DNA of 64,000 nucleotides, taken from assembly GCF_020905335.1 (NCBI RefSeq), contig NZ_JAJJMN010000002.1:1178001-1242000 (forward strand). The letters are read 5' to 3'. Source of the stretch: Flavobacterium lipolyticum (GTDB lineage: Bacteria; Bacteroidota; Bacteroidia; Flavobacteriales; Flavobacteriaceae). Shown piece by piece: positions 1 through 64,000 of this stretch; the first letter of the stretch is position 1; each line of letters opens with the position of its first letter. Position numbers and translations under genes: made by a program. The notes under the pieces were generated by a model that made no database searches, was not told the origin of the DNA, and worked only from the letters and a program-made list of their open reading frames with translations.

Positions 1-1161
1 TCAAAAAACACTAATAATCAACTTGTTGAAATAAAATTTAGATTCCCAGAATACTAAGAATGTAAACAACATTTCAGTAAAAAAAATCATGCTGTACACT
101 CTAAACAGAAGTACATTAAAGAACCGCTCCTATTCTTTCGAATAAAAGACATACCAAAAAAAGTGTGGAAATACCGATCGAAATCAGACTCCCAAAAAGG
201 GTGATTTGTTATTAACCAATTTTCATGAAAGAAAATATACGTTTTGGAGAACTGGGAAATTCTACCTCCTATATAGTCTGATTCAATATTCATAAAAAGC
301 TGATTATTCTTTTTATAAACTTTGTTTTTTTTAGAACAGAACTCTAAAAATTGAATCAATTCATTTTTAAAAAACGCAGTGCGGATTTAAAAAATTTTAA
401 ACACAACAATACGTTTCATCAACAAACCCCTTATTAGGATTTGAAAATAAAAAAATACTAAAACTGGAAAATTTATGAAACAAGTCTGAAGTGGAACAAA
501 AATTAAATTTGATGATAAATTCATTTTTTTTCAAACTCTTACAAGATAAAGCTAAAACAATACGAAAACCTAATGCAAACTTGATAAAGAAAGTAGTGAT
601 CAATTCCATACGCAAACTAATTAAGTTATTATAAAAAACCTCAACTCTAGATAATCATACAAAAAACACTATTTGATGTATTACATAATAACTTAAATAG
701 TTGTTTTTGGAAAAAGAACAAAAAAGTTTTGTTTAACTTTTTCTTATACTAAAATTAGAAAAAAGGAAAACACTAAACAAGTATAATTTTCCAGTTTTTT
801 CAATTTACAGAAAAAAGGAAAATAGAAAAAACAGGTAAATCATCGGAAAAACCTGCCCTAATAACGTCAAAATGAGACGAATTAAAAGAATGAAAATATT
901 TTATCTTTTTTTAAAATCATCAAAAAAGAAAGTAAAAGACTACATTTAAAAAAGGTAATCGATTGAAATTGAACAAAAAAGACATAAAAACAGCAAGAAT
1001 CCCATATTTACTATACTAAAACTGCATTCTTTAAATTATTCAGAAAAAATGCGTAGAAATACGGGTATAAAAAAACATTAAAACTTCAACAAAAGTTAAA
1101 AAACTAAAAATTAGCAAACATCTAAACGTTAAACATTTACTAATTTTTAATCTTAAAAAAG
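1..1161. other. AT-rich spacer without a convincing gene
   Basis: More than 1.1 kb of very AT-rich DNA with many homopolymeric A/T tracts. Two open frames on the minus strand (about 90 codons at 87-359 and 72 codons at 397-615) have no recognisable domain. Their amino-acid content (Phe, Lys, Asn, Ser, Ile) is what AT-rich noise would give. I see no tRNA, terminator hairpin or tandem repeat here. It may be a decayed gene region or the downstream end of a gene cluster lying to the left. Confidence 0.5.
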
Positions 1162-1635
1162 CTATGATTCGATAATAGTGTTGATCTGCGTAAACAATTG
1201 ACCGTCACTTAAAAATGCTCCTTGCTGAATTAATTCAAAAATAGAAGCGTTTCTCTCCTCAGTGAACACTTTTTTTCCAACCTTCATTTCTATGTTTTCG
1301 GTAAACATATTATCAGACAGCCATTGCAATCCTTCTTTACTCAAAAAATCAGTTTCAGCAACCAATGATTTCAATACGATCGACTGAACATGAGTTTCAA
1401 AACACTGGAATAAGAAAATATGGTTTTTAGAAAAATGCTCCAAAAATTCTGCTCTCGACAAAACACCTTCCCAGATTAAATCGGAAAAAACATCCAGTTC
1501 CTGCTCCGCAACTTCCGGTTTGTTTATTTTAAGCTCATCCCACTCTGCTTTATCGATAGCCTGCGTTGCCAAAAAGCTTGCAAATTCTGCATGCAATTCA
1601 TCAAATTGCTCTTTTGTTAATCTTGCGTATTTCAT
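1162..1635 (-). CDS. DUF6495-type conserved protein
   Basis: A 157-residue soluble, acidic protein without signal peptide or membrane segment. I recognise the N-terminus (MKYARLTKEQFDELHAEF, then FLATQ and a Glu/Asp-rich stretch with ELDVFSDLIWEGVL) as the DUF6495-type family, seen mainly in Flavobacteriia; no reaction is known for it. The ATG at 1635 is preferred to the in-frame ATG at 1656, because the seven extra residues (MFNTRKK) are not part of the conserved start. It stands alone downstream of the TonB receptor gene, from which a good terminator at 1704-1730 separates it. Family name is from memory; the coding call is firm. Confidence 0.8.
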   Translation of the reverse strand: MKYARLTKEQFDELHAEFASFLATQAIDKAEWDELKINKPEVAEQELDVFSDLIWEGVLSRAEFLEHFSKNHIFLFQCFETHVQSIVLKSLVAETDFLSKEGLQWLSDNMFTENIEMKVGKKVFTEERNASIFELIQQGAFLSDGQLFTQINTIIES

Positions 1636-1703
1636 TTTTTTTCTTGTGTTAAACACTCTAAAAAGAGCTTATATAAAATTGGAGAACTTTCTGTGCTATT
1701 TAT

Positions 1704-1730
1704 AAAAAAAGCCCCCGCAAATGCGAGGGC
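1704..1730 (-). terminator. Rho-independent terminator of the TonB receptor gene
   Basis: Read on the minus strand this is an 8-bp GC-rich stem (GCCCTCGC/GCGGGGGC, one G-U pair) with an ATTT loop followed directly by seven T. It lies 24 nt past the stop of the TonB receptor gene. The wobble makes the stem perfect only on the minus strand, which fixes the direction. Confidence 0.9.
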
Positions 1731-1754
1731 AAATTTATAACTTTTTTTGCTTTA

Positions 1755-4700
1755 CTAAAAGATGTATCGTATACCAAATTGCGCCTGCCATCTGGACAAT
1801 AAACTAGCGTCATAATTAAACGTTTTGGTCTGAGTACCATTAAAAGTATACGTTGGTGTATTTCCGGCAACCGTAACCCCGATAGGCTGAACACTTGTAG
1901 GCACCTGAACAACTCCCCAATTTGAATTCAGTAAATTCCCGAAATTCAAAACATCGATGCTAAACTGAATGGTATTCTTTTTATCTGAGGTAGAAGAAAT
2001 CTTAAAATTATAATCCTGAAGAATTTTTAAATCACATCTGCCTCTCCACGGAGATATTGCTCCATAACGCTCGGCATATTGTCCTCTCCTGTCCTTCATG
2101 TATTTATCCTGAGAAATAAATTGATCAAAAGCAGCACCTTCTCCCGGTGCGCTAAAATTCATCAAAGCTATTTCAGCCGTTGTAGGGATATAAATCAAGT
2201 CGTTAACACTAGAGCCATCTCCATTAATATCTCCGCCATACGTGTAATTAAAACGCCCTCCTTGAGCATATTCAAGAACAGTAGACACTGTTGTCGCCCA
2301 TTTATCTTTTCCATACTTCCATTTCTTGGAAGCTACTGCTATAAAACGATGATTATCTCCATATTTAGAATTCGAAAGCACATCGTTATTTACATTTCCT
2401 AAAGCCGGATTAAAAGCAAAAGCATCTCCTGTAATTTCAGCTTCAATAGAGTTAACATCTTTAGATTTTAAATAATTATAAGCCACACTCGCATACAATC
2501 CATTTTCAAAGTTTTTCTGCACTTTTAAAGTGGCATTAAACGCACTTCCCTTATTCGAGTTCGTCATTACATAAGCATTGTTTGCACCTTTATCCGCTGC
2601 AACATAAATAGGTCGGTTATCCACACCTGCTAATGTTCCGGTTGGAGATTTCAATCCCCAATTCTGAACGTGTACTGCATTAATATCCTTATTATAAGAC
2701 AAATCTGCCGTTACAATATAATTATTTTCAAATCGATGATCAAATCCTAAACTGGTTCTCCAGACTTGTGGCCATTTATAATCCGGATCCATAATCTGCA
2801 AAAAGCCATCATCAGCGCCACTTACCTGATTTCCTAACCACACAAAAGGAATTCTTCCGGTAAAAATTCCGGATCCTCCGCGAAACTGTGAGGTAGCATT
2901 ACCGTTAACATCCCAGTTAAAACCTATTCTTGGCGACCATAAAATTCGATCACTTGGCAAATTGGTCGAAATCAATTTAACCGCTTGCCCAGTCTGAGGA
3001 TTGAAATAATCGGTATCGTTATTTCTTTTGGCTCCGCCATTATTAGTATCTATATATTTTTGAATCAGATCGGCAGTATTAAAATACAAAGGCTTATCAA
3101 TTCTTAATCCCAAAGACAGTTTGAAATTATCATCGATACTGATATCATCCTGTGCATAAAATGCGAGCTGTCCTACGTTCAATTCCGCTAGTTTCCATCC
3201 CCCATCAGTTCCTACTTTAAAATTATTCTTGGCGGCGAAAACATCCTGAGCGTATTTCAAATTCTGCGCAATAATACTCGTAGCAAAAGGCTTAGCCGCA
3301 TCATTTAAAAAATCCTGTGTTGTGAAATAGGGTGTAAAGAAGGTTCCGGCATATCCGTTTGGATTTCCAAAATTATCATATCCGGCCAGATTAAAAGAGT
3401 TTTCAAACTTAAACTTCTCAAAAGAAGCACCAAAAGTAAACGCGTGTTTGCCCACATTATAATTCAGATTATTAGTGATCTGAATGACTTTCTGATCTAA
3501 AGTATTATTGATAGAAAAAGGCTCATGCCCCGCAATAATATAATTAGCACCCGCTCCGTCCTGAATATTAATCACAGGAGCCGGAACCGAAAATGGCACC
3601 CTGTAATCATTAAAATGCGAATAACCCGCTTGTAACTTATTAGAAACCGATTCACTAAATTTTGAATTCAACTCTACCAGAAAAGAACTCAGGTTATTAT
3701 TAATCTGATATCCGGCATTTCTGAACTGCAAAATAGAAGCATTCGGCCCTCTAAAACCCAGTGCAGTAGGATGCGCCGGTTTGTCTTTTGAAGCATCCAG
3801 AAAATTATAAATAACCGCCAGTTTATGATTGTCACTGATATTCCAGTCGATCTTAATAATCCCTTTATTCGAATTCGATTCATGCTTAAATCCCTGATAA
3901 GGTCCTGTTTCATAACCTAAATTAGCCAAGGCTTTTGAAACCGCAATTAAATCCGATTCTAAAACTCTCGATTCATTAATTCCGGTTACACCATCATTAT
4001 TATTAGCCACAAAATTGGATCCTAAATCACTTCGTTTGTCAATTTCAAAATTTCCAAAGATGAACAATTTATCCTTTATAATAGGAGCTCCCAAACTAAA
4101 ACCTGCCTGGGTTTGTTCTAAAGTAGGTACAAATATTTTTTCTCCCTTGATCTTATTTCCCGTCAAATCCTGATTTCTGTAAAAACCATAAGCCGTACCA
4201 TGAAACTCATTGGTCCCCGATTTAGTTACCGCATTAACAGAAGCTCCTGTAAAACCCGACAAAGTAACATCATAAGGAGCTGTCGCTACCTGAATCTGCT
4301 CAATAGCATCAAGCGAAATAGGCTGTGATCCTGTCTGACCTCCCGGTGTTGCAGCATCTAGTCCAAACGGATTATTAAATACCGCACCATTTAAGGAGTA
4401 ATTATTGTATTGATCGTTTCTTCCGCCAAAAGAACCTCCGCTTGCCGTTGGTTCCAAACGCGTAAAATCTTCCGCCGATCTTGAAATTGTAGGCAAAGCC
4501 GTTAACTCTCTTTTTCCAATCGTAGTTTCGGCACCTGTTTTGCCACTTTTAAAAACTTTATCCTTAGACACGATTTTCACCTCTTCGAGCGTCTGACTTT
4601 CGTCTTCCAGAACCACATCAAGATTAAAAGGTTTTCCCAAATCGAGATTCACATCGGCATATTCATGATTTCGAAAACCCACAAAAGTCACAACAATTTT

Positions 4701-4925
4701 GTATGGGCCTCCAATTCTCATGTTCAAAATATTAAACCTTCCGTCTTCGTTGGAAACAGCTGAATATTTACTTCCTGTGGGAGTATGGATTGCTAAGATA
4801 GTAGCACCGGGCAAGAGTTCGTTGGCAGAACTCTTGATAATCCCCTTAATACTCGAAGTTGTGGTTTGCCCGATAGCAGTGGTTATGGCAAACACACCTA
4901 GTAATAATGCAAAGATTTTTTTCAT
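1755..4925 (-). CDS. TonB-dependent outer-membrane receptor, Oar-like, with carboxypeptidase-like N-terminal domain
   Basis: A protein of 1056 residues with a signal peptide (MKKIFALLLGVFAITTAIGQ). A carboxypeptidase-D-type regulatory domain follows (about 22-110, with SSIKGIIKSSANELLPGATI), then a plug domain and a C-terminal 22-strand-type barrel ending in aromatic IRYIF. The plug contains the conserved SLNGAVFNNPFGLDAATPGG and TKSGTNEFHGTAYGF blocks of Oar-type receptors. Such proteins import large substrates across the outer membrane using TonB energy. No SusD partner adjoins it, so the substrate is open. The ATG at 4925 is chosen over 4982: it starts the signal peptide and lies just after a TAATTTTG promoter element. 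The longer start would sit inside the rplI terminator. Confidence 0.9.
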   Translation of the reverse strand: MKKIFALLLGVFAITTAIGQTTTSSIKGIIKSSANELLPGATILAIHTPTGSKYSAVSNEDGRFNILNMRIGGPYKIVVTFVGFRNHEYADVNLDLGKPFNLDVVLEDESQTLEEVKIVSKDKVFKSGKTGAETTIGKRELTALPTISRSAEDFTRLEPTASGGSFGGRNDQYNNYSLNGAVFNNPFGLDAATPGGQTGSQPISLDAIEQIQVATAPYDVTLSGFTGASVNAVTKSGTNEFHGTAYGFYRNQDLTGNKIKGEKIFVPTLEQTQAGFSLGAPIIKDKLFIFGNFEIDKRSDLGSNFVANNNDGVTGINESRVLESDLIAVSKALANLGYETGPYQGFKHESNSNKGIIKIDWNISDNHKLAVIYNFLDASKDKPAHPTALGFRGPNASILQFRNAGYQINNNLSSFLVELNSKFSESVSNKLQAGYSHFNDYRVPFSVPAPVINIQDGAGANYIIAGHEPFSINNTLDQKVIQITNNLNYNVGKHAFTFGASFEKFKFENSFNLAGYDNFGNPNGYAGTFFTPYFTTQDFLNDAAKPFATSIIAQNLKYAQDVFAAKNNFKVGTDGGWKLAELNVGQLAFYAQDDISIDDNFKLSLGLRIDKPLYFNTADLIQKYIDTNNGGAKRNNDTDYFNPQTGQAVKLISTNLPSDRILWSPRIGFNWDVNGNATSQFRGGSGIFTGRIPFVWLGNQVSGADDGFLQIMDPDYKWPQVWRTSLGFDHRFENNYIVTADLSYNKDINAVHVQNWGLKSPTGTLAGVDNRPIYVAADKGANNAYVMTNSNKGSAFNATLKVQKNFENGLYASVAYNYLKSKDVNSIEAEITGDAFAFNPALGNVNNDVLSNSKYGDNHRFIAVASKKWKYGKDKWATTVSTVLEYAQGGRFNYTYGGDINGDGSSVNDLIYIPTTAEIALMNFSAPGEGAAFDQFISQDKYMKDRRGQYAERYGAISPWRGRCDLKILQDYNFKISSTSDKKNTIQFSIDVLNFGNLLNSNWGVVQVPTSVQPIGVTVAGNTPTYTFNGTQTKTFNYDASLLSRWQAQFGIRYIF

Positions 4926-4954
4926 TTTCCTGGTTTTGAGAGTGTTATTCCTCT

Positions 4955-4982
4955 CAAAATTAGGCAAAAAAAAACCACTCAA
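4955..4982 (-). promoter_or_regulatory. Promoter of the TonB receptor gene, overlapping the rplI terminator
   Basis: On the minus strand TTG (4982-4980), 17 nt, then TAATTTTG (4962-4955) matches the Bacteroidota consensus TTG-N17-23-TAnnTTTG. The start codon follows about 30 nt later. The TTG comes from the loop and stem edge of the rplI terminator hairpin. Confidence 0.65.
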
Positions 4983-4995
4983 AAGAGTGGTTTTT
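4964..4995 (-). terminator. Terminator of the rpsF-rpsR-rplI operon
   Basis: Stem AACCACTC/GAGTGGTT (4973-4980 with 4985-4992), four-base loop, and a run of nine T on the minus strand. It starts about 30 nt beyond the rplI stop. The A/T flanks would also allow weaker termination in the other direction. Confidence 0.9.
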
Positions 4996-5025
4996 ATATT
5001 TTATTAACAAGAAGTTAACAAAATG

Positions 5026-5466
5026 TTATTTTTCAGCGATAATCTCGTATGCTAATTCTACAATAACATCTCTGTGTAAACGGATGCTAGCTGTATATTT
5101 TCCAGTACGTTTTACGATACCACTAGTGATGAATTTTCTATCAATAGCGTTACCTGATTTCTCTAAAGCTTCAGCAATGTCGATGTTTGTGATAGAACCA
5201 AAAAGTTTCTCTCCACCAGCTTTTGCAGTAAGTTTAATTTCAAGAGCTTTTAAAGTTTCAGCTAATGCTTTAGCATCAGCAACCACTTTAGCTTCTTTAT
5301 GTGCTCTTTGTTTTAGGTTTTCAGCTAAAACTTTTTTAGCAGAAGGAGTTGCTAAAGTAGCAAAACCTTGAGGAATTAAAAAGTTACGACCGTAACCAGG
5401 TTTTACAGATACTACATCATCTTTAAATCCTAAGTTTTGTACGTCTTGTTTTAAAATAATTTCCAT
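5026..5466 (-). CDS. rplI: 50S ribosomal protein bL9
   Basis: 146 residues, normal length for bL9. The N-terminal domain starts MEIILKQDVQNLGFKDD and contains the VKPGYGRNFLIPQGFA signature near residues 22-37. A long connecting helix rich in Ala, Lys and Glu and a C-terminal rRNA-binding domain follow. bL9 binds 23S rRNA domain V near the L1 stalk and helps maintain the reading frame. It is the last gene of the rpsF-rpsR-rplI operon, 68 nt behind rpsR, and is followed by a strong terminator. Identification is secure. Confidence 0.98.
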   Translation of the reverse strand: MEIILKQDVQNLGFKDDVVSVKPGYGRNFLIPQGFATLATPSAKKVLAENLKQRAHKEAKVVADAKALAETLKALEIKLTAKAGGEKLFGSITNIDIAEALEKSGNAIDRKFITSGIVKRTGKYTASIRLHRDVIVELAYEIIAEK

Positions 5467-5534
5467 GTTGTTGTCCTTATTTTTAGAAGTTAGGTTCTGA
5501 TTAAACAGAAACCAGCGACTAGATTTTTTTTATA

Positions 5535-5831
5535 CTATTTTAATAAATCGGCCACGTATGGCATTAAAGCTAAGTGACGAGCTCTTTTTACAGCTACAGA
5601 CACTTTTCTTTGGTATTTTAATGAAGTTCCTGTTAAACGACGAGGAAGAATTTTTCCTTGCTCATTTACGAATTTCAATAAGAAATCAGCATCTTTATAA
5701 TCGATGTATTTGATTCCTGATTTTTTGAAACGACAGTACTTTTTAGTTTTGTTAGTTTCAATGTTTAAAGGCGTTAAATATCTGATATCTCCGTCTTTTT
5801 TTCCTTTTGCAGATTGCTCGATTGTAGACAT
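5535..5831 (-). CDS. rpsR: 30S ribosomal protein bS18
   Basis: 98 residues, slightly longer than the E. coli protein because of a charged N-terminal extension usual in Bacteroidota. The core has [19 protein letters not shown] and the C-terminal [20 protein letters not shown] block that contacts 16S rRNA. bS18 sits on the platform of the small subunit next to bS6, encoded 5 nt upstream, so the two partners are made together. Secure. Confidence 0.98.
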
Positions 5832-5836
5832 AATAA

Positions 5837-6178
5837 TTACGCTTTAGTAGATTTTAATTTAGCTCTTCTTCTTTCCGCCCATGAAATAGCATGTTTGTCT
5901 AAACTTACAGTTAAGAAACGCATAACTCTTTCGTCACGTCTGAATTCAGTTTCAAAAGCAATTAGAACTTCTCCAGCTACTTTGAATTCGAATAAGTGAT
6001 AAAAACCACTTTTTTTGTTTTGGATTTCGTAAGCCATTTTTTTAAGACCCCAATCCTCTTTCGATACCATTTCAGCTCCTCTACTAGTAAGAAATTCTTC
6101 AAATTTCGTTACTGTTTCCTTCACCTGAACTTCAGATAAAACGGGATTTAAAATGAAAACAGTTTCATAATGATTCAT
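5837..6178 (-). CDS. rpsF: 30S ribosomal protein bS6
   Basis: 113 residues, beginning [18 protein letters not shown], the usual start of bS6. A ferredoxin-like fold follows with [20 protein letters not shown] and the [12 protein letters not shown] block near the end. bS6 pairs with bS18 on the platform of the 30S subunit. The ATG at 6178 is chosen over an in-frame TTG two codons upstream: it gives the conserved start and lies about 25 nt past the predicted transcription start. First gene of the operon. In many bacteria the S6-S18 dimer binds the operon leader to repress translation; the leader here is very short and I see no obvious copy of that motif. Confidence 0.98.
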
Positions 6179-6209
6179 AAACAATATATTTATTTGTTAA
6201 AATTGGGTG

Positions 6210-6239
6210 CAAAAGTAACCATAAAATTTAAATATACAA
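6210..6239 (-). promoter_or_regulatory. Promoter of the rpsF operon
   Basis: TTG (6239-6237), a 19-nt AT-rich spacer, then TACTTTTG (6217-6210) on the minus strand: a full match to the Bacteroidota housekeeping promoter. The rpsF ATG is 31 nt past the second element. Confidence 0.8.
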
Positions 6240-6355
6240 CACTTTTTTACTTTTATTCGTTGTACAGCAAAAAATACACGTCAATTTTAGTTTTTTTCTT
6301 AAAAAAAGAATACATTTACTATTGCTATCCTGAATTTATTCTAAATTTTTATGTT

Positions 6356-7054
6356 ATGAAGCTAAACTGTGTTGTTGTAGATGATAGTTCTATACAAAGA
6401 ACTATTATTGCAAAATTAGTTAATAATCACCCAGGTTTGCATTTAATCGGGGATTTTTCAAATGCAATAGAGGCAAAAAGCTGTATCTCTCTAAATAATA
6501 TTGACTTAATTTTTCTTGATATAGAAATGCCCGTTATTAATGGGTTTGATTTTCTTGACGGACTAAAATCTAAGCCACAAATTATATTTATTACTTCTAA
6601 AGCAGAATATGCTTTAAAAGCTTTCGATTATGACGCTACGGATTACCTTCAGAAACCTATTGCGGTAGATCGTTTTAATGCCTCTGTAAAAAGAGCCATT
6701 GACATGCATTTACTAAAAAAGGACATCAAAGAAGAAGAAGGCGAACATATATTTATCAAAAGTAATCTGAAAAAACTCAAAATATTCACTGCAAAAATCA
6801 AATGGATTGAAGCTTTTGGTGATTATGTGAGAGTGGTTACCGAAGACGACAGTAATCTGGTGCTCTCGACCATGAAATCTTTTGAAAACGATCTTTCAAA
6901 AGACAAGTTCATTCGTGTGCACAAGTCCTATATTATTAACATTGATAAAGTAGAACGCTTTAACAGTAAATTTGCTGAGATTGGCATTACCAAAATCCCT
7001 CTTAGCCGAAACAAAAAAGAAGATCTGGTAAAAGCACTCTCCACTTCTTCTTAA
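6356..7054 (+). CDS. LytTR-family response regulator
   Basis: 232 residues. Residues 1-120 form a receiver domain with the acidic pair VVDDS near the start, the phospho-acceptor Asp in IDLIFLDIEMP (about residue 54), a conserved Ser/Thr (IFITSKAEYA) and Lys in TDYLQKPI. The C-terminal half is a LytTR DNA-binding domain (IKWIEAFGDYVRVVTED, then SFENDLSKDKFIRVHKSYIIN). It would bind DNA as a dimer after phosphorylation. No LytS-type kinase gene adjoins it, so the partner is elsewhere. The open frame extends upstream to 6170, but that part overlaps the rpsF promoter and encodes low-complexity residues, so the ATG at 6356 is used. It ends one base before the end of the convergent priA gene. Confidence 0.93.
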   Translation: MKLNCVVVDDSSIQRTIIAKLVNNHPGLHLIGDFSNAIEAKSCISLNNIDLIFLDIEMPVINGFDFLDGLKSKPQIIFITSKAEYALKAFDYDATDYLQKPIAVDRFNASVKRAIDMHLLKKDIKEEEGEHIFIKSNLKKLKIFTAKIKWIEAFGDYVRVVTEDDSNLVLSTMKSFENDLSKDKFIRVHKSYIINIDKVERFNSKFAEIGITKIPLSRNKKEDLVKALSTSS

Positions 7055-7055
7055 T

Positions 7056-9506
7056 TTAATAGAAGTCAACATTAGCAATAACTTTTATAGCTCTGTACTG
7101 AGCAACAGCCTCAAAACTATTCAGCATCTTCTGAATAGTTTTTTTCGTATTAACCAAATGCTGGTTCTGCGGAATCTTAATCAAAATCGTTCGGATATAC
7201 TCATTTCTGATCCTGCTGATCGCTGGTTCTTCCGGCCCCAGTACCGGCATATTCAAATTTTGACTCAAAACCTGATACAGCCACACCGAACCCTCCTTTA
7301 ATTTATCGAAATCACGATGCTTTAAAGTCAGTTTTATAATTCTGAAATAAGGCGGGTATCTGTAAATCTGGCGATCATACAATTGCTCCTTATACATACC
7401 TATATAATTATGGTTGGTCACCTGCTGAATCGTATTGTGATTCGGATTATAGGTTTGAATCACCACTTTCCCTTGTTTTTCAGATCTACCGGCTCTCCCC
7501 GCAACTTGTGTCATCATTTGGTAACTCCGTTCGAAGGCCCTAAAATCGGGATGATGCAGCATATTATCCGCATTCATAATTCCAACCAAACTCACATTAT
7601 CAAAATCCAGTCCTTTCGCCAGCATTTGTGTACCGACCAAAATATCAATTTCACGATTTTTAAAGGAATCTATTATTTTTTCGAAACCAAATTTACCACG
7701 AGTCGTATCCTGATCCATTCGACCGGTTTTGGCTTTGGGAAAAAGTGTTACCAGCTCCTGCTCGATTTGTTCTGTACCGAATCCTTTAGTCGTCAAATCG
7801 ATACTGGAACAGCTATGACAATGTGTTGGTTTTGCAATCGAATAACCACAATAATGACAACGCAACTGATTTTTATGCTTATGAAAAGTCAGACTCACAT
7901 CACACTGTTGGCAATGCGGTACATGACCACAGGTCATACATTCTATTATAGGTGAATATCCTCGTCGGTTCTGGAACAAAATAATTTGCTCTCCCAAAGA
8001 CAAAGCCTCTCCTATTTCTTCAATTAAAAGATCACTAAAATGCCCAGTCATTCTTTTCCTGAAATGTTTGTCTTTTAAATCTACTAAAAGAATTTCAGGC
8101 ATTCGAACATTATTATAACGTTCCGTAAGCGATACCAAACCATACTTATCGGCCTGTGCATTAAAATAGGTCTCAATACTTGGTGTCGCCGACCCCAACA
8201 GTACTTTTGCTTTATGAAAATTAGCCAAAACAATTGCCGCATCTCTGGCATGATAACGTGGCGCAGGATCGGTTTGCTTAAAAGTCTGTTCGTGCTCTTC
8301 GTCTACAATCAACAAACCTAAATTGTCAAAAGGCAAAAACAGAGCCGACCTTGCTCCTATTACAATTTGCGCTTTCTCCGAATTTTCAAGAGTCTGCTTC
8401 CAAACCTCAACTCTTTCATTATTACTGTATTTCGAATGAAAAACAGCTACTTTATCACCAAAATAAAGTCTTAATCTTGAAACTAATTGTGTCGTTAAAG
8501 CGATTTCGGGCAGCAAATAAAGAACCTGTCTTCCCGTTTCCAGATATTCTTCAATCAGTTTGATATAAATCTCTGTTTTACCACTTGAGGTAACTCCATG
8601 CAGTAAACATACTTCTTTCTCTGAAAGACTCTCTTTAATAGCTATAAAAGCTCTCGTTTGCGCTTCACTTAACAACAATTGATCGTCTGTTGTTCGCCCT
8701 GTAAACAAAACTCTGTCCTGCTGTAAAAGGTACTCCTCAAAAATCTCTTTATCAATCAGAGCTTTTACGGCAGCCGAAGTAGAATTTGAAACCTCAACCA
8801 ACTTTTTCACAGTGATTGGTTTCTTTTCAGAGGCCATAATTTGAAAATACGCCAACACCAATTCCTTTTGCTTATTAGCATTTTTTAGAACTTCCAGCAA
8901 TTCTCCTAAACCATTATCGGATTCATATTTAGCATGCAGCTTCACATATCGAACCAGTTTGGGTTTGTATCCTTCTTTAATTTCTTCTTCTAAAACAATA
9001 ATATTTCGGGCAATCATTTTTTGAAGAACAGGAAGAATATTTTTCTTATTCAGCATCGAAATAATTTCCTGGATCCTTAAAGAACTTTGCTGTTGCAGGG
9101 CTTCATAGACTAAATATTCATCATCAGAAAGTTCGTCCTGATTTACCTCCGCATCAGTTTTATACGAAACAACCGTTTCACTCTCTAACAACAGGCCACT
9201 TGGAAAAGCTCCTCGATAAACATCACCGATAGCACACATATAATAATTCGCCACCCAAAGCCAGTGCTTGATCTGAACTTCGGTCGCAATAGGTTTTTCA
9301 TCTAATATCTGATGAATTTCCTTGGCTTCATACAAACCCGGTTCATTTTGATGCAACTCAATAACCAATGCCGTATAAATTTTATTTTTACCAAATGGTA
9401 CCGCAACCCGCATTCCTTTTTTAATAAAATGGAATTCAGCCTCAGAAACACGATAGGTAAAAGTTTTAGCTAATGAAAGCGGTAAAACGACTTCGATAAA
9501 AAACAT
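7056..9506 (-). CDS. priA: Primosomal protein N' (replication restart helicase PriA)
   Basis: 816 residues, full length. The N-terminal DNA-binding region begins FFIEVVLPLSLAKTFTYRV. The superfamily 2 helicase core has a Walker A motif GVTSSGKTE (about residue 303), DEEH (about 401) and GSATPS. An inserted zinc-binding domain has four Cys pairs (CMTCG, CQQC, CHYCG, CHSC; about 524-560), and GTQMLAKGLDFDNV and QVAGRAGR complete the helicase motifs. PriA recognises abandoned forks and reloads the replicative helicase. It converges with the LytTR gene with one base between the stops and no terminator of its own. Confidence 0.97.
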   Translation of the reverse strand: MFFIEVVLPLSLAKTFTYRVSEAEFHFIKKGMRVAVPFGKNKIYTALVIELHQNEPGLYEAKEIHQILDEKPIATEVQIKHWLWVANYYMCAIGDVYRGAFPSGLLLESETVVSYKTDAEVNQDELSDDEYLVYEALQQQSSLRIQEIISMLNKKNILPVLQKMIARNIIVLEEEIKEGYKPKLVRYVKLHAKYESDNGLGELLEVLKNANKQKELVLAYFQIMASEKKPITVKKLVEVSNSTSAAVKALIDKEIFEEYLLQQDRVLFTGRTTDDQLLLSEAQTRAFIAIKESLSEKEVCLLHGVTSSGKTEIYIKLIEEYLETGRQVLYLLPEIALTTQLVSRLRLYFGDKVAVFHSKYSNNERVEVWKQTLENSEKAQIVIGARSALFLPFDNLGLLIVDEEHEQTFKQTDPAPRYHARDAAIVLANFHKAKVLLGSATPSIETYFNAQADKYGLVSLTERYNNVRMPEILLVDLKDKHFRKRMTGHFSDLLIEEIGEALSLGEQIILFQNRRGYSPIIECMTCGHVPHCQQCDVSLTFHKHKNQLRCHYCGYSIAKPTHCHSCSSIDLTTKGFGTEQIEQELVTLFPKAKTGRMDQDTTRGKFGFEKIIDSFKNREIDILVGTQMLAKGLDFDNVSLVGIMNADNMLHHPDFRAFERSYQMMTQVAGRAGRSEKQGKVVIQTYNPNHNTIQQVTNHNYIGMYKEQLYDRQIYRYPPYFRIIKLTLKHRDFDKLKEGSVWLYQVLSQNLNMPVLGPEEPAISRIRNEYIRTILIKIPQNQHLVNTKKTIQKMLNSFEAVAQYRAIKVIANVDFY

Positions 9507-9563
9507 GTGGATATTTTATAGAAACTTTAAAACAAAACTAAACAGTGACAATAAGAGAAATAT

Positions 9564-9719
9564 TTAACTTCTTTCAAACCAATTTTCAATTTGAATTCCA
9601 TCCAACATCTTAAAATCCTTAACATTATCAGTTACAAGTGTTAATTGATTTTCAATTGCTGTCACCCCAATTAAAAGATCAAATTCGTAATTAATTGGTT
9701 TCCCAATTTTTCGGAGTCT
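9564..9719 (-). pseudogene. C-terminal remnant of a VapC-type PIN-domain toxin
   Basis: The readable part (RLRKIGKPINYEFDLLIG, then TLVTDNVKDF and IQIENWFERS) matches the last third of a PIN-domain ribonuclease, including the conserved Asp of DLLIG and the TxN-x-x-x-F block. The N-terminal two thirds, which carry the first catalytic Asp and the Glu, are missing. The frame continues upstream to 9779 but there it overlaps the antitoxin-like frame and is no longer toxin-like. The sequence jumps from antitoxin to late toxin near 9719, so one deletion appears to have joined the two genes. Non-functional as an RNase by inference. Confidence 0.7.
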
Positions 9720-9924
9720 GACTAGATTTAATATCAGAAACAATTTCCTCAGCAGATTTTTCAGATTTAAATGCTCCAAAAGATTTATAAAAATTACTTT
9801 CTTTAGATTTAGCTCCTTTTATAGACTTCGTCAATCTCTCGATTAACTCTATTTTATTAGAAAAGCTCAGTCCTTCAAATAAATTTGAGTAGGTCTCAAG
9901 TAAATTTTTATCCGTAACAGTCAT
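9691..9924 (-). pseudogene. VapB-type antitoxin, 3' end replaced by deletion
   Basis: 77 codons. The first about 68 residues (MTVTDKNLLETYSNLFEGLS, then KIELIERLTKSIKG, and EKSAEEIVSDIKSS) look like the small antitoxins that precede PIN toxins in Bacteroidota. The last residues (QTPKNWETN) are out of frame toxin sequence: the same DNA read in the other frame gives the toxin segment LRKIGKPIN. The protein may still be made and bind DNA, but its toxin-wrapping tail is gone. Family assignment is by pattern and context. Confidence 0.6.
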
Positions 9925-10010
9925 CTTTTTTCAAGTTTAATTATTTTATATAATAAACAAAGTTAAGCTTTTTACAACTACAACAATTTGCAATCTATTC
10001 TAAAAAAGTA

Positions 10011-10754
10011 TTACTTACCAGAAGGCTTTGCTGCATTGTATTCCTTAACCAGTTTTAGTGTATGCTTCAAAGAAGTCAAATCTTTCAAATCATCATGACC
10101 CGTAACAATGTATTTTGGGTTTTTAAACTTCGACTGTACTTTCAGAATAGATTTCTGCCATTCTTTAACATCTGCATCTCCAAGATAGCCCAAATCTTTT
10201 GCTTCCACACTTTTAACAAAACAACCTCCGTAAAGTATTTTTTGCTTATTGAACCAAACCACAATATTATCTGACGCGTGTCCTTTTCCCGGGTAATACA
10301 CTTCAAAAGTATATTTACCCACTGTAAACAAGGTGTCATCCGGAATAACAAACTCAGCTCTTGCTTCCTTATTTTTCTCCAGAATCTGATCTGTTGCTTT
10401 TATCGTATAGGTTTTAATTCCTTTTTTACGGTAGAAATCCAAACCACCCGCCCTGTCTTCATGGGAGTGCGTGGCAAAGTGCATCACAACTTCTTTATGA
10501 TGTCTTGCTTTAATACTGTCCAGCAAAGGCTGAAATTGTGTTTTGTCCCAAGGCGCGTCAAACAGGACAACTCCTTTATCTGTAACCAAATACATGGCAT
10601 TGGCCGAAATCAGCGTACCTTTATAATCGTGAAACGTCTTATAAACATAAAAGTCACCCGTAAGATGACTTATTTGTAATGGCGAATTCTTAGATTGTGC
10701 AAAACTATGGGATAGCTGTACCAGAAATAAAGCTATCAATGCTAATTTTCGCAT
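10011..10754 (-). CDS. bla: Subclass B1 metallo-beta-lactamase
   Basis: 247 residues with a signal peptide (about 1-19, ending HSFA-Q), so periplasmic. All zinc ligands of subclass B1 are visible: His-x-His-x-Asp in THSHEDRAGG (about residue 95-99), the third His in GKGHASDN (about 159), Cys in YGGCFVKS (about 176) and His in VTGHDD (about 218). Such enzymes hydrolyse penicillins and usually carbapenems with two zinc ions. Length and sequence resemble the resident chromosomal enzymes of flavobacteria (JOHN-1, IND, EBR types). It is the last of three closely packed minus-strand genes (19 nt behind the DUF2147 gene), with no sign of recent transfer. Activity spectrum cannot be read from sequence. 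Confidence 0.93.
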   Translation of the reverse strand: MRKLALIALFLVQLSHSFAQSKNSPLQISHLTGDFYVYKTFHDYKGTLISANAMYLVTDKGVVLFDAPWDKTQFQPLLDSIKARHHKEVVMHFATHSHEDRAGGLDFYRKKGIKTYTIKATDQILEKNKEARAEFVIPDDTLFTVGKYTFEVYYPGKGHASDNIVVWFNKQKILYGGCFVKSVEAKDLGYLGDADVKEWQKSILKVQSKFKNPKYIVTGHDDLKDLTSLKHTLKLVKEYNAAKPSGK

Positions 10755-10773
10755 TTTATTATTTTTTATAAAA

Positions 10774-11205
10774 TTAATTCTTCACTCTGCTCCAGTATTG
10801 TGTTCTTCCCATGATAGAAATACCAACATAACCACGAAGTTTTAGTTTATCTGCTGATTCTAATGCAATATAACATTTGTATTTTTTTCCGCTTGTTGGA
10901 TCTAAAATAGTTCCTCCACTGTATTCAGAACCGTCTTTTTTAAGTCCGTTGATGATCACCATACCCAAAATTGGTTTGTTTTTATCTGCTCCGTCACATT
11001 TAGTACATAAGTCCTTTTTGTGGTTTTCGCGAAGTATTTCTACAATTTTGCCATACACTTTACCGGATTTTTCATAAATCTCTACAATCGATTTAGCTTC
11101 ACCGGTTTCATCATCAACTGTTTTCCATTTTCCAATTACACCCTGGCCCTGAATCGTGCCTAATGTTAGAAAAAAAACACCAATCGTTAACATCCAATTT
11201 TTCAT
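10774..11205 (-). CDS. DUF2147 exported protein
   Basis: 143 residues with a signal peptide (MKNWMLTIGVFFLTLGTIQG-Q). The mature part is a compact beta-rich DUF2147 domain with its hallmark GKWKTVDDETGEAKSIVEIY start. A Cys pair (LCTKCDG) and a final GRTQYWSRV follow. The role of DUF2147 is unknown; these proteins are predicted periplasmic or surface lipocalin-like. The start codon lies one base beyond the stop of the YihY gene, so the two are surely cotranscribed with the beta-lactamase gene behind. Confidence 0.9.
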   Translation of the reverse strand: MKNWMLTIGVFFLTLGTIQGQGVIGKWKTVDDETGEAKSIVEIYEKSGKVYGKIVEILRENHKKDLCTKCDGADKNKPILGMVIINGLKKDGSEYSGGTILDPTSGKKYKCYIALESADKLKLRGYVGISIMGRTQYWSRVKN

Positions 11206-11206
11206 C

Positions 11207-12130
11207 TTATTTATTTTTTTTTTGTTTTAATTTTCTGATAGTGGCATTCAATTCAAATCCCAAAAGCAGAATCATACAGTTTATCCAAATATAAAACATT
11301 AGAATTAATAATGTACCTATCGAACCATAAAGTTCGTTATATTTTGAGAATTTTATAACCCAAATCCCAAAAAAGAATGAGGATATCACAATTAAAATAG
11401 TTGTAAAAACAGACCCAATACTTATAAAAGGCACTTTGTTATATTGCCTCGTACCATAACGCAATAATAGTGAAGAGGTTATCAGAATCATTAAAACAAC
11501 GAATAAATATCGCCCCAAAATAATCAACGGAATGCGATCGCTTAACACATCCTGAATGATTGTTTTTTGAATGAATACCTCAAAAACAACAATTGTTGCT
11601 ACTGTTACAAACAATATAATCGTCATGATGAGTGAAATTGCCAGCGCCACCAGATACTGATTCAGAAAACCGCGTTTATCAAAGACATGTTTCGAGGATT
11701 CGAAACCGCTCAGAATACCGTTAATACCATTTGCCATTAAAAATATCGAAAGCAAAAATCCCGACGACAATAAACCGGAGTGACTGTTGTTTAAAATATC
11801 ACTTATAATCTTACTGATCGCCTCATAGGTATTCGGAGGAACTCCCTGTTGCACAAACTGCAAAAAGTCCTGCTGAAATCCTTCAATAGGAATAAAGGGA
11901 ATTAAGTTTAAAATAAATAATGCAAAAGGAAATAAAGCCATAAAGAAGCTGAACGAAACAGCACTCGCATGATACGAAAATGCTCCTTCAATAATACCGA
12001 TGGTATACATTTCAAGCAAATCATATAACGAAAAACCTTCAAGCCAGGGTAATTTTATTCTCTTGAAAAAACGAACTACAGATCGCACCACAGGAACTTT
12101 CTCAATCCGCTCTTCTATCTCTTTTGACAT
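11207..12130 (-). CDS. YihY/BrkB-family inner-membrane protein
   Basis: 307 residues with six predicted membrane helices. The family landmarks are visible: the first helix block with GAFSYHASAVSFSFFMALFPF, then the MANGINGILSGFESS segment and GIWVIKFSKYNELYGSIGT near the C-terminus. These integral membrane proteins were once called ribonuclease BN in error and their function is unresolved. The C-terminus is a Lys/Gln-rich tail written through a run of eleven T in the plus-strand text, a spot prone to slippage. First gene of a three-gene operon. Confidence 0.92.
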   Translation of the reverse strand: MSKEIEERIEKVPVVRSVVRFFKRIKLPWLEGFSLYDLLEMYTIGIIEGAFSYHASAVSFSFFMALFPFALFILNLIPFIPIEGFQQDFLQFVQQGVPPNTYEAISKIISDILNNSHSGLLSSGFLLSIFLMANGINGILSGFESSKHVFDKRGFLNQYLVALAISLIMTIILFVTVATIVVFEVFIQKTIIQDVLSDRIPLIILGRYLFVVLMILITSSLLLRYGTRQYNKVPFISIGSVFTTILIVISSFFFGIWVIKFSKYNELYGSIGTLLILMFYIWINCMILLLGFELNATIRKLKQKKNK

Positions 12131-12313
12131 ATTATTTTAGATTTTTAGATCTTTAGATATTAGATTGTTAGATTTTTGGATTCTTAGATAGTAGATTTCA
12201 GAATTGTAAAATACAAAATCTATATGAGCTAGGTTCTCCTTATAATTTTTACTCATAACTCATAACTCATAACTCACATCTTACATTTCACATCTCACAT
12301 CTCACATTTCATT
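12131..12313. repeat. Mosaic of 8-bp-like and 7-bp tandem repeats
   Basis: 12138-12190 is a loose array of TTAGAT/ATTTTTAG words of the same kind as the large array after tpiA. 12251-12313 is a strict 7-bp register: three ACTCATA, then ACTCACA, TCTTACA, TTTCACA, two TCTCACA, TTTCATT. The array ends on the nadC stop codon. The same CACATCTCACATTT words recur at 35527-35561. Confidence 0.85.
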
Positions 12314-13170
12314 TAAAAAGCCTTCAAACTTAAATCCATGTTATAAACAGAATGCGTTAGTGCTCCTGACGAAATGTAATCGACACCGCAGAGTCCGTAT
12401 TCACGAATTGTTTTTTCATTAATATTGCCTGAAGATTCCGTCTGGCATTTATTGCCTATTAATTGCACTGCTGTTTTAGTGTCTTCGTAATTAAAATTAT
12501 CGATTAGAATTCTGTGAACGCCTTCACTTAATAAAATTTCGCGAATCTCATCTAAATTTCTGGCCTCAACAATAATTTTTAAATCTAAATTATTCTCTTT
12601 TAAATACTCTTTGGTTTTCTTGATTGCCAATGTAATTCCTCCTGCAAAATCAATATGATTGTCTTTCAGCATAACCATATCATACAATGCAAAACGATGG
12701 TTTTCTCCTCCTCCAATCTTGACAGCCCATTTTTCGGCAACTCTGAAATTTGGAGTCGTTTTACGGGTATCTAATATTTTAGCTCCGGTTCCATCCAATA
12801 GCTGCACATACTGATCCGTTTTGGTCGCAATGGCCGACATACGCTGCATACTGTTCAAAACCACTCTCTCTGCTTTTAAAATAGACTGAGAACTTCCTGA
12901 AACTTCAAAAACTACATCACCATATTCTACATGAGTTCCGTCTTCTATAAAAACTTTCATTTTTAATTTCGGATCTACGTATTCAAAAATCATTTTCGCC
13001 AATGCAACACCGGCAATAATTCCCTGGTCTTTCACCAGTAATTTAGCCTGCCCATGTGCCGTGTCCGGAATACAAGCCAGTGAACTGTAATCTCCCGTAC
13101 CTACATCTTCCCGAATTGCATTGCTGATTAATAATTGTAATTCGCTTTGAAACTGTTCTTCGCTAATCAT
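12313..13170 (-). CDS. nadC: Nicotinate-nucleotide pyrophosphorylase (carboxylating)
   Basis: 285 residues, usual length. It condenses quinolinate with PRPP to nicotinate mononucleotide, releasing CO2 and PPi, in de novo NAD synthesis. Visible signatures are VLNSMQRMSAIATKT, the catalytic ILDTRKTTPNFR (about 129-140), KIGGGENHRFALYDMVMLKDNH with phosphate and substrate contacts, and a C-terminal barrel half ending GVDYISSGALTHS. nadA and nadB are not in the window. It is transcribed alone, with a repeat-filled gap before the YihY operon. Confidence 0.97.
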   Translation of the reverse strand: MISEEQFQSELQLLISNAIREDVGTGDYSSLACIPDTAHGQAKLLVKDQGIIAGVALAKMIFEYVDPKLKMKVFIEDGTHVEYGDVVFEVSGSSQSILKAERVVLNSMQRMSAIATKTDQYVQLLDGTGAKILDTRKTTPNFRVAEKWAVKIGGGENHRFALYDMVMLKDNHIDFAGGITLAIKKTKEYLKENNLDLKIIVEARNLDEIREILLSEGVHRILIDNFNYEDTKTAVQLIGNKCQTESSGNINEKTIREYGLCGVDYISSGALTHSVYNMDLSLKAF

Positions 13171-13336
13171 TTTCCTAAAATTTTTATATGATGCTAAAGT
13201 AGGACATATTTTGTGGATTTAAAAGCTTCGCTTTGATTTTAAAATTGAAAAATTAGCCGAAGATTGAGGAAAATAAAGATTAAACTCTTAACTAAACTTA
13301 ATCTTTTACCAGCTCCAATAATTAACAAACATTAAA

Positions 13337-13344
13337 TATCTTTG
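13337..13344 (+). promoter_or_regulatory. Minus-7 element (TATCTTTG)
   Basis: TATCTTTG matches TAnnTTTG and lies 20 nt before the ATG of the AlkC-like gene. No TTG at the ideal distance upstream, so the promoter may be weak. Confidence 0.5.
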
Positions 13345-13364
13345 AGGTTCATTCAAACAAAATC

Positions 13365-14465
13365 ATGGGATTAATTAAAGACATTTACTCCGTTTCTTTC
13401 TACGAACAATTTGGTCAGGCTGTTACTGAAGTACACCCAACATTTGACAAACAAAAATTCATTGCAGCCATTTACGAAGGCGATTTTAGCCAAAAAGAAT
13501 GGAAAGACCGCATGAAACACACCACGGTTGTTTTACATCAATTTATGCCTGAAAATTTCCCGGAAGCTGTCTCTTTACTGGACAAGATCATTGAAAACTT
13601 AAAGAAAAACAGTTTTACCGATAGCAATCTGGCATTTATATTTTTTGCCGATTATATTGAAATGTACGGCTTGGATGATTTTAAAACTTCAGCGAAAGCC
13701 TTTGTTTCTATCACGCAATTTATAAGCTGCGAATTTGCTGTTCGTCCTTTTATTCTAAAATACAAAGAACAGATGATTGATGAAATAACCAAATGGTCTC
13801 TGCATGAAAATCATCATGTTCGCAGATTGGCCAGTGAAGGTAGCCGACCAAGATTACCCTGGGCAATGGCGATTCCGTACTTAAAAAAAGACCCTGACTC
13901 TATTCTGCCAATTTTAGAGAATTTAAAAAACGATCCTTCGGAATATGTGCGTCGAAGTGTCGCCAATAACCTGAACGATATCGTAAAAGACAATCCGCAA
14001 ATCGTCTTGGAAATTGCCCGTAAATGGCAAGGTCATAGCAAAGAAACAGATGGAATCATCAAACACGGCTGTCGTACTTTATTAAAACAGGGACATCCTG
14101 AAATTCTGAATCATTATGGTCTGAACAATGCTAATATTGAACTTTCTTCTTTTGAAATCAAGACACCAATTGTAAAAATTGGAGACTATCTGCAGTTTCA
14201 ATTTCATCTGAACAATAAAAATAATGAGCCGAAAACGATTCGTTTAGAATATGCTGTTCATTATAAAAAAGCGAAAGGGCATCTGGCAAAAAAAGTCTTT
14301 AAAATTAGTGAGAAGATCTATCTCCCAAATGAAACCATTAAAGTAGAGCGAAATCAGTCATTTAAAATCATTACAACACGTGTTTTTCATACCGGAAAAC
14401 ATCAGTTGTCTATTATCATTAATGGTACTGAGAGTGAAGCATTGGAGTTTGAATTGATTGAATGA
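13365..14465 (+). CDS. AlkC-like DNA alkylation repair protein (HEAT-like repeats)
   Basis: 366 residues, all-helical N-terminal two thirds made of HEAT-like repeats. It has the characteristic HVRRLASEGSRPRLPWA segment (about 152-168), followed by DPSEYVRRSVANNLNDI and IKHGCRTLLKQGHPEIL. This pattern belongs to the AlkC branch of HEAT-repeat DNA glycosylases, which remove 3-methyladenine-type lesions. The C-terminal about 110 residues are a beta-rich Ig-like domain (IVKIGDYLQFQFHLNN, then HQLSIIINGTE), as in longer AlkC forms. No signal peptide. Single gene with its own -7 element. Confidence 0.88.
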   Translation: MGLIKDIYSVSFYEQFGQAVTEVHPTFDKQKFIAAIYEGDFSQKEWKDRMKHTTVVLHQFMPENFPEAVSLLDKIIENLKKNSFTDSNLAFIFFADYIEMYGLDDFKTSAKAFVSITQFISCEFAVRPFILKYKEQMIDEITKWSLHENHHVRRLASEGSRPRLPWAMAIPYLKKDPDSILPILENLKNDPSEYVRRSVANNLNDIVKDNPQIVLEIARKWQGHSKETDGIIKHGCRTLLKQGHPEILNHYGLNNANIELSSFEIKTPIVKIGDYLQFQFHLNNKNNEPKTIRLEYAVHYKKAKGHLAKKVFKISEKIYLPNETIKVERNQSFKIITTRVFHTGKHQLSIIINGTESEALEFELIE

Positions 14466-14830
14466 TTAAAACAAGAACGCGAATTACACCAATTAACACA
14501 AATTGATCGAGTAAATTTTTAAGCACATAGAAACATAGTTTTTGATTGTACCAATTAAAGTCATTTTAAATAAGACTCATCATTTTGTGAAAAAATCTTG
14601 ATTTTCCTGAATCTTCCTCCGCATCCTATTTAGGGTTCTATGTTTCTATGAGTTCAATCATAACACAAAATTAGTTCGTGAAAATTGGTGTTCTTTTTCA
14701 ATTCAAATCAAATCTTTTTAATTCTATTCCTTACTTTTATAAAGAATACCAAAAACAAACTTTCTTAATCTAAATTAAGTTACAGATTGTGACTACAGCT
14801 GTAATTTTGCTTTCAACTAAAACAAAGAAC
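14466..14830. repeat. Intergenic element with nested inverted repeats
   Basis: No gene. An outer inverted pair ACACCAATT/AATTGGTGT (14486-14494 with 14683-14691) encloses an inner 13-bp perfect pair CATAGAAACATAG/CTATGTTTCTATG (14526-14538 with 14638-14650). The about 210-bp element looks like a dispersed palindromic intergenic repeat. No terminator-like T run follows. The start of the pirin gene lies 139 nt further on. Confidence 0.6.
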
Positions 14831-15712
14831 ATGTCAAATATCAGTTTAATCATCGAAGAACGCGCTGCCAATATTGGTAATTTTATGGTAGGTCGTCTAT
14901 TGCCTTTCCGTGAAAAAAGAGCCGTTGGTCCTTTTGTATTTATCGACCATATGGGTCCCGCACATTTAAATCAGTATCAAAATATGGATGTTCCTCCACA
15001 TCCGCATATCGGACTTTCTACTTTGACTTTTTTATTTGAAGGCAGCATTATGCATCGCGACAGTCTGGGTACCGAACTGCAAATAAAACCCGGTGCCGTA
15101 AACTGGATGACAGCCGGAAAAGGGATCGTACATTCAGAGCGAACTCCTGAATATTTAAGACATTCTGACAAGATGCTTCACGGTCTTCAAATTTGGGTGG
15201 CATTACCTAAAGAACTGGAAGAAATGGATCCGGACTTTACACATGTAGAAGCCAGTGATATTCCGAGCTGGGAAGAAGATGGCGTTTCGTATAAATTAAT
15301 CGCGGGAGAAGCATTTGGTAAAAAATCACCTGTTCCTGTGTATAGTCCGCTTTATTTTATTGAAATCAAAAGCACCGAAGCCCGAAAAATCAACATTGGA
15401 AAGGATCTTTTTGGCGAAAGCGGTTTATACATTTTGGAAGGAAGTATTAAAAGCGGTGAACACATTTACGATCCGAAACAAATTCTGATTACCAATGACA
15501 GTACTTTATGCGAGTTCGAAATAGCCGAAAACACAACGGTTTATATTTTTGGGGGACAGCCCTTTCCGGAAGAACATTTTATCTTTTGGAATTTTGTTTC
15601 CTCTGATAAAAACCGAATAGAAAAAGCTAAAAAAGACTGGACAGAACAGACTTTCCCTAAGGTTCCGGGTGAAACTGAATTTGTTCCTTTACCTGATCCT
15701 AAAATGAGATAA
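14831..15712 (+). CDS. Pirin-family bicupin protein
   Basis: 293 residues, two cupin domains. The N-terminal cupin has the metal-binding set His-x-His...His...Glu in PPHPHIGLSTLTFLFEG, MHRDSLG and GIVHSERTPE; the C-terminal cupin (GLYILEGSIKSGEH) lacks a full ligand set, as usual. Pirins bind iron and several show quercetinase-like dioxygenase activity or act as redox-sensing cofactors; the role here is open. The open frame begins with a GTG at 14789, but the ATG at 14831 (MSNISLIIEERAANIG) gives the family N-terminus. Followed after 3 nt by the OsmC gene, so probably cotranscribed. Confidence 0.93.
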   Translation: MSNISLIIEERAANIGNFMVGRLLPFREKRAVGPFVFIDHMGPAHLNQYQNMDVPPHPHIGLSTLTFLFEGSIMHRDSLGTELQIKPGAVNWMTAGKGIVHSERTPEYLRHSDKMLHGLQIWVALPKELEEMDPDFTHVEASDIPSWEEDGVSYKLIAGEAFGKKSPVPVYSPLYFIEIKSTEARKINIGKDLFGESGLYILEGSIKSGEHIYDPKQILITNDSTLCEFEIAENTTVYIFGGQPFPEEHFIFWNFVSSDKNRIEKAKKDWTEQTFPKVPGETEFVPLPDPKMR

Positions 15713-15715
15713 CTT

Positions 15716-16111
15716 ATGAATACACTATCAGCACATATCGATACCCGTTTGTATCGCACGGAGATCACATCTGCCAGCGGAAATATTGTAATTGCAGATG
15801 AGCCACAAGAAATGGGGGGCAAAAACTTAGGATTTAGTCCGTCAGAACTGTTGGCCTCTTCTCTGGCCTCCTGTACTTTGATCACACTTCGCATGTATAT
15901 CAATCGCAAACAATGGGAGGTTACCGAAATCAATATCAAAGTTGACTTTGAAAGAGATCTCGACCAAAAAATCTCCTTGTTTACAAGAAAAATAGAAATT
16001 ATCGGCGAGGTCGACGACAAGCAAAGACAACGTCTTGAAGCCATTGCTAACAGCTGTCCGATACATAAAACATTAACAAATTCAATCGAAATAAAAACCA
16101 CACTAATATAA
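15716..16111 (+). CDS. OsmC-family peroxide-reducing protein
   Basis: 131 residues, small alpha/beta OsmC/Ohr fold. The two redox cysteines are visible in LASCTLITLRMY (about residue 52) and SCPIHKTL (about 116), the pair that reduces organic hydroperoxides. GGKNLGFSPSELLASSLASC is the family start of the central helix. It lies between the pirin and GNAT genes with gaps of 3 and 6 nt, forming a probable three-gene oxidative-stress operon. Whether it prefers organic peroxides (Ohr) or another substrate cannot be read. Confidence 0.92.
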   Translation: MNTLSAHIDTRLYRTEITSASGNIVIADEPQEMGGKNLGFSPSELLASSLASCTLITLRMYINRKQWEVTEINIKVDFERDLDQKISLFTRKIEIIGEVDDKQRQRLEAIANSCPIHKTLTNSIEIKTTLI

Positions 16112-16117
16112 CACATC

Positions 16118-16402
16118 ATGGAAATTCAACAAATAAACGATACAAGAAGAGGCTATTTTGAAGCTGTAGAAGACGGAAAACAAGCCGGAAAAATGACTTA
16201 TACCTGGGCTGGTGATTCAAAATTCATCATCGACCATACCGAAGTAAATGAGGAATTTAACGGAAGAGGCGTCGGTAAAAAACTGGTCATGGCCGCTGTA
16301 GAATATGCCCGAACTAATAACCTGAAAATTATCCCGCTTTGTCCTTTTGCAAAAAGCGTTTTTGATAAGGTCGAGGAAATTCACGACGTACTTTTTTCTT
16401 AA
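16118..16402 (+). CDS. Small GNAT-type N-acetyltransferase (YjdJ-like)
   Basis: 94 residues, the mini-GNAT family known from E. coli YjdJ and human NAT-like GTLF3B proteins. The acetyl-CoA loop is reduced to FNGRGVGKKLVMAAVEYAR (about 47-65), preceded by IIDHTEVNEEF and followed by IPLCPFAKSVFDK with the conserved Cys-Pro-Phe. Substrate unknown. Third gene of the pirin-OsmC-GNAT run. Confidence 0.9.
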   Translation: MEIQQINDTRRGYFEAVEDGKQAGKMTYTWAGDSKFIIDHTEVNEEFNGRGVGKKLVMAAVEYARTNNLKIIPLCPFAKSVFDKVEEIHDVLFS

Positions 16403-16812
16403 AGAGGCTGAGGGACTGAGGTTCTAAGTTTTTTTTTGAACCGCAAGACTCGCAAAGAATTACGCAAAGTTCGCAAAGTTGTTTAGGTAAAGCGTTGCGA
16501 ACTTTGCGTTTATATAAAATTTAGCACATAACAAAACCTTGCGCTCTTGGCGGTAAAAATTATTCCCAAAATCTGCTCCAGCAGAGCGTAACCTAAATCT
16601 TTTAAGAAGTTTTTTTCGAACCGCAAGGCTCGCAAAGAATTACGCAAAGTTCGCAAAGTTTTTTTAGGTAAAGCGTTGTGAACTTTGCGTTTATATAAAA
16701 TTTAGCACATCACAAAACCTTGCGCTCTTGGCGGTAAAAAAACAACACAACGAAATCAATTTTTAAATCTCGGCAGAAACTCGTATATTTGCATGTAATT
16801 TAAACTTAGAGT
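16403..16812. repeat. Two tandem copies of a 123-bp palindromic intergenic repeat
   Basis: Copies at 16438-16560 and 16618-16740, 180 bp apart, about 95 percent alike by eye. Each has ends in inverted orientation (CCGCAAG...CTCGCAAAG against CTTGCGCTCTTGGCGG). Each also contains a 15-bp stem (ACGCAAAGTTCGCAA with TTGCGAACTTTGCGT). In copy 2 one C-to-T change turns a G-C pair into a G-U pair on the plus-strand RNA, so the stem survives. No ORF, so not an insertion sequence. Confidence 0.85.
16784..16791 (+). promoter_or_regulatory. Minus-7 element (TATATTTG)
   Basis: TATATTTG, 21 nt before the adenosine deaminase ATG, fits TAnnTTTG. No clear TTG partner. Confidence 0.45.
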
Positions 16813-18231
16813 ATGACAAGGATAATTACACTTTTCTGTATTTTCATAGCACAGATCGGTTTTTCTCAAACGGCTGATAGTTATTTAGAAAAAATAAGAA
16901 ATAACGAAGCGCTCTCCACAGCTTTCTTCCAACAAATGCCAAAAGGCGGTGATTTACACCATCATTTTTCCGGATCGATTTATGCAGAACCTCTTTTAGA
17001 AAGAGCTATTGCAGAAGATTTTTATCTGAATACAGAAACGATGGCGGTATCTAAAACCAAACCTTCAATAGGCAACTGGCAAACGTTCTCTTCTCTAAAA
17101 AACGATGGAAAACTGGCTTATTATGAGCAGCAAATCATGCAAACCTGGTCGGCTAAAGATTATAACGGGGTAAGTGTTCCTTCTGATGATTTGTTTTTTG
17201 ATTCTTTCCAAAAATTCGAATCAACAATCCAGGGTCATTTCGCTGAAGGAATGCTGGAATTAAAAAAACGTGCTCTGGCTGAAAATGTAAGTTATATTGA
17301 AACTCAATTATCAACAATTCCGTGTGATATGAATGTTTCTGACCTTACTGATTTCAATGCAAAACTTCGTCAGACCGCGACTCAAAAAGATGAAAAAGCG
17401 GCTCTAAAGCTTTTAGACGAATTGTACCAATCACTTCAAAAGAAAGAAGCCAAAAAATATGCTGCAGACTTCAACACTAATTTTATTACCAAACTGCACA
17501 AGGATCTGAAAATTGACGACGAGCGCTTTACGATGCGCTATCAGAATTTTGTCCTTCGCTTTATGGATCCTGTAGATTTATTTAAAAACCTGACGATTGC
17601 CTTTATTTCTGCCAACGACAGCAAATTGGTTGCAGGTGTAAACATTGTTTCACCGGAACATGGCGAAAACTCCATGAAGGATTACTGGCTGCACATGGTC
17701 ATGTTTAAATACTGTAATTCTAAGTTTCCTAATGTAAAATACACGCTTCATGCCGGTGAACTGACTTTAGGACTGGTTCAGCCGGAAGAATTAACCTGGC
17801 ACATCAACGACGCTATTCACATCGCCGGAGCCAACAGAATCGGACATGGCGTTGACATTGCGTATGAAGCAAATTCTTATGATTTATTGCGTCACATGGC
17901 TCAAAGAAATATTCCAATCGAGATTAACTTAACCAGTAACGAGTTTATTTTGAAAGTAAAGGAAAACAGACATCCGTTTACACTTTACAAAGAATTTAAT
18001 GTGCCTATTGTAATCAGTACAGACGATGCCGGAATTTTGAGAACCAATATGACCGAGCAATATGTTTTACTAGCCAAAAGATACCCTGATGTTTCCTATG
18101 CAACGATAAAAAAATACGTATACAACAGCATTAACTACAGTTTTATTCAGGATGAAGCGGTTAAGAAACAATTGATTAAGGATCTGGACAACCGTTTTAA
18201 AACTTTCGAAGCGAAGTTCTCTAAAAACTAG
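16813..18231 (+). CDS. Exported adenosine deaminase-type amidohydrolase
   Basis: 472 residues with a signal peptide (MTRIITLFCIFIAQIGFSQ). The zinc TIM-barrel motifs of adenosine deaminase are all present: GGDLHHHFSGS (about 46-56), YTLHAGE (about 313), NRIGHGVD (about 340) and the zinc-binding Asp in VISTDDAGI (about 401). The length exceeds cytosolic Add (about 330) because of an extended N-terminal part, as in secreted ADGF/ADA2-like proteins. It probably deaminates adenosine or a related nucleoside in the periplasm or outside, salvaging purine. Own -7 element upstream; a hairpin at 18243-18290 follows. Confidence 0.9.
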   Translation: MTRIITLFCIFIAQIGFSQTADSYLEKIRNNEALSTAFFQQMPKGGDLHHHFSGSIYAEPLLERAIAEDFYLNTETMAVSKTKPSIGNWQTFSSLKNDGKLAYYEQQIMQTWSAKDYNGVSVPSDDLFFDSFQKFESTIQGHFAEGMLELKKRALAENVSYIETQLSTIPCDMNVSDLTDFNAKLRQTATQKDEKAALKLLDELYQSLQKKEAKKYAADFNTNFITKLHKDLKIDDERFTMRYQNFVLRFMDPVDLFKNLTIAFISANDSKLVAGVNIVSPEHGENSMKDYWLHMVMFKYCNSKFPNVKYTLHAGELTLGLVQPEELTWHINDAIHIAGANRIGHGVDIAYEANSYDLLRHMAQRNIPIEINLTSNEFILKVKENRHPFTLYKEFNVPIVISTDDAGILRTNMTEQYVLLAKRYPDVSYATIKKYVYNSINYSFIQDEAVKKQLIKDLDNRFKTFEAKFSKN

Positions 18232-18242
18232 TACCACTAAAA

Positions 18243-18290
18243 ATCTGCTTAATCTGCGGGAAAAAAATTACTCTCGCAGATTAAGCGGAT
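18243..18290 (+). repeat. 16-bp stem-loop between the deaminase and ABM genes
   Basis: ATCTGCTTAATCTGCG (18243-18258) pairs with CGCAGATTAAGCGGAT (18275-18290), all 16 positions on the plus-strand RNA with one G-U pair, loop 16 nt. No T run follows. Related words (GATTAAACGGATTCGC) recur near 57039. A dispersed repeat that may also slow or protect transcripts. Confidence 0.7.
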
Positions 18291-18302
18291 AAAATCATAA
18301 TA

Positions 18303-18611
18303 ATGAATATGATTCTGGAAGCTGCATTTCTTTTTGTTAAACCGGAATTGGCCTCTCAATTTGAAGCTGATTTTACGAAAGCAAGTCAATACATTTCCTC
18401 TATAAATGGATACTCAGGACATCGTTTAGAGAAATGTCTTGAAGTCGAAAACAAATATCTTTTATTGGTAGATTGGAATACTCTTGAAGATCATACAGTG
18501 GGTTTTAGAACCTCTGAGGCTTATCTGCAATGGAAAAAGATCTTACACCACTACTACGAACCTTTTCCAATTGTAGAACATTTTGAAACGGTTTTTGAAA
18601 ACAAAAAATAA
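18303..18611 (+). CDS. ABM-domain (antibiotic biosynthesis monooxygenase-like) protein
   Basis: 102 residues, one dimeric alpha+beta barrel domain: ILEAAFLFVKPELASQFEAD, then GYSGHRLEKCLEVENKYLLL and VDWNTLEDHTVGFRTSEAY. These small proteins include heme-degrading, quinol-oxidising and signalling members; nothing here fixes the substrate. Start at 18303 (MNMILEA) or two codons later. It ends 3 nt before rlmH, so the two are cotranscribed. Confidence 0.85.
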   Translation: MNMILEAAFLFVKPELASQFEADFTKASQYISSINGYSGHRLEKCLEVENKYLLLVDWNTLEDHTVGFRTSEAYLQWKKILHHYYEPFPIVEHFETVFENKK

Positions 18612-18614
18612 GCA

Positions 18615-19088
18615 ATGAATATCAAACTTATCGCCATTGGCAAAACAGACAACAAATCGCTTCAAACTTTAATTGACGATTATACTAAACGTTTGTCGTT
18701 TTATATCAAATTTGATTTGGAGATTATTCCGGATATCAAAAATGTAAAGAATTTATCCGAAAGTCAGCAAAAAGAAAAGGAAGGTGAATTGATACTGTCG
18801 AAACTCTCGCCAACGGATCAACTGATTCTATTGGATGAAAACGGCAAAAACTTCTCCAGTGTTGGTTTTTCTGAAGAGTTACAAAAGAAAATGAATTCAG
18901 GAATCAAAACTCTGGTCTTCGTAATTGGTGGACCTTATGGATTTTCAGATACGGTATACAGCAAAGCACAGGGCAAAATCTCGCTTTCGCTAATGACGTT
19001 TTCCCACCAGATGGTACGTTTGTTTTTTATTGAACAATTGTATAGAGGATTTACTATTTTAAGGAACGAACCTTATCACCATCAATAA
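18615..19088 (+). CDS. rlmH: 23S rRNA (pseudouridine-1915-N3) methyltransferase
   Basis: 157 residues, the standard RlmH length. SPOUT fold with the SAM-binding trefoil knot motifs FVIGGPYGFSD (about 104-114) and LSLMTFSHQMVRLFFIEQLY. The C-terminus is RGFTILRNEPYHHQ, close to the invariant YHH-end of the family. Methylates pseudouridine 1915 in helix 69 of assembled ribosomes. Secure. Confidence 0.97.
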   Translation: MNIKLIAIGKTDNKSLQTLIDDYTKRLSFYIKFDLEIIPDIKNVKNLSESQQKEKEGELILSKLSPTDQLILLDENGKNFSSVGFSEELQKKMNSGIKTLVFVIGGPYGFSDTVYSKAQGKISLSLMTFSHQMVRLFFIEQLYRGFTILRNEPYHHQ

Positions 19089-19166
19089 TTATCAATTGTT
19101 AATTATTAATTGCTCTTCTTAGCTAATACAACTTATTGCTTATTGCTTAAAGCTTACAGCCTAAAG
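19084..19166. repeat. Short dispersed AT repeat
   Basis: CAATTGTTAATTATTAATTG (19094-19113) is related to the inverted text at 57108-57140, where one 7-bp unit (GAATTAT) is inserted. TTGCTTATTGCTTAAAGC words follow. Dispersed intergenic repeat between convergent genes; no clear terminator. Confidence 0.55.
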
Positions 19167-19814
19167 CTAAAACACAAACTCTTCTTCTTTGTTTATAAAA
19201 ACAAGAGATTTTTGCTTTAATTCTAATTTTTCGAGGAAAGTTTTGTACTGAATATATTCTCCGTAAGATATATTTTTATCAAATGAAAAAGTAATCTGCG
19301 CTTTTGGATTGATGATTAAACTGTCTAAAAACTTTGGCAAATCATTTTTAGGGAAATCATATGTTTTTCTTCCGCTGTATTGTATCATCCCGTTCTTTTT
19401 AAAATACAACTGGCTTCTGTTGTTGGCAACTTCCATTTTGTAATACACCTTAGTGAAAGGCAGGAAAGCTAAGTTCTTTCCGATCGAATCGGCGTAGGAA
19501 TAATAATTTTTAGCATTTTCGTTTTTATGGGCACTGTCAGCTCGCTTTTTCTCTTGTAATTTCATTACTTCCGGAATGACCAATTTTAAAGGCAGACGCT
19601 TGTCAATATTGAAAATCCAATTGGTTGAAATAATGCTGCTTTTTCGGTTCACATCGGCGATGGTGTCTTTTCCTTCGGTTTTAAAGAAGATATAAATTGG
19701 TGAAAGATCTTCCACATCTTTTACAATCGTAACATTGGATTTTGGAAGTAAAACGTCCTCTTTTTTACCACAGGATAAAAGAAGGAAAGCAAGAATCAGC
19801 GTAAAGTATTTCAT
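19167..19814 (-). CDS. Lipoprotein of unknown function
   Basis: 215 residues with a clear lipobox (MKYFTLILAFLLLSCGKKE, Cys15), so a membrane-anchored periplasmic or surface protein. I do not recognise the family with confidence. The segment FPKNDLPKFLDSLIINPKAQ followed by ITFSFDKNISYGEYI faintly resembles the C-terminal domain of ExbD-like proteins. Located 48 nt behind folP on the same strand and probably cotranscribed. Confidence 0.75.
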   Translation of the reverse strand: MKYFTLILAFLLLSCGKKEDVLLPKSNVTIVKDVEDLSPIYIFFKTEGKDTIADVNRKSSIISTNWIFNIDKRLPLKLVIPEVMKLQEKKRADSAHKNENAKNYYSYADSIGKNLAFLPFTKVYYKMEVANNRSQLYFKKNGMIQYSGRKTYDFPKNDLPKFLDSLIINPKAQITFSFDKNISYGEYIQYKTFLEKLELKQKSLVFINKEEEFVF

Positions 19815-19862
19815 AATTTATTTTTTTAACATAAAACCCACATAAAGTTGTCATTCATATAC

Positions 19863-20687
19863 TTATACTTTCAGTTTATTAAACAAAGTAACACATTCCA
19901 CTGCTTCTTTTACATCGTGAACACGAAGAATTTTTGCCCCTTTGGTTAATGCAATAGTATTTAAAAATGTTGTTCCGTTTAAAGCTTCCTGTGGCGTTAT
20001 ATCAAGCGTTTTATAAATCATTGATTTTCTTGAAATCCCGGCTAAAACTGGTAATTCTAACACATTAAAAAGCTCCATTTTTTGCATTACTTCATAATTC
20101 TGATCGGTCGTTTTAGCAAAGCCAAAACCCGGATCTAAAATGAGATCATTGATTCCAAAGCTTCTTGCTTTTTTTACCTTTTCTGAGAAATAAAACAACA
20201 TCTCTTTTACAATATCGTCGTATTGTGTGAGACTCTGCATCGTTTGCGGATTGCCCCGCATGTGCATCATGATGTATGGCACATTGTAGTGCGCAATCAC
20301 TTCAAACATTTTATCATCTAACTCCCCTGCCGCAATATCATTAATAATGGCTGCACCGCTTTCGATACTTGCTTTGGCAACTTCGGCTCTAAACGTGTCA
20401 ATCGACAATAAAGCCTTTGGGAAATGTTTTAAAATCAATTCGATCGCCGGAACAATTCGTTCAATTTCCTCTTGTTCTGATACAAATTCTGCACTCGGCT
20501 TACTGGAATAAGCTCCAATATCAATAAATGCAGCACCTTCAGAAAGCATTTTACCAACCTGATCAATTATTTCATCTTCATTTTTATACTTTCCACCGTC
20601 AAAAAAAGAATTAGGGGTCACATTTAAAATTCCCATTACTTTTGGAACCGATAAATCGATAAGCTGGCCTTTGCAATTAATTGTCAT
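19863..20687 (-). CDS. folP: Dihydropteroate synthase
   Basis: 274 residues. Joins p-aminobenzoate with hydroxymethyl-dihydropterin diphosphate in folate synthesis, the sulfonamide target. Pterin and phosphate motifs are visible: MGILNVTPNSFFDGGKY (about 18-34), AFIDIGAYSSKP, LSIDTFRAEVA, IINDI, DLILDPGFGFAKT and a C-terminal HDV. The GAYSSKP form (Ala-Tyr rather than GGESTRP) is common in Bacteroidota. Divergent from the DUF1599 gene across a repeat-filled spacer. Confidence 0.97.
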   Translation of the reverse strand: MTINCKGQLIDLSVPKVMGILNVTPNSFFDGGKYKNEDEIIDQVGKMLSEGAAFIDIGAYSSKPSAEFVSEQEEIERIVPAIELILKHFPKALLSIDTFRAEVAKASIESGAAIINDIAAGELDDKMFEVIAHYNVPYIMMHMRGNPQTMQSLTQYDDIVKEMLFYFSEKVKKARSFGINDLILDPGFGFAKTTDQNYEVMQKMELFNVLELPVLAGISRKSMIYKTLDITPQEALNGTTFLNTIALTKGAKILRVHDVKEAVECVTLFNKLKV

Positions 20688-21106
20688 TTGTTCTTATTTT
20701 TTTGTTTCAGGTTTTCTTTGTTTCAAGTTTCAAGTTTCAGGTTTTCTTTGTTTCAGGTTTCAGGTTTCAAGTTCCGCAACTTACACAATCTGTATCAACT
20801 TGAAACCTGAAACCTGAAACTTTTTTAAACTCTTCCCGGGTTTCAAGTTCCGGAACTTACACAATCTGTATCAACTCGAAACCTGAAACCTGAAACTTTT
20901 TTAAACTCTACCCAGGTTTCAAGTTAAGAAAACTACACGATCTGCGTCAACCTGAAACCTGAAACCTAAAACTTTTATTTATAGTTTCAAAATCCGGCAT
21001 TAACACTTTGTTTAGAAAAAACTTGAAACAAAGAAAACCTGAAACTTGAAACTCTTTAATATTATCCCTATTTTTGAAGAAATTTTCAGCAAATATACAG
21101 CAATAA
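20688..21106. repeat. 76-bp tandem array bracketed by a 32-bp inverted repeat
   Basis: Three units start at 20764, 20840 and 20916 (period exactly 76). Each contains GTTTCAAG...CTTGAAAC in inverted orientation around an ACACAATCTGTATCA core. The whole array lies between 20727-20758 and its reverse complement at 21021-21052, 31 of 32 positions identical. The flanks are GTTTCAG/GTTTCAA heptamers. No ORF. The start of the DUF1599 gene lies just after it. Confidence 0.85.
21069..21076 (+). promoter_or_regulatory. Minus-7 element (TATTTTTG)
   Basis: TATTTTTG, 30 nt before the DUF1599 ATG, fits TAnnTTTG. It sits just outside the right arm of the inverted repeat. Confidence 0.45.
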
Positions 21107-21649
21107 ATGAAGAATACTTCCCTTGAATTTGATAATGTAATTACGGTTTGCCGTACTTTGTTTATTAATAAAATGAAAGATTACGGCAGTGCATGGCGCA
21201 TATTAAGATTGCCATCCTTAACCGATCAGATTTTTATAAAAGCACAAAGAATCAGAAGTCTGCAGGAAAATGAAGTCCGTAAAATAGACGAAGATGAAAA
21301 AGGCGAATTCATTGGAATCATCAATTATTCGATCATGGCACTGATTCAGTTAGAGCTTGAAGTTGTTGATCAGCCTGATTTAGATGTTGAAAAAGCAACT
21401 GAACTGTACGATGCTCAGGTAAAACGAACCAAAGAGTTAATGGAAGCCAAAAATCATGATTATGGCGAAGCCTGGCGCGACATGCGCGTAAGTTCCCTGA
21501 CGGATTTGATTCTGCAAAAAATACTTCGCGTAAAACAAATCGAAGACAATAAGGGGAAAACTATAGTATCTGAAGGCATCGATGCCAATTATCAGGACAT
21601 GATTAATTATTCTGTTTTTGCTTTAATCTTAAATCCTATCACTAAATAA
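21107..21649 (+). CDS. DUF1599 protein (two tandem domains)
   Basis: 180 residues made of two copies of one all-helical unit: NKMKDYGSAWRILRLPSLTD (about 23-42) and AKNHDYGEAWRDMRVSSLTD (about 117-136). Each is followed by an IxxKxxR-x-K/R-Q/I-E/D block and a MINYS-type end. The family is DUF1599; the fold resembles MazG-like nucleotide pyrophosphohydrolases, but no catalytic role is established. Its position beside folP, BT_3928 and tpiA is typical of Bacteroidota. Confidence 0.9.
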   Translation: MKNTSLEFDNVITVCRTLFINKMKDYGSAWRILRLPSLTDQIFIKAQRIRSLQENEVRKIDEDEKGEFIGIINYSIMALIQLELEVVDQPDLDVEKATELYDAQVKRTKELMEAKNHDYGEAWRDMRVSSLTDLILQKILRVKQIEDNKGKTIVSEGIDANYQDMINYSVFALILNPITK

Positions 21650-21740
21650 AATTTCAATCTTAAAAATCCCAAATCCCAAATTTTATTGAAAAAGTTGGAA
21701 TTTGGAATTTTAGTTTTGGAGTTTTAAAATCATTATTTTT

Positions 21741-22841
21741 ATGAAAAACATCATTACCCAATTTTCCAGATTATTTGTCGGAGTACTTTTTATTATTTCC
21801 GGACTAATTAAACTAAACGATCCGGTTGGTTTCTCCTATAAATTAGCCGAGTATTTCAGTGAGCCTGTTTTTAACATGCCGTTTCTGGAGCCATTGGCTT
21901 TAGGATTAGCCATCTTTTTAGTAATTCTGGAAGTAGTTCTGGGGGTGATGTTATTGGTAGGATACAAATCAAAACTTACGATTTGGGCTTTGTTATTGTT
22001 AATCGTTTTCTTCACTTTCCTTACCTTTTACTCTGCTTATTTTGACGTTGTAAAAGATTGTGGATGTTTTGGAGATGCTTTACACTTAACCCCTTGGCAA
22101 TCTTTCACCAAAGATATTGTTTTACTTTTCTTTATTCTGATACTGTTCATCAATAAAAAACTGGTTAAACCATTATTCTCCAAATTCATCACCAATATGC
22201 TTACTTTGGTAAGTATCATTTTGTGTGTTATTATGGCGGTTTGGGTACTCAACCACAATCCGATCAAAGATTTCCGTCCGTACAAAGTAGGAAGCAATAT
22301 CGAGAAGGGAATGGAGATTCCGGAAGGCGCCCCAAAATCTGTGGTTGAAATGATTTTCATCTACAAAGTAAACGGTGTTGATAAAGAGTTTACAGAAAAA
22401 GACCTGATGAACATTCCGGAAGGTGCTACGTTTGTAGACCGCAAAGACAAAGTAATTACAGAAGGTTATGTGCCGCCAATTCACGATTTTACGATGACTA
22501 AAGACGATTCTGATTACAAAGACGAATTATTGAAAGAGCCTAAATTATTGATATTTGTAACGTATGATTTAACATTGTCTAATCCTGAGGGAATGAAAAA
22601 ATTAGAAACACTGAACAAAGAGGCAAAAACCAAAGGTTATAAAGTAATTGCAATGACCTCTTCAGGTCCTGATGAAATTACAAAAGCAAAAAAACAATAC
22701 GGCTTAGATGTTGACTTCTATTTCTGTGATGCCACTACGCTAAAAACAATCGAAAGAGCTAATCCAAGTATCGTAGTGCTGCAAAATGGAACTGTGGTTC
22801 AAAAAGTACATTATAACGATATCAGCGATTTAAAATTATAA
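21741..22841 (+). CDS. BT_3928-family membrane protein: DoxX/MauE domain plus thioredoxin-like domain
   Basis: 366 residues. The N-terminal about 160 residues hold four to five membrane helices of the DoxX/MauE type, with LFIISGLIKLNDPVGFSYKL and the conserved cysteine motif VVKDCGCFGDAL between helices. The C-terminal part (about 255-366) looks like a thioredoxin fold (LLIFVTYDLTLSNPEGMKKL, then PSIVVLQNGTVVQKV) but lacks a CxxC. Bacteroidota proteins of this kind are thought to deal with periplasmic thiol redox. A strong terminator at 22876-22920 follows. Confidence 0.88.
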   Translation: MKNIITQFSRLFVGVLFIISGLIKLNDPVGFSYKLAEYFSEPVFNMPFLEPLALGLAIFLVILEVVLGVMLLVGYKSKLTIWALLLLIVFFTFLTFYSAYFDVVKDCGCFGDALHLTPWQSFTKDIVLLFFILILFINKKLVKPLFSKFITNMLTLVSIILCVIMAVWVLNHNPIKDFRPYKVGSNIEKGMEIPEGAPKSVVEMIFIYKVNGVDKEFTEKDLMNIPEGATFVDRKDKVITEGYVPPIHDFTMTKDDSDYKDELLKEPKLLIFVTYDLTLSNPEGMKKLETLNKEAKTKGYKVIAMTSSGPDEITKAKKQYGLDVDFYFCDATTLKTIERANPSIVVLQNGTVVQKVHYNDISDLKL

Positions 22842-22875
22842 AATAGCATTCAACCCGAAAGGTTACAAGAATCTA

Positions 22876-22920
22876 ACAAAGTCCGCAACGTTATAAAAAC
22901 GTTGCGGACTTTGTTTTTTT
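22876..22920 (+). terminator. Rho-independent terminator
   Basis: Perfect 17-bp stem ACAAAGTCCGCAACGTT/AACGTTGCGGACTTTGT, 5-nt loop (22893-22897), then seven T. It closes the DUF1599-BT_3928 unit. Confidence 0.93.
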
Positions 22921-23261
22921 TACTCCTCTTAGATATCTTCATTAAAACGGTATAAGATTCCATTTTAATACGTTTCAAATACGTATTTCAGGAAGCTTTT
23001 TTTAAAGTCAATCTGACGTTTTTTTCCCGCCAAAAACTTATCGTTCCCAAAAAAATATTTCTCTTTTTTGCTTTTTCACAGATTTACTTTTAAAAATTCA
23101 TTCCATTTTGAAGTTTATTCCCTCAACTATTACGATTTCACTCCTCTTTTTTTAACCGAAATTGGCTGATTTGTGATAAAATAAACGAGTCTTCAATTTT
23201 TGTTAATGTCCGATTGGCATTCCATTTGTTTGTTTAACTTTGTTCGAAATCATTTACCACT
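22921..23261 (+). promoter_or_regulatory. Spacer with the promoter of the thioredoxin-like gene
   Basis: About 340 nt without a gene. TTG (23214-23216), 18 nt, TAACTTTG (23235-23242) is a full consensus promoter, 19 nt before the ATG at 23262. Nothing else recognisable in the upstream part. Confidence 0.75.
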
Positions 23262-23756
23262 ATGAAACAAATAACGCTAATCTTTATTGCATTTATCACT
23301 TTTTCATGCTCACAAGCTCAGAAAACCAGTTTTTCTAAAGAAGCTTTGTCTGAAAAATTATTAGCAGCCGATGATAGTCAGGTTGCTTTCAAAAACATTT
23401 TAAAAAAATACAAAGGCAAAACTTTGTTAATCGAAGTTTGGGCTTCCTGGTGTGGCGACTGTGTTAAAGCAATGCCTCATTTAAAAGAGCTACAAGCCAA
23501 TAACCCTACTGTTTCTTACTTATTCCTTTCTGCTGACAAAACTGCTGACAAATGGAAAGCCGGAATTGAAAAACACGAATTAAAAGGCGATCATTTTATG
23601 ATGAACGACGGTATGAAAGGTGTTTTTGGAAAAGCAATTGATTTAGACTGGATTCCGAGATACATCATTGTAGACAAAACCGGGAAAATTGTACTCTATC
23701 GTGCCATTGAAAAAGATTTTGACAAGATCAATGAAACCTTAAAAGGTTTAAAATAA
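23262..23756 (+). CDS. TlpA/ResA-type thioredoxin-like lipoprotein
   Basis: 164 residues. Signal peptide with a lipobox (MKQITLIFIAFITFSCSQ, Cys16), so anchored in the periplasm or outer membrane. Thioredoxin domain with the active site VWASWCGDCVKAMPHL (about 63-78; WCGDC rather than WCGPC) and the cis-Pro in LDWIPRYIIVDKTG. Likely a thiol-disulfide reductase. Own promoter; tpiA follows 72 nt downstream. Confidence 0.92.
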   Translation: MKQITLIFIAFITFSCSQAQKTSFSKEALSEKLLAADDSQVAFKNILKKYKGKTLLIEVWASWCGDCVKAMPHLKELQANNPTVSYLFLSADKTADKWKAGIEKHELKGDHFMMNDGMKGVFGKAIDLDWIPRYIIVDKTGKIVLYRAIEKDFDKINETLKGLK

Positions 23757-23828
23757 AACCGCAATATGCATTGCAATTGCAATGGTAAACGTGAATAAAA
23801 TAAAAGCAAAAAATAAAAAACTACCACA

Positions 23829-24581
23829 ATGAGAAAAAAGATTGTTGCAGGAAACTGGAAAATGCATAAAAACGCAGCACAAACTGAAGAATTATTAAAC
23901 GAATTAATCGCTAAAATACCTGCACAAACTACCGCACAAGTAATTGTAGCACCAACTTTTGTAAACTTGCAGGCAGCAGCTACTAAATTAAAAAACACCA
24001 CTATCGGTGTTGCAGCGCAAAACGTTCATCAGGCTGAAGGCGGTGCTTTTACAGGAGAAATTTCTGCTGACATGCTAACCAGTGTGGATGTAAATACCGT
24101 AATTCTGGGTCACTCTGAGCGTAGAGCTATTTTTCACGAAACTGATGCCTTAATTGCTAATAAAGTAGACACTGCTCTAAAACATGACATGACTGTAATT
24201 TTCTGCTTTGGAGAGGAATTAAAAGACCGTCAGTCTGACAATCACTTTAATATTGTTGAAAACCAATTGCGCGACGGATTATTCCAGATCGCAAAAGAAT
24301 CATGGTCTAAGATTGTTTTGGCTTACGAGCCGGTTTGGGCAATCGGAACAGGAGAAACGGCTTCACCGGAGCAAGCACAGGAAATGCACGAATTTATCAG
24401 AGAGGTTGTTCGTAAAGCATTTGGCGCAACTATCGCTGATGAAGTTTCTATTCTTTACGGTGGCTCTGTTAAACCTGAAAATGCTAAAGAAATCTTCTCT
24501 AAACCAGATGTAGATGGTGGTTTAATTGGTGGTGCAGCTTTAAAAGCAGATGACTTTTTAGCGATTGTTACTGCTGTCTAG
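23829..24581 (+). CDS. tpiA: Triosephosphate isomerase
   Basis: 250 residues. Interconverts dihydroxyacetone phosphate and glyceraldehyde 3-phosphate. Catalytic Lys in VAGNWKMHKN (about 6-15), His in VILGHSERR (about 97), Glu in VLAYEPVWAIGTG (about 169), phosphate loop ILYGGSVKPENA. Probably cotranscribed with the thioredoxin-like gene. Its stop is followed at once by the large 8-bp-register repeat array. Confidence 0.98.
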   Translation: MRKKIVAGNWKMHKNAAQTEELLNELIAKIPAQTTAQVIVAPTFVNLQAAATKLKNTTIGVAAQNVHQAEGGAFTGEISADMLTSVDVNTVILGHSERRAIFHETDALIANKVDTALKHDMTVIFCFGEELKDRQSDNHFNIVENQLRDGLFQIAKESWSKIVLAYEPVWAIGTGETASPEQAQEMHEFIREVVRKAFGATIADEVSILYGGSVKPENAKEIFSKPDVDGGLIGGAALKADDFLAIVTAV

Positions 24582-25549
24582 GTCTTTAGATCTTTAGATC
24601 TTTAGATCTTTAGATCTTTAGATTGTTAGAACTTTAGATTATTAGATTTTTAGATTTTTAGACATTTCAGATAATTAGATCATTGAGAATAATAGAGTCT
24701 CAGAAACTTAGAATCTTAGAGTCTTAGAATCTTAGAATCTCAGAAACTTAGACATTTCAGATAATTAGATCATTGAGAATAATAGAGTCTCAGAAACTTA
24801 GAATCTTAGAACCTTAGAATCTCAGAAACTTAGAAACTCAGACTATTAGACATTTCAGATAATTAGATCATTGAGAATAATAGAGTCTTAGAAACTTAGA
24901 ATCTTAGAGTCTTAGAATCTTAGAATCTCAGAAACTTAGACATTTCAGATAATTAGATCATTGAGAATAATAGAGTCTCAGAAACTTAGAATCTTAGAGT
25001 CTTAGAATCTTAGAATCTTAGAAACTTAGACATTTCAGCTAATTAAATCATTGAGAATAATAGAGTCTCAGAAACTTAGAATCTTAGAACCTTAGAATCT
25101 CAGAAACTTAGAAACTCAGACTATTAGACATTTCAGCTAATTAAATCATTGAGAATAATAGAGTCTTAGAAACTTAGAATCTCAGAACCTTAGAATCTCA
25201 GATTATTAGACATTTCAGCTAATTAGATCATTGAGAATAATAGAGTCTCAGAAACTTAGAATCTTAGAATCTCAGATTATTAGACATTTCAGCTAATTAA
25301 ATCATTGAGAATAATAGAGTCTCAGAAACTTAGAATCTCAGAAACTTAGAATCTCAGATTATTAGACATTTCAGCTAATTAAATCATTGAGAATAATAGA
25401 GTCTCAGAAACTTAGAATCTCAGAACCTTAGAATCTCAGAAACTCAGATTATTAGACATTTCAGCTAATTAAATCATTGAGAATAATAGAGTCTCAGAAA
25501 CTTAGAAACTTAGAAACTCAGCACCTCAGAATCTTAGAATCTTAGAATC
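24582..25549. repeat. Composite minisatellite: ten copies of a unit sized 74+8n bp
   Basis: It opens with repeated GATCTTTA octamers. From 24661 the core GACATTTCAG...TTGAGAATAATAGAGTC begins at 24661, 24751, 24849, 24939, 25029, 25127, 25209, 25283, 25365 and 25455. Spacings are 90, 98, 90, 90, 98, 82, 74, 82 and 90 bp. Differences are whole multiples of 8 because the tail of each unit is a variable number of octamers (AGAAACTT, AGAATCTT, AGAATCTC). Both GATAATTAGATC and GCTAATTAAATC core variants occur, the first in the left copies. No coding potential. Confidence 0.95.
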
Positions 25550-25552
25550 TCA

Positions 25553-25593
25553 TAAAAAAAAAGCGTTCGTAAAACCCGAACGCTTTTTTTTAT
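25553..25593. terminator. Bidirectional terminator between tpiA/repeats and the 770-residue protein gene
   Basis: GCGTTCG (25563-25569) pairs with CGAACGC (25577-25583), flanked by A8 and T8-9, so the hairpin has a U run in either direction. It serves the minus-strand gene ending at 25611 and any transcript crossing the repeat array. Confidence 0.9.
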
Positions 25594-25610
25594 GAACTGT
25601 CTGCTCCCTA

Positions 25611-27923
25611 TTACTTAAGATACGATTCTAACAAAGGACAATTGTATTTTTGAAAAGCAGTCGTTTTTCTATAAACCGAATAGAAATTAATCAGCTCCTG
25701 CCCTGCTTTAAACGGGTTCTTTTCTTCTTCCTCCGTTGAAACAATATTGGCGTAGTGATTGTAATACTTGCATTCAAAAATCATTAAACTTGCCAGGGCT
25801 TTTTCATTTGTATTTTTAGACATTTTCAAGGCTTTCTCGTAATACATTTTGGCCATGGTCAAATTATAGTAATTGCCTTTTTGATATTTCTTTTCATTTT
25901 CTGAATTATCTCCATACACATAATCCACATACGATTCACCCGAAGTCCAATCGTACGCCGTCATCATCCAGGAATTCCCCAAATACGACACATTAAAATA
26001 AGCATGTGCCAGTTTCAGATTGCTTGTCGCGGTATTTTGTTTTTTTAGCTGAATCAACTGCGCAATAAAATCGGCTTTATTAAAACGATAGTCGAACTTT
26101 CGCTCTGTATCTCTTTGCAGAATTTTGGGCGTAAACGGATTCTCGTTTAAAAAGTCTTTATACGCATAATTTTTCTCCCAAAAATCTTTCGGCATACTGG
26201 CAAAAGTTTGGTAAGCCAGCTCCAAATTATTATTTCGGAATGCAATCGTTCCTTTCAGATCTTTATAATAATTGACATTTGGCGCTATTGTTCCTGAACA
26301 GATATACCTTTCGAAAGGCGTTTTGTCTTTTTTTTCCTGAAGTGCTATCAAACGATCTATATCTGCCTCGGTTGCACTATTCCGGTCAAAGTAACCAATA
26401 TAACTGTAAAAATAAGGCGTATTGTAGGCGGAGTATTCTCCTTCGTTTTTAATATCTGATTTCATCGCCAGCAAACCTGCTGTCACGCGATCGCCTTTTG
26501 CAGCAAAATCTTTGCTGGCGATTCGATACAAACTGTATAAATTCTTAAACAAACCTAAATCGGTTTCCACCAAATTTTCAACCGAATCAAAATATTTAAA
26601 AAGCTGATTTTGAACCTCGTTATTTTTCAAATCGTCCTGCTTTAAAGAAACCAATGCTAACTGAATATTCTTTTGCATTTGTATCGAAGAATTGGCCTTT
26701 TCTGAAATCATATCCGTGTATTTCTTTCCCAGGTCAATTTCGTCTCCTATAAAACAAAGCTGTGCAATCGCTGCTGTGATATAGTCCTTTTGCTCGCCTG
26801 AAGTCTGCTCTCTGATGGAAATCAAATAATATTCTAATTCCCTTAAATACAAAATATCATTCCTGAAATTCTCCTCCTTTGCTTTGGCATAATTTTCATA
26901 CCAGACGGTACTGTCAAAAACCACCGAAGGAGTTCTGTCATTGGTGTATTGGGGTGTAAAAATCCAATCTTCAAGTTTGTTCACTTCCCTCCCGATCAAA
27001 AAACTCAAATACAAGCTGTTCGGACTCAACTCGTAAACCTCCTGAATGTTTTTCAAACCTGGTGCCGGATTGCGCAAGCCTTCAATGGCCAGAATCACAC
27101 TGCGCTCTTCATCGTTTTGAGCCAATGCCAAAGTCTCTGCTGTTAATTTCCAGTTGTAATGCTGCAAAACCGCAAATGATTTCTCTTCGCAGGAAACAAA
27201 TACTTTACTCAGTAAATAATTCTGCAAAGCTAAATCCTCAACACATAAAGCTTTATAATACAAAGCCCAGGGGCTTAAGATCGTGTTTTTATCAGCTGCA
27301 AAATAAGTATCGTACAAACGAATCACTTCATTCTTATCAGAGGCATAAAAACTGTACCTCAACAGTAAAAAGGCATAACGCTGTTTCAAAAAAGAATCTT
27401 TTGCCGTTTTGATTTTCTTTTCGAAATCACTAACATCGGCTATTTTATGATCTTTACTGTCATAACCAATATTACCCCACGACTCCCATTTCACATCAGG
27501 ATTACTGTTGTACTCTAATTTTTTCGCAAACAAAATATAATTGAGAAGCGCCTTATTCTTTGAAAGTAATAAGGCTTCAATAAAAGTGTTCTTATCAAAA
27601 ACTTTTTTCAGCGATTTCGTTTCGTAAGCGGTTTCAAATTTCTCAGCATCCGTTTCGTACAAAATAACATGTACGTCTTTTGGATCGACCTGACTGCCCA
27701 GTTTTTTCTTCCACTCTGTACAATTCAATTCCTGATCTGCTCCCGAAACAGTATGGGTATCGTAGTAATTATCGGCCGAATAATAAAAAGGTGTCAGCTT
27801 AAAAAATCCTTCCCTTTGCGCTTTAAACAAAGCCAGTCTGCTGGTCTCAGGCGAAACACTCCACCCACAAGCCAAAGAGACCTGAACACTAAAAACAAAA
27901 AGTAAAGAGCTAAAAACGCGCAT
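25611..27923 (-). CDS. Exported repeat-rich helical protein of unknown function
   Basis: 770 residues. Signal peptide MRVFSSLLFVFSVQVSLACG with Cys19 in a lipobox-like LAC. The rest is a long series of helical pairs (for example LLRYSFYASDKNEVIRLYDT, KALASLMIFECKYYNHYAN) resembling TPR/SEL1-type solenoids, though I see no canonical repeat. No catalytic motif. The start at 27923 rather than 27950 is chosen because it begins the signal peptide. It overlaps the end of the upstream gene by 14 nt, so the two are translationally coupled and likely act together. Confidence 0.75.
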   Translation of the reverse strand: MRVFSSLLFVFSVQVSLACGWSVSPETSRLALFKAQREGFFKLTPFYYSADNYYDTHTVSGADQELNCTEWKKKLGSQVDPKDVHVILYETDAEKFETAYETKSLKKVFDKNTFIEALLLSKNKALLNYILFAKKLEYNSNPDVKWESWGNIGYDSKDHKIADVSDFEKKIKTAKDSFLKQRYAFLLLRYSFYASDKNEVIRLYDTYFAADKNTILSPWALYYKALCVEDLALQNYLLSKVFVSCEEKSFAVLQHYNWKLTAETLALAQNDEERSVILAIEGLRNPAPGLKNIQEVYELSPNSLYLSFLIGREVNKLEDWIFTPQYTNDRTPSVVFDSTVWYENYAKAKEENFRNDILYLRELEYYLISIREQTSGEQKDYITAAIAQLCFIGDEIDLGKKYTDMISEKANSSIQMQKNIQLALVSLKQDDLKNNEVQNQLFKYFDSVENLVETDLGLFKNLYSLYRIASKDFAAKGDRVTAGLLAMKSDIKNEGEYSAYNTPYFYSYIGYFDRNSATEADIDRLIALQEKKDKTPFERYICSGTIAPNVNYYKDLKGTIAFRNNNLELAYQTFASMPKDFWEKNYAYKDFLNENPFTPKILQRDTERKFDYRFNKADFIAQLIQLKKQNTATSNLKLAHAYFNVSYLGNSWMMTAYDWTSGESYVDYVYGDNSENEKKYQKGNYYNLTMAKMYYEKALKMSKNTNEKALASLMIFECKYYNHYANIVSTEEEEKNPFKAGQELINFYSVYRKTTAFQKYNCPLLESYLK

Positions 27924-29046
27924 AATAACCGGATATATTTTGGGTTCCATAATCGTTGATGTATTTTTTATCGAAAGAGAAAAACGTCACTTTGGTCTGA
28001 CTGTCGATTGGAATTTTACTTTTTACGATCGAAATCATTTTGTCAAGTTCGTCTTCAGAAATTTTCTCAATCCTGATTTCGTCCCCGTTTCTCAAATAAG
28101 TCTGTCCCACTAAAATATCGTCTTGCAGTATATATTTAGCGTCTGATACTTTTTTTAATTTAACGGTATCGTTTTGAATCCTGTCATAATCGGATAAAAT
28201 TCCCTTAAACTGATTGCCTCTGAAAACAACTGCCCAACTGTACAATGGCAGAGCAATATCAAGCTTTAAACCGTATTGGTTGTGTGTAATATATTGTGCC
28301 AATTCTTCGCTGGTTCCTATGGAATTTTTGGTAGTAAAATCTTCCGGTTTACTCAAATTGTAACACATCAGCAAGCCTTTATCTACAGGTGGAATTCCTG
28401 CTTTTGAAGCATATTTGTATTGCCAGAGTCTTATGGTAGCCGAAACTGCAGTCGCAGGATAGTTTTTCTTGATTTGCTTTAACAAGTAAAAATAATTGTC
28501 TTTTGATTTTTCCGACCAGTCACAATCAATCAGGATTTCTTTAAAATCAACTTTCAATTTTGCCATTTCACTCGATTTTACCGAATCATAATTCAACTGT
28601 TTACGATTCTCCTGCTTGTAATAATCTTTTGGATACACAATCGAACTGGCTATTTTCTCGGCTTTTGAGTCATTCCTTTTCATTCCTATCTGTTCAATAC
28701 GTTTGGCAATTCTCACAGCCAAACTGTCCAGTTGCTTTTTTCCGGATTTCAAAACCACTTCATTGGTAATAAAAATACTGGGGGTAATTTCAGGATTGCT
28801 TTCATTTAATCTGATATCGTGAAGGGTGGCAACCGGCAAAGGTTCTTTAGCATACGGATTCCAGTCTACATCAAAAAAACGAATGTACAAATGTTTTACT
28901 TTCAAGTCTTTTATCAACGAATCATCTGTGTTTTCGAAATTCAAATCGGTTTTCCAATAACAAAACGATCGAACCACTTCATGTTCCTTCTCACAAGTTG
29001 CTCCGTTAAGTACCACAAAGAGCAAAATAAAAATGATATTCTTCAT
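27910..29046 (-). CDS. Exported protein of unknown function, possible TIM-barrel enzyme
   Basis: 378 residues with an N-terminal signal (MKNIIFILLFVVLNGATC; Cys18 only weakly lipobox-like). Segments alternate beta-strand/helix: LYIRFFDVDWNPYAKE (about 53-68), EILIDCDWSEKSKDNYF (about 170-186), AVSATIRLWQYK and KGLLMCYNL. The acidic DCDW at a strand end, followed by a long helix and an ATIRLWQ strand, is reminiscent of glycosidase-like barrels, but this is only a structural impression. First gene of a two-gene unit with the 770-residue protein. Confidence 0.72.
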   Translation of the reverse strand: MKNIIFILLFVVLNGATCEKEHEVVRSFCYWKTDLNFENTDDSLIKDLKVKHLYIRFFDVDWNPYAKEPLPVATLHDIRLNESNPEITPSIFITNEVVLKSGKKQLDSLAVRIAKRIEQIGMKRNDSKAEKIASSIVYPKDYYKQENRKQLNYDSVKSSEMAKLKVDFKEILIDCDWSEKSKDNYFYLLKQIKKNYPATAVSATIRLWQYKYASKAGIPPVDKGLLMCYNLSKPEDFTTKNSIGTSEELAQYITHNQYGLKLDIALPLYSWAVVFRGNQFKGILSDYDRIQNDTVKLKKVSDAKYILQDDILVGQTYLRNGDEIRIEKISEDELDKMISIVKSKIPIDSQTKVTFFSFDKKYINDYGTQNISGYYARF

Positions 29047-29137
29047 ATTTTAAAAATCCTTACAAATTCCAATCAAAATTAACATTAATTAAGGTAAGGA
29101 TATTGATTATTTATGAACAACTTTTGCTTTGGATTCT

Positions 29138-29145
29138 TACCTTTG
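29138..29145 (+). promoter_or_regulatory. Minus-7 element (TACCTTTG) that decides the prmA start
   Basis: TACCTTTG fits TAnnTTTG and lies 14 nt before the ATG at 29160. It lies inside the longer open frame that starts at 29103, arguing for the later start. Confidence 0.55.
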
Positions 29146-29159
29146 CAAAAATTTTTTTT

Positions 29160-29993
29160 ATGTCGAATATATATTTAGGGTACCATTTTACAATTGAACC
29201 AAAAGAACCGGGTTCTGAAATTTTAATTGCTGAATTAGGCGAAAAAGCGTTTGAGACTTTTACAGAAACGGAGAACGGAATTTCGGCTTTTGTGAAAAAA
29301 GATTTATGGGACGAGAATATTCTGGACGACATTTATATTTTACAATCCGAAGAATTCAAAATCGAATATACCATTGAGGAAATCGATCAGGTCAACTGGA
29401 ATGAGGAATGGGAAAAGAATTTTGAGGCTATTGATGTAGACGGAAAATGCCATGTTCGCGCTCCTTTTCATGAGAAAACAAACGCTGAATTTGATATTGT
29501 AATCGAACCAAAAATGAGTTTCGGAACAGGTCATCATGAAACTACACACATGATGATTCAGCATTTACTGGAAATCGATGTTCAAGGTTTGAAAACACTG
29601 GACATGGGTTGCGGAACAGCCATTTTAGCCATTTTAGCCGAAATGAAAGGCGCTCAGCCAATTGACGCTATTGATATCGACAACTGGTGCTACCTGAACT
29701 CAATCGAAAATGCAGAACGCAATAATTGCCAGCACATCTCCGTTTACGAAGGCGACGCGGCCTTGCTAGCCGGAAAAAAATACGATTTAATCATTGCTAA
29801 CATCAACCGAAATATCTTATTAAACGATATGCAAAGTTATGTTGATTGTTTAAATCCGAAAGGAATCTTGCTTTTGAGCGGTTTTTATGAAGAGGACATT
29901 CCTTTTATCGATGCTTCCTGCACCGAAAAAGGCTTAACATATGTTAAAAAGTTTCAAAGAAATAACTGGGTTTCATTAAAATACGTAAATTAG
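29160..29993 (+). CDS. prmA: Ribosomal protein L11 methyltransferase
   Basis: 277 residues from the ATG at 29160 (MSNIYLGYHFTIEP). An N-terminal ferredoxin-like substrate domain is joined to a Rossmann methyltransferase: MSFGTGHHETTHMM (about 119-132), SAM motif I LDMGCGTAILAILAEMKGA, motif IDIDNWC and NINRNILL. Trimethylates uL11. The neighbourhood tpiA-prmA-clpS is common in Bacteroidota, here split by a repeat array and two exported-protein genes. Confidence 0.96.
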   Translation: MSNIYLGYHFTIEPKEPGSEILIAELGEKAFETFTETENGISAFVKKDLWDENILDDIYILQSEEFKIEYTIEEIDQVNWNEEWEKNFEAIDVDGKCHVRAPFHEKTNAEFDIVIEPKMSFGTGHHETTHMMIQHLLEIDVQGLKTLDMGCGTAILAILAEMKGAQPIDAIDIDNWCYLNSIENAERNNCQHISVYEGDAALLAGKKYDLIIANINRNILLNDMQSYVDCLNPKGILLLSGFYEEDIPFIDASCTEKGLTYVKKFQRNNWVSLKYVN

Positions 29994-30111
29994 ATAGTTA
30001 ATTATCTGTTTATTAAATAGTTCACAGATATCGATCTTTTAAATTCCGATGCAATCTGTGCACACTGTGACCAAAAAATTAGTAATTACAACAGTACAAA
30101 AAACTAAAAAA

Positions 30112-30387
30112 ATGAGTACTAAAGAAAAAGTAAGAGAAAGAGTTCGCGAAAAGGAAGCGACAGGTTTCAATAACGAAATCATTGTTTACAACGACGATGT
30201 AAACACTTTTGATCACGTAATTGACACTTTGATGCGTGTTTGCAGTCATACGCCAGAGCAAGCAGAACAATGTTCCCTAATTGTACATTACAACGGAAAA
30301 TGCACTGTAAAAACAGGGCCTATTGAAAAATTAAAACCGCAATGTACCCAACTTTTGGAAGCCGGATTAAGCGCTGAAATTGTTTAA
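30112..30387 (+). CDS. clpS: ATP-dependent Clp protease adaptor ClpS
   Basis: 91 residues from the ATG at 30112 (MSTKEKVRERVREKE). The core has the N-degron binding signature IIVYNDDVNTFDHVIDTLMRVC (split here: IIVYNDDVNTFDHV and IDTLMRVC), then HTPEQAEQCSLIVHYNGKC. ClpS delivers substrates with N-terminal Leu, Phe, Tyr or Trp to ClpAP-type proteases. The open frame reaches back to 30049, but those 21 residues are not ClpS-like. A strong hairpin follows. Confidence 0.96.
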   Translation: MSTKEKVRERVREKEATGFNNEIIVYNDDVNTFDHVIDTLMRVCSHTPEQAEQCSLIVHYNGKCTVKTGPIEKLKPQCTQLLEAGLSAEIV

Positions 30388-30400
30388 TTGCAAATAATTT

Positions 30401-30451
30401 AAAAACGATTCTATTTTATTCTATATTTGAATAAAATAGAATCGTTTTTTT
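30401..30451 (+). terminator. 21-bp hairpin after clpS, abutting the next start codon
   Basis: AAAAACGATTCTATTTTATTC (30401-30421, 21 nt, first 20 given by AAAAACGATTCTATTTTATT) pairs perfectly with 30429-30449, 7-nt loop, then T run. The last T is directly followed by the ATG at 30452. Confidence 0.85.
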
Positions 30452-31723
30452 ATGGAAGAATACGGAAAGATATTAATTATTGCAACGCCGATTTTTTTAG
30501 TATTAATTATAATCGAAAAATTATACGGCATTTATAAAAAGAACGACACCGCTCCTTTAATAGACAGCGTATCGAGTATCAGCTCCGGAATTACCAATTC
30601 AGTCAAAGACGTCCTGGGATTGAGTCTGACCTTCATTTCATATGAATCGCTGGTTTCTAAAATTGCGCTTTATCATCTGGAAGCCAACCTACTTTCTTAT
30701 GGTATTGCTTTTTTTGTAATTGATTTTTATGGCTATTGGAGTCATCGATGGGCGCATCAGATTAATCTTTTCTGGAACAAACATGCCATTCACCACAGCA
30801 GTGAAGAATTTAACCTTGCCTGCGCATTACGCCAGCCTATCGCAAGTCTGGTTAATTTGTTTACCTTCTTATTAATTCCAGCCGCATTGTTAGGAGTTCC
30901 GGCTTCTGTAATAGCCATTACCCTGCCCCTCCATTTGTTTCTGCAGTTTTGGTACCATACCAAACACATCAAAAAAATGGGCTTTCTGGAATACATCCTG
31001 GTTACCCCCTCACATCATCGGGTACATCATGCTATAAACCCTGAATATCTAGATAAAAACCATTCTCAGATTTTTATTTTCTGGGACAAACTTTTTGGTA
31101 CTTTTCAGGCCGAATTAGACGATGTTCCGCCAGTTTTTGGTATTACAAGACCGGCACAAACCTGGAATCCTATCCGAATTAATTTTCAGCATTTAACTTT
31201 ACTGATTAAAGACGCCTGGCGTGCCGAAAACTGGAAAGACAAACTCACAATCTGGTTTAAACCCACCGGCTGGAGACCTGAAAATTTTGAAGAAAAATAT
31301 CCTGTAACCAAAATCGAAAATGTTTTTGCCTTCAATAAATATGGTACTCAAAATTCACAAAAGCTAATTTACTGGTCCGTAACTCAAATGTTAATCACGC
31401 TATTGTTTGTGACGTATTTATTTGATAATGTCGCCAAAATCGGATTGCCCAATATCTTCCTCTACGGATTTTTTATTCTGATTACAATCTACAGTTACAG
31501 CGAATTGATGGACAAAAGTAAATATGCCATCTTTTGGGAAGGATTACGCTTTAGTATTGCCATAGGCATCATCATGTACTATGGAGACTGGTTTGGCTTA
31601 AATCAAGTTATCCCTTTTAGCAATCCTGTTATTTTAACCTATTTGACCTTATCCTTTTTAATTACAATTTACTTTGTAAATATTGATTTTAAAAACTACC
31701 GAAACCAACCTGTTAATTCATAA
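30452..31723 (+). CDS. Sterol desaturase/fatty-acid hydroxylase family membrane enzyme
   Basis: 423 residues. Several membrane helices with the three diiron histidine clusters: SHRWAHQ (about 95), NKHAIHHSSEE (about 110) and SHHRVHHAIN (about 188), plus HTKHI between. The C-terminal part adds four more helices. Such enzymes hydroxylate or desaturate lipids; the longer bacterial forms are related to alkylglycerol monooxygenase. Substrate not readable. The start at 30452 touches the preceding hairpin, leaving no normal leader unless transcription comes through clpS. It overlaps nothing and the YhhN gene follows 7 nt later. Confidence 0.9.
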   Translation: MEEYGKILIIATPIFLVLIIIEKLYGIYKKNDTAPLIDSVSSISSGITNSVKDVLGLSLTFISYESLVSKIALYHLEANLLSYGIAFFVIDFYGYWSHRWAHQINLFWNKHAIHHSSEEFNLACALRQPIASLVNLFTFLLIPAALLGVPASVIAITLPLHLFLQFWYHTKHIKKMGFLEYILVTPSHHRVHHAINPEYLDKNHSQIFIFWDKLFGTFQAELDDVPPVFGITRPAQTWNPIRINFQHLTLLIKDAWRAENWKDKLTIWFKPTGWRPENFEEKYPVTKIENVFAFNKYGTQNSQKLIYWSVTQMLITLLFVTYLFDNVAKIGLPNIFLYGFFILITIYSYSELMDKSKYAIFWEGLRFSIAIGIIMYYGDWFGLNQVIPFSNPVILTYLTLSFLITIYFVNIDFKNYRNQPVNS

Positions 31724-31730
31724 ACCGATT

Positions 31731-32408
31731 ATGAGAAATCACTATTTTTTTAAATCCTTTATTGTTGTCAGCATTCTATATCTAATTATTTTGTTTTTAG
31801 AATACCAAAATCTGGACTTATTTCTAAAACCTGTTTTGGTACCATTATTAGGATTCGGAGTTTATTTTCGCGGAAAGTTTCCATCAAAAAATATCCTTTT
31901 GGGAGCATTATTATTTTCCTGGCTGGGTGATGTAATTCTTCTTTTTGCAGATATTGGTGAGATTTATTTTATTTTAGGGCTTCTTTTTTTCTTGATTGCT
32001 CACCTCATGTATTGCGTCCTGTTCAACAAACAAACAAAGAGAAATACTTCTATCAATAAAGTTCTTTTCGCAATTGGCAGCCTGCTTATCGCTTTTTATC
32101 TGGTTGGAATGGTTTTATTTTTGATGCCAAATCTAGGTGAATTAAAAATCCCTGTAATCATTTATGCAGCCGTAATTTCGACAATGTTGCTGTTTGCTTT
32201 TAATGGTAGTCTGAGTTGGAAAAAAACAGGCAGTCTTTACGTTTTAGTTGGTGCCCTTTCATTTGTTATTTCTGATAGTATTTTGGCTTTCAATAAATTT
32301 CATGCTCCCATCGAAAAAAGTTCCTTTTTTATCATGCTTACCTATCTTGTGGCACAATATCTGATTGTAATTGGTATTTTAAAACTAAATACTAAAAAAG
32401 CAGATTAA
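31731..32408 (+). CDS. YhhN-family membrane protein (lysoplasmalogenase-like)
   Basis: 225 residues, seven to eight membrane helices, with the family segments LLGALLFSWLGDVILLF (the Asp is conserved) and FVISDSILAFNKF near the C-terminus. The animal homologue TMEM86B hydrolyses lysoplasmalogen. With the alkylglycerol-monooxygenase-like gene 7 nt upstream this would make an ether-lipid cleaving pair, which is an inference. The ATG at 31731 is used; the frame opens at 31683 inside the previous gene. Confidence 0.88.
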   Translation: MRNHYFFKSFIVVSILYLIILFLEYQNLDLFLKPVLVPLLGFGVYFRGKFPSKNILLGALLFSWLGDVILLFADIGEIYFILGLLFFLIAHLMYCVLFNKQTKRNTSINKVLFAIGSLLIAFYLVGMVLFLMPNLGELKIPVIIYAAVISTMLLFAFNGSLSWKKTGSLYVLVGALSFVISDSILAFNKFHAPIEKSSFFIMLTYLVAQYLIVIGILKLNTKKAD

Positions 32409-32491
32409 CTGCAGAATGTAGTGATGCAACAGATTTACAATCGTTTTTCCTTTAAACCTTTAAATCCTCATCATCTGTAGTAAAAACGCTT

Positions 32492-32499
32492 TACATTTG
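32492..32499 (+). promoter_or_regulatory. Minus-7 element (TACATTTG)
   Basis: TACATTTG, 21 nt before the ATG at 32521. Confidence 0.45.
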
Positions 32500-32520
32500 T
32501 AGGACCAACATTAATAAACC

Positions 32521-32973
32521 ATGAAAAAAATAGCCCTTTTTATTGTTCTCATTATCAGCGTAACGTCTTGTATAAGCACAAAATCAACTTTAAAAAATGT
32601 AGATGACAATGCTCCTGATCTTGTTTTAAAGAAAGACAATACATTTTCGATTACGCTTTTCAGCAACGATAAAAAATACGGTTACGACCCTGATTATCCC
32701 GTAAACCTGTTTTTTCAAAATACCCGAAATGAAGCTCTAAATGAAACTCGTTTCTTAAATGCTTTAGCAGGTCCAAATGGTGAAAAAATAACCTATACCC
32801 GCCTGGAAACCTGTTGTCCTTTTCCAACTAAAAGAAGCGACATGGGTGCCGGGTTCCTGAATGTATATGAACTGAAATGGGACGGGCAAAAGAAGCCGGT
32901 AAAACTCTACCTGAACATTTATGAAAAAGGCGTTTTAATGGTGCCAATGGGATTGCGTCTGAAGAGCAATTAA
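32521..32973 (+). CDS. Small lipoprotein of unknown function
   Basis: 150 residues with a clean lipobox (MKKIALFIVLIISVTSCIST, Cys17). The mature part is predicted beta-rich (VLKKDNTFSITLFSNDKKYG, then KPVKLYLNIYEKGVLMVPMG) with a Cys pair ETCCPFPTK. No family recognised. The small membrane protein gene follows 28 nt downstream, so they may be cotranscribed. Confidence 0.75.
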   Translation: MKKIALFIVLIISVTSCISTKSTLKNVDDNAPDLVLKKDNTFSITLFSNDKKYGYDPDYPVNLFFQNTRNEALNETRFLNALAGPNGEKITYTRLETCCPFPTKRSDMGAGFLNVYELKWDGQKKPVKLYLNIYEKGVLMVPMGLRLKSN

Positions 32974-33001
32974 AAAATAAAGTTACACTCAGGATTATAC
33001 T

Positions 33002-33322
33002 ATGTTAGAAAGCGTACCTTTAATTGTACTTATTCTTCCATTGCTATTTCAGATTATAGCCGGAAGAAAAGCAATTGGTGAAACTATATCTTTAAAATTC
33101 GGAACGGTTTGTATAATTAGTCTCATCGCGCAAATAATAGTACCCATTATCTCATTTTACATTGCTACCTATAATGCTAATAAATATATCGAGCAAAATC
33201 CAAATTCACTTAGATGCGGAATGGAGTTTGTTGGACTTTTTATGTTCACGCTTATTTTTACGTTTGTCCTGATAGTGGTTATAATCATTCAATACTTCAT
33301 GAAACGATCTTACGAAAAGTAA
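33002..33322 (+). CDS. Small membrane protein of unknown function
   Basis: 106 residues, three hydrophobic segments (about 4-18, 33-56 and 76-100), the last followed by MKRSYEK. One internal Cys and an NPNS loop. No family recognised. Coding by length, codon pattern and closeness to the lipoprotein gene. Confidence 0.65.
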   Translation: MLESVPLIVLILPLLFQIIAGRKAIGETISLKFGTVCIISLIAQIIVPIISFYIATYNANKYIEQNPNSLRCGMEFVGLFMFTLIFTFVLIVVIIIQYFMKRSYEK

Positions 33323-33548
33323 TTTTTTCATGATACTGCTAATTTACAAGCAACATGATAAATGTCATTTATTATCTTTTTATAACGCATTAATATTGCC
33401 CTTCATCTTAAACATTTAAAATTTTGAATGAAGTCTTGCAATAGTCTCGAGGGAATAATCCTGATTTCAACATAAATTACACAGCGGATAACCAGATTAG
33501 CTTCTTAAAAAAAACATAAATCTTCATCTGCTATTCATAAATCATAAC

Positions 33549-33556
33549 TACCTTTG
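33549..33556 (+). promoter_or_regulatory. Minus-7 element (TACCTTTG) of kdsA
   Basis: TACCTTTG, 20 nt before the kdsA ATG, the spacing seen at the better promoters of this window. Confidence 0.5.
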
Positions 33557-33576
33557 CACTGTCAAAAAAACATACT

Positions 33577-34395
33577 ATGAACATACAACATATTCCACAA
33601 ATTAAGCATACTGAAAGCGGCAACTTCTTTTTATTAGCAGGACCTTGCGCTATTGAAGGAGAAGAAATGGCTCTTAGAATTGCAGAAAAATTAGTTGGTA
33701 TTACCGACAACCTTCAGATTCCTTTTGTATTTAAAGGATCTTTTAAAAAAGCCAACCGTTCAAGAATCGATAGTTTCTCAGGAATTGGTGACGAAAAAGC
33801 ATTAAAAATATTACGAAAAGTTTCAGAGACTTTTAACGTTCCAACCGTAACTGATATTCATACCAATGAAGATGCTGCTATGGCCGCACAATACGTTGAC
33901 GTTTTGCAAATTCCAGCCTTTCTGGTTCGTCAAACTGATTTGGTTGTTGCTGCTGCAAACACAGGAAAAACCGTCAATCTGAAAAAAGGACAATTCATGA
34001 GTCCGGAAAGCATGAAACATGCGGTACAAAAAGTACTGGATTGTAACAACGAAAATGTTATGGTGACAGATCGTGGTACTATGTTTGGTTATCAGGATAT
34101 GATTGTTGATTATAGAGGAATCCCTACTATGCAACAATACGCTACTACAGTTCTGGATGTAACTCACTCGTTACAACAACCTAACCAGACTGCCGGTGTT
34201 ACGGGCGGAAGACCGGACATGATCGAAACAGTTGCCAAAGCAGGTATTGCTGTTGGTGTTGACGGTATCTTTATCGAAACTCATTTCGATCCTGCTAATG
34301 CCAAAAGTGATGGTGCTAATATGCTTCATTTAGACTATTTCGAAGGCCTAATGACCAAATTAGTAGCGATCAGAAAAACGGTTAACTCATTTTAA
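33577..34395 (+). CDS. kdsA: 3-deoxy-8-phosphooctulonate synthase (Kdo8P synthase)
   Basis: 272 residues. Condenses phosphoenolpyruvate and arabinose 5-phosphate, an early step of Kdo and lipopolysaccharide core synthesis. DAHP-synthase-like barrel with LAGPCAIEGEEMALRIAEKL, FKGSFKKANRSRIDSFSGIG, TDIHTNEDA, LQIPAFLVRQTDL, KKGQFMSP and FIETHFDPANAKSDG. Cys in GPC and the Glu/Asp near the end suggest the metal-dependent class is possible, but I cannot settle it. The OMP gene follows 18 nt later. Confidence 0.97.
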   Translation: MNIQHIPQIKHTESGNFFLLAGPCAIEGEEMALRIAEKLVGITDNLQIPFVFKGSFKKANRSRIDSFSGIGDEKALKILRKVSETFNVPTVTDIHTNEDAAMAAQYVDVLQIPAFLVRQTDLVVAAANTGKTVNLKKGQFMSPESMKHAVQKVLDCNNENVMVTDRGTMFGYQDMIVDYRGIPTMQQYATTVLDVTHSLQQPNQTAGVTGGRPDMIETVAKAGIAVGVDGIFIETHFDPANAKSDGANMLHLDYFEGLMTKLVAIRKTVNSF

Positions 34396-34413
34396 TTTCT
34401 TAATACCATTTCA

Positions 34414-35319
34414 TTGAAAACAACTTATTTATTCTTCTTTTTGCTGTGTTTTTCAGTAAACACTTTCGCACAGGAAGAAATTACAGTACAAAGATATACT
34501 GCTCATAATAAAGGTAAGTTTTTTGTTTCCTGGGGAGGAAACAGAGAAAGCTACACTAAATCTGATGTAAATTTCAGAGGAAAAGACTACAACTTTACAG
34601 TTGATAATATGAGAGCTCATGATAAACCAAAAGGATGGCATATTGATTATGTTAACCCGGTCAACATGACGATTCCGCAAACCAACTTTAGAATGGGGTA
34701 TTTTTTTAGTGACCATTACAGTGTTTCTGTTGGTTGGGATCATATGAAATATGTGATGGCTCAAAATCAGATAGCAAATGTAAATGGTTATATTAATTTA
34801 CCTGCTGATCAGACCGGATCTATTTACAATGGTGTTTACAACAATAGACCTGTAGACATGTCTCAGGGCGGTGCTCAGGAAGGTGGTTTCGGAAAAGGTG
34901 AGATCCAACAAAATGGTCCCGCTTTTTTAATGTACGAACATACAGATGGCTTGAACTATATTAATACAGAGGTTTCCAGACATGACGATATTTCGCAATG
35001 GTTTGGCTTGCCAAATACTGACAAAGTACAAATTAACTTAACAGAAGGTTTAGGTGTTGGAGTTTTATATCCTAAAACCAATACGACTCTTTTAGGAAAA
35101 GAACGTCACGATGATTTTCATATTTCAGGCTATGGTCTTTCAGCAAAAGCAGGAATCAACTTCACATTCTTCAAGTATTTCTATGTACAGGGTGAGTTAA
35201 AAGGTGGCTACATCAACATGCAGGATATCAGAACTAGTCAAAGTAATGAAGACAGGGCGTCACAGGACTTTTTCTATTTACAGCGAATTATTGCGGTTGG
35301 AGGAATTTTCAGAATCTAA
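34414..35319 (+). CDS. Outer-membrane beta-barrel protein, TTG start
   Basis: 301 residues. Signal peptide MKTTYLFFFLLCFSVNTFAQ; the mature part alternates polar and aromatic residues and ends IIAVGGIFRI with a terminal aromatic-Arg-Ile, typical of small barrels. The mid-part is Gly/Gln/Asn-rich. The frame has no ATG or GTG near the signal peptide; TTG at 34414 is the only sensible start, 18 nt after kdsA, so translation may depend on kdsA. Function unknown. Confidence 0.82.
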   Translation: MKTTYLFFFLLCFSVNTFAQEEITVQRYTAHNKGKFFVSWGGNRESYTKSDVNFRGKDYNFTVDNMRAHDKPKGWHIDYVNPVNMTIPQTNFRMGYFFSDHYSVSVGWDHMKYVMAQNQIANVNGYINLPADQTGSIYNGVYNNRPVDMSQGGAQEGGFGKGEIQQNGPAFLMYEHTDGLNYINTEVSRHDDISQWFGLPNTDKVQINLTEGLGVGVLYPKTNTTLLGKERHDDFHISGYGLSAKAGINFTFFKYFYVQGELKGGYINMQDIRTSQSNEDRASQDFFYLQRIIAVGGIFRI

Positions 35320-35407
35320 TATTTCTTAAAATTATACTTAAAAATAGTTATCATTTTGGTAACTATTTTTTTTTGACCTTTATTTGTCCCGCTAATTAGT
35401 AGATGGG

Positions 35408-35561
35408 GTTTCAGGTTACAGATTTCAGGTTACAGGTTTCAAGTTTCAGGTTTCAGGTTTCAGGTTACAGATTGCAAGTTTCAGGTTTCAGGTTACAGGT
35501 TTCAAGTTTCAGGTTTCAGGTTTCAAGTTTCACATCTCACATTTTACATCTCACATTTCAC
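35408..35561. repeat. 22 units of a strict 7-bp tandem repeat
   Basis: From 35408 the DNA reads in perfect 7-bp register: GTTTCAG, GTTACAG, ATTTCAG, GTTTCAA and ATTGCAA in mixed order. After 35527 the units become GTTTCAC, ATCTCAC, ATTTTAC, ATCTCAC and ATTTCAC. Not one base is out of register over 154 bp. It ends 9 nt before the ATG of the YiiX-like gene, so it lies in its leader. Confidence 0.93.
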
Positions 35562-35570
35562 CTTTACAAA

Positions 35571-36254
35571 ATGAAAAAATCAAAATATCTCTTTCCGATT
35601 ATTACTTTCTTACTCAGTTTTGGCTGTGCTTTGTTTGTTGCTCTGAAGGTTTTTCCTAACAATCCGTTTTCCCCTACCAAAACCAAGAAGGAAAACACTT
35701 TACAAACTAAAATTCAGGATGGAGATATTATTTTTCAAACCTCTCAATCTCCACAATGTGAAGCCGTACGAATTGCCACAAATTCTAAATTTTCTCATTG
35801 TGGCATCATTTACGATATCAACGGAAAATGGTTTGTTTTTGAAGCTGTTCAGCCTGTAAAACTAACTCCTTTTAACGAATGGATTCAGCACGGAAAAGAA
35901 GCCAAATATCTTGTGAAACGATTAAAAAACTCCGCTAAAGTTTTAACTCCTGTAGTGCTGCAAAAAATGAAAGAATACAGCCAGCAATTTGACGGAAAAG
36001 AATATGATGCTTATTTTGAATGGAGCGATACCAAAATTTATTGCTCTGAACTGATCTGGAAAATTTACAAAAATGCCGCAAACATAGAATTGTCAAAACT
36101 TAAACAGTTGAAGGATTTTAATTTAACCGATCAAAGGGTACAAAAAATAATCAAGGAAAGATATGGAAATAGCATTCCGCTCGACGAAAAAGTGGTCGCT
36201 CCTGTTGATTTGGCCGATTCTGACCTCCTAAAAACGGTAATTGACACCTACTAA
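35571..36254 (+). CDS. YiiX/YebB-like NlpC/P60-type cysteine hydrolase
   Basis: 227 residues from the ATG at 35571. A membrane anchor/signal (MKKSKYLFPIITFLLSFGCA) precedes a permuted papain-fold domain: GDIIFQTSQS, then the His in NSKFSHCGIIYD (about 85) and the Cys in TKIYCSELIWKIY (about 161). In this family the Cys comes after the His in sequence. Members cleave peptide, lipid or ester bonds in the envelope. The open frame extends upstream to 35403 but those 56 residues are translated heptamer repeat and are rejected. Confidence 0.88.
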   Translation: MKKSKYLFPIITFLLSFGCALFVALKVFPNNPFSPTKTKKENTLQTKIQDGDIIFQTSQSPQCEAVRIATNSKFSHCGIIYDINGKWFVFEAVQPVKLTPFNEWIQHGKEAKYLVKRLKNSAKVLTPVVLQKMKEYSQQFDGKEYDAYFEWSDTKIYCSELIWKIYKNAANIELSKLKQLKDFNLTDQRVQKIIKERYGNSIPLDEKVVAPVDLADSDLLKTVIDTY

Positions 36255-36451
36255 AAGCCTTTTTTTGTCAGTATCGACGAATAAAACAAAAATACTTCGT
36301 TTCTAAAAACTTACATTTTTAACCCCCTGATAACTCTTCAACGTATTAAAATGTTTTTAAACGAATATTTAACAAAATAGTTAAAATCAAAACATAAATC
36401 TAACATTTTAATACTATTTTAGCAGAATAAATTTTAAGTTAGGTTTAAACT

Positions 36452-37552
36452 ATGATCGATAGCGCACCTAAATATTCCCAAAATAATCTGCATTTTTTCC
36501 CGCAGTTCGAAGATTTTTTTGACTCTTCACCCGATTTATTGTGTATTGCCGGTTTTGACGGCTATTTTAAAAGAATAAACCCAGCCATGACTAAGTTACT
36601 GGGTTATACTGAAGAAGAAATACTCTCAAGACCTATAAACGATTTTATTCTTGAAGCCGATAAACTGACTACTACAAATGCCCGCAAAGAACTTACTCAG
36701 GATATTGGTTTGTATAATTTTGAAAATCGATATGTGACTAAAAGTGGTGCTATCGTTTGGCTTTTATGGAGTTCTTTTCCGGTTGCCAAAGACAGACTCG
36801 TTTATGCTGTTGCTAAAAACATCACTTTCAGAAAAGAGATGGAACAGGAAAGAAATCTTCATTTGGCAGAACTTACCAAACTCAACAAGGAACTCAGACA
36901 GCTTACTTATACTACGGCACATGATTTAAGGTCTCCAGTAAATAACATACTGGCCGTTTTTGATCTCCTGGACAAATCAACTATTACAGATCCCGAAACG
37001 CTCGAATTAATCTCCATTATTGAAATTTCTACACAAAGTTTAAAGAAAACATTAATTGATCATGTGGCACTTCTGGATAAAAAAAATGAAGAAGACGATC
37101 AGTTGGAAGTCCTGCATTTTGAAGTTGTATTGAAAGAAGTTTTAGACTCCATTAATTCCTTAGTCCACAATTCGAAAGCCACAATTTCAATTGATTTTTC
37201 GGAGGCAGAAACGATTCTTTTCAACAAAACCTCCTTAAAAAGTATATTCCTGAATCTGATTACCAATTCGATTAAGTACTCAAAACCCGGTTTTTTACCA
37301 TTTATCCGTTTTAATTCTATCCATTTTAACGAAACCACACAGTTGATTATTTCGGACAACGGAATTGGTTTTGATATGGAAAAAGTAAAAGACAAAATTT
37401 TTGGGTTGCACCAGAAATTTAATTCAAATAAAGACAGTAACGGAATCGGTCTTTATCTGGTTTATAATCATGTAACGAATCTTGGCGGTCACATTGACGT
37501 GGAAAGTACCCCCAACAAAGGGGCAAAATTTACGATCACGTTTAAAAGTTAA
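36452..37552 (+). CDS. Cytoplasmic PAS-domain sensor histidine kinase
   Basis: 366 residues, no membrane segment. PAS domain (about 22-135: DFFDSSPDLLCIAGFDGYFK, then LLGYTEEEILSRPINDFI), a short coiled linker, HisKA with phospho-acceptor in YTTAHDLRSPVNNI (His about 155), and HATPase_c with NLITNSIKYSKPG (N box, about 267), ISDNGIGFDM (G1) and SNGIGLYLVYNH (G2). No response regulator gene adjoins it. The LytTR gene at 6356 is an orphan too, but nothing in the sequence links the two. Confidence 0.93.
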   Translation: MIDSAPKYSQNNLHFFPQFEDFFDSSPDLLCIAGFDGYFKRINPAMTKLLGYTEEEILSRPINDFILEADKLTTTNARKELTQDIGLYNFENRYVTKSGAIVWLLWSSFPVAKDRLVYAVAKNITFRKEMEQERNLHLAELTKLNKELRQLTYTTAHDLRSPVNNILAVFDLLDKSTITDPETLELISIIEISTQSLKKTLIDHVALLDKKNEEDDQLEVLHFEVVLKEVLDSINSLVHNSKATISIDFSEAETILFNKTSLKSIFLNLITNSIKYSKPGFLPFIRFNSIHFNETTQLIISDNGIGFDMEKVKDKIFGLHQKFNSNKDSNGIGLYLVYNHVTNLGGHIDVESTPNKGAKFTITFKS

Positions 37553-37570
37553 TCACATAAATTTCTAAAT

Positions 37571-37620
37571 AAAAAAATTCCAAATTCCAATAAGGTCAGC
37601 CCTATTGGAATTTGGAATTT
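37571..37620. terminator. Bidirectional hairpin between convergent genes
   Basis: 18-bp perfect stem AAATTCCAAATTCCAATA (37575-37592) with 37603-37620, 10-nt loop, A-run on one side and T-rich on the other. The words TCCAAATTCC/GGAATTTGGAATT also occur at 21665-21710, so it belongs to a dispersed family. Confidence 0.75.
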
Positions 37621-37638
37621 GAATTTGATTTTTGCAAT

Positions 37639-39027
37639 TTAGTTTGCAGCCGGAAGAACAATTCCCCCCTGATCCATTAAATACATCAACGTTGTCATGG
37701 TTGCAGCTCCAAGCTCCAATTCTCTTTTATTAATAGCATCAAACTTATCGTTTGCCGCATGGTGATAATCAAAATAACGTTGTGAATCCGGTTTTAAACC
37801 TGCTTTCACAATCGATTTAGAGGTCAAATGATTGATATCTGATCCTGCATGTCCAATAGTGAAACTATGCACCAAATAAGGCTCAAAAAGGTCTTTAAAT
37901 CCAGCTATTTTCTTAAAATTAGCGTCATCTGCTTCAATTGAAAATCCTCTTGGAGAAAATCCACCAGAATCGCTCTCTAATGCAAAAATATGATTCTCTT
38001 TCTTTTGTTTTGAAACTTCTTCATACTTAGCACCACCTTTTCCTCCATTCTCTTCATTCATAAACAAAACGACGCGAATCGTATTTTTAGGCTTATAGTT
38101 TAAGTTTTTCAAAATTCGAACTACTTCCATACTTTGAACCACTCCTGCTCCATCGTCGTGCGAACCATCTGCTAAATCCCAGGAATCTAAATGCCCTCCG
38201 ACAACCATAATGTTGCCAGGGTTTTCTGTTCCGGTCATTTCTCCAATCACATTATACGATAAAACATCCGGCAAGGTCTCACAGGATTGTTTGAAATAAA
38301 ATTTCAACGATGGATTTACTTTCAAAGATTTACTTAACAATTCTGCTCCATTGGTACTGATTGCGGCAGTTGGAATGTATTGATCTTTTGGTAAGTCGCC
38401 ATAGCTTTGAGCTCCTGTATGCGGAAAATCGTCTAAACGCAAGTTCATCGAACGCACAATTGTTCCAACTGCACCTAATTTTGCCGCTTCTTTTGCACCG
38501 GCATACCTTTGATCTACACAGGCTCCGTAAGATTTAAAGGTTTCGATATTTTCCGGATCCATTGGTCTGTTATAAAACACAATTTTACCTTTTACTTTGT
38601 CGCCTAATTCTGCCAGTTCTTTGATTCCCTTTACTTCGATTACTTCAGCAGTAAGTCCTGTTTTAGGGGTAGCAACTGATCCTCCTAAAGCACAAATTGG
38701 CACTACCGTTTTCGTTTTATTATCTAAAATATAAGCGGTTTCTTTTTCGCCACGCACCCAATGCGGAACCATTACTTCCTGTAGATAAACTTTGTCAAGA
38801 CCTAGAGTCTCCAATTGCCTTTTAGTATACTGCACTGCTTTTTCGGCACTTGCAGAACCTGATAAACGGCTTCCGATATCGTTAGACAAATATTCTAACC
38901 AGGTATAACATTTAGACTCGGTTAGGGCCTTTTTATAAAACAATTTAATGTTTTTCTCATCATTTGACTGCGCAAAAGATGTCAATCCGTTTAAAACTAA
39001 TGCAGTTAAAAGAATCGTTTTTTTCAT
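37639..39027 (-). CDS. Exported M28-family metallopeptidase
   Basis: 462 residues, signal peptide MKKTILLTALVLNGLTSFAQ. A PA-like insert domain (about 125-240) is followed by the M28 zinc core: His-x-Asp in VVGGHLDSWDLADGSHDDGA (about 273-292), catalytic Glu-Glu in FMNEENGGKG (about 320), Asp in ALESDSGGF (about 350) and His in YHHAANDKFD near the C-terminus. Similar to carboxypeptidase Q-like aminopeptidases. Acts in the periplasm or outside, releasing amino acids from peptides. Transcribed alone. Confidence 0.94.
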   Translation of the reverse strand: MKKTILLTALVLNGLTSFAQSNDEKNIKLFYKKALTESKCYTWLEYLSNDIGSRLSGSASAEKAVQYTKRQLETLGLDKVYLQEVMVPHWVRGEKETAYILDNKTKTVVPICALGGSVATPKTGLTAEVIEVKGIKELAELGDKVKGKIVFYNRPMDPENIETFKSYGACVDQRYAGAKEAAKLGAVGTIVRSMNLRLDDFPHTGAQSYGDLPKDQYIPTAAISTNGAELLSKSLKVNPSLKFYFKQSCETLPDVLSYNVIGEMTGTENPGNIMVVGGHLDSWDLADGSHDDGAGVVQSMEVVRILKNLNYKPKNTIRVVLFMNEENGGKGGAKYEEVSKQKKENHIFALESDSGGFSPRGFSIEADDANFKKIAGFKDLFEPYLVHSFTIGHAGSDINHLTSKSIVKAGLKPDSQRYFDYHHAANDKFDAINKRELELGAATMTTLMYLMDQGGIVLPAAN

Positions 39028-39812
39028 AGGTTGTATAGCATTTTTTGGTTGTTAAACAAAGGAACAAAATTCTTTAGAACTGCCATCGCTTTTATTTAAC
39101 GATTTGAAAAAAAAATCTTTCACTTATAGAAGGAGTATGTATGTAAACAAAATAAAACCTCTTTTTTATAGATAGAGAACCTATAACACTCCTATGCTTA
39201 CGAAATTATTACTAGAAACCAATTACATACGTAACAAACAGAAGCAAGACCTAACTTAAGAGTTTTGAAAAGTTGAAAATCAAGAATTAAATTCCTAAGT
39301 AGTCAAGAAAAAGAAATTAAGCTTGAAATTGCGGGAATTATAAAGGCCCATACTGAGTTAAATGCCGAAAAAAATCAAATAACTTTCACGCCCCGAATTG
39401 GAACATTAACAGTGGTTATTATTCTCTTAAAAACTAATGGTTTTAGATTGATACAAAATAAAAACAACTGATCAGCTATAGATGGTTTTTTCTTATTTAA
39501 ATTACCCGATCTTTTTTTGCCTAATCCTTAACTTTTGAATAGGAGCCATCGCAGGTCATAAAAAATGCAGCTAGAAATAACTACCAGTCCACCTCTGCAT
39601 CGTAACTAAAAAACAGGACCTTTTAATTATATAACTCAATCATCTACGGTTATTACACAGAACATACCACTTATTAAACATTACACTTTTTTTCTATGAA
39701 TCAAGGATAAGTTTGCTTAAACTTTTTGGTTTAATTGTATAAAAAACAATTAAAGCAACAGTGGTTATTTTGAAAAAAGATTAGTCATAATCTACAAATT
39801 TTTAGTTTCGAT
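39028..39812. other. Spacer with a possible gene remnant
   Basis: 785 nt without an intact gene. An open stretch of 65 codons at 39277-39471 (plus strand) reads like protein but has no start codon (listed separately). The direct repeat AACAGTGGTTATT occurs at about 39407 and 39757. Short inverted words GGAGTATG/CACTCCTATG flank 39130-39200. I see no terminator hairpin of quality. Confidence 0.55.
39277..39471 (+). pseudogene. Possible 65-codon gene remnant, unidentified
   Basis: Between TGA (39274-39276) and TGA (39469-39471) the frame gives a mixed-composition sequence with KFLSSQEKEIKLEIAGIIKA and KNQITFTPRIGTLTVVIILL. That is unlike the AT-noise frames elsewhere. There is no ATG, GTG or TTG at its beginning. 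It may be the 3' part of a lost gene. Family unknown. Confidence 0.35.
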
Positions 39813-40727
39813 ATGTTAAAATTACCTGCCTTTTTTTTTAGAATCAATTATTACCAGATCAAATATCTAATTATACTTTTTTCTTTATTCGCTTCTTTTT
39901 TAAACCCTATATACGGTCAAACCAATTTGTATACGAACGCTGATTTTATTAAAAAACTGTATAACGATCCAAATTACTTGATTTTTAAAGAAAAAATATA
40001 CAAAGAATTTAAACATTCGCATTCAGTATATTGGGGAGAATTTATAAAAGGTGTTAATGAAGATTTATACACTAAACAAAAAATAATAGCATTTACTTTT
40101 GATGCTTGTGGACGAGAGAAATCATACGCTTACGATTCACAATTAATAAATTTTCTTCGAAAGCAAAAGATTCCGTCGACTTTATTTATTACCGGTCAAT
40201 GGATTGATGAAAATTATGAAACCTTTTTAGAACTATCAAAAGATCCATTATTTGAAATAGAAAATCATGGATTTTATCATAGACCTTGTTGTTCAAATGG
40301 AAAATCAATATACGGAATTCAAGGAACAAAAAATATTTCAGAAGCAGTTGATGAAATAGAAGCTAATGCTCAAAAGATAGAGCGAATTACAGGGAAAAAA
40401 CCTCGATTTTATAGATCCGCAACTGCTTATACTGATGAAATTTGCACAAAAATAGCTAAAAAAATAGGTATTACTATTGTTAGTTATCATGTACTAGCCG
40501 GAGATGCTATTCCATTTGCACCAAAATCTGCTATTATAAAAAATGTTATTCATAATCTAAAATCTGGTCCAATAATCATTATGCATTTTAACCATCCTAA
40601 ATGGAATACTTATGAAGCTATGCAAGAAATTGTTCCAGAATTAAAAAGACAAGGATATAGTTTTGTAAAACTTGAAAATATTTCCCCTAAAAAAAATAAC
40701 ACACAGAAACATAGACTCCCGATATAA
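39813..40727 (+). CDS. Exported polysaccharide deacetylase (NodB domain, CE4)
   Basis: 304 residues with a signal-type segment (about 15-35, ending NPIYGQ). NodB homology domain: motif 1 AFTFDACGRE (about 92-101; Asp kept, second Asp replaced by Ala-Cys), motif 2 ENHGFYHRPC (His-x(3)-His, about 150), motif 3 PRFYRSATAY and motif 5 IIIMHFNHP. The metal-binding Asp-His-His triad is thus present. Expected to remove acetyl groups from a glycan such as peptidoglycan or exopolysaccharide. Its A/T-ending codon use is stronger than that of its neighbours and it lies between long spacers, which hints at separate origin. Confidence 0.85.
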   Translation: MLKLPAFFFRINYYQIKYLIILFSLFASFLNPIYGQTNLYTNADFIKKLYNDPNYLIFKEKIYKEFKHSHSVYWGEFIKGVNEDLYTKQKIIAFTFDACGREKSYAYDSQLINFLRKQKIPSTLFITGQWIDENYETFLELSKDPLFEIENHGFYHRPCCSNGKSIYGIQGTKNISEAVDEIEANAQKIERITGKKPRFYRSATAYTDEICTKIAKKIGITIVSYHVLAGDAIPFAPKSAIIKNVIHNLKSGPIIIMHFNHPKWNTYEAMQEIVPELKRQGYSFVKLENISPKKNNTQKHRLPI

Positions 40728-40845
40728 AAAAAACTACAAAAGAAATAGGAATATTTCAGTGAAGTGGAACGTCTTTTTTACAGATACGAAACCTATGTTA
40801 CTCTATGTGTTAAAATGAATTACAACCAATAAGACAAAATGAAAA

Positions 40846-42768
40846 TTATTTTACTTCTACTACTTCATTTTTCATACCTATTCCGTTTTCATTAAAAGCT
40901 TCAATGGTAAAATAATAAGTGGTTCCTTTATCCAGACCTCTAAAATCATACGAACTTTCGTCATAAACCATAATGCTGTTATACAATTTGTCTGGTGCAA
41001 TTCCGTAATAAATATTGTAACCGGTAGTGTTCGCCTGTTTTTTCCAGGAAATCATAGCGTTTCTTGCATCGGTAGTATTTCTGTCTACTTTAAAATCAAG
41101 AACGGGTTGTGGTTTTTCTGCCAATCCGTTTCCAAACACTCTGAAATCTGAAATCGCAAACAATCCGGAGGCATTATGAACGTTGACCATTTTAATGTAA
41201 CGCGCTTTTATTGCTTTAGTCAGCTCGACATAATCATGCGGAACGTCTTTTGCATTTTTAGATTTATCGACTACCAATTTCCAGTTTACAGCGTCATCCG
41301 ACATGAAAATTTTGTACTGATAATAGATATCCATTGCCTTATTGAACTGTGTTGCTTTATGATCGGCATAGTTGATCTGCAAGGCATTGATCTGCATTTG
41401 TCTGCCTAAATCAAGCTGTAACCATTCACCCGGATCGGCTGTTTTTGCAGACCAGTAGGTTTGAATATTTTCGTCGGTTAAATTCACAGCTCCGTAACAA
41501 AACTTCTCGTATACTTTTTTGCCTCCATTATCCATTCTGTGGGTTTCTACTTCCATACATTCTTCTGAAGTGGAAACAGTGACAGGCTTTTTATACGAAA
41601 GCAGCATCCAGCCGGAAGAGGCTCCTTTTTCCTGATTGCGTTTTTTGGAGGGAAGAACAATTGGAAAATCCCCATAAGAAGTAATAGAATACATCACATC
41701 GTCTTTATCAAATCCGGCAGGAAACATATCAATGCGACGCTCGAAACGGTCTTTGATTGAGATCTTACAGGTTCCCGTATTCCAGTAATTCCCATAATTG
41801 TCTGCGAAAGTGTTTCCGTGTCCCGCTCCGATTACAAATCCTCCCGGTTTGTATGACATGGGATTGTGTTTTTGATAGGTGAAGGGTCCTAACGGGCTGT
41901 TACCAACATGAACTCCATTGGCATAACCTTTAAATTCTGTGGCTGGAGCTCCGTATTGCATATAATATTTGCCATTGTGTTTGGTCATCCAGGCTCCTTC
42001 TATAAAATTCCCCCAGGGCGCGGGTTCCATATCATTATTGGGGCCAAAACGTTCCCAGCCGTGATTGGCAGGATCTAAACCTACTACCTCTTTGATCTCA
42101 CCATAAGCACGCTGAATATCTTCTACTTCAGTGGCTTTGTACAGTTTTTCATAAGCTGCCTGATTGCCTTTCGGAAGCCAGGTATTATAATCAACTTCTA
42201 CACCTACAAGTGGCAATTTTCCACTTGAGCCGTAATACATGTATACTTTTTTATCATCATCCTGAAAGATGGCAGGATCCCAGGTAGGCAGCATCGCTTT
42301 ATCAACATGTCGCAGCCATTGTCCCGATTTTGGATCTGCAGTTTTCCAGATTGGATGATCTCTTTTCCAGGTTGACCCCACATAAAACAAGGTATCGTTG
42401 ACTACCCAGGCGGCAGGGGCGCATTGATCGTCATCGGCTGGCTTGCGTTGGAAACTTCCGTATACAAATTTCCAGTCTGACAGGTCTTTACTCCAAAAAT
42501 ATCCCGCCTGATTAGTCGCGAACAAATAGTATTCGCCTTTGAATGTAATAATTACCGGATCGGCACTGGAACGTCTGGATTCCGGAATACCATTGTGATT
42601 TTCGGTGGTATAATTGTACCCAATATTGATTGGATTACAATAGGTCGTTGCTTTTTTATTGGGGTCAAACCATTCTGTTTTACCGGGAATTTTAGTATTT
42701 TGAGCGAGTATTGTATTGCTTAAACTAACTAGCATCAGCATAACAGTTACTATATGTATATTTTTCAT
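40846..42768 (-). CDS. GH43-type glycoside hydrolase with F5/8-type and fibronectin III domains
   Basis: 640 residues, signal peptide (about 1-22, ending TILA-Q). A five-bladed GH43-like propeller with the catalytic Asp in SSADPVIITF (about 68), the pKa-setting Asp in TWDPAIFQDD (about 164) and acid Glu in FIEGAWMTKHNGKYY (about 256). Residues about 400-545 form a discoidin/F5-8C-like carbohydrate-binding domain (NIQTYWSAKTADPGEWLQLD) and the last 85 a fibronectin III domain. Likely an arabinosidase or xylosidase-type enzyme; exact specificity not readable. The GDPD lipoprotein gene lies 57 nt upstream on the same strand. Confidence 0.88.
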   Translation of the reverse strand: MKNIHIVTVMLMLVSLSNTILAQNTKIPGKTEWFDPNKKATTYCNPINIGYNYTTENHNGIPESRRSSADPVIITFKGEYYLFATNQAGYFWSKDLSDWKFVYGSFQRKPADDDQCAPAAWVVNDTLFYVGSTWKRDHPIWKTADPKSGQWLRHVDKAMLPTWDPAIFQDDDKKVYMYYGSSGKLPLVGVEVDYNTWLPKGNQAAYEKLYKATEVEDIQRAYGEIKEVVGLDPANHGWERFGPNNDMEPAPWGNFIEGAWMTKHNGKYYMQYGAPATEFKGYANGVHVGNSPLGPFTYQKHNPMSYKPGGFVIGAGHGNTFADNYGNYWNTGTCKISIKDRFERRIDMFPAGFDKDDVMYSITSYGDFPIVLPSKKRNQEKGASSGWMLLSYKKPVTVSTSEECMEVETHRMDNGGKKVYEKFCYGAVNLTDENIQTYWSAKTADPGEWLQLDLGRQMQINALQINYADHKATQFNKAMDIYYQYKIFMSDDAVNWKLVVDKSKNAKDVPHDYVELTKAIKARYIKMVNVHNASGLFAISDFRVFGNGLAEKPQPVLDFKVDRNTTDARNAMISWKKQANTTGYNIYYGIAPDKLYNSIMVYDESSYDFRGLDKGTTYYFTIEAFNENGIGMKNEVVEVK

Positions 42769-42825
42769 AGGATGATTTTTATATAAAAGATTTTCTCCAA
42801 AAGAGAAAACACAGTTTCAATAGAT

Positions 42826-43611
42826 CTATTTTTTCTGTTTTATCCTTTGTTCTAACAACTCAGGTTCGTTGGTAGTGATATAATTGAATTTATGATCAAT
42901 TATCCAGTCCATATCGGCCGTTTCGTTTACTGTCCAGGCATTTAAAATAACCTTATACTCTTTAGCTTCTTTGATCCATTCCGGATGCTTTTTAAATACT
43001 GAATAATGATAATCAACGCCGTTTATACGGTCTGCTTTAACTTCTTTCGGAGATTTGTTTCCTTCGAGATACTGTAAACTTGTTCGGGAATCAACTTCTC
43101 TGATTTGTTTCAGAATTTCGTAATCAAAACTAATGTAGCAGGTGTTTTTATTTGCTTTAAGTTTTTGAATTGTTTCTACAGTCCTCAACGCCGTTTTTCT
43201 TCCTCTTTCTTTACTTATTTCCGAAGGTTTTATTTCGCAAGCCAAAAGTGTACGTTTATTATTTCGCTTACCTTCAGCAATATACTCGTACAAGGTTGGA
43301 AGCTTCTCTCCGTTTGAAAGTTTAAACTTTACGAGATCAGCATAATTGGTTTCCTCAATAGGCAATTTGTTGTAATGTGCGTCATGATTGATTACAAGTG
43401 AATCATCGGCTGTTCTCCATACGTCAAATTCTGAACCGGGAAGTTTTAAGTCGATGGCATGTCTTAGAGCGGCTATAGAATTTTCAGGAAGATTGTTCTT
43501 TTTCCATGCCCCGCGATGTGCCACTATTGCATTTTCTTTAACACAGCAGGACTGAAAAGCAATTGCTACTGTTAAAAGCCATGATATCCGAAATGCTTTA
43601 GTTGTATTCAT
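42826..43611 (-). CDS. Glycerophosphodiester phosphodiesterase lipoprotein
   Basis: 261 residues. Lipobox in WLLTVAIAFQSCCVKE (Cys22), so membrane-anchored and periplasmic or surface-exposed. GDPD barrel: VAHRGAWKKNNLPENSI (about 31-47), Glu-x-Asp in GSEFDVWRTADD, catalytic His in VINHDAHYN and Glu in LACEIKPSE, ending WTVNETADMDW and ITTNEPE. Hydrolyses glycerophosphodiesters to glycerol 3-phosphate and an alcohol. Probably cotranscribed with the GH43 gene. Confidence 0.92.
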   Translation of the reverse strand: MNTTKAFRISWLLTVAIAFQSCCVKENAIVAHRGAWKKNNLPENSIAALRHAIDLKLPGSEFDVWRTADDSLVINHDAHYNKLPIEETNYADLVKFKLSNGEKLPTLYEYIAEGKRNNKRTLLACEIKPSEISKERGRKTALRTVETIQKLKANKNTCYISFDYEILKQIREVDSRTSLQYLEGNKSPKEVKADRINGVDYHYSVFKKHPEWIKEAKEYKVILNAWTVNETADMDWIIDHKFNYITTNEPELLEQRIKQKK

Positions 43612-43783
43612 TATTTTTAATTTATAGTAAACCTAATATTGTAAACTTCATTGACTATCCTGATACCCAAAAGGACTATTGATTCATCTGTTTGGGAAGA
43701 TCGCAACTTCCTTTGAACACCTGATATTTTAAACTTTGATTGATACAAATAAATACCTTATTTTATAATTTGTAAGAAATAAC

Positions 43784-43813
43784 TTGTTTTATTTATTTTA
43801 TAACGTAATTTTG
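43784..43813 (+). promoter_or_regulatory. Full-consensus promoter of the 109-residue protein gene
   Basis: TTG (43784-43786), 19 nt, TAATTTTG (43806-43813), then 31 nt to the ATG at 43845 with an A-rich leader. One of the best promoter matches in the window. Confidence 0.75.
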
Positions 43814-43844
43814 TAGTATTATTAATCTAAAAAAAAATAAAAAA

Positions 43845-44174
43845 ATGAAAGATCAAGAGAATTTAGGAACGTATCCTGTTAAAACTGATGGCGACGATGG
43901 TGCAACTATAAATACCGTTTTTTCCGCATTAGTAAATACTACTCAAACAACATTTGACCCTCTGACCTATGAAGGGAAAGACTATAACTTTATTTTTGAT
44001 GCCCTTAAAGTATACACTCAGTTTGTCATGCAACTTCAAAATAGCGAAGGCCAAACAATTCATGTGACCTATAAGTACGATGATGATAGTGGACTATGGA
44101 ATCAGGATGGTGATCCAAATTATCCTGTTTACAATGATCAAGTTTATAATTCCAATAATGTGAATTTTATTTGA
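43845..44174 (+). CDS. Small acidic orphan protein
   Basis: 109 residues, acidic, rich in Asp, Asn, Tyr and Thr, no signal peptide or membrane segment. Phrases such as ENLGTYPVKTDGDDGATINT and TYKYDDDSGLWNQDGDPNY give no family I know. A strong promoter and A-rich leader argue that it is expressed. It sits alone on the plus strand amid minus-strand carbohydrate genes. Confidence 0.7.
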   Translation: MKDQENLGTYPVKTDGDDGATINTVFSALVNTTQTTFDPLTYEGKDYNFIFDALKVYTQFVMQLQNSEGQTIHVTYKYDDDSGLWNQDGDPNYPVYNDQVYNSNNVNFI

Positions 44175-44292
44175 TTATGAAAATAGCTAAAAAATAGCTC
44201 TATGATCAAAGGAAATAATCCAAAAAATCTGTCTTAATTATATCCAAAAATATAGTCATTGACAATACAATTGAAAATAGTGATAAATATCT

Positions 44293-44328
44293 TAAAAAAA
44301 GCCCTTCGCTAACCAATTACGAAGGGCT
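44293..44328 (-). terminator. Terminator of the GH3 gene / utilisation locus
   Basis: AGCCCTTCG (44300-44308) pairs with CGAAGGGCT (44320-44328), 11-nt loop, seven T on the minus strand. 22 nt past the GH3 stop. Confidence 0.9.
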
Positions 44329-44350
44329 AATTACTAATCAATAAACCAAC

Positions 44351-46651
44351 TTAATTAGTTAATACAAAACTAACTTTCTTTTCGGCATTTGAATTTCCAC
44401 CAACGAAAACCTCAAACTGTCCAGGTTCTGCCACAAATTGTAAAGCAGAGTTATAAAATTTTAAATCTTCCACTGTGATCTCGAATGTCACGGTTTGTTT
44501 TTCTCCTTTTTTAAGAGTTATTTTTTGGAAATTTTTAAGTTCTCTTACCGGTCTTGTTACCGACCCTACTACATCCCTAATGTACATTTGAACCGTTTCT
44601 TTTCCATCATAATTTCCTGTATTAGCAACATCTACCGTCACTTTTAGCTTTTCGCCTGAGTTCATTTTATCAGATGAAACCTTCAGATTTGAATACTCAA
44701 AAGTGGTATAACTTAACCCGAAACCAAATGGAAACAACGGCTCGTTTCTTTCGTCAATATAGTTCGATCTGAACTTTTCGAACTTACCTTCTGTGTTAAC
44801 CAACGGTCTTCCTGTATTTTTATGTGCATAGTAAATTGGCAACTGACCAACACTTCTTGGAAAGGTTGATGTTAGTTTTCCGGAAGGGTTTACATCTCCA
44901 AACAAAACATCAGCAATAGCATAACCCGCTTCTGTACCTGCGAACCAAACATTTAAAATAGCCGGAACAGTTTCGTTCTCTTCCTTAATTACTAACGGAC
45001 GACCATCAAACAATACTAAAACAACCGGTTTTCCTGTTTTTAGTAAGGCGTTTAATAAATCTTTTTGGGCCTGTGGAATTTCCAGATTGGTACGGCTGCT
45101 TGATTCACCGCTCATCTCTGCAGATTCTCCAAGTGCCGCAACAATTACGTCCGACTGATTGGCTACTTTTAAAGCTTCTGCCAGTAATTCTTCTTTTGAA
45201 CGTCCGTCACGGTGTAACGTTTTACCAAACATGGTTGCTTTAGTCTCAAACTCTTCATCGTAATCTAAGTTGCTTCCTTTCGCATATAAAACTTTTGTTG
45301 ATGCTCCTGCCACTTCTTTGATTCCTGTCAAAAGTGAGATTGCATTTTCCATTCTTGTAGCTACACTCCAGGTTCCCGGCATGTTTTCTTTGGCATCTGC
45401 CAAGGGTCCGATTAAAGCAATTGTTCCTGATTTTTTAAGTGGCAACAATTGATTTTGGTTTTTTAACAACACCAATGATTGTGCTGCTGTCGAACGCGCT
45501 TCTTTTCTGCTGTTTGCAGTGAAAATTTCTGTTTTTGCTCTATTAGCATCACAGTACTTATAAGGATCGCTAAATAAACCTAAATCGTATTTTGCTTCCA
45601 GAATAAGTTTAACCGCATTATCGATGGTTTCTATCGTTACTTTTTTCTCGTCTAACGATTTTTTCAAAGTTCCTAAGAAACCTTCACCCACCATGTCCAT
45701 TTCAACACCTGCATTTAACGAAAGTGCTGAAACAGCTTGTAAATCTCCCATTCCGTGCTCGATCATTTCAGGAATCCCTGTAAAATCGGTAACCACGAAA
45801 CCTTTAAAGCCCCATTGTTTTCTTAAAATATCTGTCATCAGCCATTTGTTTCCTGTTGCAGGAATTCCGTCAATCTCGTTGAAAGAAGCCATTACTGAAC
45901 CTACACCTGCATCAACAGCAGCTTTGTAAGGGGGAAAATAATCGTTAAACATTCGGATATGACTCATATCAACCGTGTTGTAATCACGACCTGCCTCCGG
46001 TGCTCCGTATAAAGCAAAGTGTTTTACACAGGCCATAATCGAATTGTTTTTAGAAAGATCGTTTTGCTGGTAACCGTTTACCATTGCTTTTGCGATCTGG
46101 CTTCCCAAATACGGATCTTCTCCTGAACCTTCAGAAACTCTTCCCCAACGCGGATCACGAGAAACATCAACCATTGGAGAGAATGTCCAGTTGATACCAT
46201 CTGCACTCGCTTCCTGAGCTGCAATTCTGGCACTTCTTTCGATCAGATTCATGTCCCAGGTACAAGATAATCCTAACGGAATCGGGAAAGTAGTTTCGTA
46301 ACCGTGAATCACGTCCATTCCGAAAATCAATGGAATTTTCAGACGACTTTTTTCCACTGCAATTCGTTGCACTTCTCTAATTTTTTGAACAGATTTAATA
46401 TTGAACAAACCTCCAACTTTACCTTCAGCAATTTTTTTCGCCACATCAGAACTGTTTGCCTGTCCTGTAGTAATATCTCCAGAGGTTGGTAAATTAAGCT
46501 GCCCTAATTTTTCATCCAGTGTCATCTTTGACAATAACTCTGCTACAAACTCCGATTTTGGTTTTATTTTTACTGTATTCTTAGTGTTCTTTTTCTGAGC
46601 ATATCCCAGAACAGCACATCCTAAAAACAGTAAGACTAATTTGTTCTTCAT
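44351..46651 (-). CDS. GH3 beta-glucosidase (BglX-like)
   Basis: 766 residues. Signal peptide (MKNKLVLLFLGCAVLGYAQ). GH3 N-domain (about 40-350) with IPLIFGMDVIHGYETTFPIP, KHFALYGAPEAGRDYN and the nucleophile Asp in KGFVVTDFTGIPEM (about 286). The C-domain has DVIVAALGESAEMSGESSSR, which supplies the acid Glu region, and a fibronectin III-like C-terminal domain ends it. Releases glucose from the non-reducing end of beta-glucosides. In the gut bacterium B. thetaiotaomicron a GH3 next to a GH144-type gene acts on beta-1,2-glucooligosaccharides; the same partnership here suggests that substrate. Confidence 0.92.
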   Translation of the reverse strand: MKNKLVLLFLGCAVLGYAQKKNTKNTVKIKPKSEFVAELLSKMTLDEKLGQLNLPTSGDITTGQANSSDVAKKIAEGKVGGLFNIKSVQKIREVQRIAVEKSRLKIPLIFGMDVIHGYETTFPIPLGLSCTWDMNLIERSARIAAQEASADGINWTFSPMVDVSRDPRWGRVSEGSGEDPYLGSQIAKAMVNGYQQNDLSKNNSIMACVKHFALYGAPEAGRDYNTVDMSHIRMFNDYFPPYKAAVDAGVGSVMASFNEIDGIPATGNKWLMTDILRKQWGFKGFVVTDFTGIPEMIEHGMGDLQAVSALSLNAGVEMDMVGEGFLGTLKKSLDEKKVTIETIDNAVKLILEAKYDLGLFSDPYKYCDANRAKTEIFTANSRKEARSTAAQSLVLLKNQNQLLPLKKSGTIALIGPLADAKENMPGTWSVATRMENAISLLTGIKEVAGASTKVLYAKGSNLDYDEEFETKATMFGKTLHRDGRSKEELLAEALKVANQSDVIVAALGESAEMSGESSSRTNLEIPQAQKDLLNALLKTGKPVVLVLFDGRPLVIKEENETVPAILNVWFAGTEAGYAIADVLFGDVNPSGKLTSTFPRSVGQLPIYYAHKNTGRPLVNTEGKFEKFRSNYIDERNEPLFPFGFGLSYTTFEYSNLKVSSDKMNSGEKLKVTVDVANTGNYDGKETVQMYIRDVVGSVTRPVRELKNFQKITLKKGEKQTVTFEITVEDLKFYNSALQFVAEPGQFEVFVGGNSNAEKKVSFVLTN

Positions 46652-46736
46652 TCTACTATATTTATTTGTTTGTGTTCGTTTTTTATTGGTTTAAATGCCC
46701 GGCCATAAAATGCTGGACTGTCATAAGCTCCTGTTA

Positions 46737-48104
46737 CTAGAATCCGTACTTTCCGGATTTAAAACCAAGCTTAACCAAACCTTGTTTTACTTCGGGAGCA
46801 TTCATGAATAATTTCCAAAGCAAACCGGTACGATAATTTTCAATCATTACGACTTCAGGTCCCTGGTCAATAGCCAGGTAACGTTTTGCAACCCAATTAT
46901 TCTGTAGACTAAGCGCATCATAAAAGCCTGCCTCTCCAAAAGTTTCCTTTTTATGATTTTCGTATAAATTTCTAATTACAGCGATTGATTCTTTTGGTGT
47001 ATACACAATTGAACTAATGGCTGCAGTTGGAGAGATAACTCCTTTATCGTTGCTTGGCATGTGAGCATCGTACCCAATAGATCCGTCAGGGTTTCTGGAA
47101 TAAGATGCAGTTAAACCCCAATAATCGGCTCCGTATCCTTTAAATTTCCCCGGATTTTCAATGCAATACTGGTAGTCTATTTTTACCTGATTGACATTCA
47201 GATCCCAATAGTTGGCATACTTGTCTGTCAGCTGGTTCGGATCAAGTCCTACATACGAATAATGTGCCCAGAACAGTGGTCCGCCAAATTCCTCGGCTCC
47301 ATTGTGTTTTAGAATTAGAGGAATATTGTATTTTGTTTTAGAAGAAACTATTCCGCCGCTTCTCGCCCAGCCTTCGTGATACGCTTTTGCATCGATCGCG
47401 TGTGTTGGCGAAGAGGCTGCCATGACATAGGTAATCAAACATTCGTTGTAACCTTCAAGAGCAAAATTCATTTGCCAGTTGTAAGTTGGTGACCAATGCC
47501 AGTACAAAACATTTTTATTATTAGTGTACCACTGCCAGTCTACTCCTTTCCAAAGTGCATCGTATTTTTGAGCTACCGCTTTTTCTTTCTCTGAACCGTC
47601 TTTTAGATATTCGCGAACGGTAATCATTCCTGCAACCAAAAATGATGTTTCGACTAAATCTCCACCATTATCTTTGGTTCCAAAAGGTTTTACTTTTCCT
47701 GTATTTCCATCTATCCAGTGCGACCATGCTCCATGAAAACGATCAGCTTTGCCTAAAAAATCAGCAATTTTATTCAGTCTTTCAACTCCTTTTTCTTTCG
47801 TTACATATCCTTGTGACATTCCGGAAACAATAGCCATCAATCCAAAACCGGAACCTCCTGTGGTTACGATATGTGCATCGTTTTCAGGGTAAATTCTATC
47901 CGGATGGTAACGTTCTCTTGCTAATCCTGAATTGGGCTCAGCATAATCCCAAAAATATTTAAACGTCTCTTTTTGAACCACAGCTAAAAGCTGATCGTCT
48001 GTTAATTTTACTGCAGATGATGAGGCCTTTTCTGTTTCTTTTTTTTCTTGTGCATTACAGCCCAAAAAAGTAAAAGCTAATAGTAAAACTGAAATTTTAA
48101 CCAT
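46737..48104 (-). CDS. GH144-type endo-beta-1,2-glucanase lipoprotein ('glucoamylase family')
   Basis: 455 residues, lipobox MVKISVLLLAFTFLGCNAQ (Cys16). An (alpha/alpha)6-type sequence with FKYFWDYAEPNSGLARERYH (about 49-68), TTGGSGFGLMAIVSG, GGDLVETSFLVAG, WSPTYNWQMNFALEGYNEC and DYWGLTASYSRNPDGS. This is the group often labelled glucoamylase, several members of which are endo-beta-1,2-glucanases of GH144. Acts at the cell surface or in the periplasm to cut the polymer before the GH3 enzyme trims the pieces. 74 nt behind SusD, with a hairpin between. Confidence 0.85.
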   Translation of the reverse strand: MVKISVLLLAFTFLGCNAQEKKETEKASSSAVKLTDDQLLAVVQKETFKYFWDYAEPNSGLARERYHPDRIYPENDAHIVTTGGSGFGLMAIVSGMSQGYVTKEKGVERLNKIADFLGKADRFHGAWSHWIDGNTGKVKPFGTKDNGGDLVETSFLVAGMITVREYLKDGSEKEKAVAQKYDALWKGVDWQWYTNNKNVLYWHWSPTYNWQMNFALEGYNECLITYVMAASSPTHAIDAKAYHEGWARSGGIVSSKTKYNIPLILKHNGAEEFGGPLFWAHYSYVGLDPNQLTDKYANYWDLNVNQVKIDYQYCIENPGKFKGYGADYWGLTASYSRNPDGSIGYDAHMPSNDKGVISPTAAISSIVYTPKESIAVIRNLYENHKKETFGEAGFYDALSLQNNWVAKRYLAIDQGPEVVMIENYRTGLLWKLFMNAPEVKQGLVKLGFKSGKYGF

Positions 48105-48130
48105 TATATTTTTTTTAATATCAGTGAATA

Positions 48131-48168
48131 AAAACCACTTCCTTCAAAAAAAAGAAGGAAGTGGTTTT
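48131..48168 (-). terminator. Hairpin between susD and the GH144 gene (possible attenuator)
   Basis: 15-bp perfect stem AAAACCACTTCCTTC (48131-48145) with 48154-48168, 8-nt loop, then only five T on the minus strand before TATTCAC. It lies just past the susD stop inside what should be one operon, so partial termination or 3'-end protection is likely. Confidence 0.75.
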
Positions 48169-48178
48169 AAAAAATTAT

Positions 48179-49639
48179 TTAGTAACCTCCCGGATTTTGT
48201 TGCGAAAGTCCACCCGCTTCTCTTAAGAATGTAGTAGGAATTGGAAATAATTCATGTTTACCAACAACAAATGTTTTTCCGTCGGCAGCCATAGCAGCCT
48301 GAGCTTGTCCCGTTCTTACAAGATCAAACCATCTGTCATGCTCGAAAGCCATTTCTAATCTTCTTTCTTTCCAGATTGCTTTTCTAACATCTGTTTGAGA
48401 AGTAAAAGGAGTATCTCCTAAACCTGCTCTTTTACGAATCATATTCACTAAAGGAATTGCTGCTGATGTTTGTCCCAATTCATTCAAAGCTTCTGCCTTC
48501 ATTAATAATACCTCAGCATATCTTAAATATCTAAGATTGGTATCTGTAAATTCCTGATTGTAGAAATCCGAAGAATAAGCTTTGTAATTGTACATTGGAT
48601 TTGCGACAGTAGCCGGTACCGGTCTTCCATCGTATAAAACGGAACCTCTGAAAATAATCGTTGCTGCTCTTCTTACGTCGCCTGCTTCATAAGCATTTGC
48701 TAACCCCTGAGTAGGTGTATTGAAACCCCAACCCCATCCTCCTGCACCACGTGGTGCCTGAGAAACAGAGTAGTTTCCAATTCCAAAACCAGGGCTTGAA
48801 GTTGAACCAATTCCATTAATTTCAAAAATAGACTCAGGACCAAATTCTCCTGCTTTTTTATATTGTAGTGCATAATCAGCTACTAAAGAATATCCTGTTA
48901 CTTTATCACAATTGTCAATTACTTTTTGCCAATTTTTTTGATATAAATTTACTTTTGCTAATAAAGCATAAGCAGACCCTTTAGAAACACGACTTTTGTC
49001 TTCTGCTGCGTAAGCTGATTTCTCCGGTAAATTTGTAATGGCATCATTCAAATCTTTCTCGATAAATGCGTAAACTTCAGCCGGTGTTTTACGGGTTAAT
49101 TGCATAATTCTGTCACCCTCTGAACCCGGAATTGGCAAATGATCAATAATTGGAACCCCACCATAACCTTTTACTAAAGTGAAATACATAAAAGCTCTGA
49201 AAAACTTAGCTTCTCCTTCTAATCTTACTTTTAAAGCAGGTGTCACCTTATCCAATTTTGGAAAAATAGCCAAAGCCTGATTACATCTGTTTATTCCGGC
49301 ATACTGAGCATCCCACGTAGACTGAAATGAAGGAGTCGAAGCATTATACGTTAAAGCATCAACAATATCCTTATCGCCACCGGTGTCTCCGGGATCAGAA
49401 CCTTTATCAGCATCATCAGAGATAATACTTGAAACTGCATTCCATCCAAAAGAGGACATCTCCCAACCTAAAAACTGATTGTAAATTGCCGTTACAAAAC
49501 CTGAAGCTCCTGCATCGTTATTGACCAATTCTACATCGGCAGGAATTGATTCTGTAGGATTTACATCTAAAAAATCATCTGCACATCCTGCAAAAAGCAA
49601 TCCGGACAGTACAAACATTGATATATATATTCTTTTCAT
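48179..49639 (-). CDS. SusD/RagB-family glycan-binding lipoprotein
   Basis: 486 residues, lipobox in FVLSGLLFAGCADDF (Cys19). SusD fold: N-terminal DDFLDVNPTESIPADVELV, TPR helices with GEAKFFRAFMYFTLVKGYGG, and the C-terminal MIRKRAGLGDTPFTSQTDV, RRLEMAFEHDRWFDLVRTGQ and HELFPIP. It forms the lid of the SusC channel at the outer surface. Four nt downstream of SusC. Confidence 0.96.
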   Translation of the reverse strand: MKRIYISMFVLSGLLFAGCADDFLDVNPTESIPADVELVNNDAGASGFVTAIYNQFLGWEMSSFGWNAVSSIISDDADKGSDPGDTGGDKDIVDALTYNASTPSFQSTWDAQYAGINRCNQALAIFPKLDKVTPALKVRLEGEAKFFRAFMYFTLVKGYGGVPIIDHLPIPGSEGDRIMQLTRKTPAEVYAFIEKDLNDAITNLPEKSAYAAEDKSRVSKGSAYALLAKVNLYQKNWQKVIDNCDKVTGYSLVADYALQYKKAGEFGPESIFEINGIGSTSSPGFGIGNYSVSQAPRGAGGWGWGFNTPTQGLANAYEAGDVRRAATIIFRGSVLYDGRPVPATVANPMYNYKAYSSDFYNQEFTDTNLRYLRYAEVLLMKAEALNELGQTSAAIPLVNMIRKRAGLGDTPFTSQTDVRKAIWKERRLEMAFEHDRWFDLVRTGQAQAAMAADGKTFVVGKHELFPIPTTFLREAGGLSQQNPGGY

Positions 49640-49643
49640 GATA

Positions 49644-52600
49644 TTAAAATTTTAAATTAGCACCGATAACAAATGATCTCAATGACGGGTACGCATCTAA
49701 CTCAACCCCCTGAGTGCCTTCAACTAACTTACCATCTGACACTACATCAGGTGAAAATCCTGAGTATTTTTGGCTGATAAATGGGTTAATTGCATTCACA
49801 TAGATTCTGCAATAGTTAAAAAACAAATCCTCTTTCAATGGCAATTTGTATCCTAAGCTCATGTTGTTGATTCTAAAATAATCTGCCGATTCCAGGAAAA
49901 AAGTAGAGGCATAAGGAATCTCATTAGAAGGCACCGGATTTGAAGCCGTTGTGTTAGTTGGTGTCCAGAAATTGCGAGCCACGGATGCTTCTATATTTTC
50001 ACCACCAAAACGTTGTGCTTTTTTTCCATTGTATACTTTTGCTCCTCCTGTTCCGTAACCGTCAACAGAAAAATCAAAGTTTTTATAATTTATCCCTAAA
50101 GTGATTCCGTAAGTTGAAGTTGGTAAAACCGTTCCAACATATTTTTTATCGGTTCTCTCGTTTAATGCCGTCTGAACTACTTTATCACCAGTAGCGGTAT
50201 AGTACAACATTTTACCATTTGACGGATCAATACCAGCAAACTCATACATATAGAAGCTTCCTAAAGGTTGTCCTACTGAAGTATTATCCAGTATTTTAGT
50301 ATTTTGTCCATTTCCTAAACTTCCTCCAAGAGTTGGAGCAATTTGAACGTTTTTAAGACTGGAAAGTTCATTTTTGTTGTGAGAAAAGTTTCCTCCAACC
50401 CAATAACTTAAATTATCGCTTATTTTATCGTCCCAACGCAAAGAAACTTCATATCCTTTGTTTGATACTTCTCCGATATGTGAATAAGTTGAAATATTGT
50501 ATCCTGAAGTTGCGTAAGGTCTAACATTCAAAATGGTATTGGTTGTTTTTTTGTCATACAAATCAAAAGATCCTTTTAATCTGCTGTTAAACAATTCAAA
50601 ATCTAAACCTCCAGAAAGTTCCTCTACTATTTCCCAAGATAAATTAGGATCTATTTGCGAATTAATTGTTATTCCTGAACCAAGTCCCGGTAAATCAACT
50701 CCTGAAGTAAAAACCTGAGTATTCAATGGTACATTCTGATTTCCTAATCTACCCCATGATCCTCTTAATTTTAATAAATTAAGTGTTTCAATATTACTTA
50801 AGAAACTTTCTTTTGATATAATCCAACCTAAACCAACTGATGGGAATGTTCCCCAACGTTTGTCTTCGGCAAACTGAGACGATCCGTCACGTCTTACAGT
50901 ACCTGTAAGTAAATATCTGTCCATTAATTTGTACTGAAAACGAGCAAAATAAGAAGCTAATCTTCTCTGATTCAAAGCTTCATCTTTATAACCTGTTACT
51001 GAACTTGCAACATTAATATCTTTTAAAGACCAGTAGTTTGAATTTGGATTTACATTTTTTCGGTCAATCGTTAATTTTTCTCTGGTTCCTTGTACGTTGG
51101 CCTCTATACCGGCAGTAACTTCAACATCATGAATTTCTGCAAAAACTTTATTATAAGTCAGGTAATTAGATAAATTCCAGTTGAAATACTGATCTCTGCC
51201 TCTTGTCAAAGTATTTGTATTTAAACTTTTAGTATCGTAAGCAGATACTACACGAGTAGGATCTCCTGATAACCAAAGTCCTAAATTATCTACATAATTA
51301 TATTGTTTGTAAGTAAAAAACTCCCCATTAAACTGAGAGGTAAATTTTAATGATTTGATAATATCATAATCCAACTTTAAACCTCCTTGTAAAATAACAG
51401 TCTCTTGTCTCTCATTTGTAAAATCCAACTGAGCCACCGGATTCGCAACATTATTGAAAGATGCTCCTGTTTCGGCAACCACTCCATTTGAAACAAATGG
51501 CACTCCATATTTCCCATTAGGATAACGTACAGGAACAAGAGGAGATTGTCTGTAAGCATTTGTAAAAGCGCTTAAAGGCATTGGAGTATTTTTGATGGTA
51601 CTCACACTCATATTCTGAGTTAATCTAACTTTATCCGAAATTTTAAACTCATTATTATTTCGAATCGTAGTTCTACCATAATCAGATCGGTTCAGAATTC
51701 CTTTTTCTTCATAATTTCCAACACTAAAAAAGTACTTTACATTATCTGAAGACCCTGAAATGGCAATATTGTTTTGCGTATAAGATCCTGTTCTTGTAAT
51801 TTCATCAAACCAATTGGTATTGTAAGGCTGATTGGCAGAAAATCTTCCTTGTGGAAAATCACCACTGTAAGCAATATTACTATAACGAACATATTCGTCA
51901 CTATTTGCCATTCTAACCTTTTTCAAAGGAGTTCTAATTCCGGCAAAGCTTTCTACATCTACCGTAAGTTTTCCTTTTCCGGATTTCGTGGTGATCATAA
52001 TTACACCATTTGCACCTCTTGTACCATAAATAGCTAAGGAAGAAGCATCTTTTAAAATCTCATACGATGTAATATCATTTGCATTAATGTTATTGATATT
52101 CTCCGTTGGCATACCATCTACTACATACAAAGGATTCTTTCCTCCCAAAGCACTACCGGCTCCTCTAATAATTACAGAAGGTGTACTTCCCGGTGCATCT
52201 GAAGCAGATACCTGAACCCCTGCCGCCTTACCTTGTATGGCCTGAGAAGCATTTAGTACCTTCATTTTTGTAATCTCTTCAGATTTAATAGAGCTTATCG
52301 CTGAAGTATTATCAATTTTCTTTCTTGTTCCGTATCCAATTACAACTACATCTTTTAATACAGTATCACCTGATTCTTTTAAAGTAATAGTCATTGGTGC
52401 GGAAGTTGCTGCCACAGAAATAGGATCAAAGCCCAACATCGAGATTTTTAGTATCTCTCCCACTTTGGCATTTATGGCAAAATTTCCGTCGAAATCAGCA
52501 TCAGCAGAAACTCTTGAGTTTGAAGCAGCAATAATTGCTCCGGGAACTCCCATTCCATTACTGTCTACTACTTTTCCTTTAATTGCTTGTCCAGACATAT

Positions 52601-52649
52601 AAGCCGGCAATAGCAAAAGCGCTAAAAAGCTAAAAATAAAATTTTTCAT
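49644..52649 (-). CDS. SusC/RagA-family TonB-linked outer-membrane transporter
   Basis: 1001 residues. Signal peptide (about 1-20), a CarboxypepD_reg-like domain (IKGKVVDSNGMGVPGAIIAA), then a short linker with DVVVIGYGTRKK. The plug follows (NPLYVVDGMPTENINNINAN, then LKDASSLAIYGTRGANGVIM) and a barrel ending FVIGANLKF. The N-terminal domain is the standard SusC type, not the signalling type with a secretin/TonB STN domain, which fits regulation by the separate sensor protein. Imports glycan fragments together with SusD. Confidence 0.96.
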   Translation of the reverse strand: MKNFIFSFLALLLLPAYMSGQAIKGKVVDSNGMGVPGAIIAASNSRVSADADFDGNFAINAKVGEILKISMLGFDPISVAATSAPMTITLKESGDTVLKDVVVIGYGTRKKIDNTSAISSIKSEEITKMKVLNASQAIQGKAAGVQVSASDAPGSTPSVIIRGAGSALGGKNPLYVVDGMPTENINNINANDITSYEILKDASSLAIYGTRGANGVIMITTKSGKGKLTVDVESFAGIRTPLKKVRMANSDEYVRYSNIAYSGDFPQGRFSANQPYNTNWFDEITRTGSYTQNNIAISGSSDNVKYFFSVGNYEEKGILNRSDYGRTTIRNNNEFKISDKVRLTQNMSVSTIKNTPMPLSAFTNAYRQSPLVPVRYPNGKYGVPFVSNGVVAETGASFNNVANPVAQLDFTNERQETVILQGGLKLDYDIIKSLKFTSQFNGEFFTYKQYNYVDNLGLWLSGDPTRVVSAYDTKSLNTNTLTRGRDQYFNWNLSNYLTYNKVFAEIHDVEVTAGIEANVQGTREKLTIDRKNVNPNSNYWSLKDINVASSVTGYKDEALNQRRLASYFARFQYKLMDRYLLTGTVRRDGSSQFAEDKRWGTFPSVGLGWIISKESFLSNIETLNLLKLRGSWGRLGNQNVPLNTQVFTSGVDLPGLGSGITINSQIDPNLSWEIVEELSGGLDFELFNSRLKGSFDLYDKKTTNTILNVRPYATSGYNISTYSHIGEVSNKGYEVSLRWDDKISDNLSYWVGGNFSHNKNELSSLKNVQIAPTLGGSLGNGQNTKILDNTSVGQPLGSFYMYEFAGIDPSNGKMLYYTATGDKVVQTALNERTDKKYVGTVLPTSTYGITLGINYKNFDFSVDGYGTGGAKVYNGKKAQRFGGENIEASVARNFWTPTNTTASNPVPSNEIPYASTFFLESADYFRINNMSLGYKLPLKEDLFFNYCRIYVNAINPFISQKYSGFSPDVVSDGKLVEGTQGVELDAYPSLRSFVIGANLKF

Positions 52650-52893
52650 ACAGTTCGTAATCGTTTAAGTTAGTAGAGCCAAATTAAACAATTACAACGT
52701 TGTAGTACATCAAATACCACTACTACATAGCTACATCATTATGTTAAAAACAGAATATAAAAGTTTAAATTTCAGCATGTTAAATGTTAATTTTATTTTA
52801 TTAACATAACGTTATGATGTAGTAATGATGTATTAGAATTATACAATAAAAGAAGTAGAAAAATATAAGATATTTAAAAAAATAATCTCAATC
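52650..52893 (-). promoter_or_regulatory. SusC leader with an extended dyad and TACATCA/TGATGTA heptamers
   Basis: TACATCA occurs at 52706-52712 and 52732-52738, and its reverse complement TGATGTA at 52815-52821 and 52826-52832. The inner pair extends into a dyad: TACATCATTATGTTAA (52732-52747) against TTAACATAACGTTATGATGTA region 52801-52821, with a few extra bases in the right arm. A 10-bp palindrome ACAACGTTGT (52694-52703) lies in the spacer of a tentative promoter (TTG 52713-52711, 23 nt, TTAATTTG 52687-52680). GTAGTA and TACTAC (52702-52707, 52721-52726) form another small dyad. Confidence 0.55.
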
Positions 52894-55638
52894 TTACAGA
52901 CTTAATAAAAACTTTGAGAGGTTTTCATCCTGAGTAAGCCCTAATTTCTTTCTCAAACGATATCTGTGCAATTCTACGCCCCTAAAAGAGATGTTCATCA
53001 TAGGTGCAATTTCCTTGGAAGAAAGATTCATTTTGAGGTAAACACACAGTTTTATATCCTTAGGAGTTAAGTTTGGAAACTTTTTAGAAAGGTTAATGAT
53101 AAATTCATTGTGAATCTGATTCAGATTGGTTTCAAAAATCTCCCATTCGTGTTTGTTCACCTCATTGATTTTAATTGCTTTTTTGATTTCACTCTTCAGT
53201 TTATTGAAGTCTTTTTCAGAATTCAAAATGTTCTGAATGTTATCAATCATTTCACTTTGCTTGGCAATGGACAATGATTTTCCGGCAACTTCTGAGGATT
53301 TTGTTTGCAGTTCCAGTTCTAAAATGTGTTTTTCATACTCCTGAACATTCAATTCATTCTCCGCTTTCAATTCCATTTCCAGAATTTCACGCTGATGTTT
53401 TAACTCTTCAGCTTGCAGCTTCAATTTTTGCATATAGCGTAGCTTGTTCCATTTGTAATAGAAAAACAAAACCGCTCCTACTACAAGCAGATACAGTAAA
53501 ATCATCCAGAATGAAAAATACCAGGGTTCAGCCACTTTAAAATCAAAGTCCGTTACTTCTTCGTAACTCGCACCATCATGTTTGTAAACCACTATAGCAT
53601 GTGAACCACTGCTTAAATTGTTCAATACAATCAGTCCGTCTGAAATTGGCAGGAAATCGCCATTTTTATTGATTTTATAAAACAAATTAGGCTTACTTGC
53701 CCCGTAAATTCCCGAAATTACATTTATTCTTATCTCAGTGTTGTATTTGATCTTATCTTCATTTGATATAAGATTTCCATCATTAAAAGCTTCTATTTTT
53801 ACATGAGCATTTTGCTTGTTTTCATAAGTGAGCTGAAGCGATATAAATCCATCATCAAGATTGAGTAAATAGTGGTTCTGAGTTTTGAAAATCCTCAGAT
53901 TATCATTGATCAGGGTACCTTTATAATATTTCTCCTGAATAATGTTCCAAATGAATTTATTACCCTTCGCATATATATGATACAAAATTCCATTCTGCAG
54001 CACTACAAAATGATCTTCATCAATTGAAACGACATCACTTATGTTCTTAAAATTAGAATTAAACAGTTCATTTTCTTCAAGACTGCCGCTAATCGAATTA
54101 TAGGTATACCAAACATTATTGATTAGGAAAAGGATTTCATTTCTAAATTCAAAAATCTTTACACCAAAATCATTCTTAATTTTGCTCTGCTGTGTTATAT
54201 TTTCAACTTTTTTAGTCTTATAGTTATCATCGTACAATACCCGATACAATCCGCGGTAATTATCTGCAGCCCAGATTTCATTTTTCTGATTCTGAGCAAC
54301 ATACTTTATAGGTTTTGAAAGATCATTAATAACTTTGTTCTCAGTAGGTACTGCGATATCATTGTAAGCCACAACACCGCTGTAAGTCGATTGAAAATAA
54401 GTATTATTGATACTGCTTTTTGTCAAGTTCCATCCTCCGCTTCTGTTATTGATTTTAACCAGTGAACCATTTTCGTAACAAAAAGTTCCATCATTATGAC
54501 CTATAATATATTTGGTCCCAATTTTACTAATATTCCAGGCCTGCCCCTGTGTATTGGGCAACATATTAAACTTACCGGAAACAAATTCGAAAACTCCGTG
54601 ATTTGAAGCAATCAGATATCCCTTATCAATAGCTGCGACAGAATAAACAGAACCCAGTAGTCCTGAATTATCATAAAAGAAAGAAATCGGAGAGTTGATT
54701 TCGACATGCGTAATACCATTATCCAAACCAAGCCATAAATCGTTCTCTTTATCGAAACCGATACTTAATACCGAATTATTCATTAAGACATTATTCCGGT
54801 TGATGTTTTTATAGGTATTCGTTTGAAAGTCGTAAATAAAAACACCTCTGTTCCCGGTTCCTACTACCAGTTTATTTCCTTTAATAAACTTAGCAACATT
54901 AATCGTTGCCGATTTTAAAACTTCATTCAACGGATTATTCCAGGGTTTTAAACCTCCTTTTTCTACAATAAAAATTCCTTTTTTCTGTGTAAAAATAAAG
55001 GTCTCGTTCTTGTACTTTTCAATAGCGTGAACTACGGTCTTTTTTAAAATATTCCAACCTTTCGGATTGGCTATTTTTGAACCGTCCATTCGAAAAAGAC
55101 CTTTTGCAACTGAAGCAACATAGACATCATTATCCACTACAAAGCAATAGGATATTAGAAAAGGGAATTTGATTTTCTTAATGTGTTTTCCATCATAAAT
55201 AAAAACATCATTAAAAGACTGGAAATAGACGGAACCTTTAAACTTGAAAATTTTCCAAATCTCTTCATTGTCCTTTTCGTCAAACAAACGCAGTTTTTTA
55301 GTGATGGAAACGTAATGCATCTTTCCCTCTTTTCGGTACCAGTAACCAAACTCTTTATACGAGCCTGAATAGATCTTATCGCCTTCGATCATGATCGAAC
55401 GGATGATCGTTTTATTCGGTAAGGTGTACTTTTCCCAAATGACACCATCATAACGCAATAAATAGTGATTATTGGCAAAATACATGGCATCGTCATTGCC
55501 CTGAACCACATTCCAAATTTGATTGTCACCTTGGTAATCAGATTTATTATAATTTTCTACGAATGGAAGTAATTCTTGTGCCTGGATTTGAAAAGCAATG
55601 AAAAAGAAGAATATAAATTTAGGAAGTATCGATTTCAA
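52894..55638 (-). CDS. Membrane sensor with beta-propeller, Y_Y_Y domain and LuxR-type HTH
   Basis: 914 residues from the TTG at 55638 (read as MKSILPKFIFFFFIAFQIQAQ). The periplasmic part is a two-component-regulator-like beta-propeller, followed by a Y_Y_Y immunoglobulin-like domain. One membrane helix (about 702-727, FWMILLYLLVVGAVLFFYY), a coiled coil rich in Glu/Leu and a C-terminal LuxR-type HTH (LTPKDIKLCVYLKMNLSSKE, then VELHRYRLRKKLGL) complete it. No kinase domain: signal and DNA binding are in one chain. It probably controls the adjacent susC operon. The frame opens at 55722, but that overlaps the ackA terminator and a TATCTTTG promoter element at 55657-55664. TTG at 55659 is less likely for the same reason. 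Confidence 0.88.
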   Translation of the reverse strand: MKSILPKFIFFFFIAFQIQAQELLPFVENYNKSDYQGDNQIWNVVQGNDDAMYFANNHYLLRYDGVIWEKYTLPNKTIIRSIMIEGDKIYSGSYKEFGYWYRKEGKMHYVSITKKLRLFDEKDNEEIWKIFKFKGSVYFQSFNDVFIYDGKHIKKIKFPFLISYCFVVDNDVYVASVAKGLFRMDGSKIANPKGWNILKKTVVHAIEKYKNETFIFTQKKGIFIVEKGGLKPWNNPLNEVLKSATINVAKFIKGNKLVVGTGNRGVFIYDFQTNTYKNINRNNVLMNNSVLSIGFDKENDLWLGLDNGITHVEINSPISFFYDNSGLLGSVYSVAAIDKGYLIASNHGVFEFVSGKFNMLPNTQGQAWNISKIGTKYIIGHNDGTFCYENGSLVKINNRSGGWNLTKSSINNTYFQSTYSGVVAYNDIAVPTENKVINDLSKPIKYVAQNQKNEIWAADNYRGLYRVLYDDNYKTKKVENITQQSKIKNDFGVKIFEFRNEILFLINNVWYTYNSISGSLEENELFNSNFKNISDVVSIDEDHFVVLQNGILYHIYAKGNKFIWNIIQEKYYKGTLINDNLRIFKTQNHYLLNLDDGFISLQLTYENKQNAHVKIEAFNDGNLISNEDKIKYNTEIRINVISGIYGASKPNLFYKINKNGDFLPISDGLIVLNNLSSGSHAIVVYKHDGASYEEVTDFDFKVAEPWYFSFWMILLYLLVVGAVLFFYYKWNKLRYMQKLKLQAEELKHQREILEMELKAENELNVQEYEKHILELELQTKSSEVAGKSLSIAKQSEMIDNIQNILNSEKDFNKLKSEIKKAIKINEVNKHEWEIFETNLNQIHNEFIINLSKKFPNLTPKDIKLCVYLKMNLSSKEIAPMMNISFRGVELHRYRLRKKLGLTQDENLSKFLLSL

Positions 55639-55656
55639 AATATTCGGTTTTATCTT

Positions 55657-55664
55657 CAAAGATA
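55657..55664 (-). promoter_or_regulatory. Minus-7 element (TATCTTTG) of the regulator gene
   Basis: TATCTTTG on the minus strand fits TAnnTTTG. It lies 18 nt before the preferred TTG start at 55638, supporting that start and giving a very short leader. Confidence 0.5.
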
Positions 55665-55690
55665 CTGACAAATATTGAATCTGATGGCAT

Positions 55691-55718
55691 AAAAAAAGCT
55701 CCTCAACAGAGAAGCTTT
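55691..55718 (-). terminator. Terminator of ackA
   Basis: On the minus strand AAAGCTTCTC pairs with GAGGAGCTTT (one G-U), four-base loop, then T run. 22 nt past the ackA stop. Confidence 0.88.
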
Positions 55719-55739
55719 CCATATAATAGTAAGTCTATT

Positions 55740-56924
55740 CTAGCTTTGAAGCAGCTGATAAACCTGATGAGCAATTTCGTATTCTTCATCTGTAGGGATT
55801 ACCAAAATTTTTGCTTTTGAATTTGGTACATTAATCTCTCTGATTTCTTTAGAACGAATCTGATTCTTTTCATCATCCAGTTCAATTCCAAAATAATCCA
55901 TATCAGTACAAACCAGCTTGCGCATATAAGAAGAGTTCTCTCCAATTCCCGCAGTGAAAATAATTGCATCCAAACCGTTTAGAGCTGCCGCGTACGAACC
56001 AATCGTTTTTTGAATTCTATAGGCATTCATTAACAGCGCCAATTGACAGTCTTTATTTCCTTTTTCAGCTTCGGCTTCAATGTCGCGCAAATCGCTGTAG
56101 CCTGTAAGTCCAAGCATACCACTTTGTTTCAATAAAATTGAATTTACTTCGTCTGCCGAATACCCAAGATTCTTAACCATATAAAAAATAACCGACTGAT
56201 CAATATCTCCTGAACGAGTTCCCATGATAAGACCGTTTGAAGGAGAGAATCCCATGGTATGATCAATACTTTTCCCGTCTTTTATAGCGGTCATACTGCA
56301 GCCATTTCCTAAGTGAATGGTGATTATTTTAGAATTCTTTTCTAAATAATCAATTGCTTTTGCAGAAACGTATTTATGACTGGTTCCGTGAAAACCATAA
56401 ACACGCACTTTATGCTCTGTTAAAAGATAATTTGGAATGGCAAACTTATAAGCTACTTCTGGCATCGTTTGATGGAATGCAGTATCAAAAACTGCAATTT
56501 GCTCTGCATCACTAAAAATTTCTTCTGCGACATTAATTCCTTCTAAATTAGCAGGATTATGCAATGGTGCCAGTTCAAAAAGTTCTTTGATTTTTAATTT
56601 TACCGCTTCATCAATTTTCACTGTATCGCTAAAGGCACTTCCTCCGTGTACCACGCGATGACCCACCGCCGCAATCTCCGAGGTCGATTTAATCACTCCC
56701 TTTTCGGCATCTAAAAGCATATTGGCTACTTTTTGTAAACCAACCTTATGATTAGCAATCGGTAGTGTTTCTTCAATGGTATCTGACAGGGTTTTGAAAA
56801 TTACATTTGAAGTTTCCAATCCAATTCTGTCAATCATACCGGTACAAATTACCTCGTTTGTAGGCATAACCATTAATTGATATTTGATTGAAGAACTTCC
56901 TGAGTTTATGATAAGTATTTTCAT
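55740..56924 (-). CDS. ackA: Acetate kinase
   Basis: 394 residues. Converts acetyl phosphate plus ADP to acetate plus ATP. ASKHA fold with INSGSSSIKYQL at the start, VGHRVVHGGSAFSD (about 87-100), FDTAFHQTMPEVA, YGFHGTSHKYVSAKA, IHLGNGCSMTAIKDG (catalytic region), DTMGFSP-type and MGTRSGDIDQ, and FTAGIGENSSYMR near the C-terminus. Downstream of pta on the same strand, with a 216-nt repeat-filled gap. Confidence 0.97.
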   Translation of the reverse strand: MKILIINSGSSSIKYQLMVMPTNEVICTGMIDRIGLETSNVIFKTLSDTIEETLPIANHKVGLQKVANMLLDAEKGVIKSTSEIAAVGHRVVHGGSAFSDTVKIDEAVKLKIKELFELAPLHNPANLEGINVAEEIFSDAEQIAVFDTAFHQTMPEVAYKFAIPNYLLTEHKVRVYGFHGTSHKYVSAKAIDYLEKNSKIITIHLGNGCSMTAIKDGKSIDHTMGFSPSNGLIMGTRSGDIDQSVIFYMVKNLGYSADEVNSILLKQSGMLGLTGYSDLRDIEAEAEKGNKDCQLALLMNAYRIQKTIGSYAAALNGLDAIIFTAGIGENSSYMRKLVCTDMDYFGIELDDEKNQIRSKEIREINVPNSKAKILVIPTDEEYEIAHQVYQLLQS

Positions 56925-57140
56925 TTTTTTTTAAGATTCTAAGAGATTGAGTCTCTAAGTTGCTAAGTTTTTTATTGTTTTTTTGTTTCAGGTTTCAGGT
57001 TGTACAAACTAACGTTTGAAACGATTATTTTTTTTACGCTGATTAAACGGATTCGCTATCGCGAAGACACGGATAAAACGGATTTTTTGAATACCTCATA
57101 CTTTAAAATGCATAATTAATAATTCATAATTAACAATTAA
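56925..57140. repeat. Mosaic of four dispersed repeat types
   Basis: Within 216 nt follow: TTCTAAGAGATTGAGTCTCTAAG words (8-bp class), GTTTCAGGTTTCAGG (7-bp class), GATTAAACGGATTCGCTATC (related to the 18243-18290 stem) and an ATTAATAATTCATAATTAAC segment related to 19094-19113 in inverted orientation. No gene, no T-tailed terminator. Confidence 0.7.
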
Positions 57141-59234
57141 TTAAAGTCCTTGTGCCTGAATAGCCGTGATTACTACTGTGTTAATAATATCATCTACGGT
57201 ACAGCCACGGCTTAAATCGTTTACCGGTTTGTTTAACCCCTGTAACATAGGGCCGATAGCCAAAGCACCGGTTTCACGCTGGACTGCTTTATAGGTATTG
57301 TTTCCTGTATTTAAATCCGGAAAAATAAGCACACTCGCCTGCCCTGCTACTTCAGAGTCCGGCATTTTACTTTTTCCGACAGCACGATCTACAGCGGCAT
57401 CGTATTGAATTGGTCCTTCAATTTTTAAATCAGGACGTTTTTGTTTTACGATTTCAGTTGCGGTTCTTACTTTATCTACTTCATCCCCTTTTCCGGAAGA
57501 ACCGGAAGAATAAGAAAGCATGGCTATTTTAGGCTCAATTCCGAACGCTGAGCTTGATTCTGCCGATGAAATGGCAATTTCTGCCAATTGTTCTGCTGTT
57601 GGGTTTGGATTAATGGCACAGTCTCCAAAAACAGAAACTCTGTCTTCTAAACACATAAAAAATACAGACGACACTACAGATGAATTGGGCTTGGTTTTAA
57701 TGAATTGCAAAGCGGGTAAAATGGTATGCTGCGTGGTATGAGCAGCACCTGAAACCATTCCGTCCGCATGTCCTTTATACACCATCATCGTTCCAAAATA
57801 AGAAACGTCTTCCATTAAATCCCTTGCGGTAGTAATGCTGATATTCTTGGCTTTACGAAGTTCATAATAAGTGTTAGCATAATCTTCATAAAGCTCTGAT
57901 TCAATAGGGTTAATGATAGTGATTTTAGAAAAATCCAATGTAATTCCCAATTCATTGACCTTCCCTTCAATTTGTTTTTTATCGCCAATGATCGTAATAT
58001 CGACAACGTCCATCGACAACAATCTCGAAGCGGCGATGATAATTCTCTCGTCGTTTCCTTCCGGTAAAACAATATGTTTTCGGTGCTGTCTGGCTCTCTT
58101 AACCATGTTGTACTGAAACATTTTTGGTGTCATTCCTTCTGCTTCAAATGTGATTAACCTTTCAGATAAATCATCCATGGCAACATACTTTTCGAAAGTA
58201 CTGATTGAAGTTTCTATTTTATGGGTATTATTGGCGTAGATTTCTGATCTGATGGATCCAATTTTGTTCGTGATGCCATAAGTTCCGCCATCAACTGCTA
58301 TAATAGGTACGATGGATGAAAGACCTTCTATAAGTTTTAAAATACTTTCTTCAGGAACTATATTTCCCGTTAGAATAATTCCGGATATGGTTGGATAATT
58401 GGCCGATTCGTTGGCTTGTAAAGCTCCCAGAATAATATCCGAACGGTCACCGGGAGTAATCACCAATGCATTATCATGCAAATGGACCAGATAATTGTGT
58501 AATTGCATTGCTCCAACACTAAAATGCCCGATTTCATTATTCAGATAAGCACCTCCAAACAGTACTTTGGCATCAAGCTGATTGACTATTTCCTGCATCG
58601 TTGGATTGTTCAAACTTGAAATCAGCGGAATGGTATTGATAAGCACATTCGCCGGCAAACTTTTTTGCAATCCTAGTGTCACCAATTCTATGTTTTCAGG
58701 CTGTACTTTATTGGCAATAACCGATAAAACCTCAACTTCTTTCACTTTAAAGGAATCATAAACTAAATAAAGGCTGTCTACTAATTCTTCTAAAGTTTTA
58801 CCAACTCCGGATCCGATAATAATAGTAGGAATCCCAAGGTTTTTAGCGATCAAAACATTCAAATCAAGTTCGATTGAAGTTCCTTCTCCGGTAAAGCTTG
58901 TTCCTTCTACCAGGACAAAGTCAAAACGCTCTTCAAGCTTCTTATATTTCTCAATAATCAAATCGAGAACTTCTCCTATTTTTCCTTTATTCTTTTTCTT
59001 GATTAGTTTGCTTTTGGTGATCGCAAAGGCATCTTCAAATTTAATATCCAGATTAAAATGTGACAGTACTGTTTCGATATGATTGTCTAACTCGCCATCT
59101 ACAAAATCCTCCACAATAGGCCTGAAATAACCTACTTTAGCCGTTTTTCCAATCAAAATACTCATCAAACCAAGTGTTACAATTGATTTTCCGCTGTTTT
59201 GATCGCTCGTAGCTATATATATTGCTTTACTCAT
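57141..59234 (-). CDS. pta: Phosphate acetyltransferase, long form
   Basis: 697 residues. The N-terminal part is a P-loop dethiobiotin-synthetase-like domain (IATSDQNSGKSIVTLGLMSI, Walker A about 8-18), then a DRTGG domain (about 215-330). The catalytic PTA domain (about 365-697) has HRKHIVLPEGNDERIIIAAS, MVSGAAHTTQHTILPALQ, SYSSGSSGKGDEVDKVR and LIFPDLNTGNNTYKAVQR. Makes acetyl phosphate from acetyl-CoA. With ackA it forms the acetate overflow and recovery route. The N-terminal domains are usual for this enzyme and regulatory. Confidence 0.96.
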   Translation of the reverse strand: MSKAIYIATSDQNSGKSIVTLGLMSILIGKTAKVGYFRPIVEDFVDGELDNHIETVLSHFNLDIKFEDAFAITKSKLIKKKNKGKIGEVLDLIIEKYKKLEERFDFVLVEGTSFTGEGTSIELDLNVLIAKNLGIPTIIIGSGVGKTLEELVDSLYLVYDSFKVKEVEVLSVIANKVQPENIELVTLGLQKSLPANVLINTIPLISSLNNPTMQEIVNQLDAKVLFGGAYLNNEIGHFSVGAMQLHNYLVHLHDNALVITPGDRSDIILGALQANESANYPTISGIILTGNIVPEESILKLIEGLSSIVPIIAVDGGTYGITNKIGSIRSEIYANNTHKIETSISTFEKYVAMDDLSERLITFEAEGMTPKMFQYNMVKRARQHRKHIVLPEGNDERIIIAASRLLSMDVVDITIIGDKKQIEGKVNELGITLDFSKITIINPIESELYEDYANTYYELRKAKNISITTARDLMEDVSYFGTMMVYKGHADGMVSGAAHTTQHTILPALQFIKTKPNSSVVSSVFFMCLEDRVSVFGDCAINPNPTAEQLAEIAISSAESSSAFGIEPKIAMLSYSSGSSGKGDEVDKVRTATEIVKQKRPDLKIEGPIQYDAAVDRAVGKSKMPDSEVAGQASVLIFPDLNTGNNTYKAVQRETGALAIGPMLQGLNKPVNDLSRGCTVDDIINTVVITAIQAQGL

Positions 59235-59294
59235 AATTTATGTATTAACTCAACAAATGTCGTATATAATCTATTTTCTAAAGATAAATAAACG

Positions 59295-60368
59295 TTAAAA
59301 CCAACGTCTTTTTTTAAAATAAATAATTAAGGCTATGACCAATAAAAACATACTTGCCATTACAATGAAATAGCCGTTTCTCTCCTTTAATTCCGGCATA
59401 TATTCAAAATTCATCCCATATACTCCAACAATAAAAGTGAGCGGAATAAATATGGCTGAAATGATGGTCAGGGTCTTCATAATCTCATTCATTTTTCGGC
59501 TTTGCTCCGAAAAATAGAAATTGGAAGCGCTTTCTAAAGAACTCATATCAGACTCAATCTGCTCCAGAAGTTCTAAACTTTTCTGATGCAGTCTAATGAA
59601 AAAATTAAAGGTTTCCTTCTGAATAAGGCCATTATTTTCATCATCATCTTTAATGGTCTTCAAATAATAAAGCGAATCACGAAGCGGAGTGATGGAACGT
59701 TTTAAAAAATTAAAATTATCGCGATGATTTTCAATTTTTTCCAGAATAATCGGATCTGCTCCTTTTTTGGTTAAATCTATAAGTTCTTCAATATTATCTT
59801 CTTCATCTTCGATTGTAATATAAAAGTTTTCCATTACGGCATCAAGCAACAAATAAAGCAGATAGTCTACTTTTTTAGTTCTTACAATTCCGGCATGGGT
59901 ACGAAGGCGTTCGCGTATGTGTGTAAAGAAGTCACTTCTTTTTTCCTGGAAAGAAATCAATATTCCGTCTTTTAAAATAAAACTGAGCTGCTCGACCTTA
60001 AGACCGTCTGAGTATTCTGAAGGCAACAACGATTTTATGTTGAAAAACAAAACCTCTTTTTGTTCCTCAAGTTTGGTTCTTTTGGTCGTATTTAAAATAT
60101 CAGCCAGTAAAAAATCATCTACTTTAAAATGATCCCCGATTGTTTTAATAAGAGCGATATCATTTAATCCGTGAATATTCAACCAATTGTTTTTAGTATA
60201 ATCAAAACATGAATTTATGGCCAAAACCGTAAATTTCTCGTATTCAACAACATCAGTATCATTATAAACAAAAAGCTGCATTTCTGTTTCATGGCTTTTA
60301 TGTGTGCCTGTGTACTCCAGACTTGTATGCTGCAACTTTCTGCCTTTCTTGTATTTTATCTTTCTCAT
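59295..60368 (-). CDS. corA: CorA-family magnesium/cobalt transporter
   Basis: 357 residues. Large N-terminal cytoplasmic alpha/beta domain (EYEKFTVLAINSCFDYTKNN, then LLADILNTTKRTKLEEQ), long helices, and two C-terminal membrane helices. The channel signature YGMNFEYMPEL (about 316-326) lies after the first helix and a KKRRWF tail after the second. Mediates Mg2+ (or Co2+/Ni2+) uptake through a pentamer. 60 nt upstream of pta on the same strand, probably its own unit. The YGMN form is the CorA consensus. Confidence 0.95.
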   Translation of the reverse strand: MRKIKYKKGRKLQHTSLEYTGTHKSHETEMQLFVYNDTDVVEYEKFTVLAINSCFDYTKNNWLNIHGLNDIALIKTIGDHFKVDDFLLADILNTTKRTKLEEQKEVLFFNIKSLLPSEYSDGLKVEQLSFILKDGILISFQEKRSDFFTHIRERLRTHAGIVRTKKVDYLLYLLLDAVMENFYITIEDEEDNIEELIDLTKKGADPIILEKIENHRDNFNFLKRSITPLRDSLYYLKTIKDDDENNGLIQKETFNFFIRLHQKSLELLEQIESDMSSLESASNFYFSEQSRKMNEIMKTLTIISAIFIPLTFIVGVYGMNFEYMPELKERNGYFIVMASMFLLVIALIIYFKKRRWF

Positions 60369-60514
60369 TCAAAAATGATTTACAAAGTAATATTACGAAA
60401 AAGAATCTGAATGGGAAATGACAAATGTCATTTTGATCAGAAGACAATGTTAAGATATTCATAATAATAATTACTTTTATAAACAGCAATCTGTCTATAA
60501 AATATAAAGCCAAA

Positions 60515-61159
60515 ATGACCCGAAAAATAACCATTTCAATACCAAAACCTTGTCATGAAAACTGGCATGAAATGTCTCCAACTGAAAAAGGTAAGTTTTG
60601 CAGCAACTGTCAAAAAAATGTAATTGATTTTACAAAATCTTCTAACAGAGAAATTCTTCTTGCTTATAATAAAAATGAAAATTTATGCGGTCGATTCATC
60701 GTATCGCAATTGAACAGGGATATGATTATTCCCAAAGAAAAAAGATCTGTGTGGATGGTCGCAGCAGCATCAATAATTGCATTTTTAGGATTAGGAAATC
60801 AAACAATCAAAGCACAAGAAAAATCAAAAACAGAACAAACAGACCGTAAACAACTCAAAGACAGCATAAAGTCAAAATCTAAAAAAGACTTTGTAACCTA
60901 TACAGGAACTTTATATGATTCTCAAGATAATCCATTACCCGGGGTTAATGTTAAAGTAAAGCAAACTAAAGTTGAAACCAAAACTAATTTTGACGGAGAA
61001 TTTACAATAAAAGCAAAAAAAGGGTACATTTTAATATTCCAACATGAAAATTTCTTAACCACCGAATTTAAACTTAATAACGATATTAAAATTAAACCGA
61101 AAATGAGAGATTATTTTCTTACCGGAGATGTGGTTCTGACAGAAACAGAAGATGATTAA
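60515..61159 (+). CDS. Cys-motif membrane protein with a carboxypeptidase-like regulatory domain
   Basis: 214 residues. The N-terminus has ISIPKPCHENWHEMSPTEKG followed by FCSNCQKNVIDFT, a probable metal-binding Cys-His-Cys-Cys site seen in a common but unstudied Bacteroidota family. A membrane helix follows (about 79-96, WMVAAASIIAFLGLG) and a C-terminal CarboxypepD_reg-like beta-sandwich (TYTGTLYDSQDNPLPGVNVK, then TKTNFDGEFTIKAKKGY). The Cys part would be cytoplasmic and the beta domain periplasmic. Function unknown. Divergent from corA. Confidence 0.82.
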   Translation: MTRKITISIPKPCHENWHEMSPTEKGKFCSNCQKNVIDFTKSSNREILLAYNKNENLCGRFIVSQLNRDMIIPKEKRSVWMVAAASIIAFLGLGNQTIKAQEKSKTEQTDRKQLKDSIKSKSKKDFVTYTGTLYDSQDNPLPGVNVKVKQTKVETKTNFDGEFTIKAKKGYILIFQHENFLTTEFKLNNDIKIKPKMRDYFLTGDVVLTETEDD

Positions 61160-61184
61160 ATATCATTTTACTAATTATAATCCA

Positions 61185-61215
61185 TAAAAAAACCGGATCA
61201 TTTCTGACCCGGTTT
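61185..61215 (-). terminator. Terminator of the ATPase/nuclease cassette, GAAA loop
   Basis: On the minus strand AAACCGGGTCA pairs with TGATCCGGTTT (one G-U), GAAA tetraloop, then T run. The stem begins inside the stop codon of the small nuclease-like gene. Nearly the same hairpin stands at 62821-62848. Confidence 0.9.
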
Positions 61216-61654
61216 ATTTTGGAACATATTTACATTGCACACTTTTGATTTCTAAAAGTCTTCCATGTTTTTTCGCAAAAGCCTGTTTTAAATTATTTGT
61301 TTCTGCTCCTGATAAAGGGTTTCTGGAACTCACAATAAAACCGAATCTTTTCTCTTTAGGAATTCTAATTACACTATCTTCAAAAATATTTATTGTACTT
61401 ATTATTTGATCTAAAGCAATCTTAACATCCTTTCCTTTTAATTCTACAAAATAAAAATCATTGTTAAAGTATCGAACAAAACCAAAATCACATTTTTGAA
61501 CTTGTTGCGAAGTTATTAAACAATTATCTATTCTAATTTTTGTAAAATCTTCTTTTGAATCAATTTCAAATCTTTTTCCATTTTCAGAAGCTACTTTACT
61601 TTTTGAACAACAACCTTGATTTGCTATAATTAATTCATCAAAACTATTGTGCAT
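61214..61654 (-). CDS. Small PD-(D/E)XK-like protein, partner of the ATPase
   Basis: 146 residues, no signal or membrane segment. A central block reads TKIRIDNCLITSQQVQKCDF, then FYFVELKGKDVKIALDQI. The Asp in KCDFGF (about 54) and Glu-x-Lys in VELKG (about 71), on two strands and followed by a helix, match the PD-(D/E)XK nuclease core. Two more strands follow (RFGFIVSSRNPL). It could be a small DNase effector; it could also be a non-catalytic relative. Its start overlaps the end of the ATPase gene by 11 nt (61644-61654), so the two are translationally coupled. Confidence 0.75.
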   Translation of the reverse strand: MHNSFDELIIANQGCCSKSKVASENGKRFEIDSKEDFTKIRIDNCLITSQQVQKCDFGFVRYFNNDFYFVELKGKDVKIALDQIISTINIFEDSVIRIPKEKRFGFIVSSRNPLSGAETNNLKQAFAKKHGRLLEIKSVQCKYVPK

Positions 61655-62786
61655 ATCGTAACTCTGTTAATTTGTCAAATTCCTCAGAAATAATATCTGA
61701 AACTCCATCAATTGCATTTGTATCTATACTACGAAATTCTTCATTTTTAATAGAATATATTTTTCCATCATTTTTAACTTCATACACGGAAATATCATCA
61801 TAATCTATCCATTTATCTTCCGATACAATTGAATTTATTTTTTCTCTTAGATCAAGATGCTCGTTAAATGTGTTTTTTGCAAGCATCAAGGTATCTAGAG
61901 ACGAAAGTACATATGGACTATGAGTTGTAATTACGACTTTATATTTAGTAGGATTAACACCTGTAATTATATAGTCAATTAATTTTTTTTGTTTAATTGG
62001 AAATAGATTCAACTCTGGCTCTTCTATTAAAAAAGATAATCTTGGTTCAATTCTTCCTCCTAACAATTCAAAATCCAAAACTAAAAGCAACGGGATCAAC
62101 GACTGAATTCCACTGGAAGCCTGAACAAGAGAAACTTCTATTTCTCTGTTATCCCCGATCCTTACAAAATCCTGATTATGTCCATTAAAAAAATAAGCAA
62201 TATCAAATTCTGGATATTTTTTCGTTCGTATTCTCTTTCTGGCTACTTCGAATTTCCCAGCAAAATCTTTAAAACAATTTGGAAGAGCCACATTATTCGC
62301 CCAAAGGCCTGATATAGAAGCACCTACCAAAGAAGTCAAAATTCTCTCCGCAGGAATATATATATTTTGTCCTCTCATAGATAAGGAACGAATAGCAATC
62401 TGCATTTCTTCATTTGACTCTATAATATTTTTATCTTTTACAAAATATTCGAGATCGTCTAATGTCATTTTCTTTCGGGAATCATTCAATACTGAAACTT
62501 CATTTCTAAACAATCTAATATGTAAATCAGTATCAAAGTAATCAATTATACTATTTTCACAATTAAAATCAATATTATAATTCTCAAGTTGATCTCTAAA
62601 CGATGCAAGAAATTCTGAATTGTCGACTCTGTTATTTAAAACATTTGAAAATTCTCTAAAAATTGAAATCAGCTTCGCCAAAACACTTTTTCCAGTAGAA
62701 GTATCTCCAATAAACACAACATATTTAGTCAAATCTATTTCAGCTTCTTTAATAGGTCCAAAATTTTTAACTATTAATTTTTCCAT
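61644..62786 (-). CDS. OLD/AAA15-type ABC-like ATPase
   Basis: 380 residues. ABC/SMC-type ATPase: Walker A FIGDTSTGKSVLAKLI (about 26-41), a helical insert (about 45-210), signature-like LVQASSGIQSLIPLL (about 223-237), Walker B SFLIEEPELNLFPIKQ (about 249-264) and H-loop VVITTHSPYVLSS (about 285-297). No Toprim domain follows, unlike OLD nucleases or GajA; a separate small PD-(D/E)XK-like protein is encoded instead. ATPases of this type act as sensors in several phage-defence systems (Septu, Gabija, PARIS). A palindrome ATTTACAATGTAAAT lies 13 nt before the start. Confidence 0.88.
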   Translation of the reverse strand: MEKLIVKNFGPIKEAEIDLTKYVVFIGDTSTGKSVLAKLISIFREFSNVLNNRVDNSEFLASFRDQLENYNIDFNCENSIIDYFDTDLHIRLFRNEVSVLNDSRKKMTLDDLEYFVKDKNIIESNEEMQIAIRSLSMRGQNIYIPAERILTSLVGASISGLWANNVALPNCFKDFAGKFEVARKRIRTKKYPEFDIAYFFNGHNQDFVRIGDNREIEVSLVQASSGIQSLIPLLLVLDFELLGGRIEPRLSFLIEEPELNLFPIKQKKLIDYIITGVNPTKYKVVITTHSPYVLSSLDTLMLAKNTFNEHLDLREKINSIVSEDKWIDYDDISVYEVKNDGKIYSIKNEEFRSIDTNAIDGVSDIISEEFDKLTELRYAQ

Positions 62787-62798
62787 GTCTTATTTTGT

Positions 62799-62813
62799 AT
62801 TTACAATGTAAAT
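62799..62813 (-). promoter_or_regulatory. 15-bp palindrome before the ATPase gene
   Basis: ATTTACAATGTAAAT: 7-bp half-sites around a single central base, 13 nt from the ATPase ATG. Candidate operator controlling the cassette. Confidence 0.5.
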
Positions 62814-62820
62814 ATAACAA

Positions 62821-62848
62821 AAAAACCGAGTCATTTCTGACTCGGTTT
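62821..62848 (-). terminator. Stranded minus-strand terminator
   Basis: AAACCGAGTCA (62823-62833) pairs perfectly with TGACTCGGTTT (62838-62848). Read on the minus strand it has a GAAA loop and a T run. On the plus strand there is no T run. No minus-strand gene lies upstream within the window. Confidence 0.85.
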
Positions 62849-63101
62849 CTCAATACTTAGTACTAATTACTTAATACTTATTTCACTTCTTCAAAACTAA
62901 CAAATCCTCTATATCAACAACTTACAAATATATGGTACAAATAAGGTACAAAATAAATCCAATTTATTTCTAGAAAACAGGTACTGAATAGAAAAAACAA
63001 AACTATTAAATGAAAGATTTTTCCGCTCATCTGACTTATATTAGGACAAAACTCTATTATTTTTACAAAGTTATTTTATAATAGTCCTTAAAACAATTTA
63101 A

Positions 63102-64000
63102 ATGTCCTTAGAAAAACACATAGATTTTAATCAATTAACCCCTGATCAGTTCGAAGAGTTATGCTTCGAGCTTTTGATTAAGCATGGCTTTACATCGATA
63201 ACCTGGCGACAAGGTGGAGCCGATAATGGCAGAGACATAGAAGCAGATTTATCCATTTCGAATGGGGTGCTTGGTACATTCAATGAAAAGTTCTTTTTCG
63301 AATGTAAGAGATATGAAAAAGGGGTTCCTCCTTCTGAACTAAATTCAAAAATAGCATGGGCTGATGCAGAAAAACCGCAACATATAGTATTCTTTATTTC
63401 TTCGTACCTTACAAACAATGCCAGAGAATGGCTTGAAAAAGTTAAGAGAGACAGATTTTACAAAATTCATGTTATCGAAGGAAAGAGATTAAGTAAATTA
63501 CTTGCCCAGCACGATGACCTGATTTCAAAATATTTTATAAGAAACAAGTTTATTAATCTTTTAGATGAAACAATAAGTAAGTGGACTCTACATAACCTTA
63601 CACCAAATTTTTGGACTTACTATTATCTTTTAGATAACCTCGACAAAGAGTCGCTGACTACCAACCAACTTGTATATCTTTATGTTTTATATTTCACTAA
63701 CTATTCTAAATTAGAGGAACTGGAAAATGAAATTTATCATGGAATAGAAATTTCAGATCACATAAATGAACTAAGTGAAATACTAAAGAAAAAACATTCA
63801 TGTGACCATTCGGTTTTGATTGGCGAATTTGATTTTGATACCCTAAGTGATGAAGGCTATCTAAAAGCGGACGAGGAAAGCAACTTAAAATTCAAATATG
63901 ATTTTATTGCTTGTGAGGCTTCAACAAAACAACCAGATGGAAAAAGCTACAAATTATGTTATTATCTATTTAGACGTTTATCAGAAAACGAAAGTATTGA
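63102..64000 (+). CDS. Mrr-like restriction endonuclease-domain protein, 3' end beyond the window
   Basis: 299 codons are visible, open at the window end. ATG at 63102 (MSLEKHIDFNQLTPDQFEEL). Residues about 8-110 form an Mrr-type PD-(D/E)XK domain: QFEELCFELLIKHGF helix, GGADNGRDIEAD (catalytic Asp about 44) and FFFECKRYEKG (Glu-x-Lys about 67-69), then HIVFFISSYLTNNAREWLEK. The long rest is helical without a motif I know. Such N-terminal domains occur in standalone or multi-gene anti-phage nucleases with a large C-terminal sensor. It diverges from the ATPase/nuclease cassette. Confidence 0.85.
   Translation, partial: MSLEKHIDFNQLTPDQFEELCFELLIKHGFTSITWRQGGADNGRDIEADLSISNGVLGTFNEKFFFECKRYEKGVPPSELNSKIAWADAEKPQHIVFFISSYLTNNAREWLEKVKRDRFYKIHVIEGKRLSKLLAQHDDLISKYFIRNKFINLLDETISKWTLHNLTPNFWTYYYLLDNLDKESLTTNQLVYLYVLYFTNYSKLEELENEIYHGIEISDHINELSEILKKKHSCDHSVLIGEFDFDTLSDEGYLKADEESNLKFKYDFIACEASTKQPDGKSYKLCYYLFRRLSENESI

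Follow-up and report, generated by a model that had tools for sequence, protein, structure and literature searches.

Gene content of the cassette

Two genes on the minus strand lie close to the right end of the window, the 64-kb stretch of Flavobacterium lipolyticum DNA that was analyzed. Gene A (61644..62786, -) encodes an ABC ATPase of 380 amino acids, and gene B (61214..61654, -) encodes a predicted PD-(D/E)XK nuclease of 146 amino acids. Both frames are open and intact. As an earlier sequence-only reading had reported, they share 11 nucleotides, ATGCACAATAG (61644..61654, -), in which the stop of A and the start of B overlap and translational coupling is predicted. The same 11-nt overlap is found in all 11 close Flavobacterium relatives (L001-L011).

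Gene A scores above the Pfam cut-offs for AAA_15 and AAA_21 and for no nuclease family, in agreement with the earlier description of an ATPase that lacks a nuclease domain. Its ABC motifs, likewise described as intact, are invariant across a 16-sequence alignment, A2, from which the close relatives L003, L004, L006-L008 and L011 are omitted, as is L018, cut by a contig end. The invariant positions comprise G27, GKS 32-34, R148, SG 225-226, EEPE 255-258, and TTHSP 287-291. By structure comparison, PtuA proteins are the nearest solved folds to A, and the heads of SMC and Rad50 proteins also occur among its matches; AriA structures are absent from the best 50 matches, which is not evidence against kinship.

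Gene B carries D56, E71, K73, and Q83, the D...ExK pattern that had been noted from the sequence. E71 and K73 are invariant in alignments of 14 and of 100 sequences, the latter (A3) having taken in 89 of the 131 proteins found as relatives, and conservation reaches 90% or more at C45, D56, and Q83. Structure prediction confidently gives B a PD-(D/E)XK nuclease fold, supporting the earlier assignment; the predicted protein thus combines the D...(D/E)xK motif with the core alpha/beta fold, the two features that define the superfamily. Pfam and NCBIfam profile searches with B return nothing above cut-off, and a sequence search of solved structures gives best matches of E 0.5 and worse. One automatic UniRef name (P0012) would make B a CdiA-type tRNA nuclease; this was rejected, as CdiA Pfam models find no match at E 0.01 among the 100 sequences of A3. 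A CdiA-CT structure does occur among the structural matches of B.

A and B form a conserved unit

A and B form a real unit, and their co-occurrence spans phyla. The sequence-only reading had proposed surveying homologues for such co-occurrence, and profiles made from 16 A and 14 B sequences detect a B-like gene directly after A in 29 of 31 loci outside the B-model training set (8/8 genome loci, 13/15 survey loci, and 8/8 viral-contig loci among the matches listed). The count applies a threshold of E <=1e-5, with E-values that assume 100,000 sequences, and excludes ATPases with a profile E >1e-8 or without an open frame >250 aa (L049 is an example); L038-L040, which coincide with L004, L002, and L005, are counted once, and L098 and L100 are near-identical. 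In L052 and L055, the two survey loci whose partners the B profile missed, an acidic residue followed by ELK can be recognized by eye. No B-like gene follows any of nine outgroup ATPases (A-profile E of 5e-16 to 9e-9). The family is represented in hosts such as Thiomargarita, Cytophagales, Snowella, Cloacimonas, and Magnetococcales. Within Flavobacterium, any match to A occurs in 34 of 150 genomes, mostly representing other subfamilies; A exceeds 400 bits in four of the 150, and B is present in five, one by a weak match.

Relationship to known defense systems

The sequence-only reading could not name a system that pairs an ATPase with a small PD-(D/E)XK protein, and on this point it has been overtaken. 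The PADLOC search that it had suggested finds the pair already catalogued as the candidate PDC-M29, and WonAB, a system with the same pairing, was tested experimentally in 2025 (PMC12137116). Among 5,027 PADLOC models, A matches PDC-M29A best, at 155.9 bits versus 86.9 for the next model, and B matches PDC-M29B best, at 35.8 bits (E 1.9e-09), so that both profiles are matched in the right order. PDC-M29 is known as a profile pair without a description, a guilt-by-embedding candidate. PDC entries originate in the guilt-by-embedding preprint of Payne et al. 2024, and PMC12988326 describes validation as pending for most PDCs in the core set; a literature search did not find the name PDC-M29.

WonAB was described from a Vibrio prophage as an OLD-type ABC ATPase with a 16.1-kDa PD-(D/E)xK nuclease (Adams et al. 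2025; PMC12137116). The accessions printed for WonA and WonB are AWB73975.1 and AWB73976.1. According to that report, both genes are needed, along with WonA residues K34, R182, E300, and H333 and WonB K71; phage infection is aborted with DNA intact and translation stopped, and rRNA or tRNA is the target that the authors propose (PMC12137116). The comparison with A-B is one of layout, motifs, and published description. Both are two-gene operons in which an OLD-type ABC ATPase precedes a small PD-(D/E)xK nuclease, both have a prophage or accessory location, and their catalytic residues are equivalent by motif: K33, R148, E256, and H289 in Flavobacterium A and K73 in B, corresponding to Lys 71 in WonB. 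They differ in the distance from the Walker A lysine to the arginine, which is 115 residues in Flavobacterium A and 148 in WonA, and in the Flavobacterium host and chromosomal slot after dnaK. Patterns derived from WonAB primers gave no match in the viral contigs or loci examined. WonAB has itself been linked to PD-T4-4 and to the 'OLD-ABC ATPase + Novel REase' operon of Krishnan et al. 2020, which is said to encompass all detected WonAB homologues (PMC12137116); that operon, compared by description only, has the same domain pairing as A-B.

Defense, which the sequence-only reading had put forward as inference, is the best-supported role for the pair. A-B is probably a WonAB-type (PADLOC PDC-M29) abortive anti-phage system, with A as the predicted infection sensor that switches on the nuclease B. 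The ATPase and PD-(D/E)XK pairing is already known, and A-B is likely a further member of that kind. What the present analysis adds is the link between PDC-M29 and WonAB, an E. coli homologue in the P2 hotspot, a chromosomal slot with a duplicated terminator, and a variable block in the ATPase. The assignment would extend WonAB-type immunity to a Flavobacterium, and it would tie PDC-M29 to a mechanism tested elsewhere, thereby giving it a concrete activity that can be assayed: an ATPase-licensed PD-(D/E)XK nuclease that arrests translation.

Other systems with a comparable ATPase fit the pair less closely. Septu (PtuA-PtuB) and the retron I-A PtuAB module resemble it in having two genes, a PtuA-type ATPase fold, and a small nuclease partner, but their partner is an HNH protein whereas B is predicted to be PD-(D/E)XK. 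Membership in Septu was rejected, since it requires the HNH protein PtuB and searches with B up to E 1 find neither HNH nor PtuB. On the ATPase side, the PADLOC PtuA profiles reach only E 7e-10 on A, and the NCBIfam equivalog for retron Ec78 PtuA gives 21.8 bits against a cut-off of 500. PARIS (AriA-AriB) likewise joins an AAA_15 ATPase to a nuclease, but AriB is a Toprim/DUF4435 protein, and searches of B against Pfam and PADLOC up to E 1 show no such match, which excludes membership. Gabija and OLD were set aside because the 380-aa A passes the cut-offs of AAA models alone and matches no Toprim model at E 1 or better.

Kinship with these systems nevertheless suggests another mode of action, in which A oligomers would cage B in an inactive state until a trigger frees it to cut tRNA or DNA. 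PtuA is nearest to A in fold, AriA is the second-best PADLOC profile for A, and AriB is sequestered by AriA (PMC11455837); retron-Eco7 PtuAB is reported to deplete tRNA-Tyr (PMC11555353) and a Septu system to cut it (PMC13096335). Such caging is unlikely for A-B, however, because by profile B is neither HNH nor DUF4435/Toprim and is predicted to be PD-(D/E)XK, and because simple sequestration is described as ruled out for WonAB, where WonB is toxic solely with active WonA (PMC12137116).

Phage and prophage settings

Homologues of the pair are found in phage and prophage DNA. A scan of viral contigs finds the A-B pair in eight of nine loci among those listed, and PHROGs profiles identify phage genes beside it in all four loci tested (replication, portal, and terminase genes in L100; replication in L098; portal and major head protein in L104; portal in L099). 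Of 5,426 complete E. coli genomes, 10 carry a pair with 99.0-99.9% identity to the L100 pair, its genes bearing no annotation beyond 'AAA family ATPase' and 'hypothetical protein'. In the one E. coli record examined, the pair (L106, 6001-7748) lies between a replication endonuclease gene and a portal gene and occupies the P2-prophage gpA-gpQ defense hotspot, a locus reported to carry anti-phage systems (PMC9122126). The E. coli pair has its own counterparts, by motif, of the residues essential in WonAB (A K33, R181, E301, and H336; B K71), and its B protein is 36.7% identical to Flavobacterium B over 120 residues. A plasmid search with A gave three records covering only about its last third, and a search of phage records gave two unannotated ones, of which one spans 98% of A at 31% identity.

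A small, overlapping two-gene operon that occurs on viral contigs and in accessory slots could also be a toxin-antitoxin or element-maintenance module with no part in phage defense. That the E. coli homologue sits in a recognized prophage defense hotspot argues against this, as does the behavior of WonAB, described as unlike that of a simple toxin-antitoxin pair (PMC12137116). The middle of A also diverges fast between conserved ends, which points to a changing foreign target, and a toxin-antitoxin role appears very improbable.

A variable ATPase middle and a proposed mechanism

Sequence divergence is distributed unevenly along A. Mean pairwise identity among 12 A orthologues is 95-98% over residues 1-40, 22-29% over residues 81-140, and 93-94% over residues 341-380, so that residues ~46-345 are variable and the C-terminal 40 conserved. 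Median dN and dS are 0.87 and 0.94 for A46-140, 0.019 and 0.79 for A1-45, and 0.117 and 0.89 for B (11 sequences), in estimates for which the alignment is uncertain in the variable block and dS is near-saturated. Distances correlate with those of dnaK at r 0.53 for A (10 loci) and r 0.85 for B (9 loci). Between L006 and L007, dnaK differs at 2% of nucleotides and A at 28% of residues; dS is 1.24 in A46-345 versus 0.38 in B and 0.45 in A346-380, and reaches 1.05 in the 45 codons of A1-45. This pattern hints at allele exchange in A. Between Flavobacterium lipolyticum and L001, dS is alike throughout A (1.1-1.2).

A hypervariable middle joined to conserved ends of A and a conserved B is the pattern that a sensor coupled to an unchanging effector should show, and we infer that the variable block is likely the sensor. 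The contrast between the middle of A and the conserved nuclease may serve as a map of the probable position of the phage sensor.

As a WonAB-type system, A would dimerize with ATP, and its conserved C-terminal extension would carry B. The variable insert of A might read a phage cue, the trigger itself being a guess, after which ATP-dependent A would activate B. The substrate of B is similarly a guess, with RNA, in the form of a tRNA or rRNA, more likely than DNA. Cleavage would then stop translation and abort the infection.

The dnaK-corA slot

The pair follows dnaK in all 11 close relatives, eight with an intact dnaK and three with only a 3' remnant. Flavobacterium lipolyticum likewise retains only the dnaK 3' end upstream of the pair (TTTTGAAGAAGTGAAATAAG, 62877..62896, -), at the junction with an integrated conjugative element on the right. 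Downstream of B lies corA, here and in eight of the 10 close relatives with enough flank (not L005 or L009). A dnaK survey gave a match in 57 of 61 genomes, and among the 30 dnaK loci examined, 11 have dnaK and then corA without the pair.

Two terminator-like hairpins are present in 61100-63150, versus 0.4 expected. One ends B and overlaps its stop codon (61190..61215, -); the other, upstream of A at 62820-62851 (-), is the dnaK terminator (hairpin at 62823..62848, -), left behind there, and for that reason it was rejected as an operator. The two are identical at 23 of 26 bases, and they account for two of only three sites in the 5.77-Mb genome that match the hairpin at <=3 mismatches. The terminator that had been described as private to the pair therefore exists, but as a near-copy of the dnaK terminator it is not fully private. 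The empty site L068 has a single terminator in place of hairpin, A-B, and hairpin. By eye, near-identical hairpins flank the pair on both sides in L002, L004, L007, and L008 and are less alike in L003, L006, and L011; L010 keeps part of one hairpin downstream of B, and no similar hairpins are seen in L005 and L009. The AT-rich palindrome TATTTACAATGTAAATA (62798..62814, -), earlier proposed as an operator, does occur in the leader, immediately before A. Among 12 loci, a single one has a full palindrome across the inner 15 bases and nine keep the 11-base core, making the operator reading weak.

The cassette can thus occupy one recurring chromosomal slot in a genus. It is conceivable, if rather doubtful, that the dnaK-corA gap serves as a dedicated site for the gain, loss, and re-arming of Won-type cassettes. 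Homologous recombination between the flanking dnaK-terminator copies would then insert a whole cassette or delete it cleanly, with the sensor block of A (~46-345) swapped or driven to change while the nuclease stays constant. A literature search for a Flavobacterium dnaK hotspot returned nothing on point.

This placement between housekeeping genes, together with the SMC and Rad50 heads among the structural matches of A, might instead suggest a host DNA repair ATPase and nuclease resembling Rad50/Mre11. Host repair is hard to reconcile with a pair that is sparse in the genus (5/150), is missing from empty dnaK-corA sites, and is found on viral contigs, and we give this explanation very little weight beside a WonAB-type defense role.

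The neighboring element

The dnaK remnant marks the end of an inserted element at ~62.9 kb. Beyond it, an Mrr_cat gene starts at 63102 (+) and matches PADLOC PDC-M58A. The genome's own dnaK is on a different contig, where an HTH gene and a phage-type integrase gene come next; a mobilization gene, a relaxase gene, and a coupling protein gene lie to the right of the window end. The element is rich in defense genes, with further matches to Lamassu LmuA and LmuB, PD-Lambda-1, Septu PtuA and PtuB, and OLD (L026, 9323-13269, and L029, 14697-18155, right of the window end). In the relative G008, dnaK and A lie ~125 kb apart on the same contig. Given this gap, the dnaK remnant, and the element genes, the Mrr gene is regarded as cargo of an integrated element distinct from the pair, and its nearness is therefore no evidence of shared function. 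The Mrr-like gene reported earlier does adjoin the pair, but a functional tie is not upheld, and Mrr was rejected as a third component, because it lies across the dnaK remnant from the pair, within an element that carries an integrase, a relaxase, and a coupling protein.

In L067, L073, L075, and L090, the dnaK 3' end resembles a recurrent attachment site for Flavobacterium integrative elements; a Pfam-confirmed integrase follows dnaK only in L073 of these four.

Further members of the family

The Flavobacterium lipolyticum genome contains two further pairs of the A-B family, L027 (3961-5795, -) and L028 (4793-6659, +), whose ATPases both have PDC-M29A as their best PADLOC match. The small partner in L027 matches PDC-M29B; that in L028 has no PADLOC match and is recognized by the B profile, to which its own sequence had contributed. 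The gene adjoining the L027 pair looks, by eye, like a lysyl-tRNA synthetase gene. In L028, L102, and L104, the conserved arginine is placed differently (K-to-R gap 91-92) and B is larger (191-202 aa); these pairs perhaps represent a second sub-type.

The four Thiomargarita/Thiotrichaceae loci all have a conserved ORF of ~125 aa immediately upstream of the pair (L012, 7618-7998; L014, 7619-7996; L015, 2100-2477; L016, 7617-7994). This ORF has no Pfam match in L012 and L015 and no PADLOC match in L012, and it is a possible third component in these loci.
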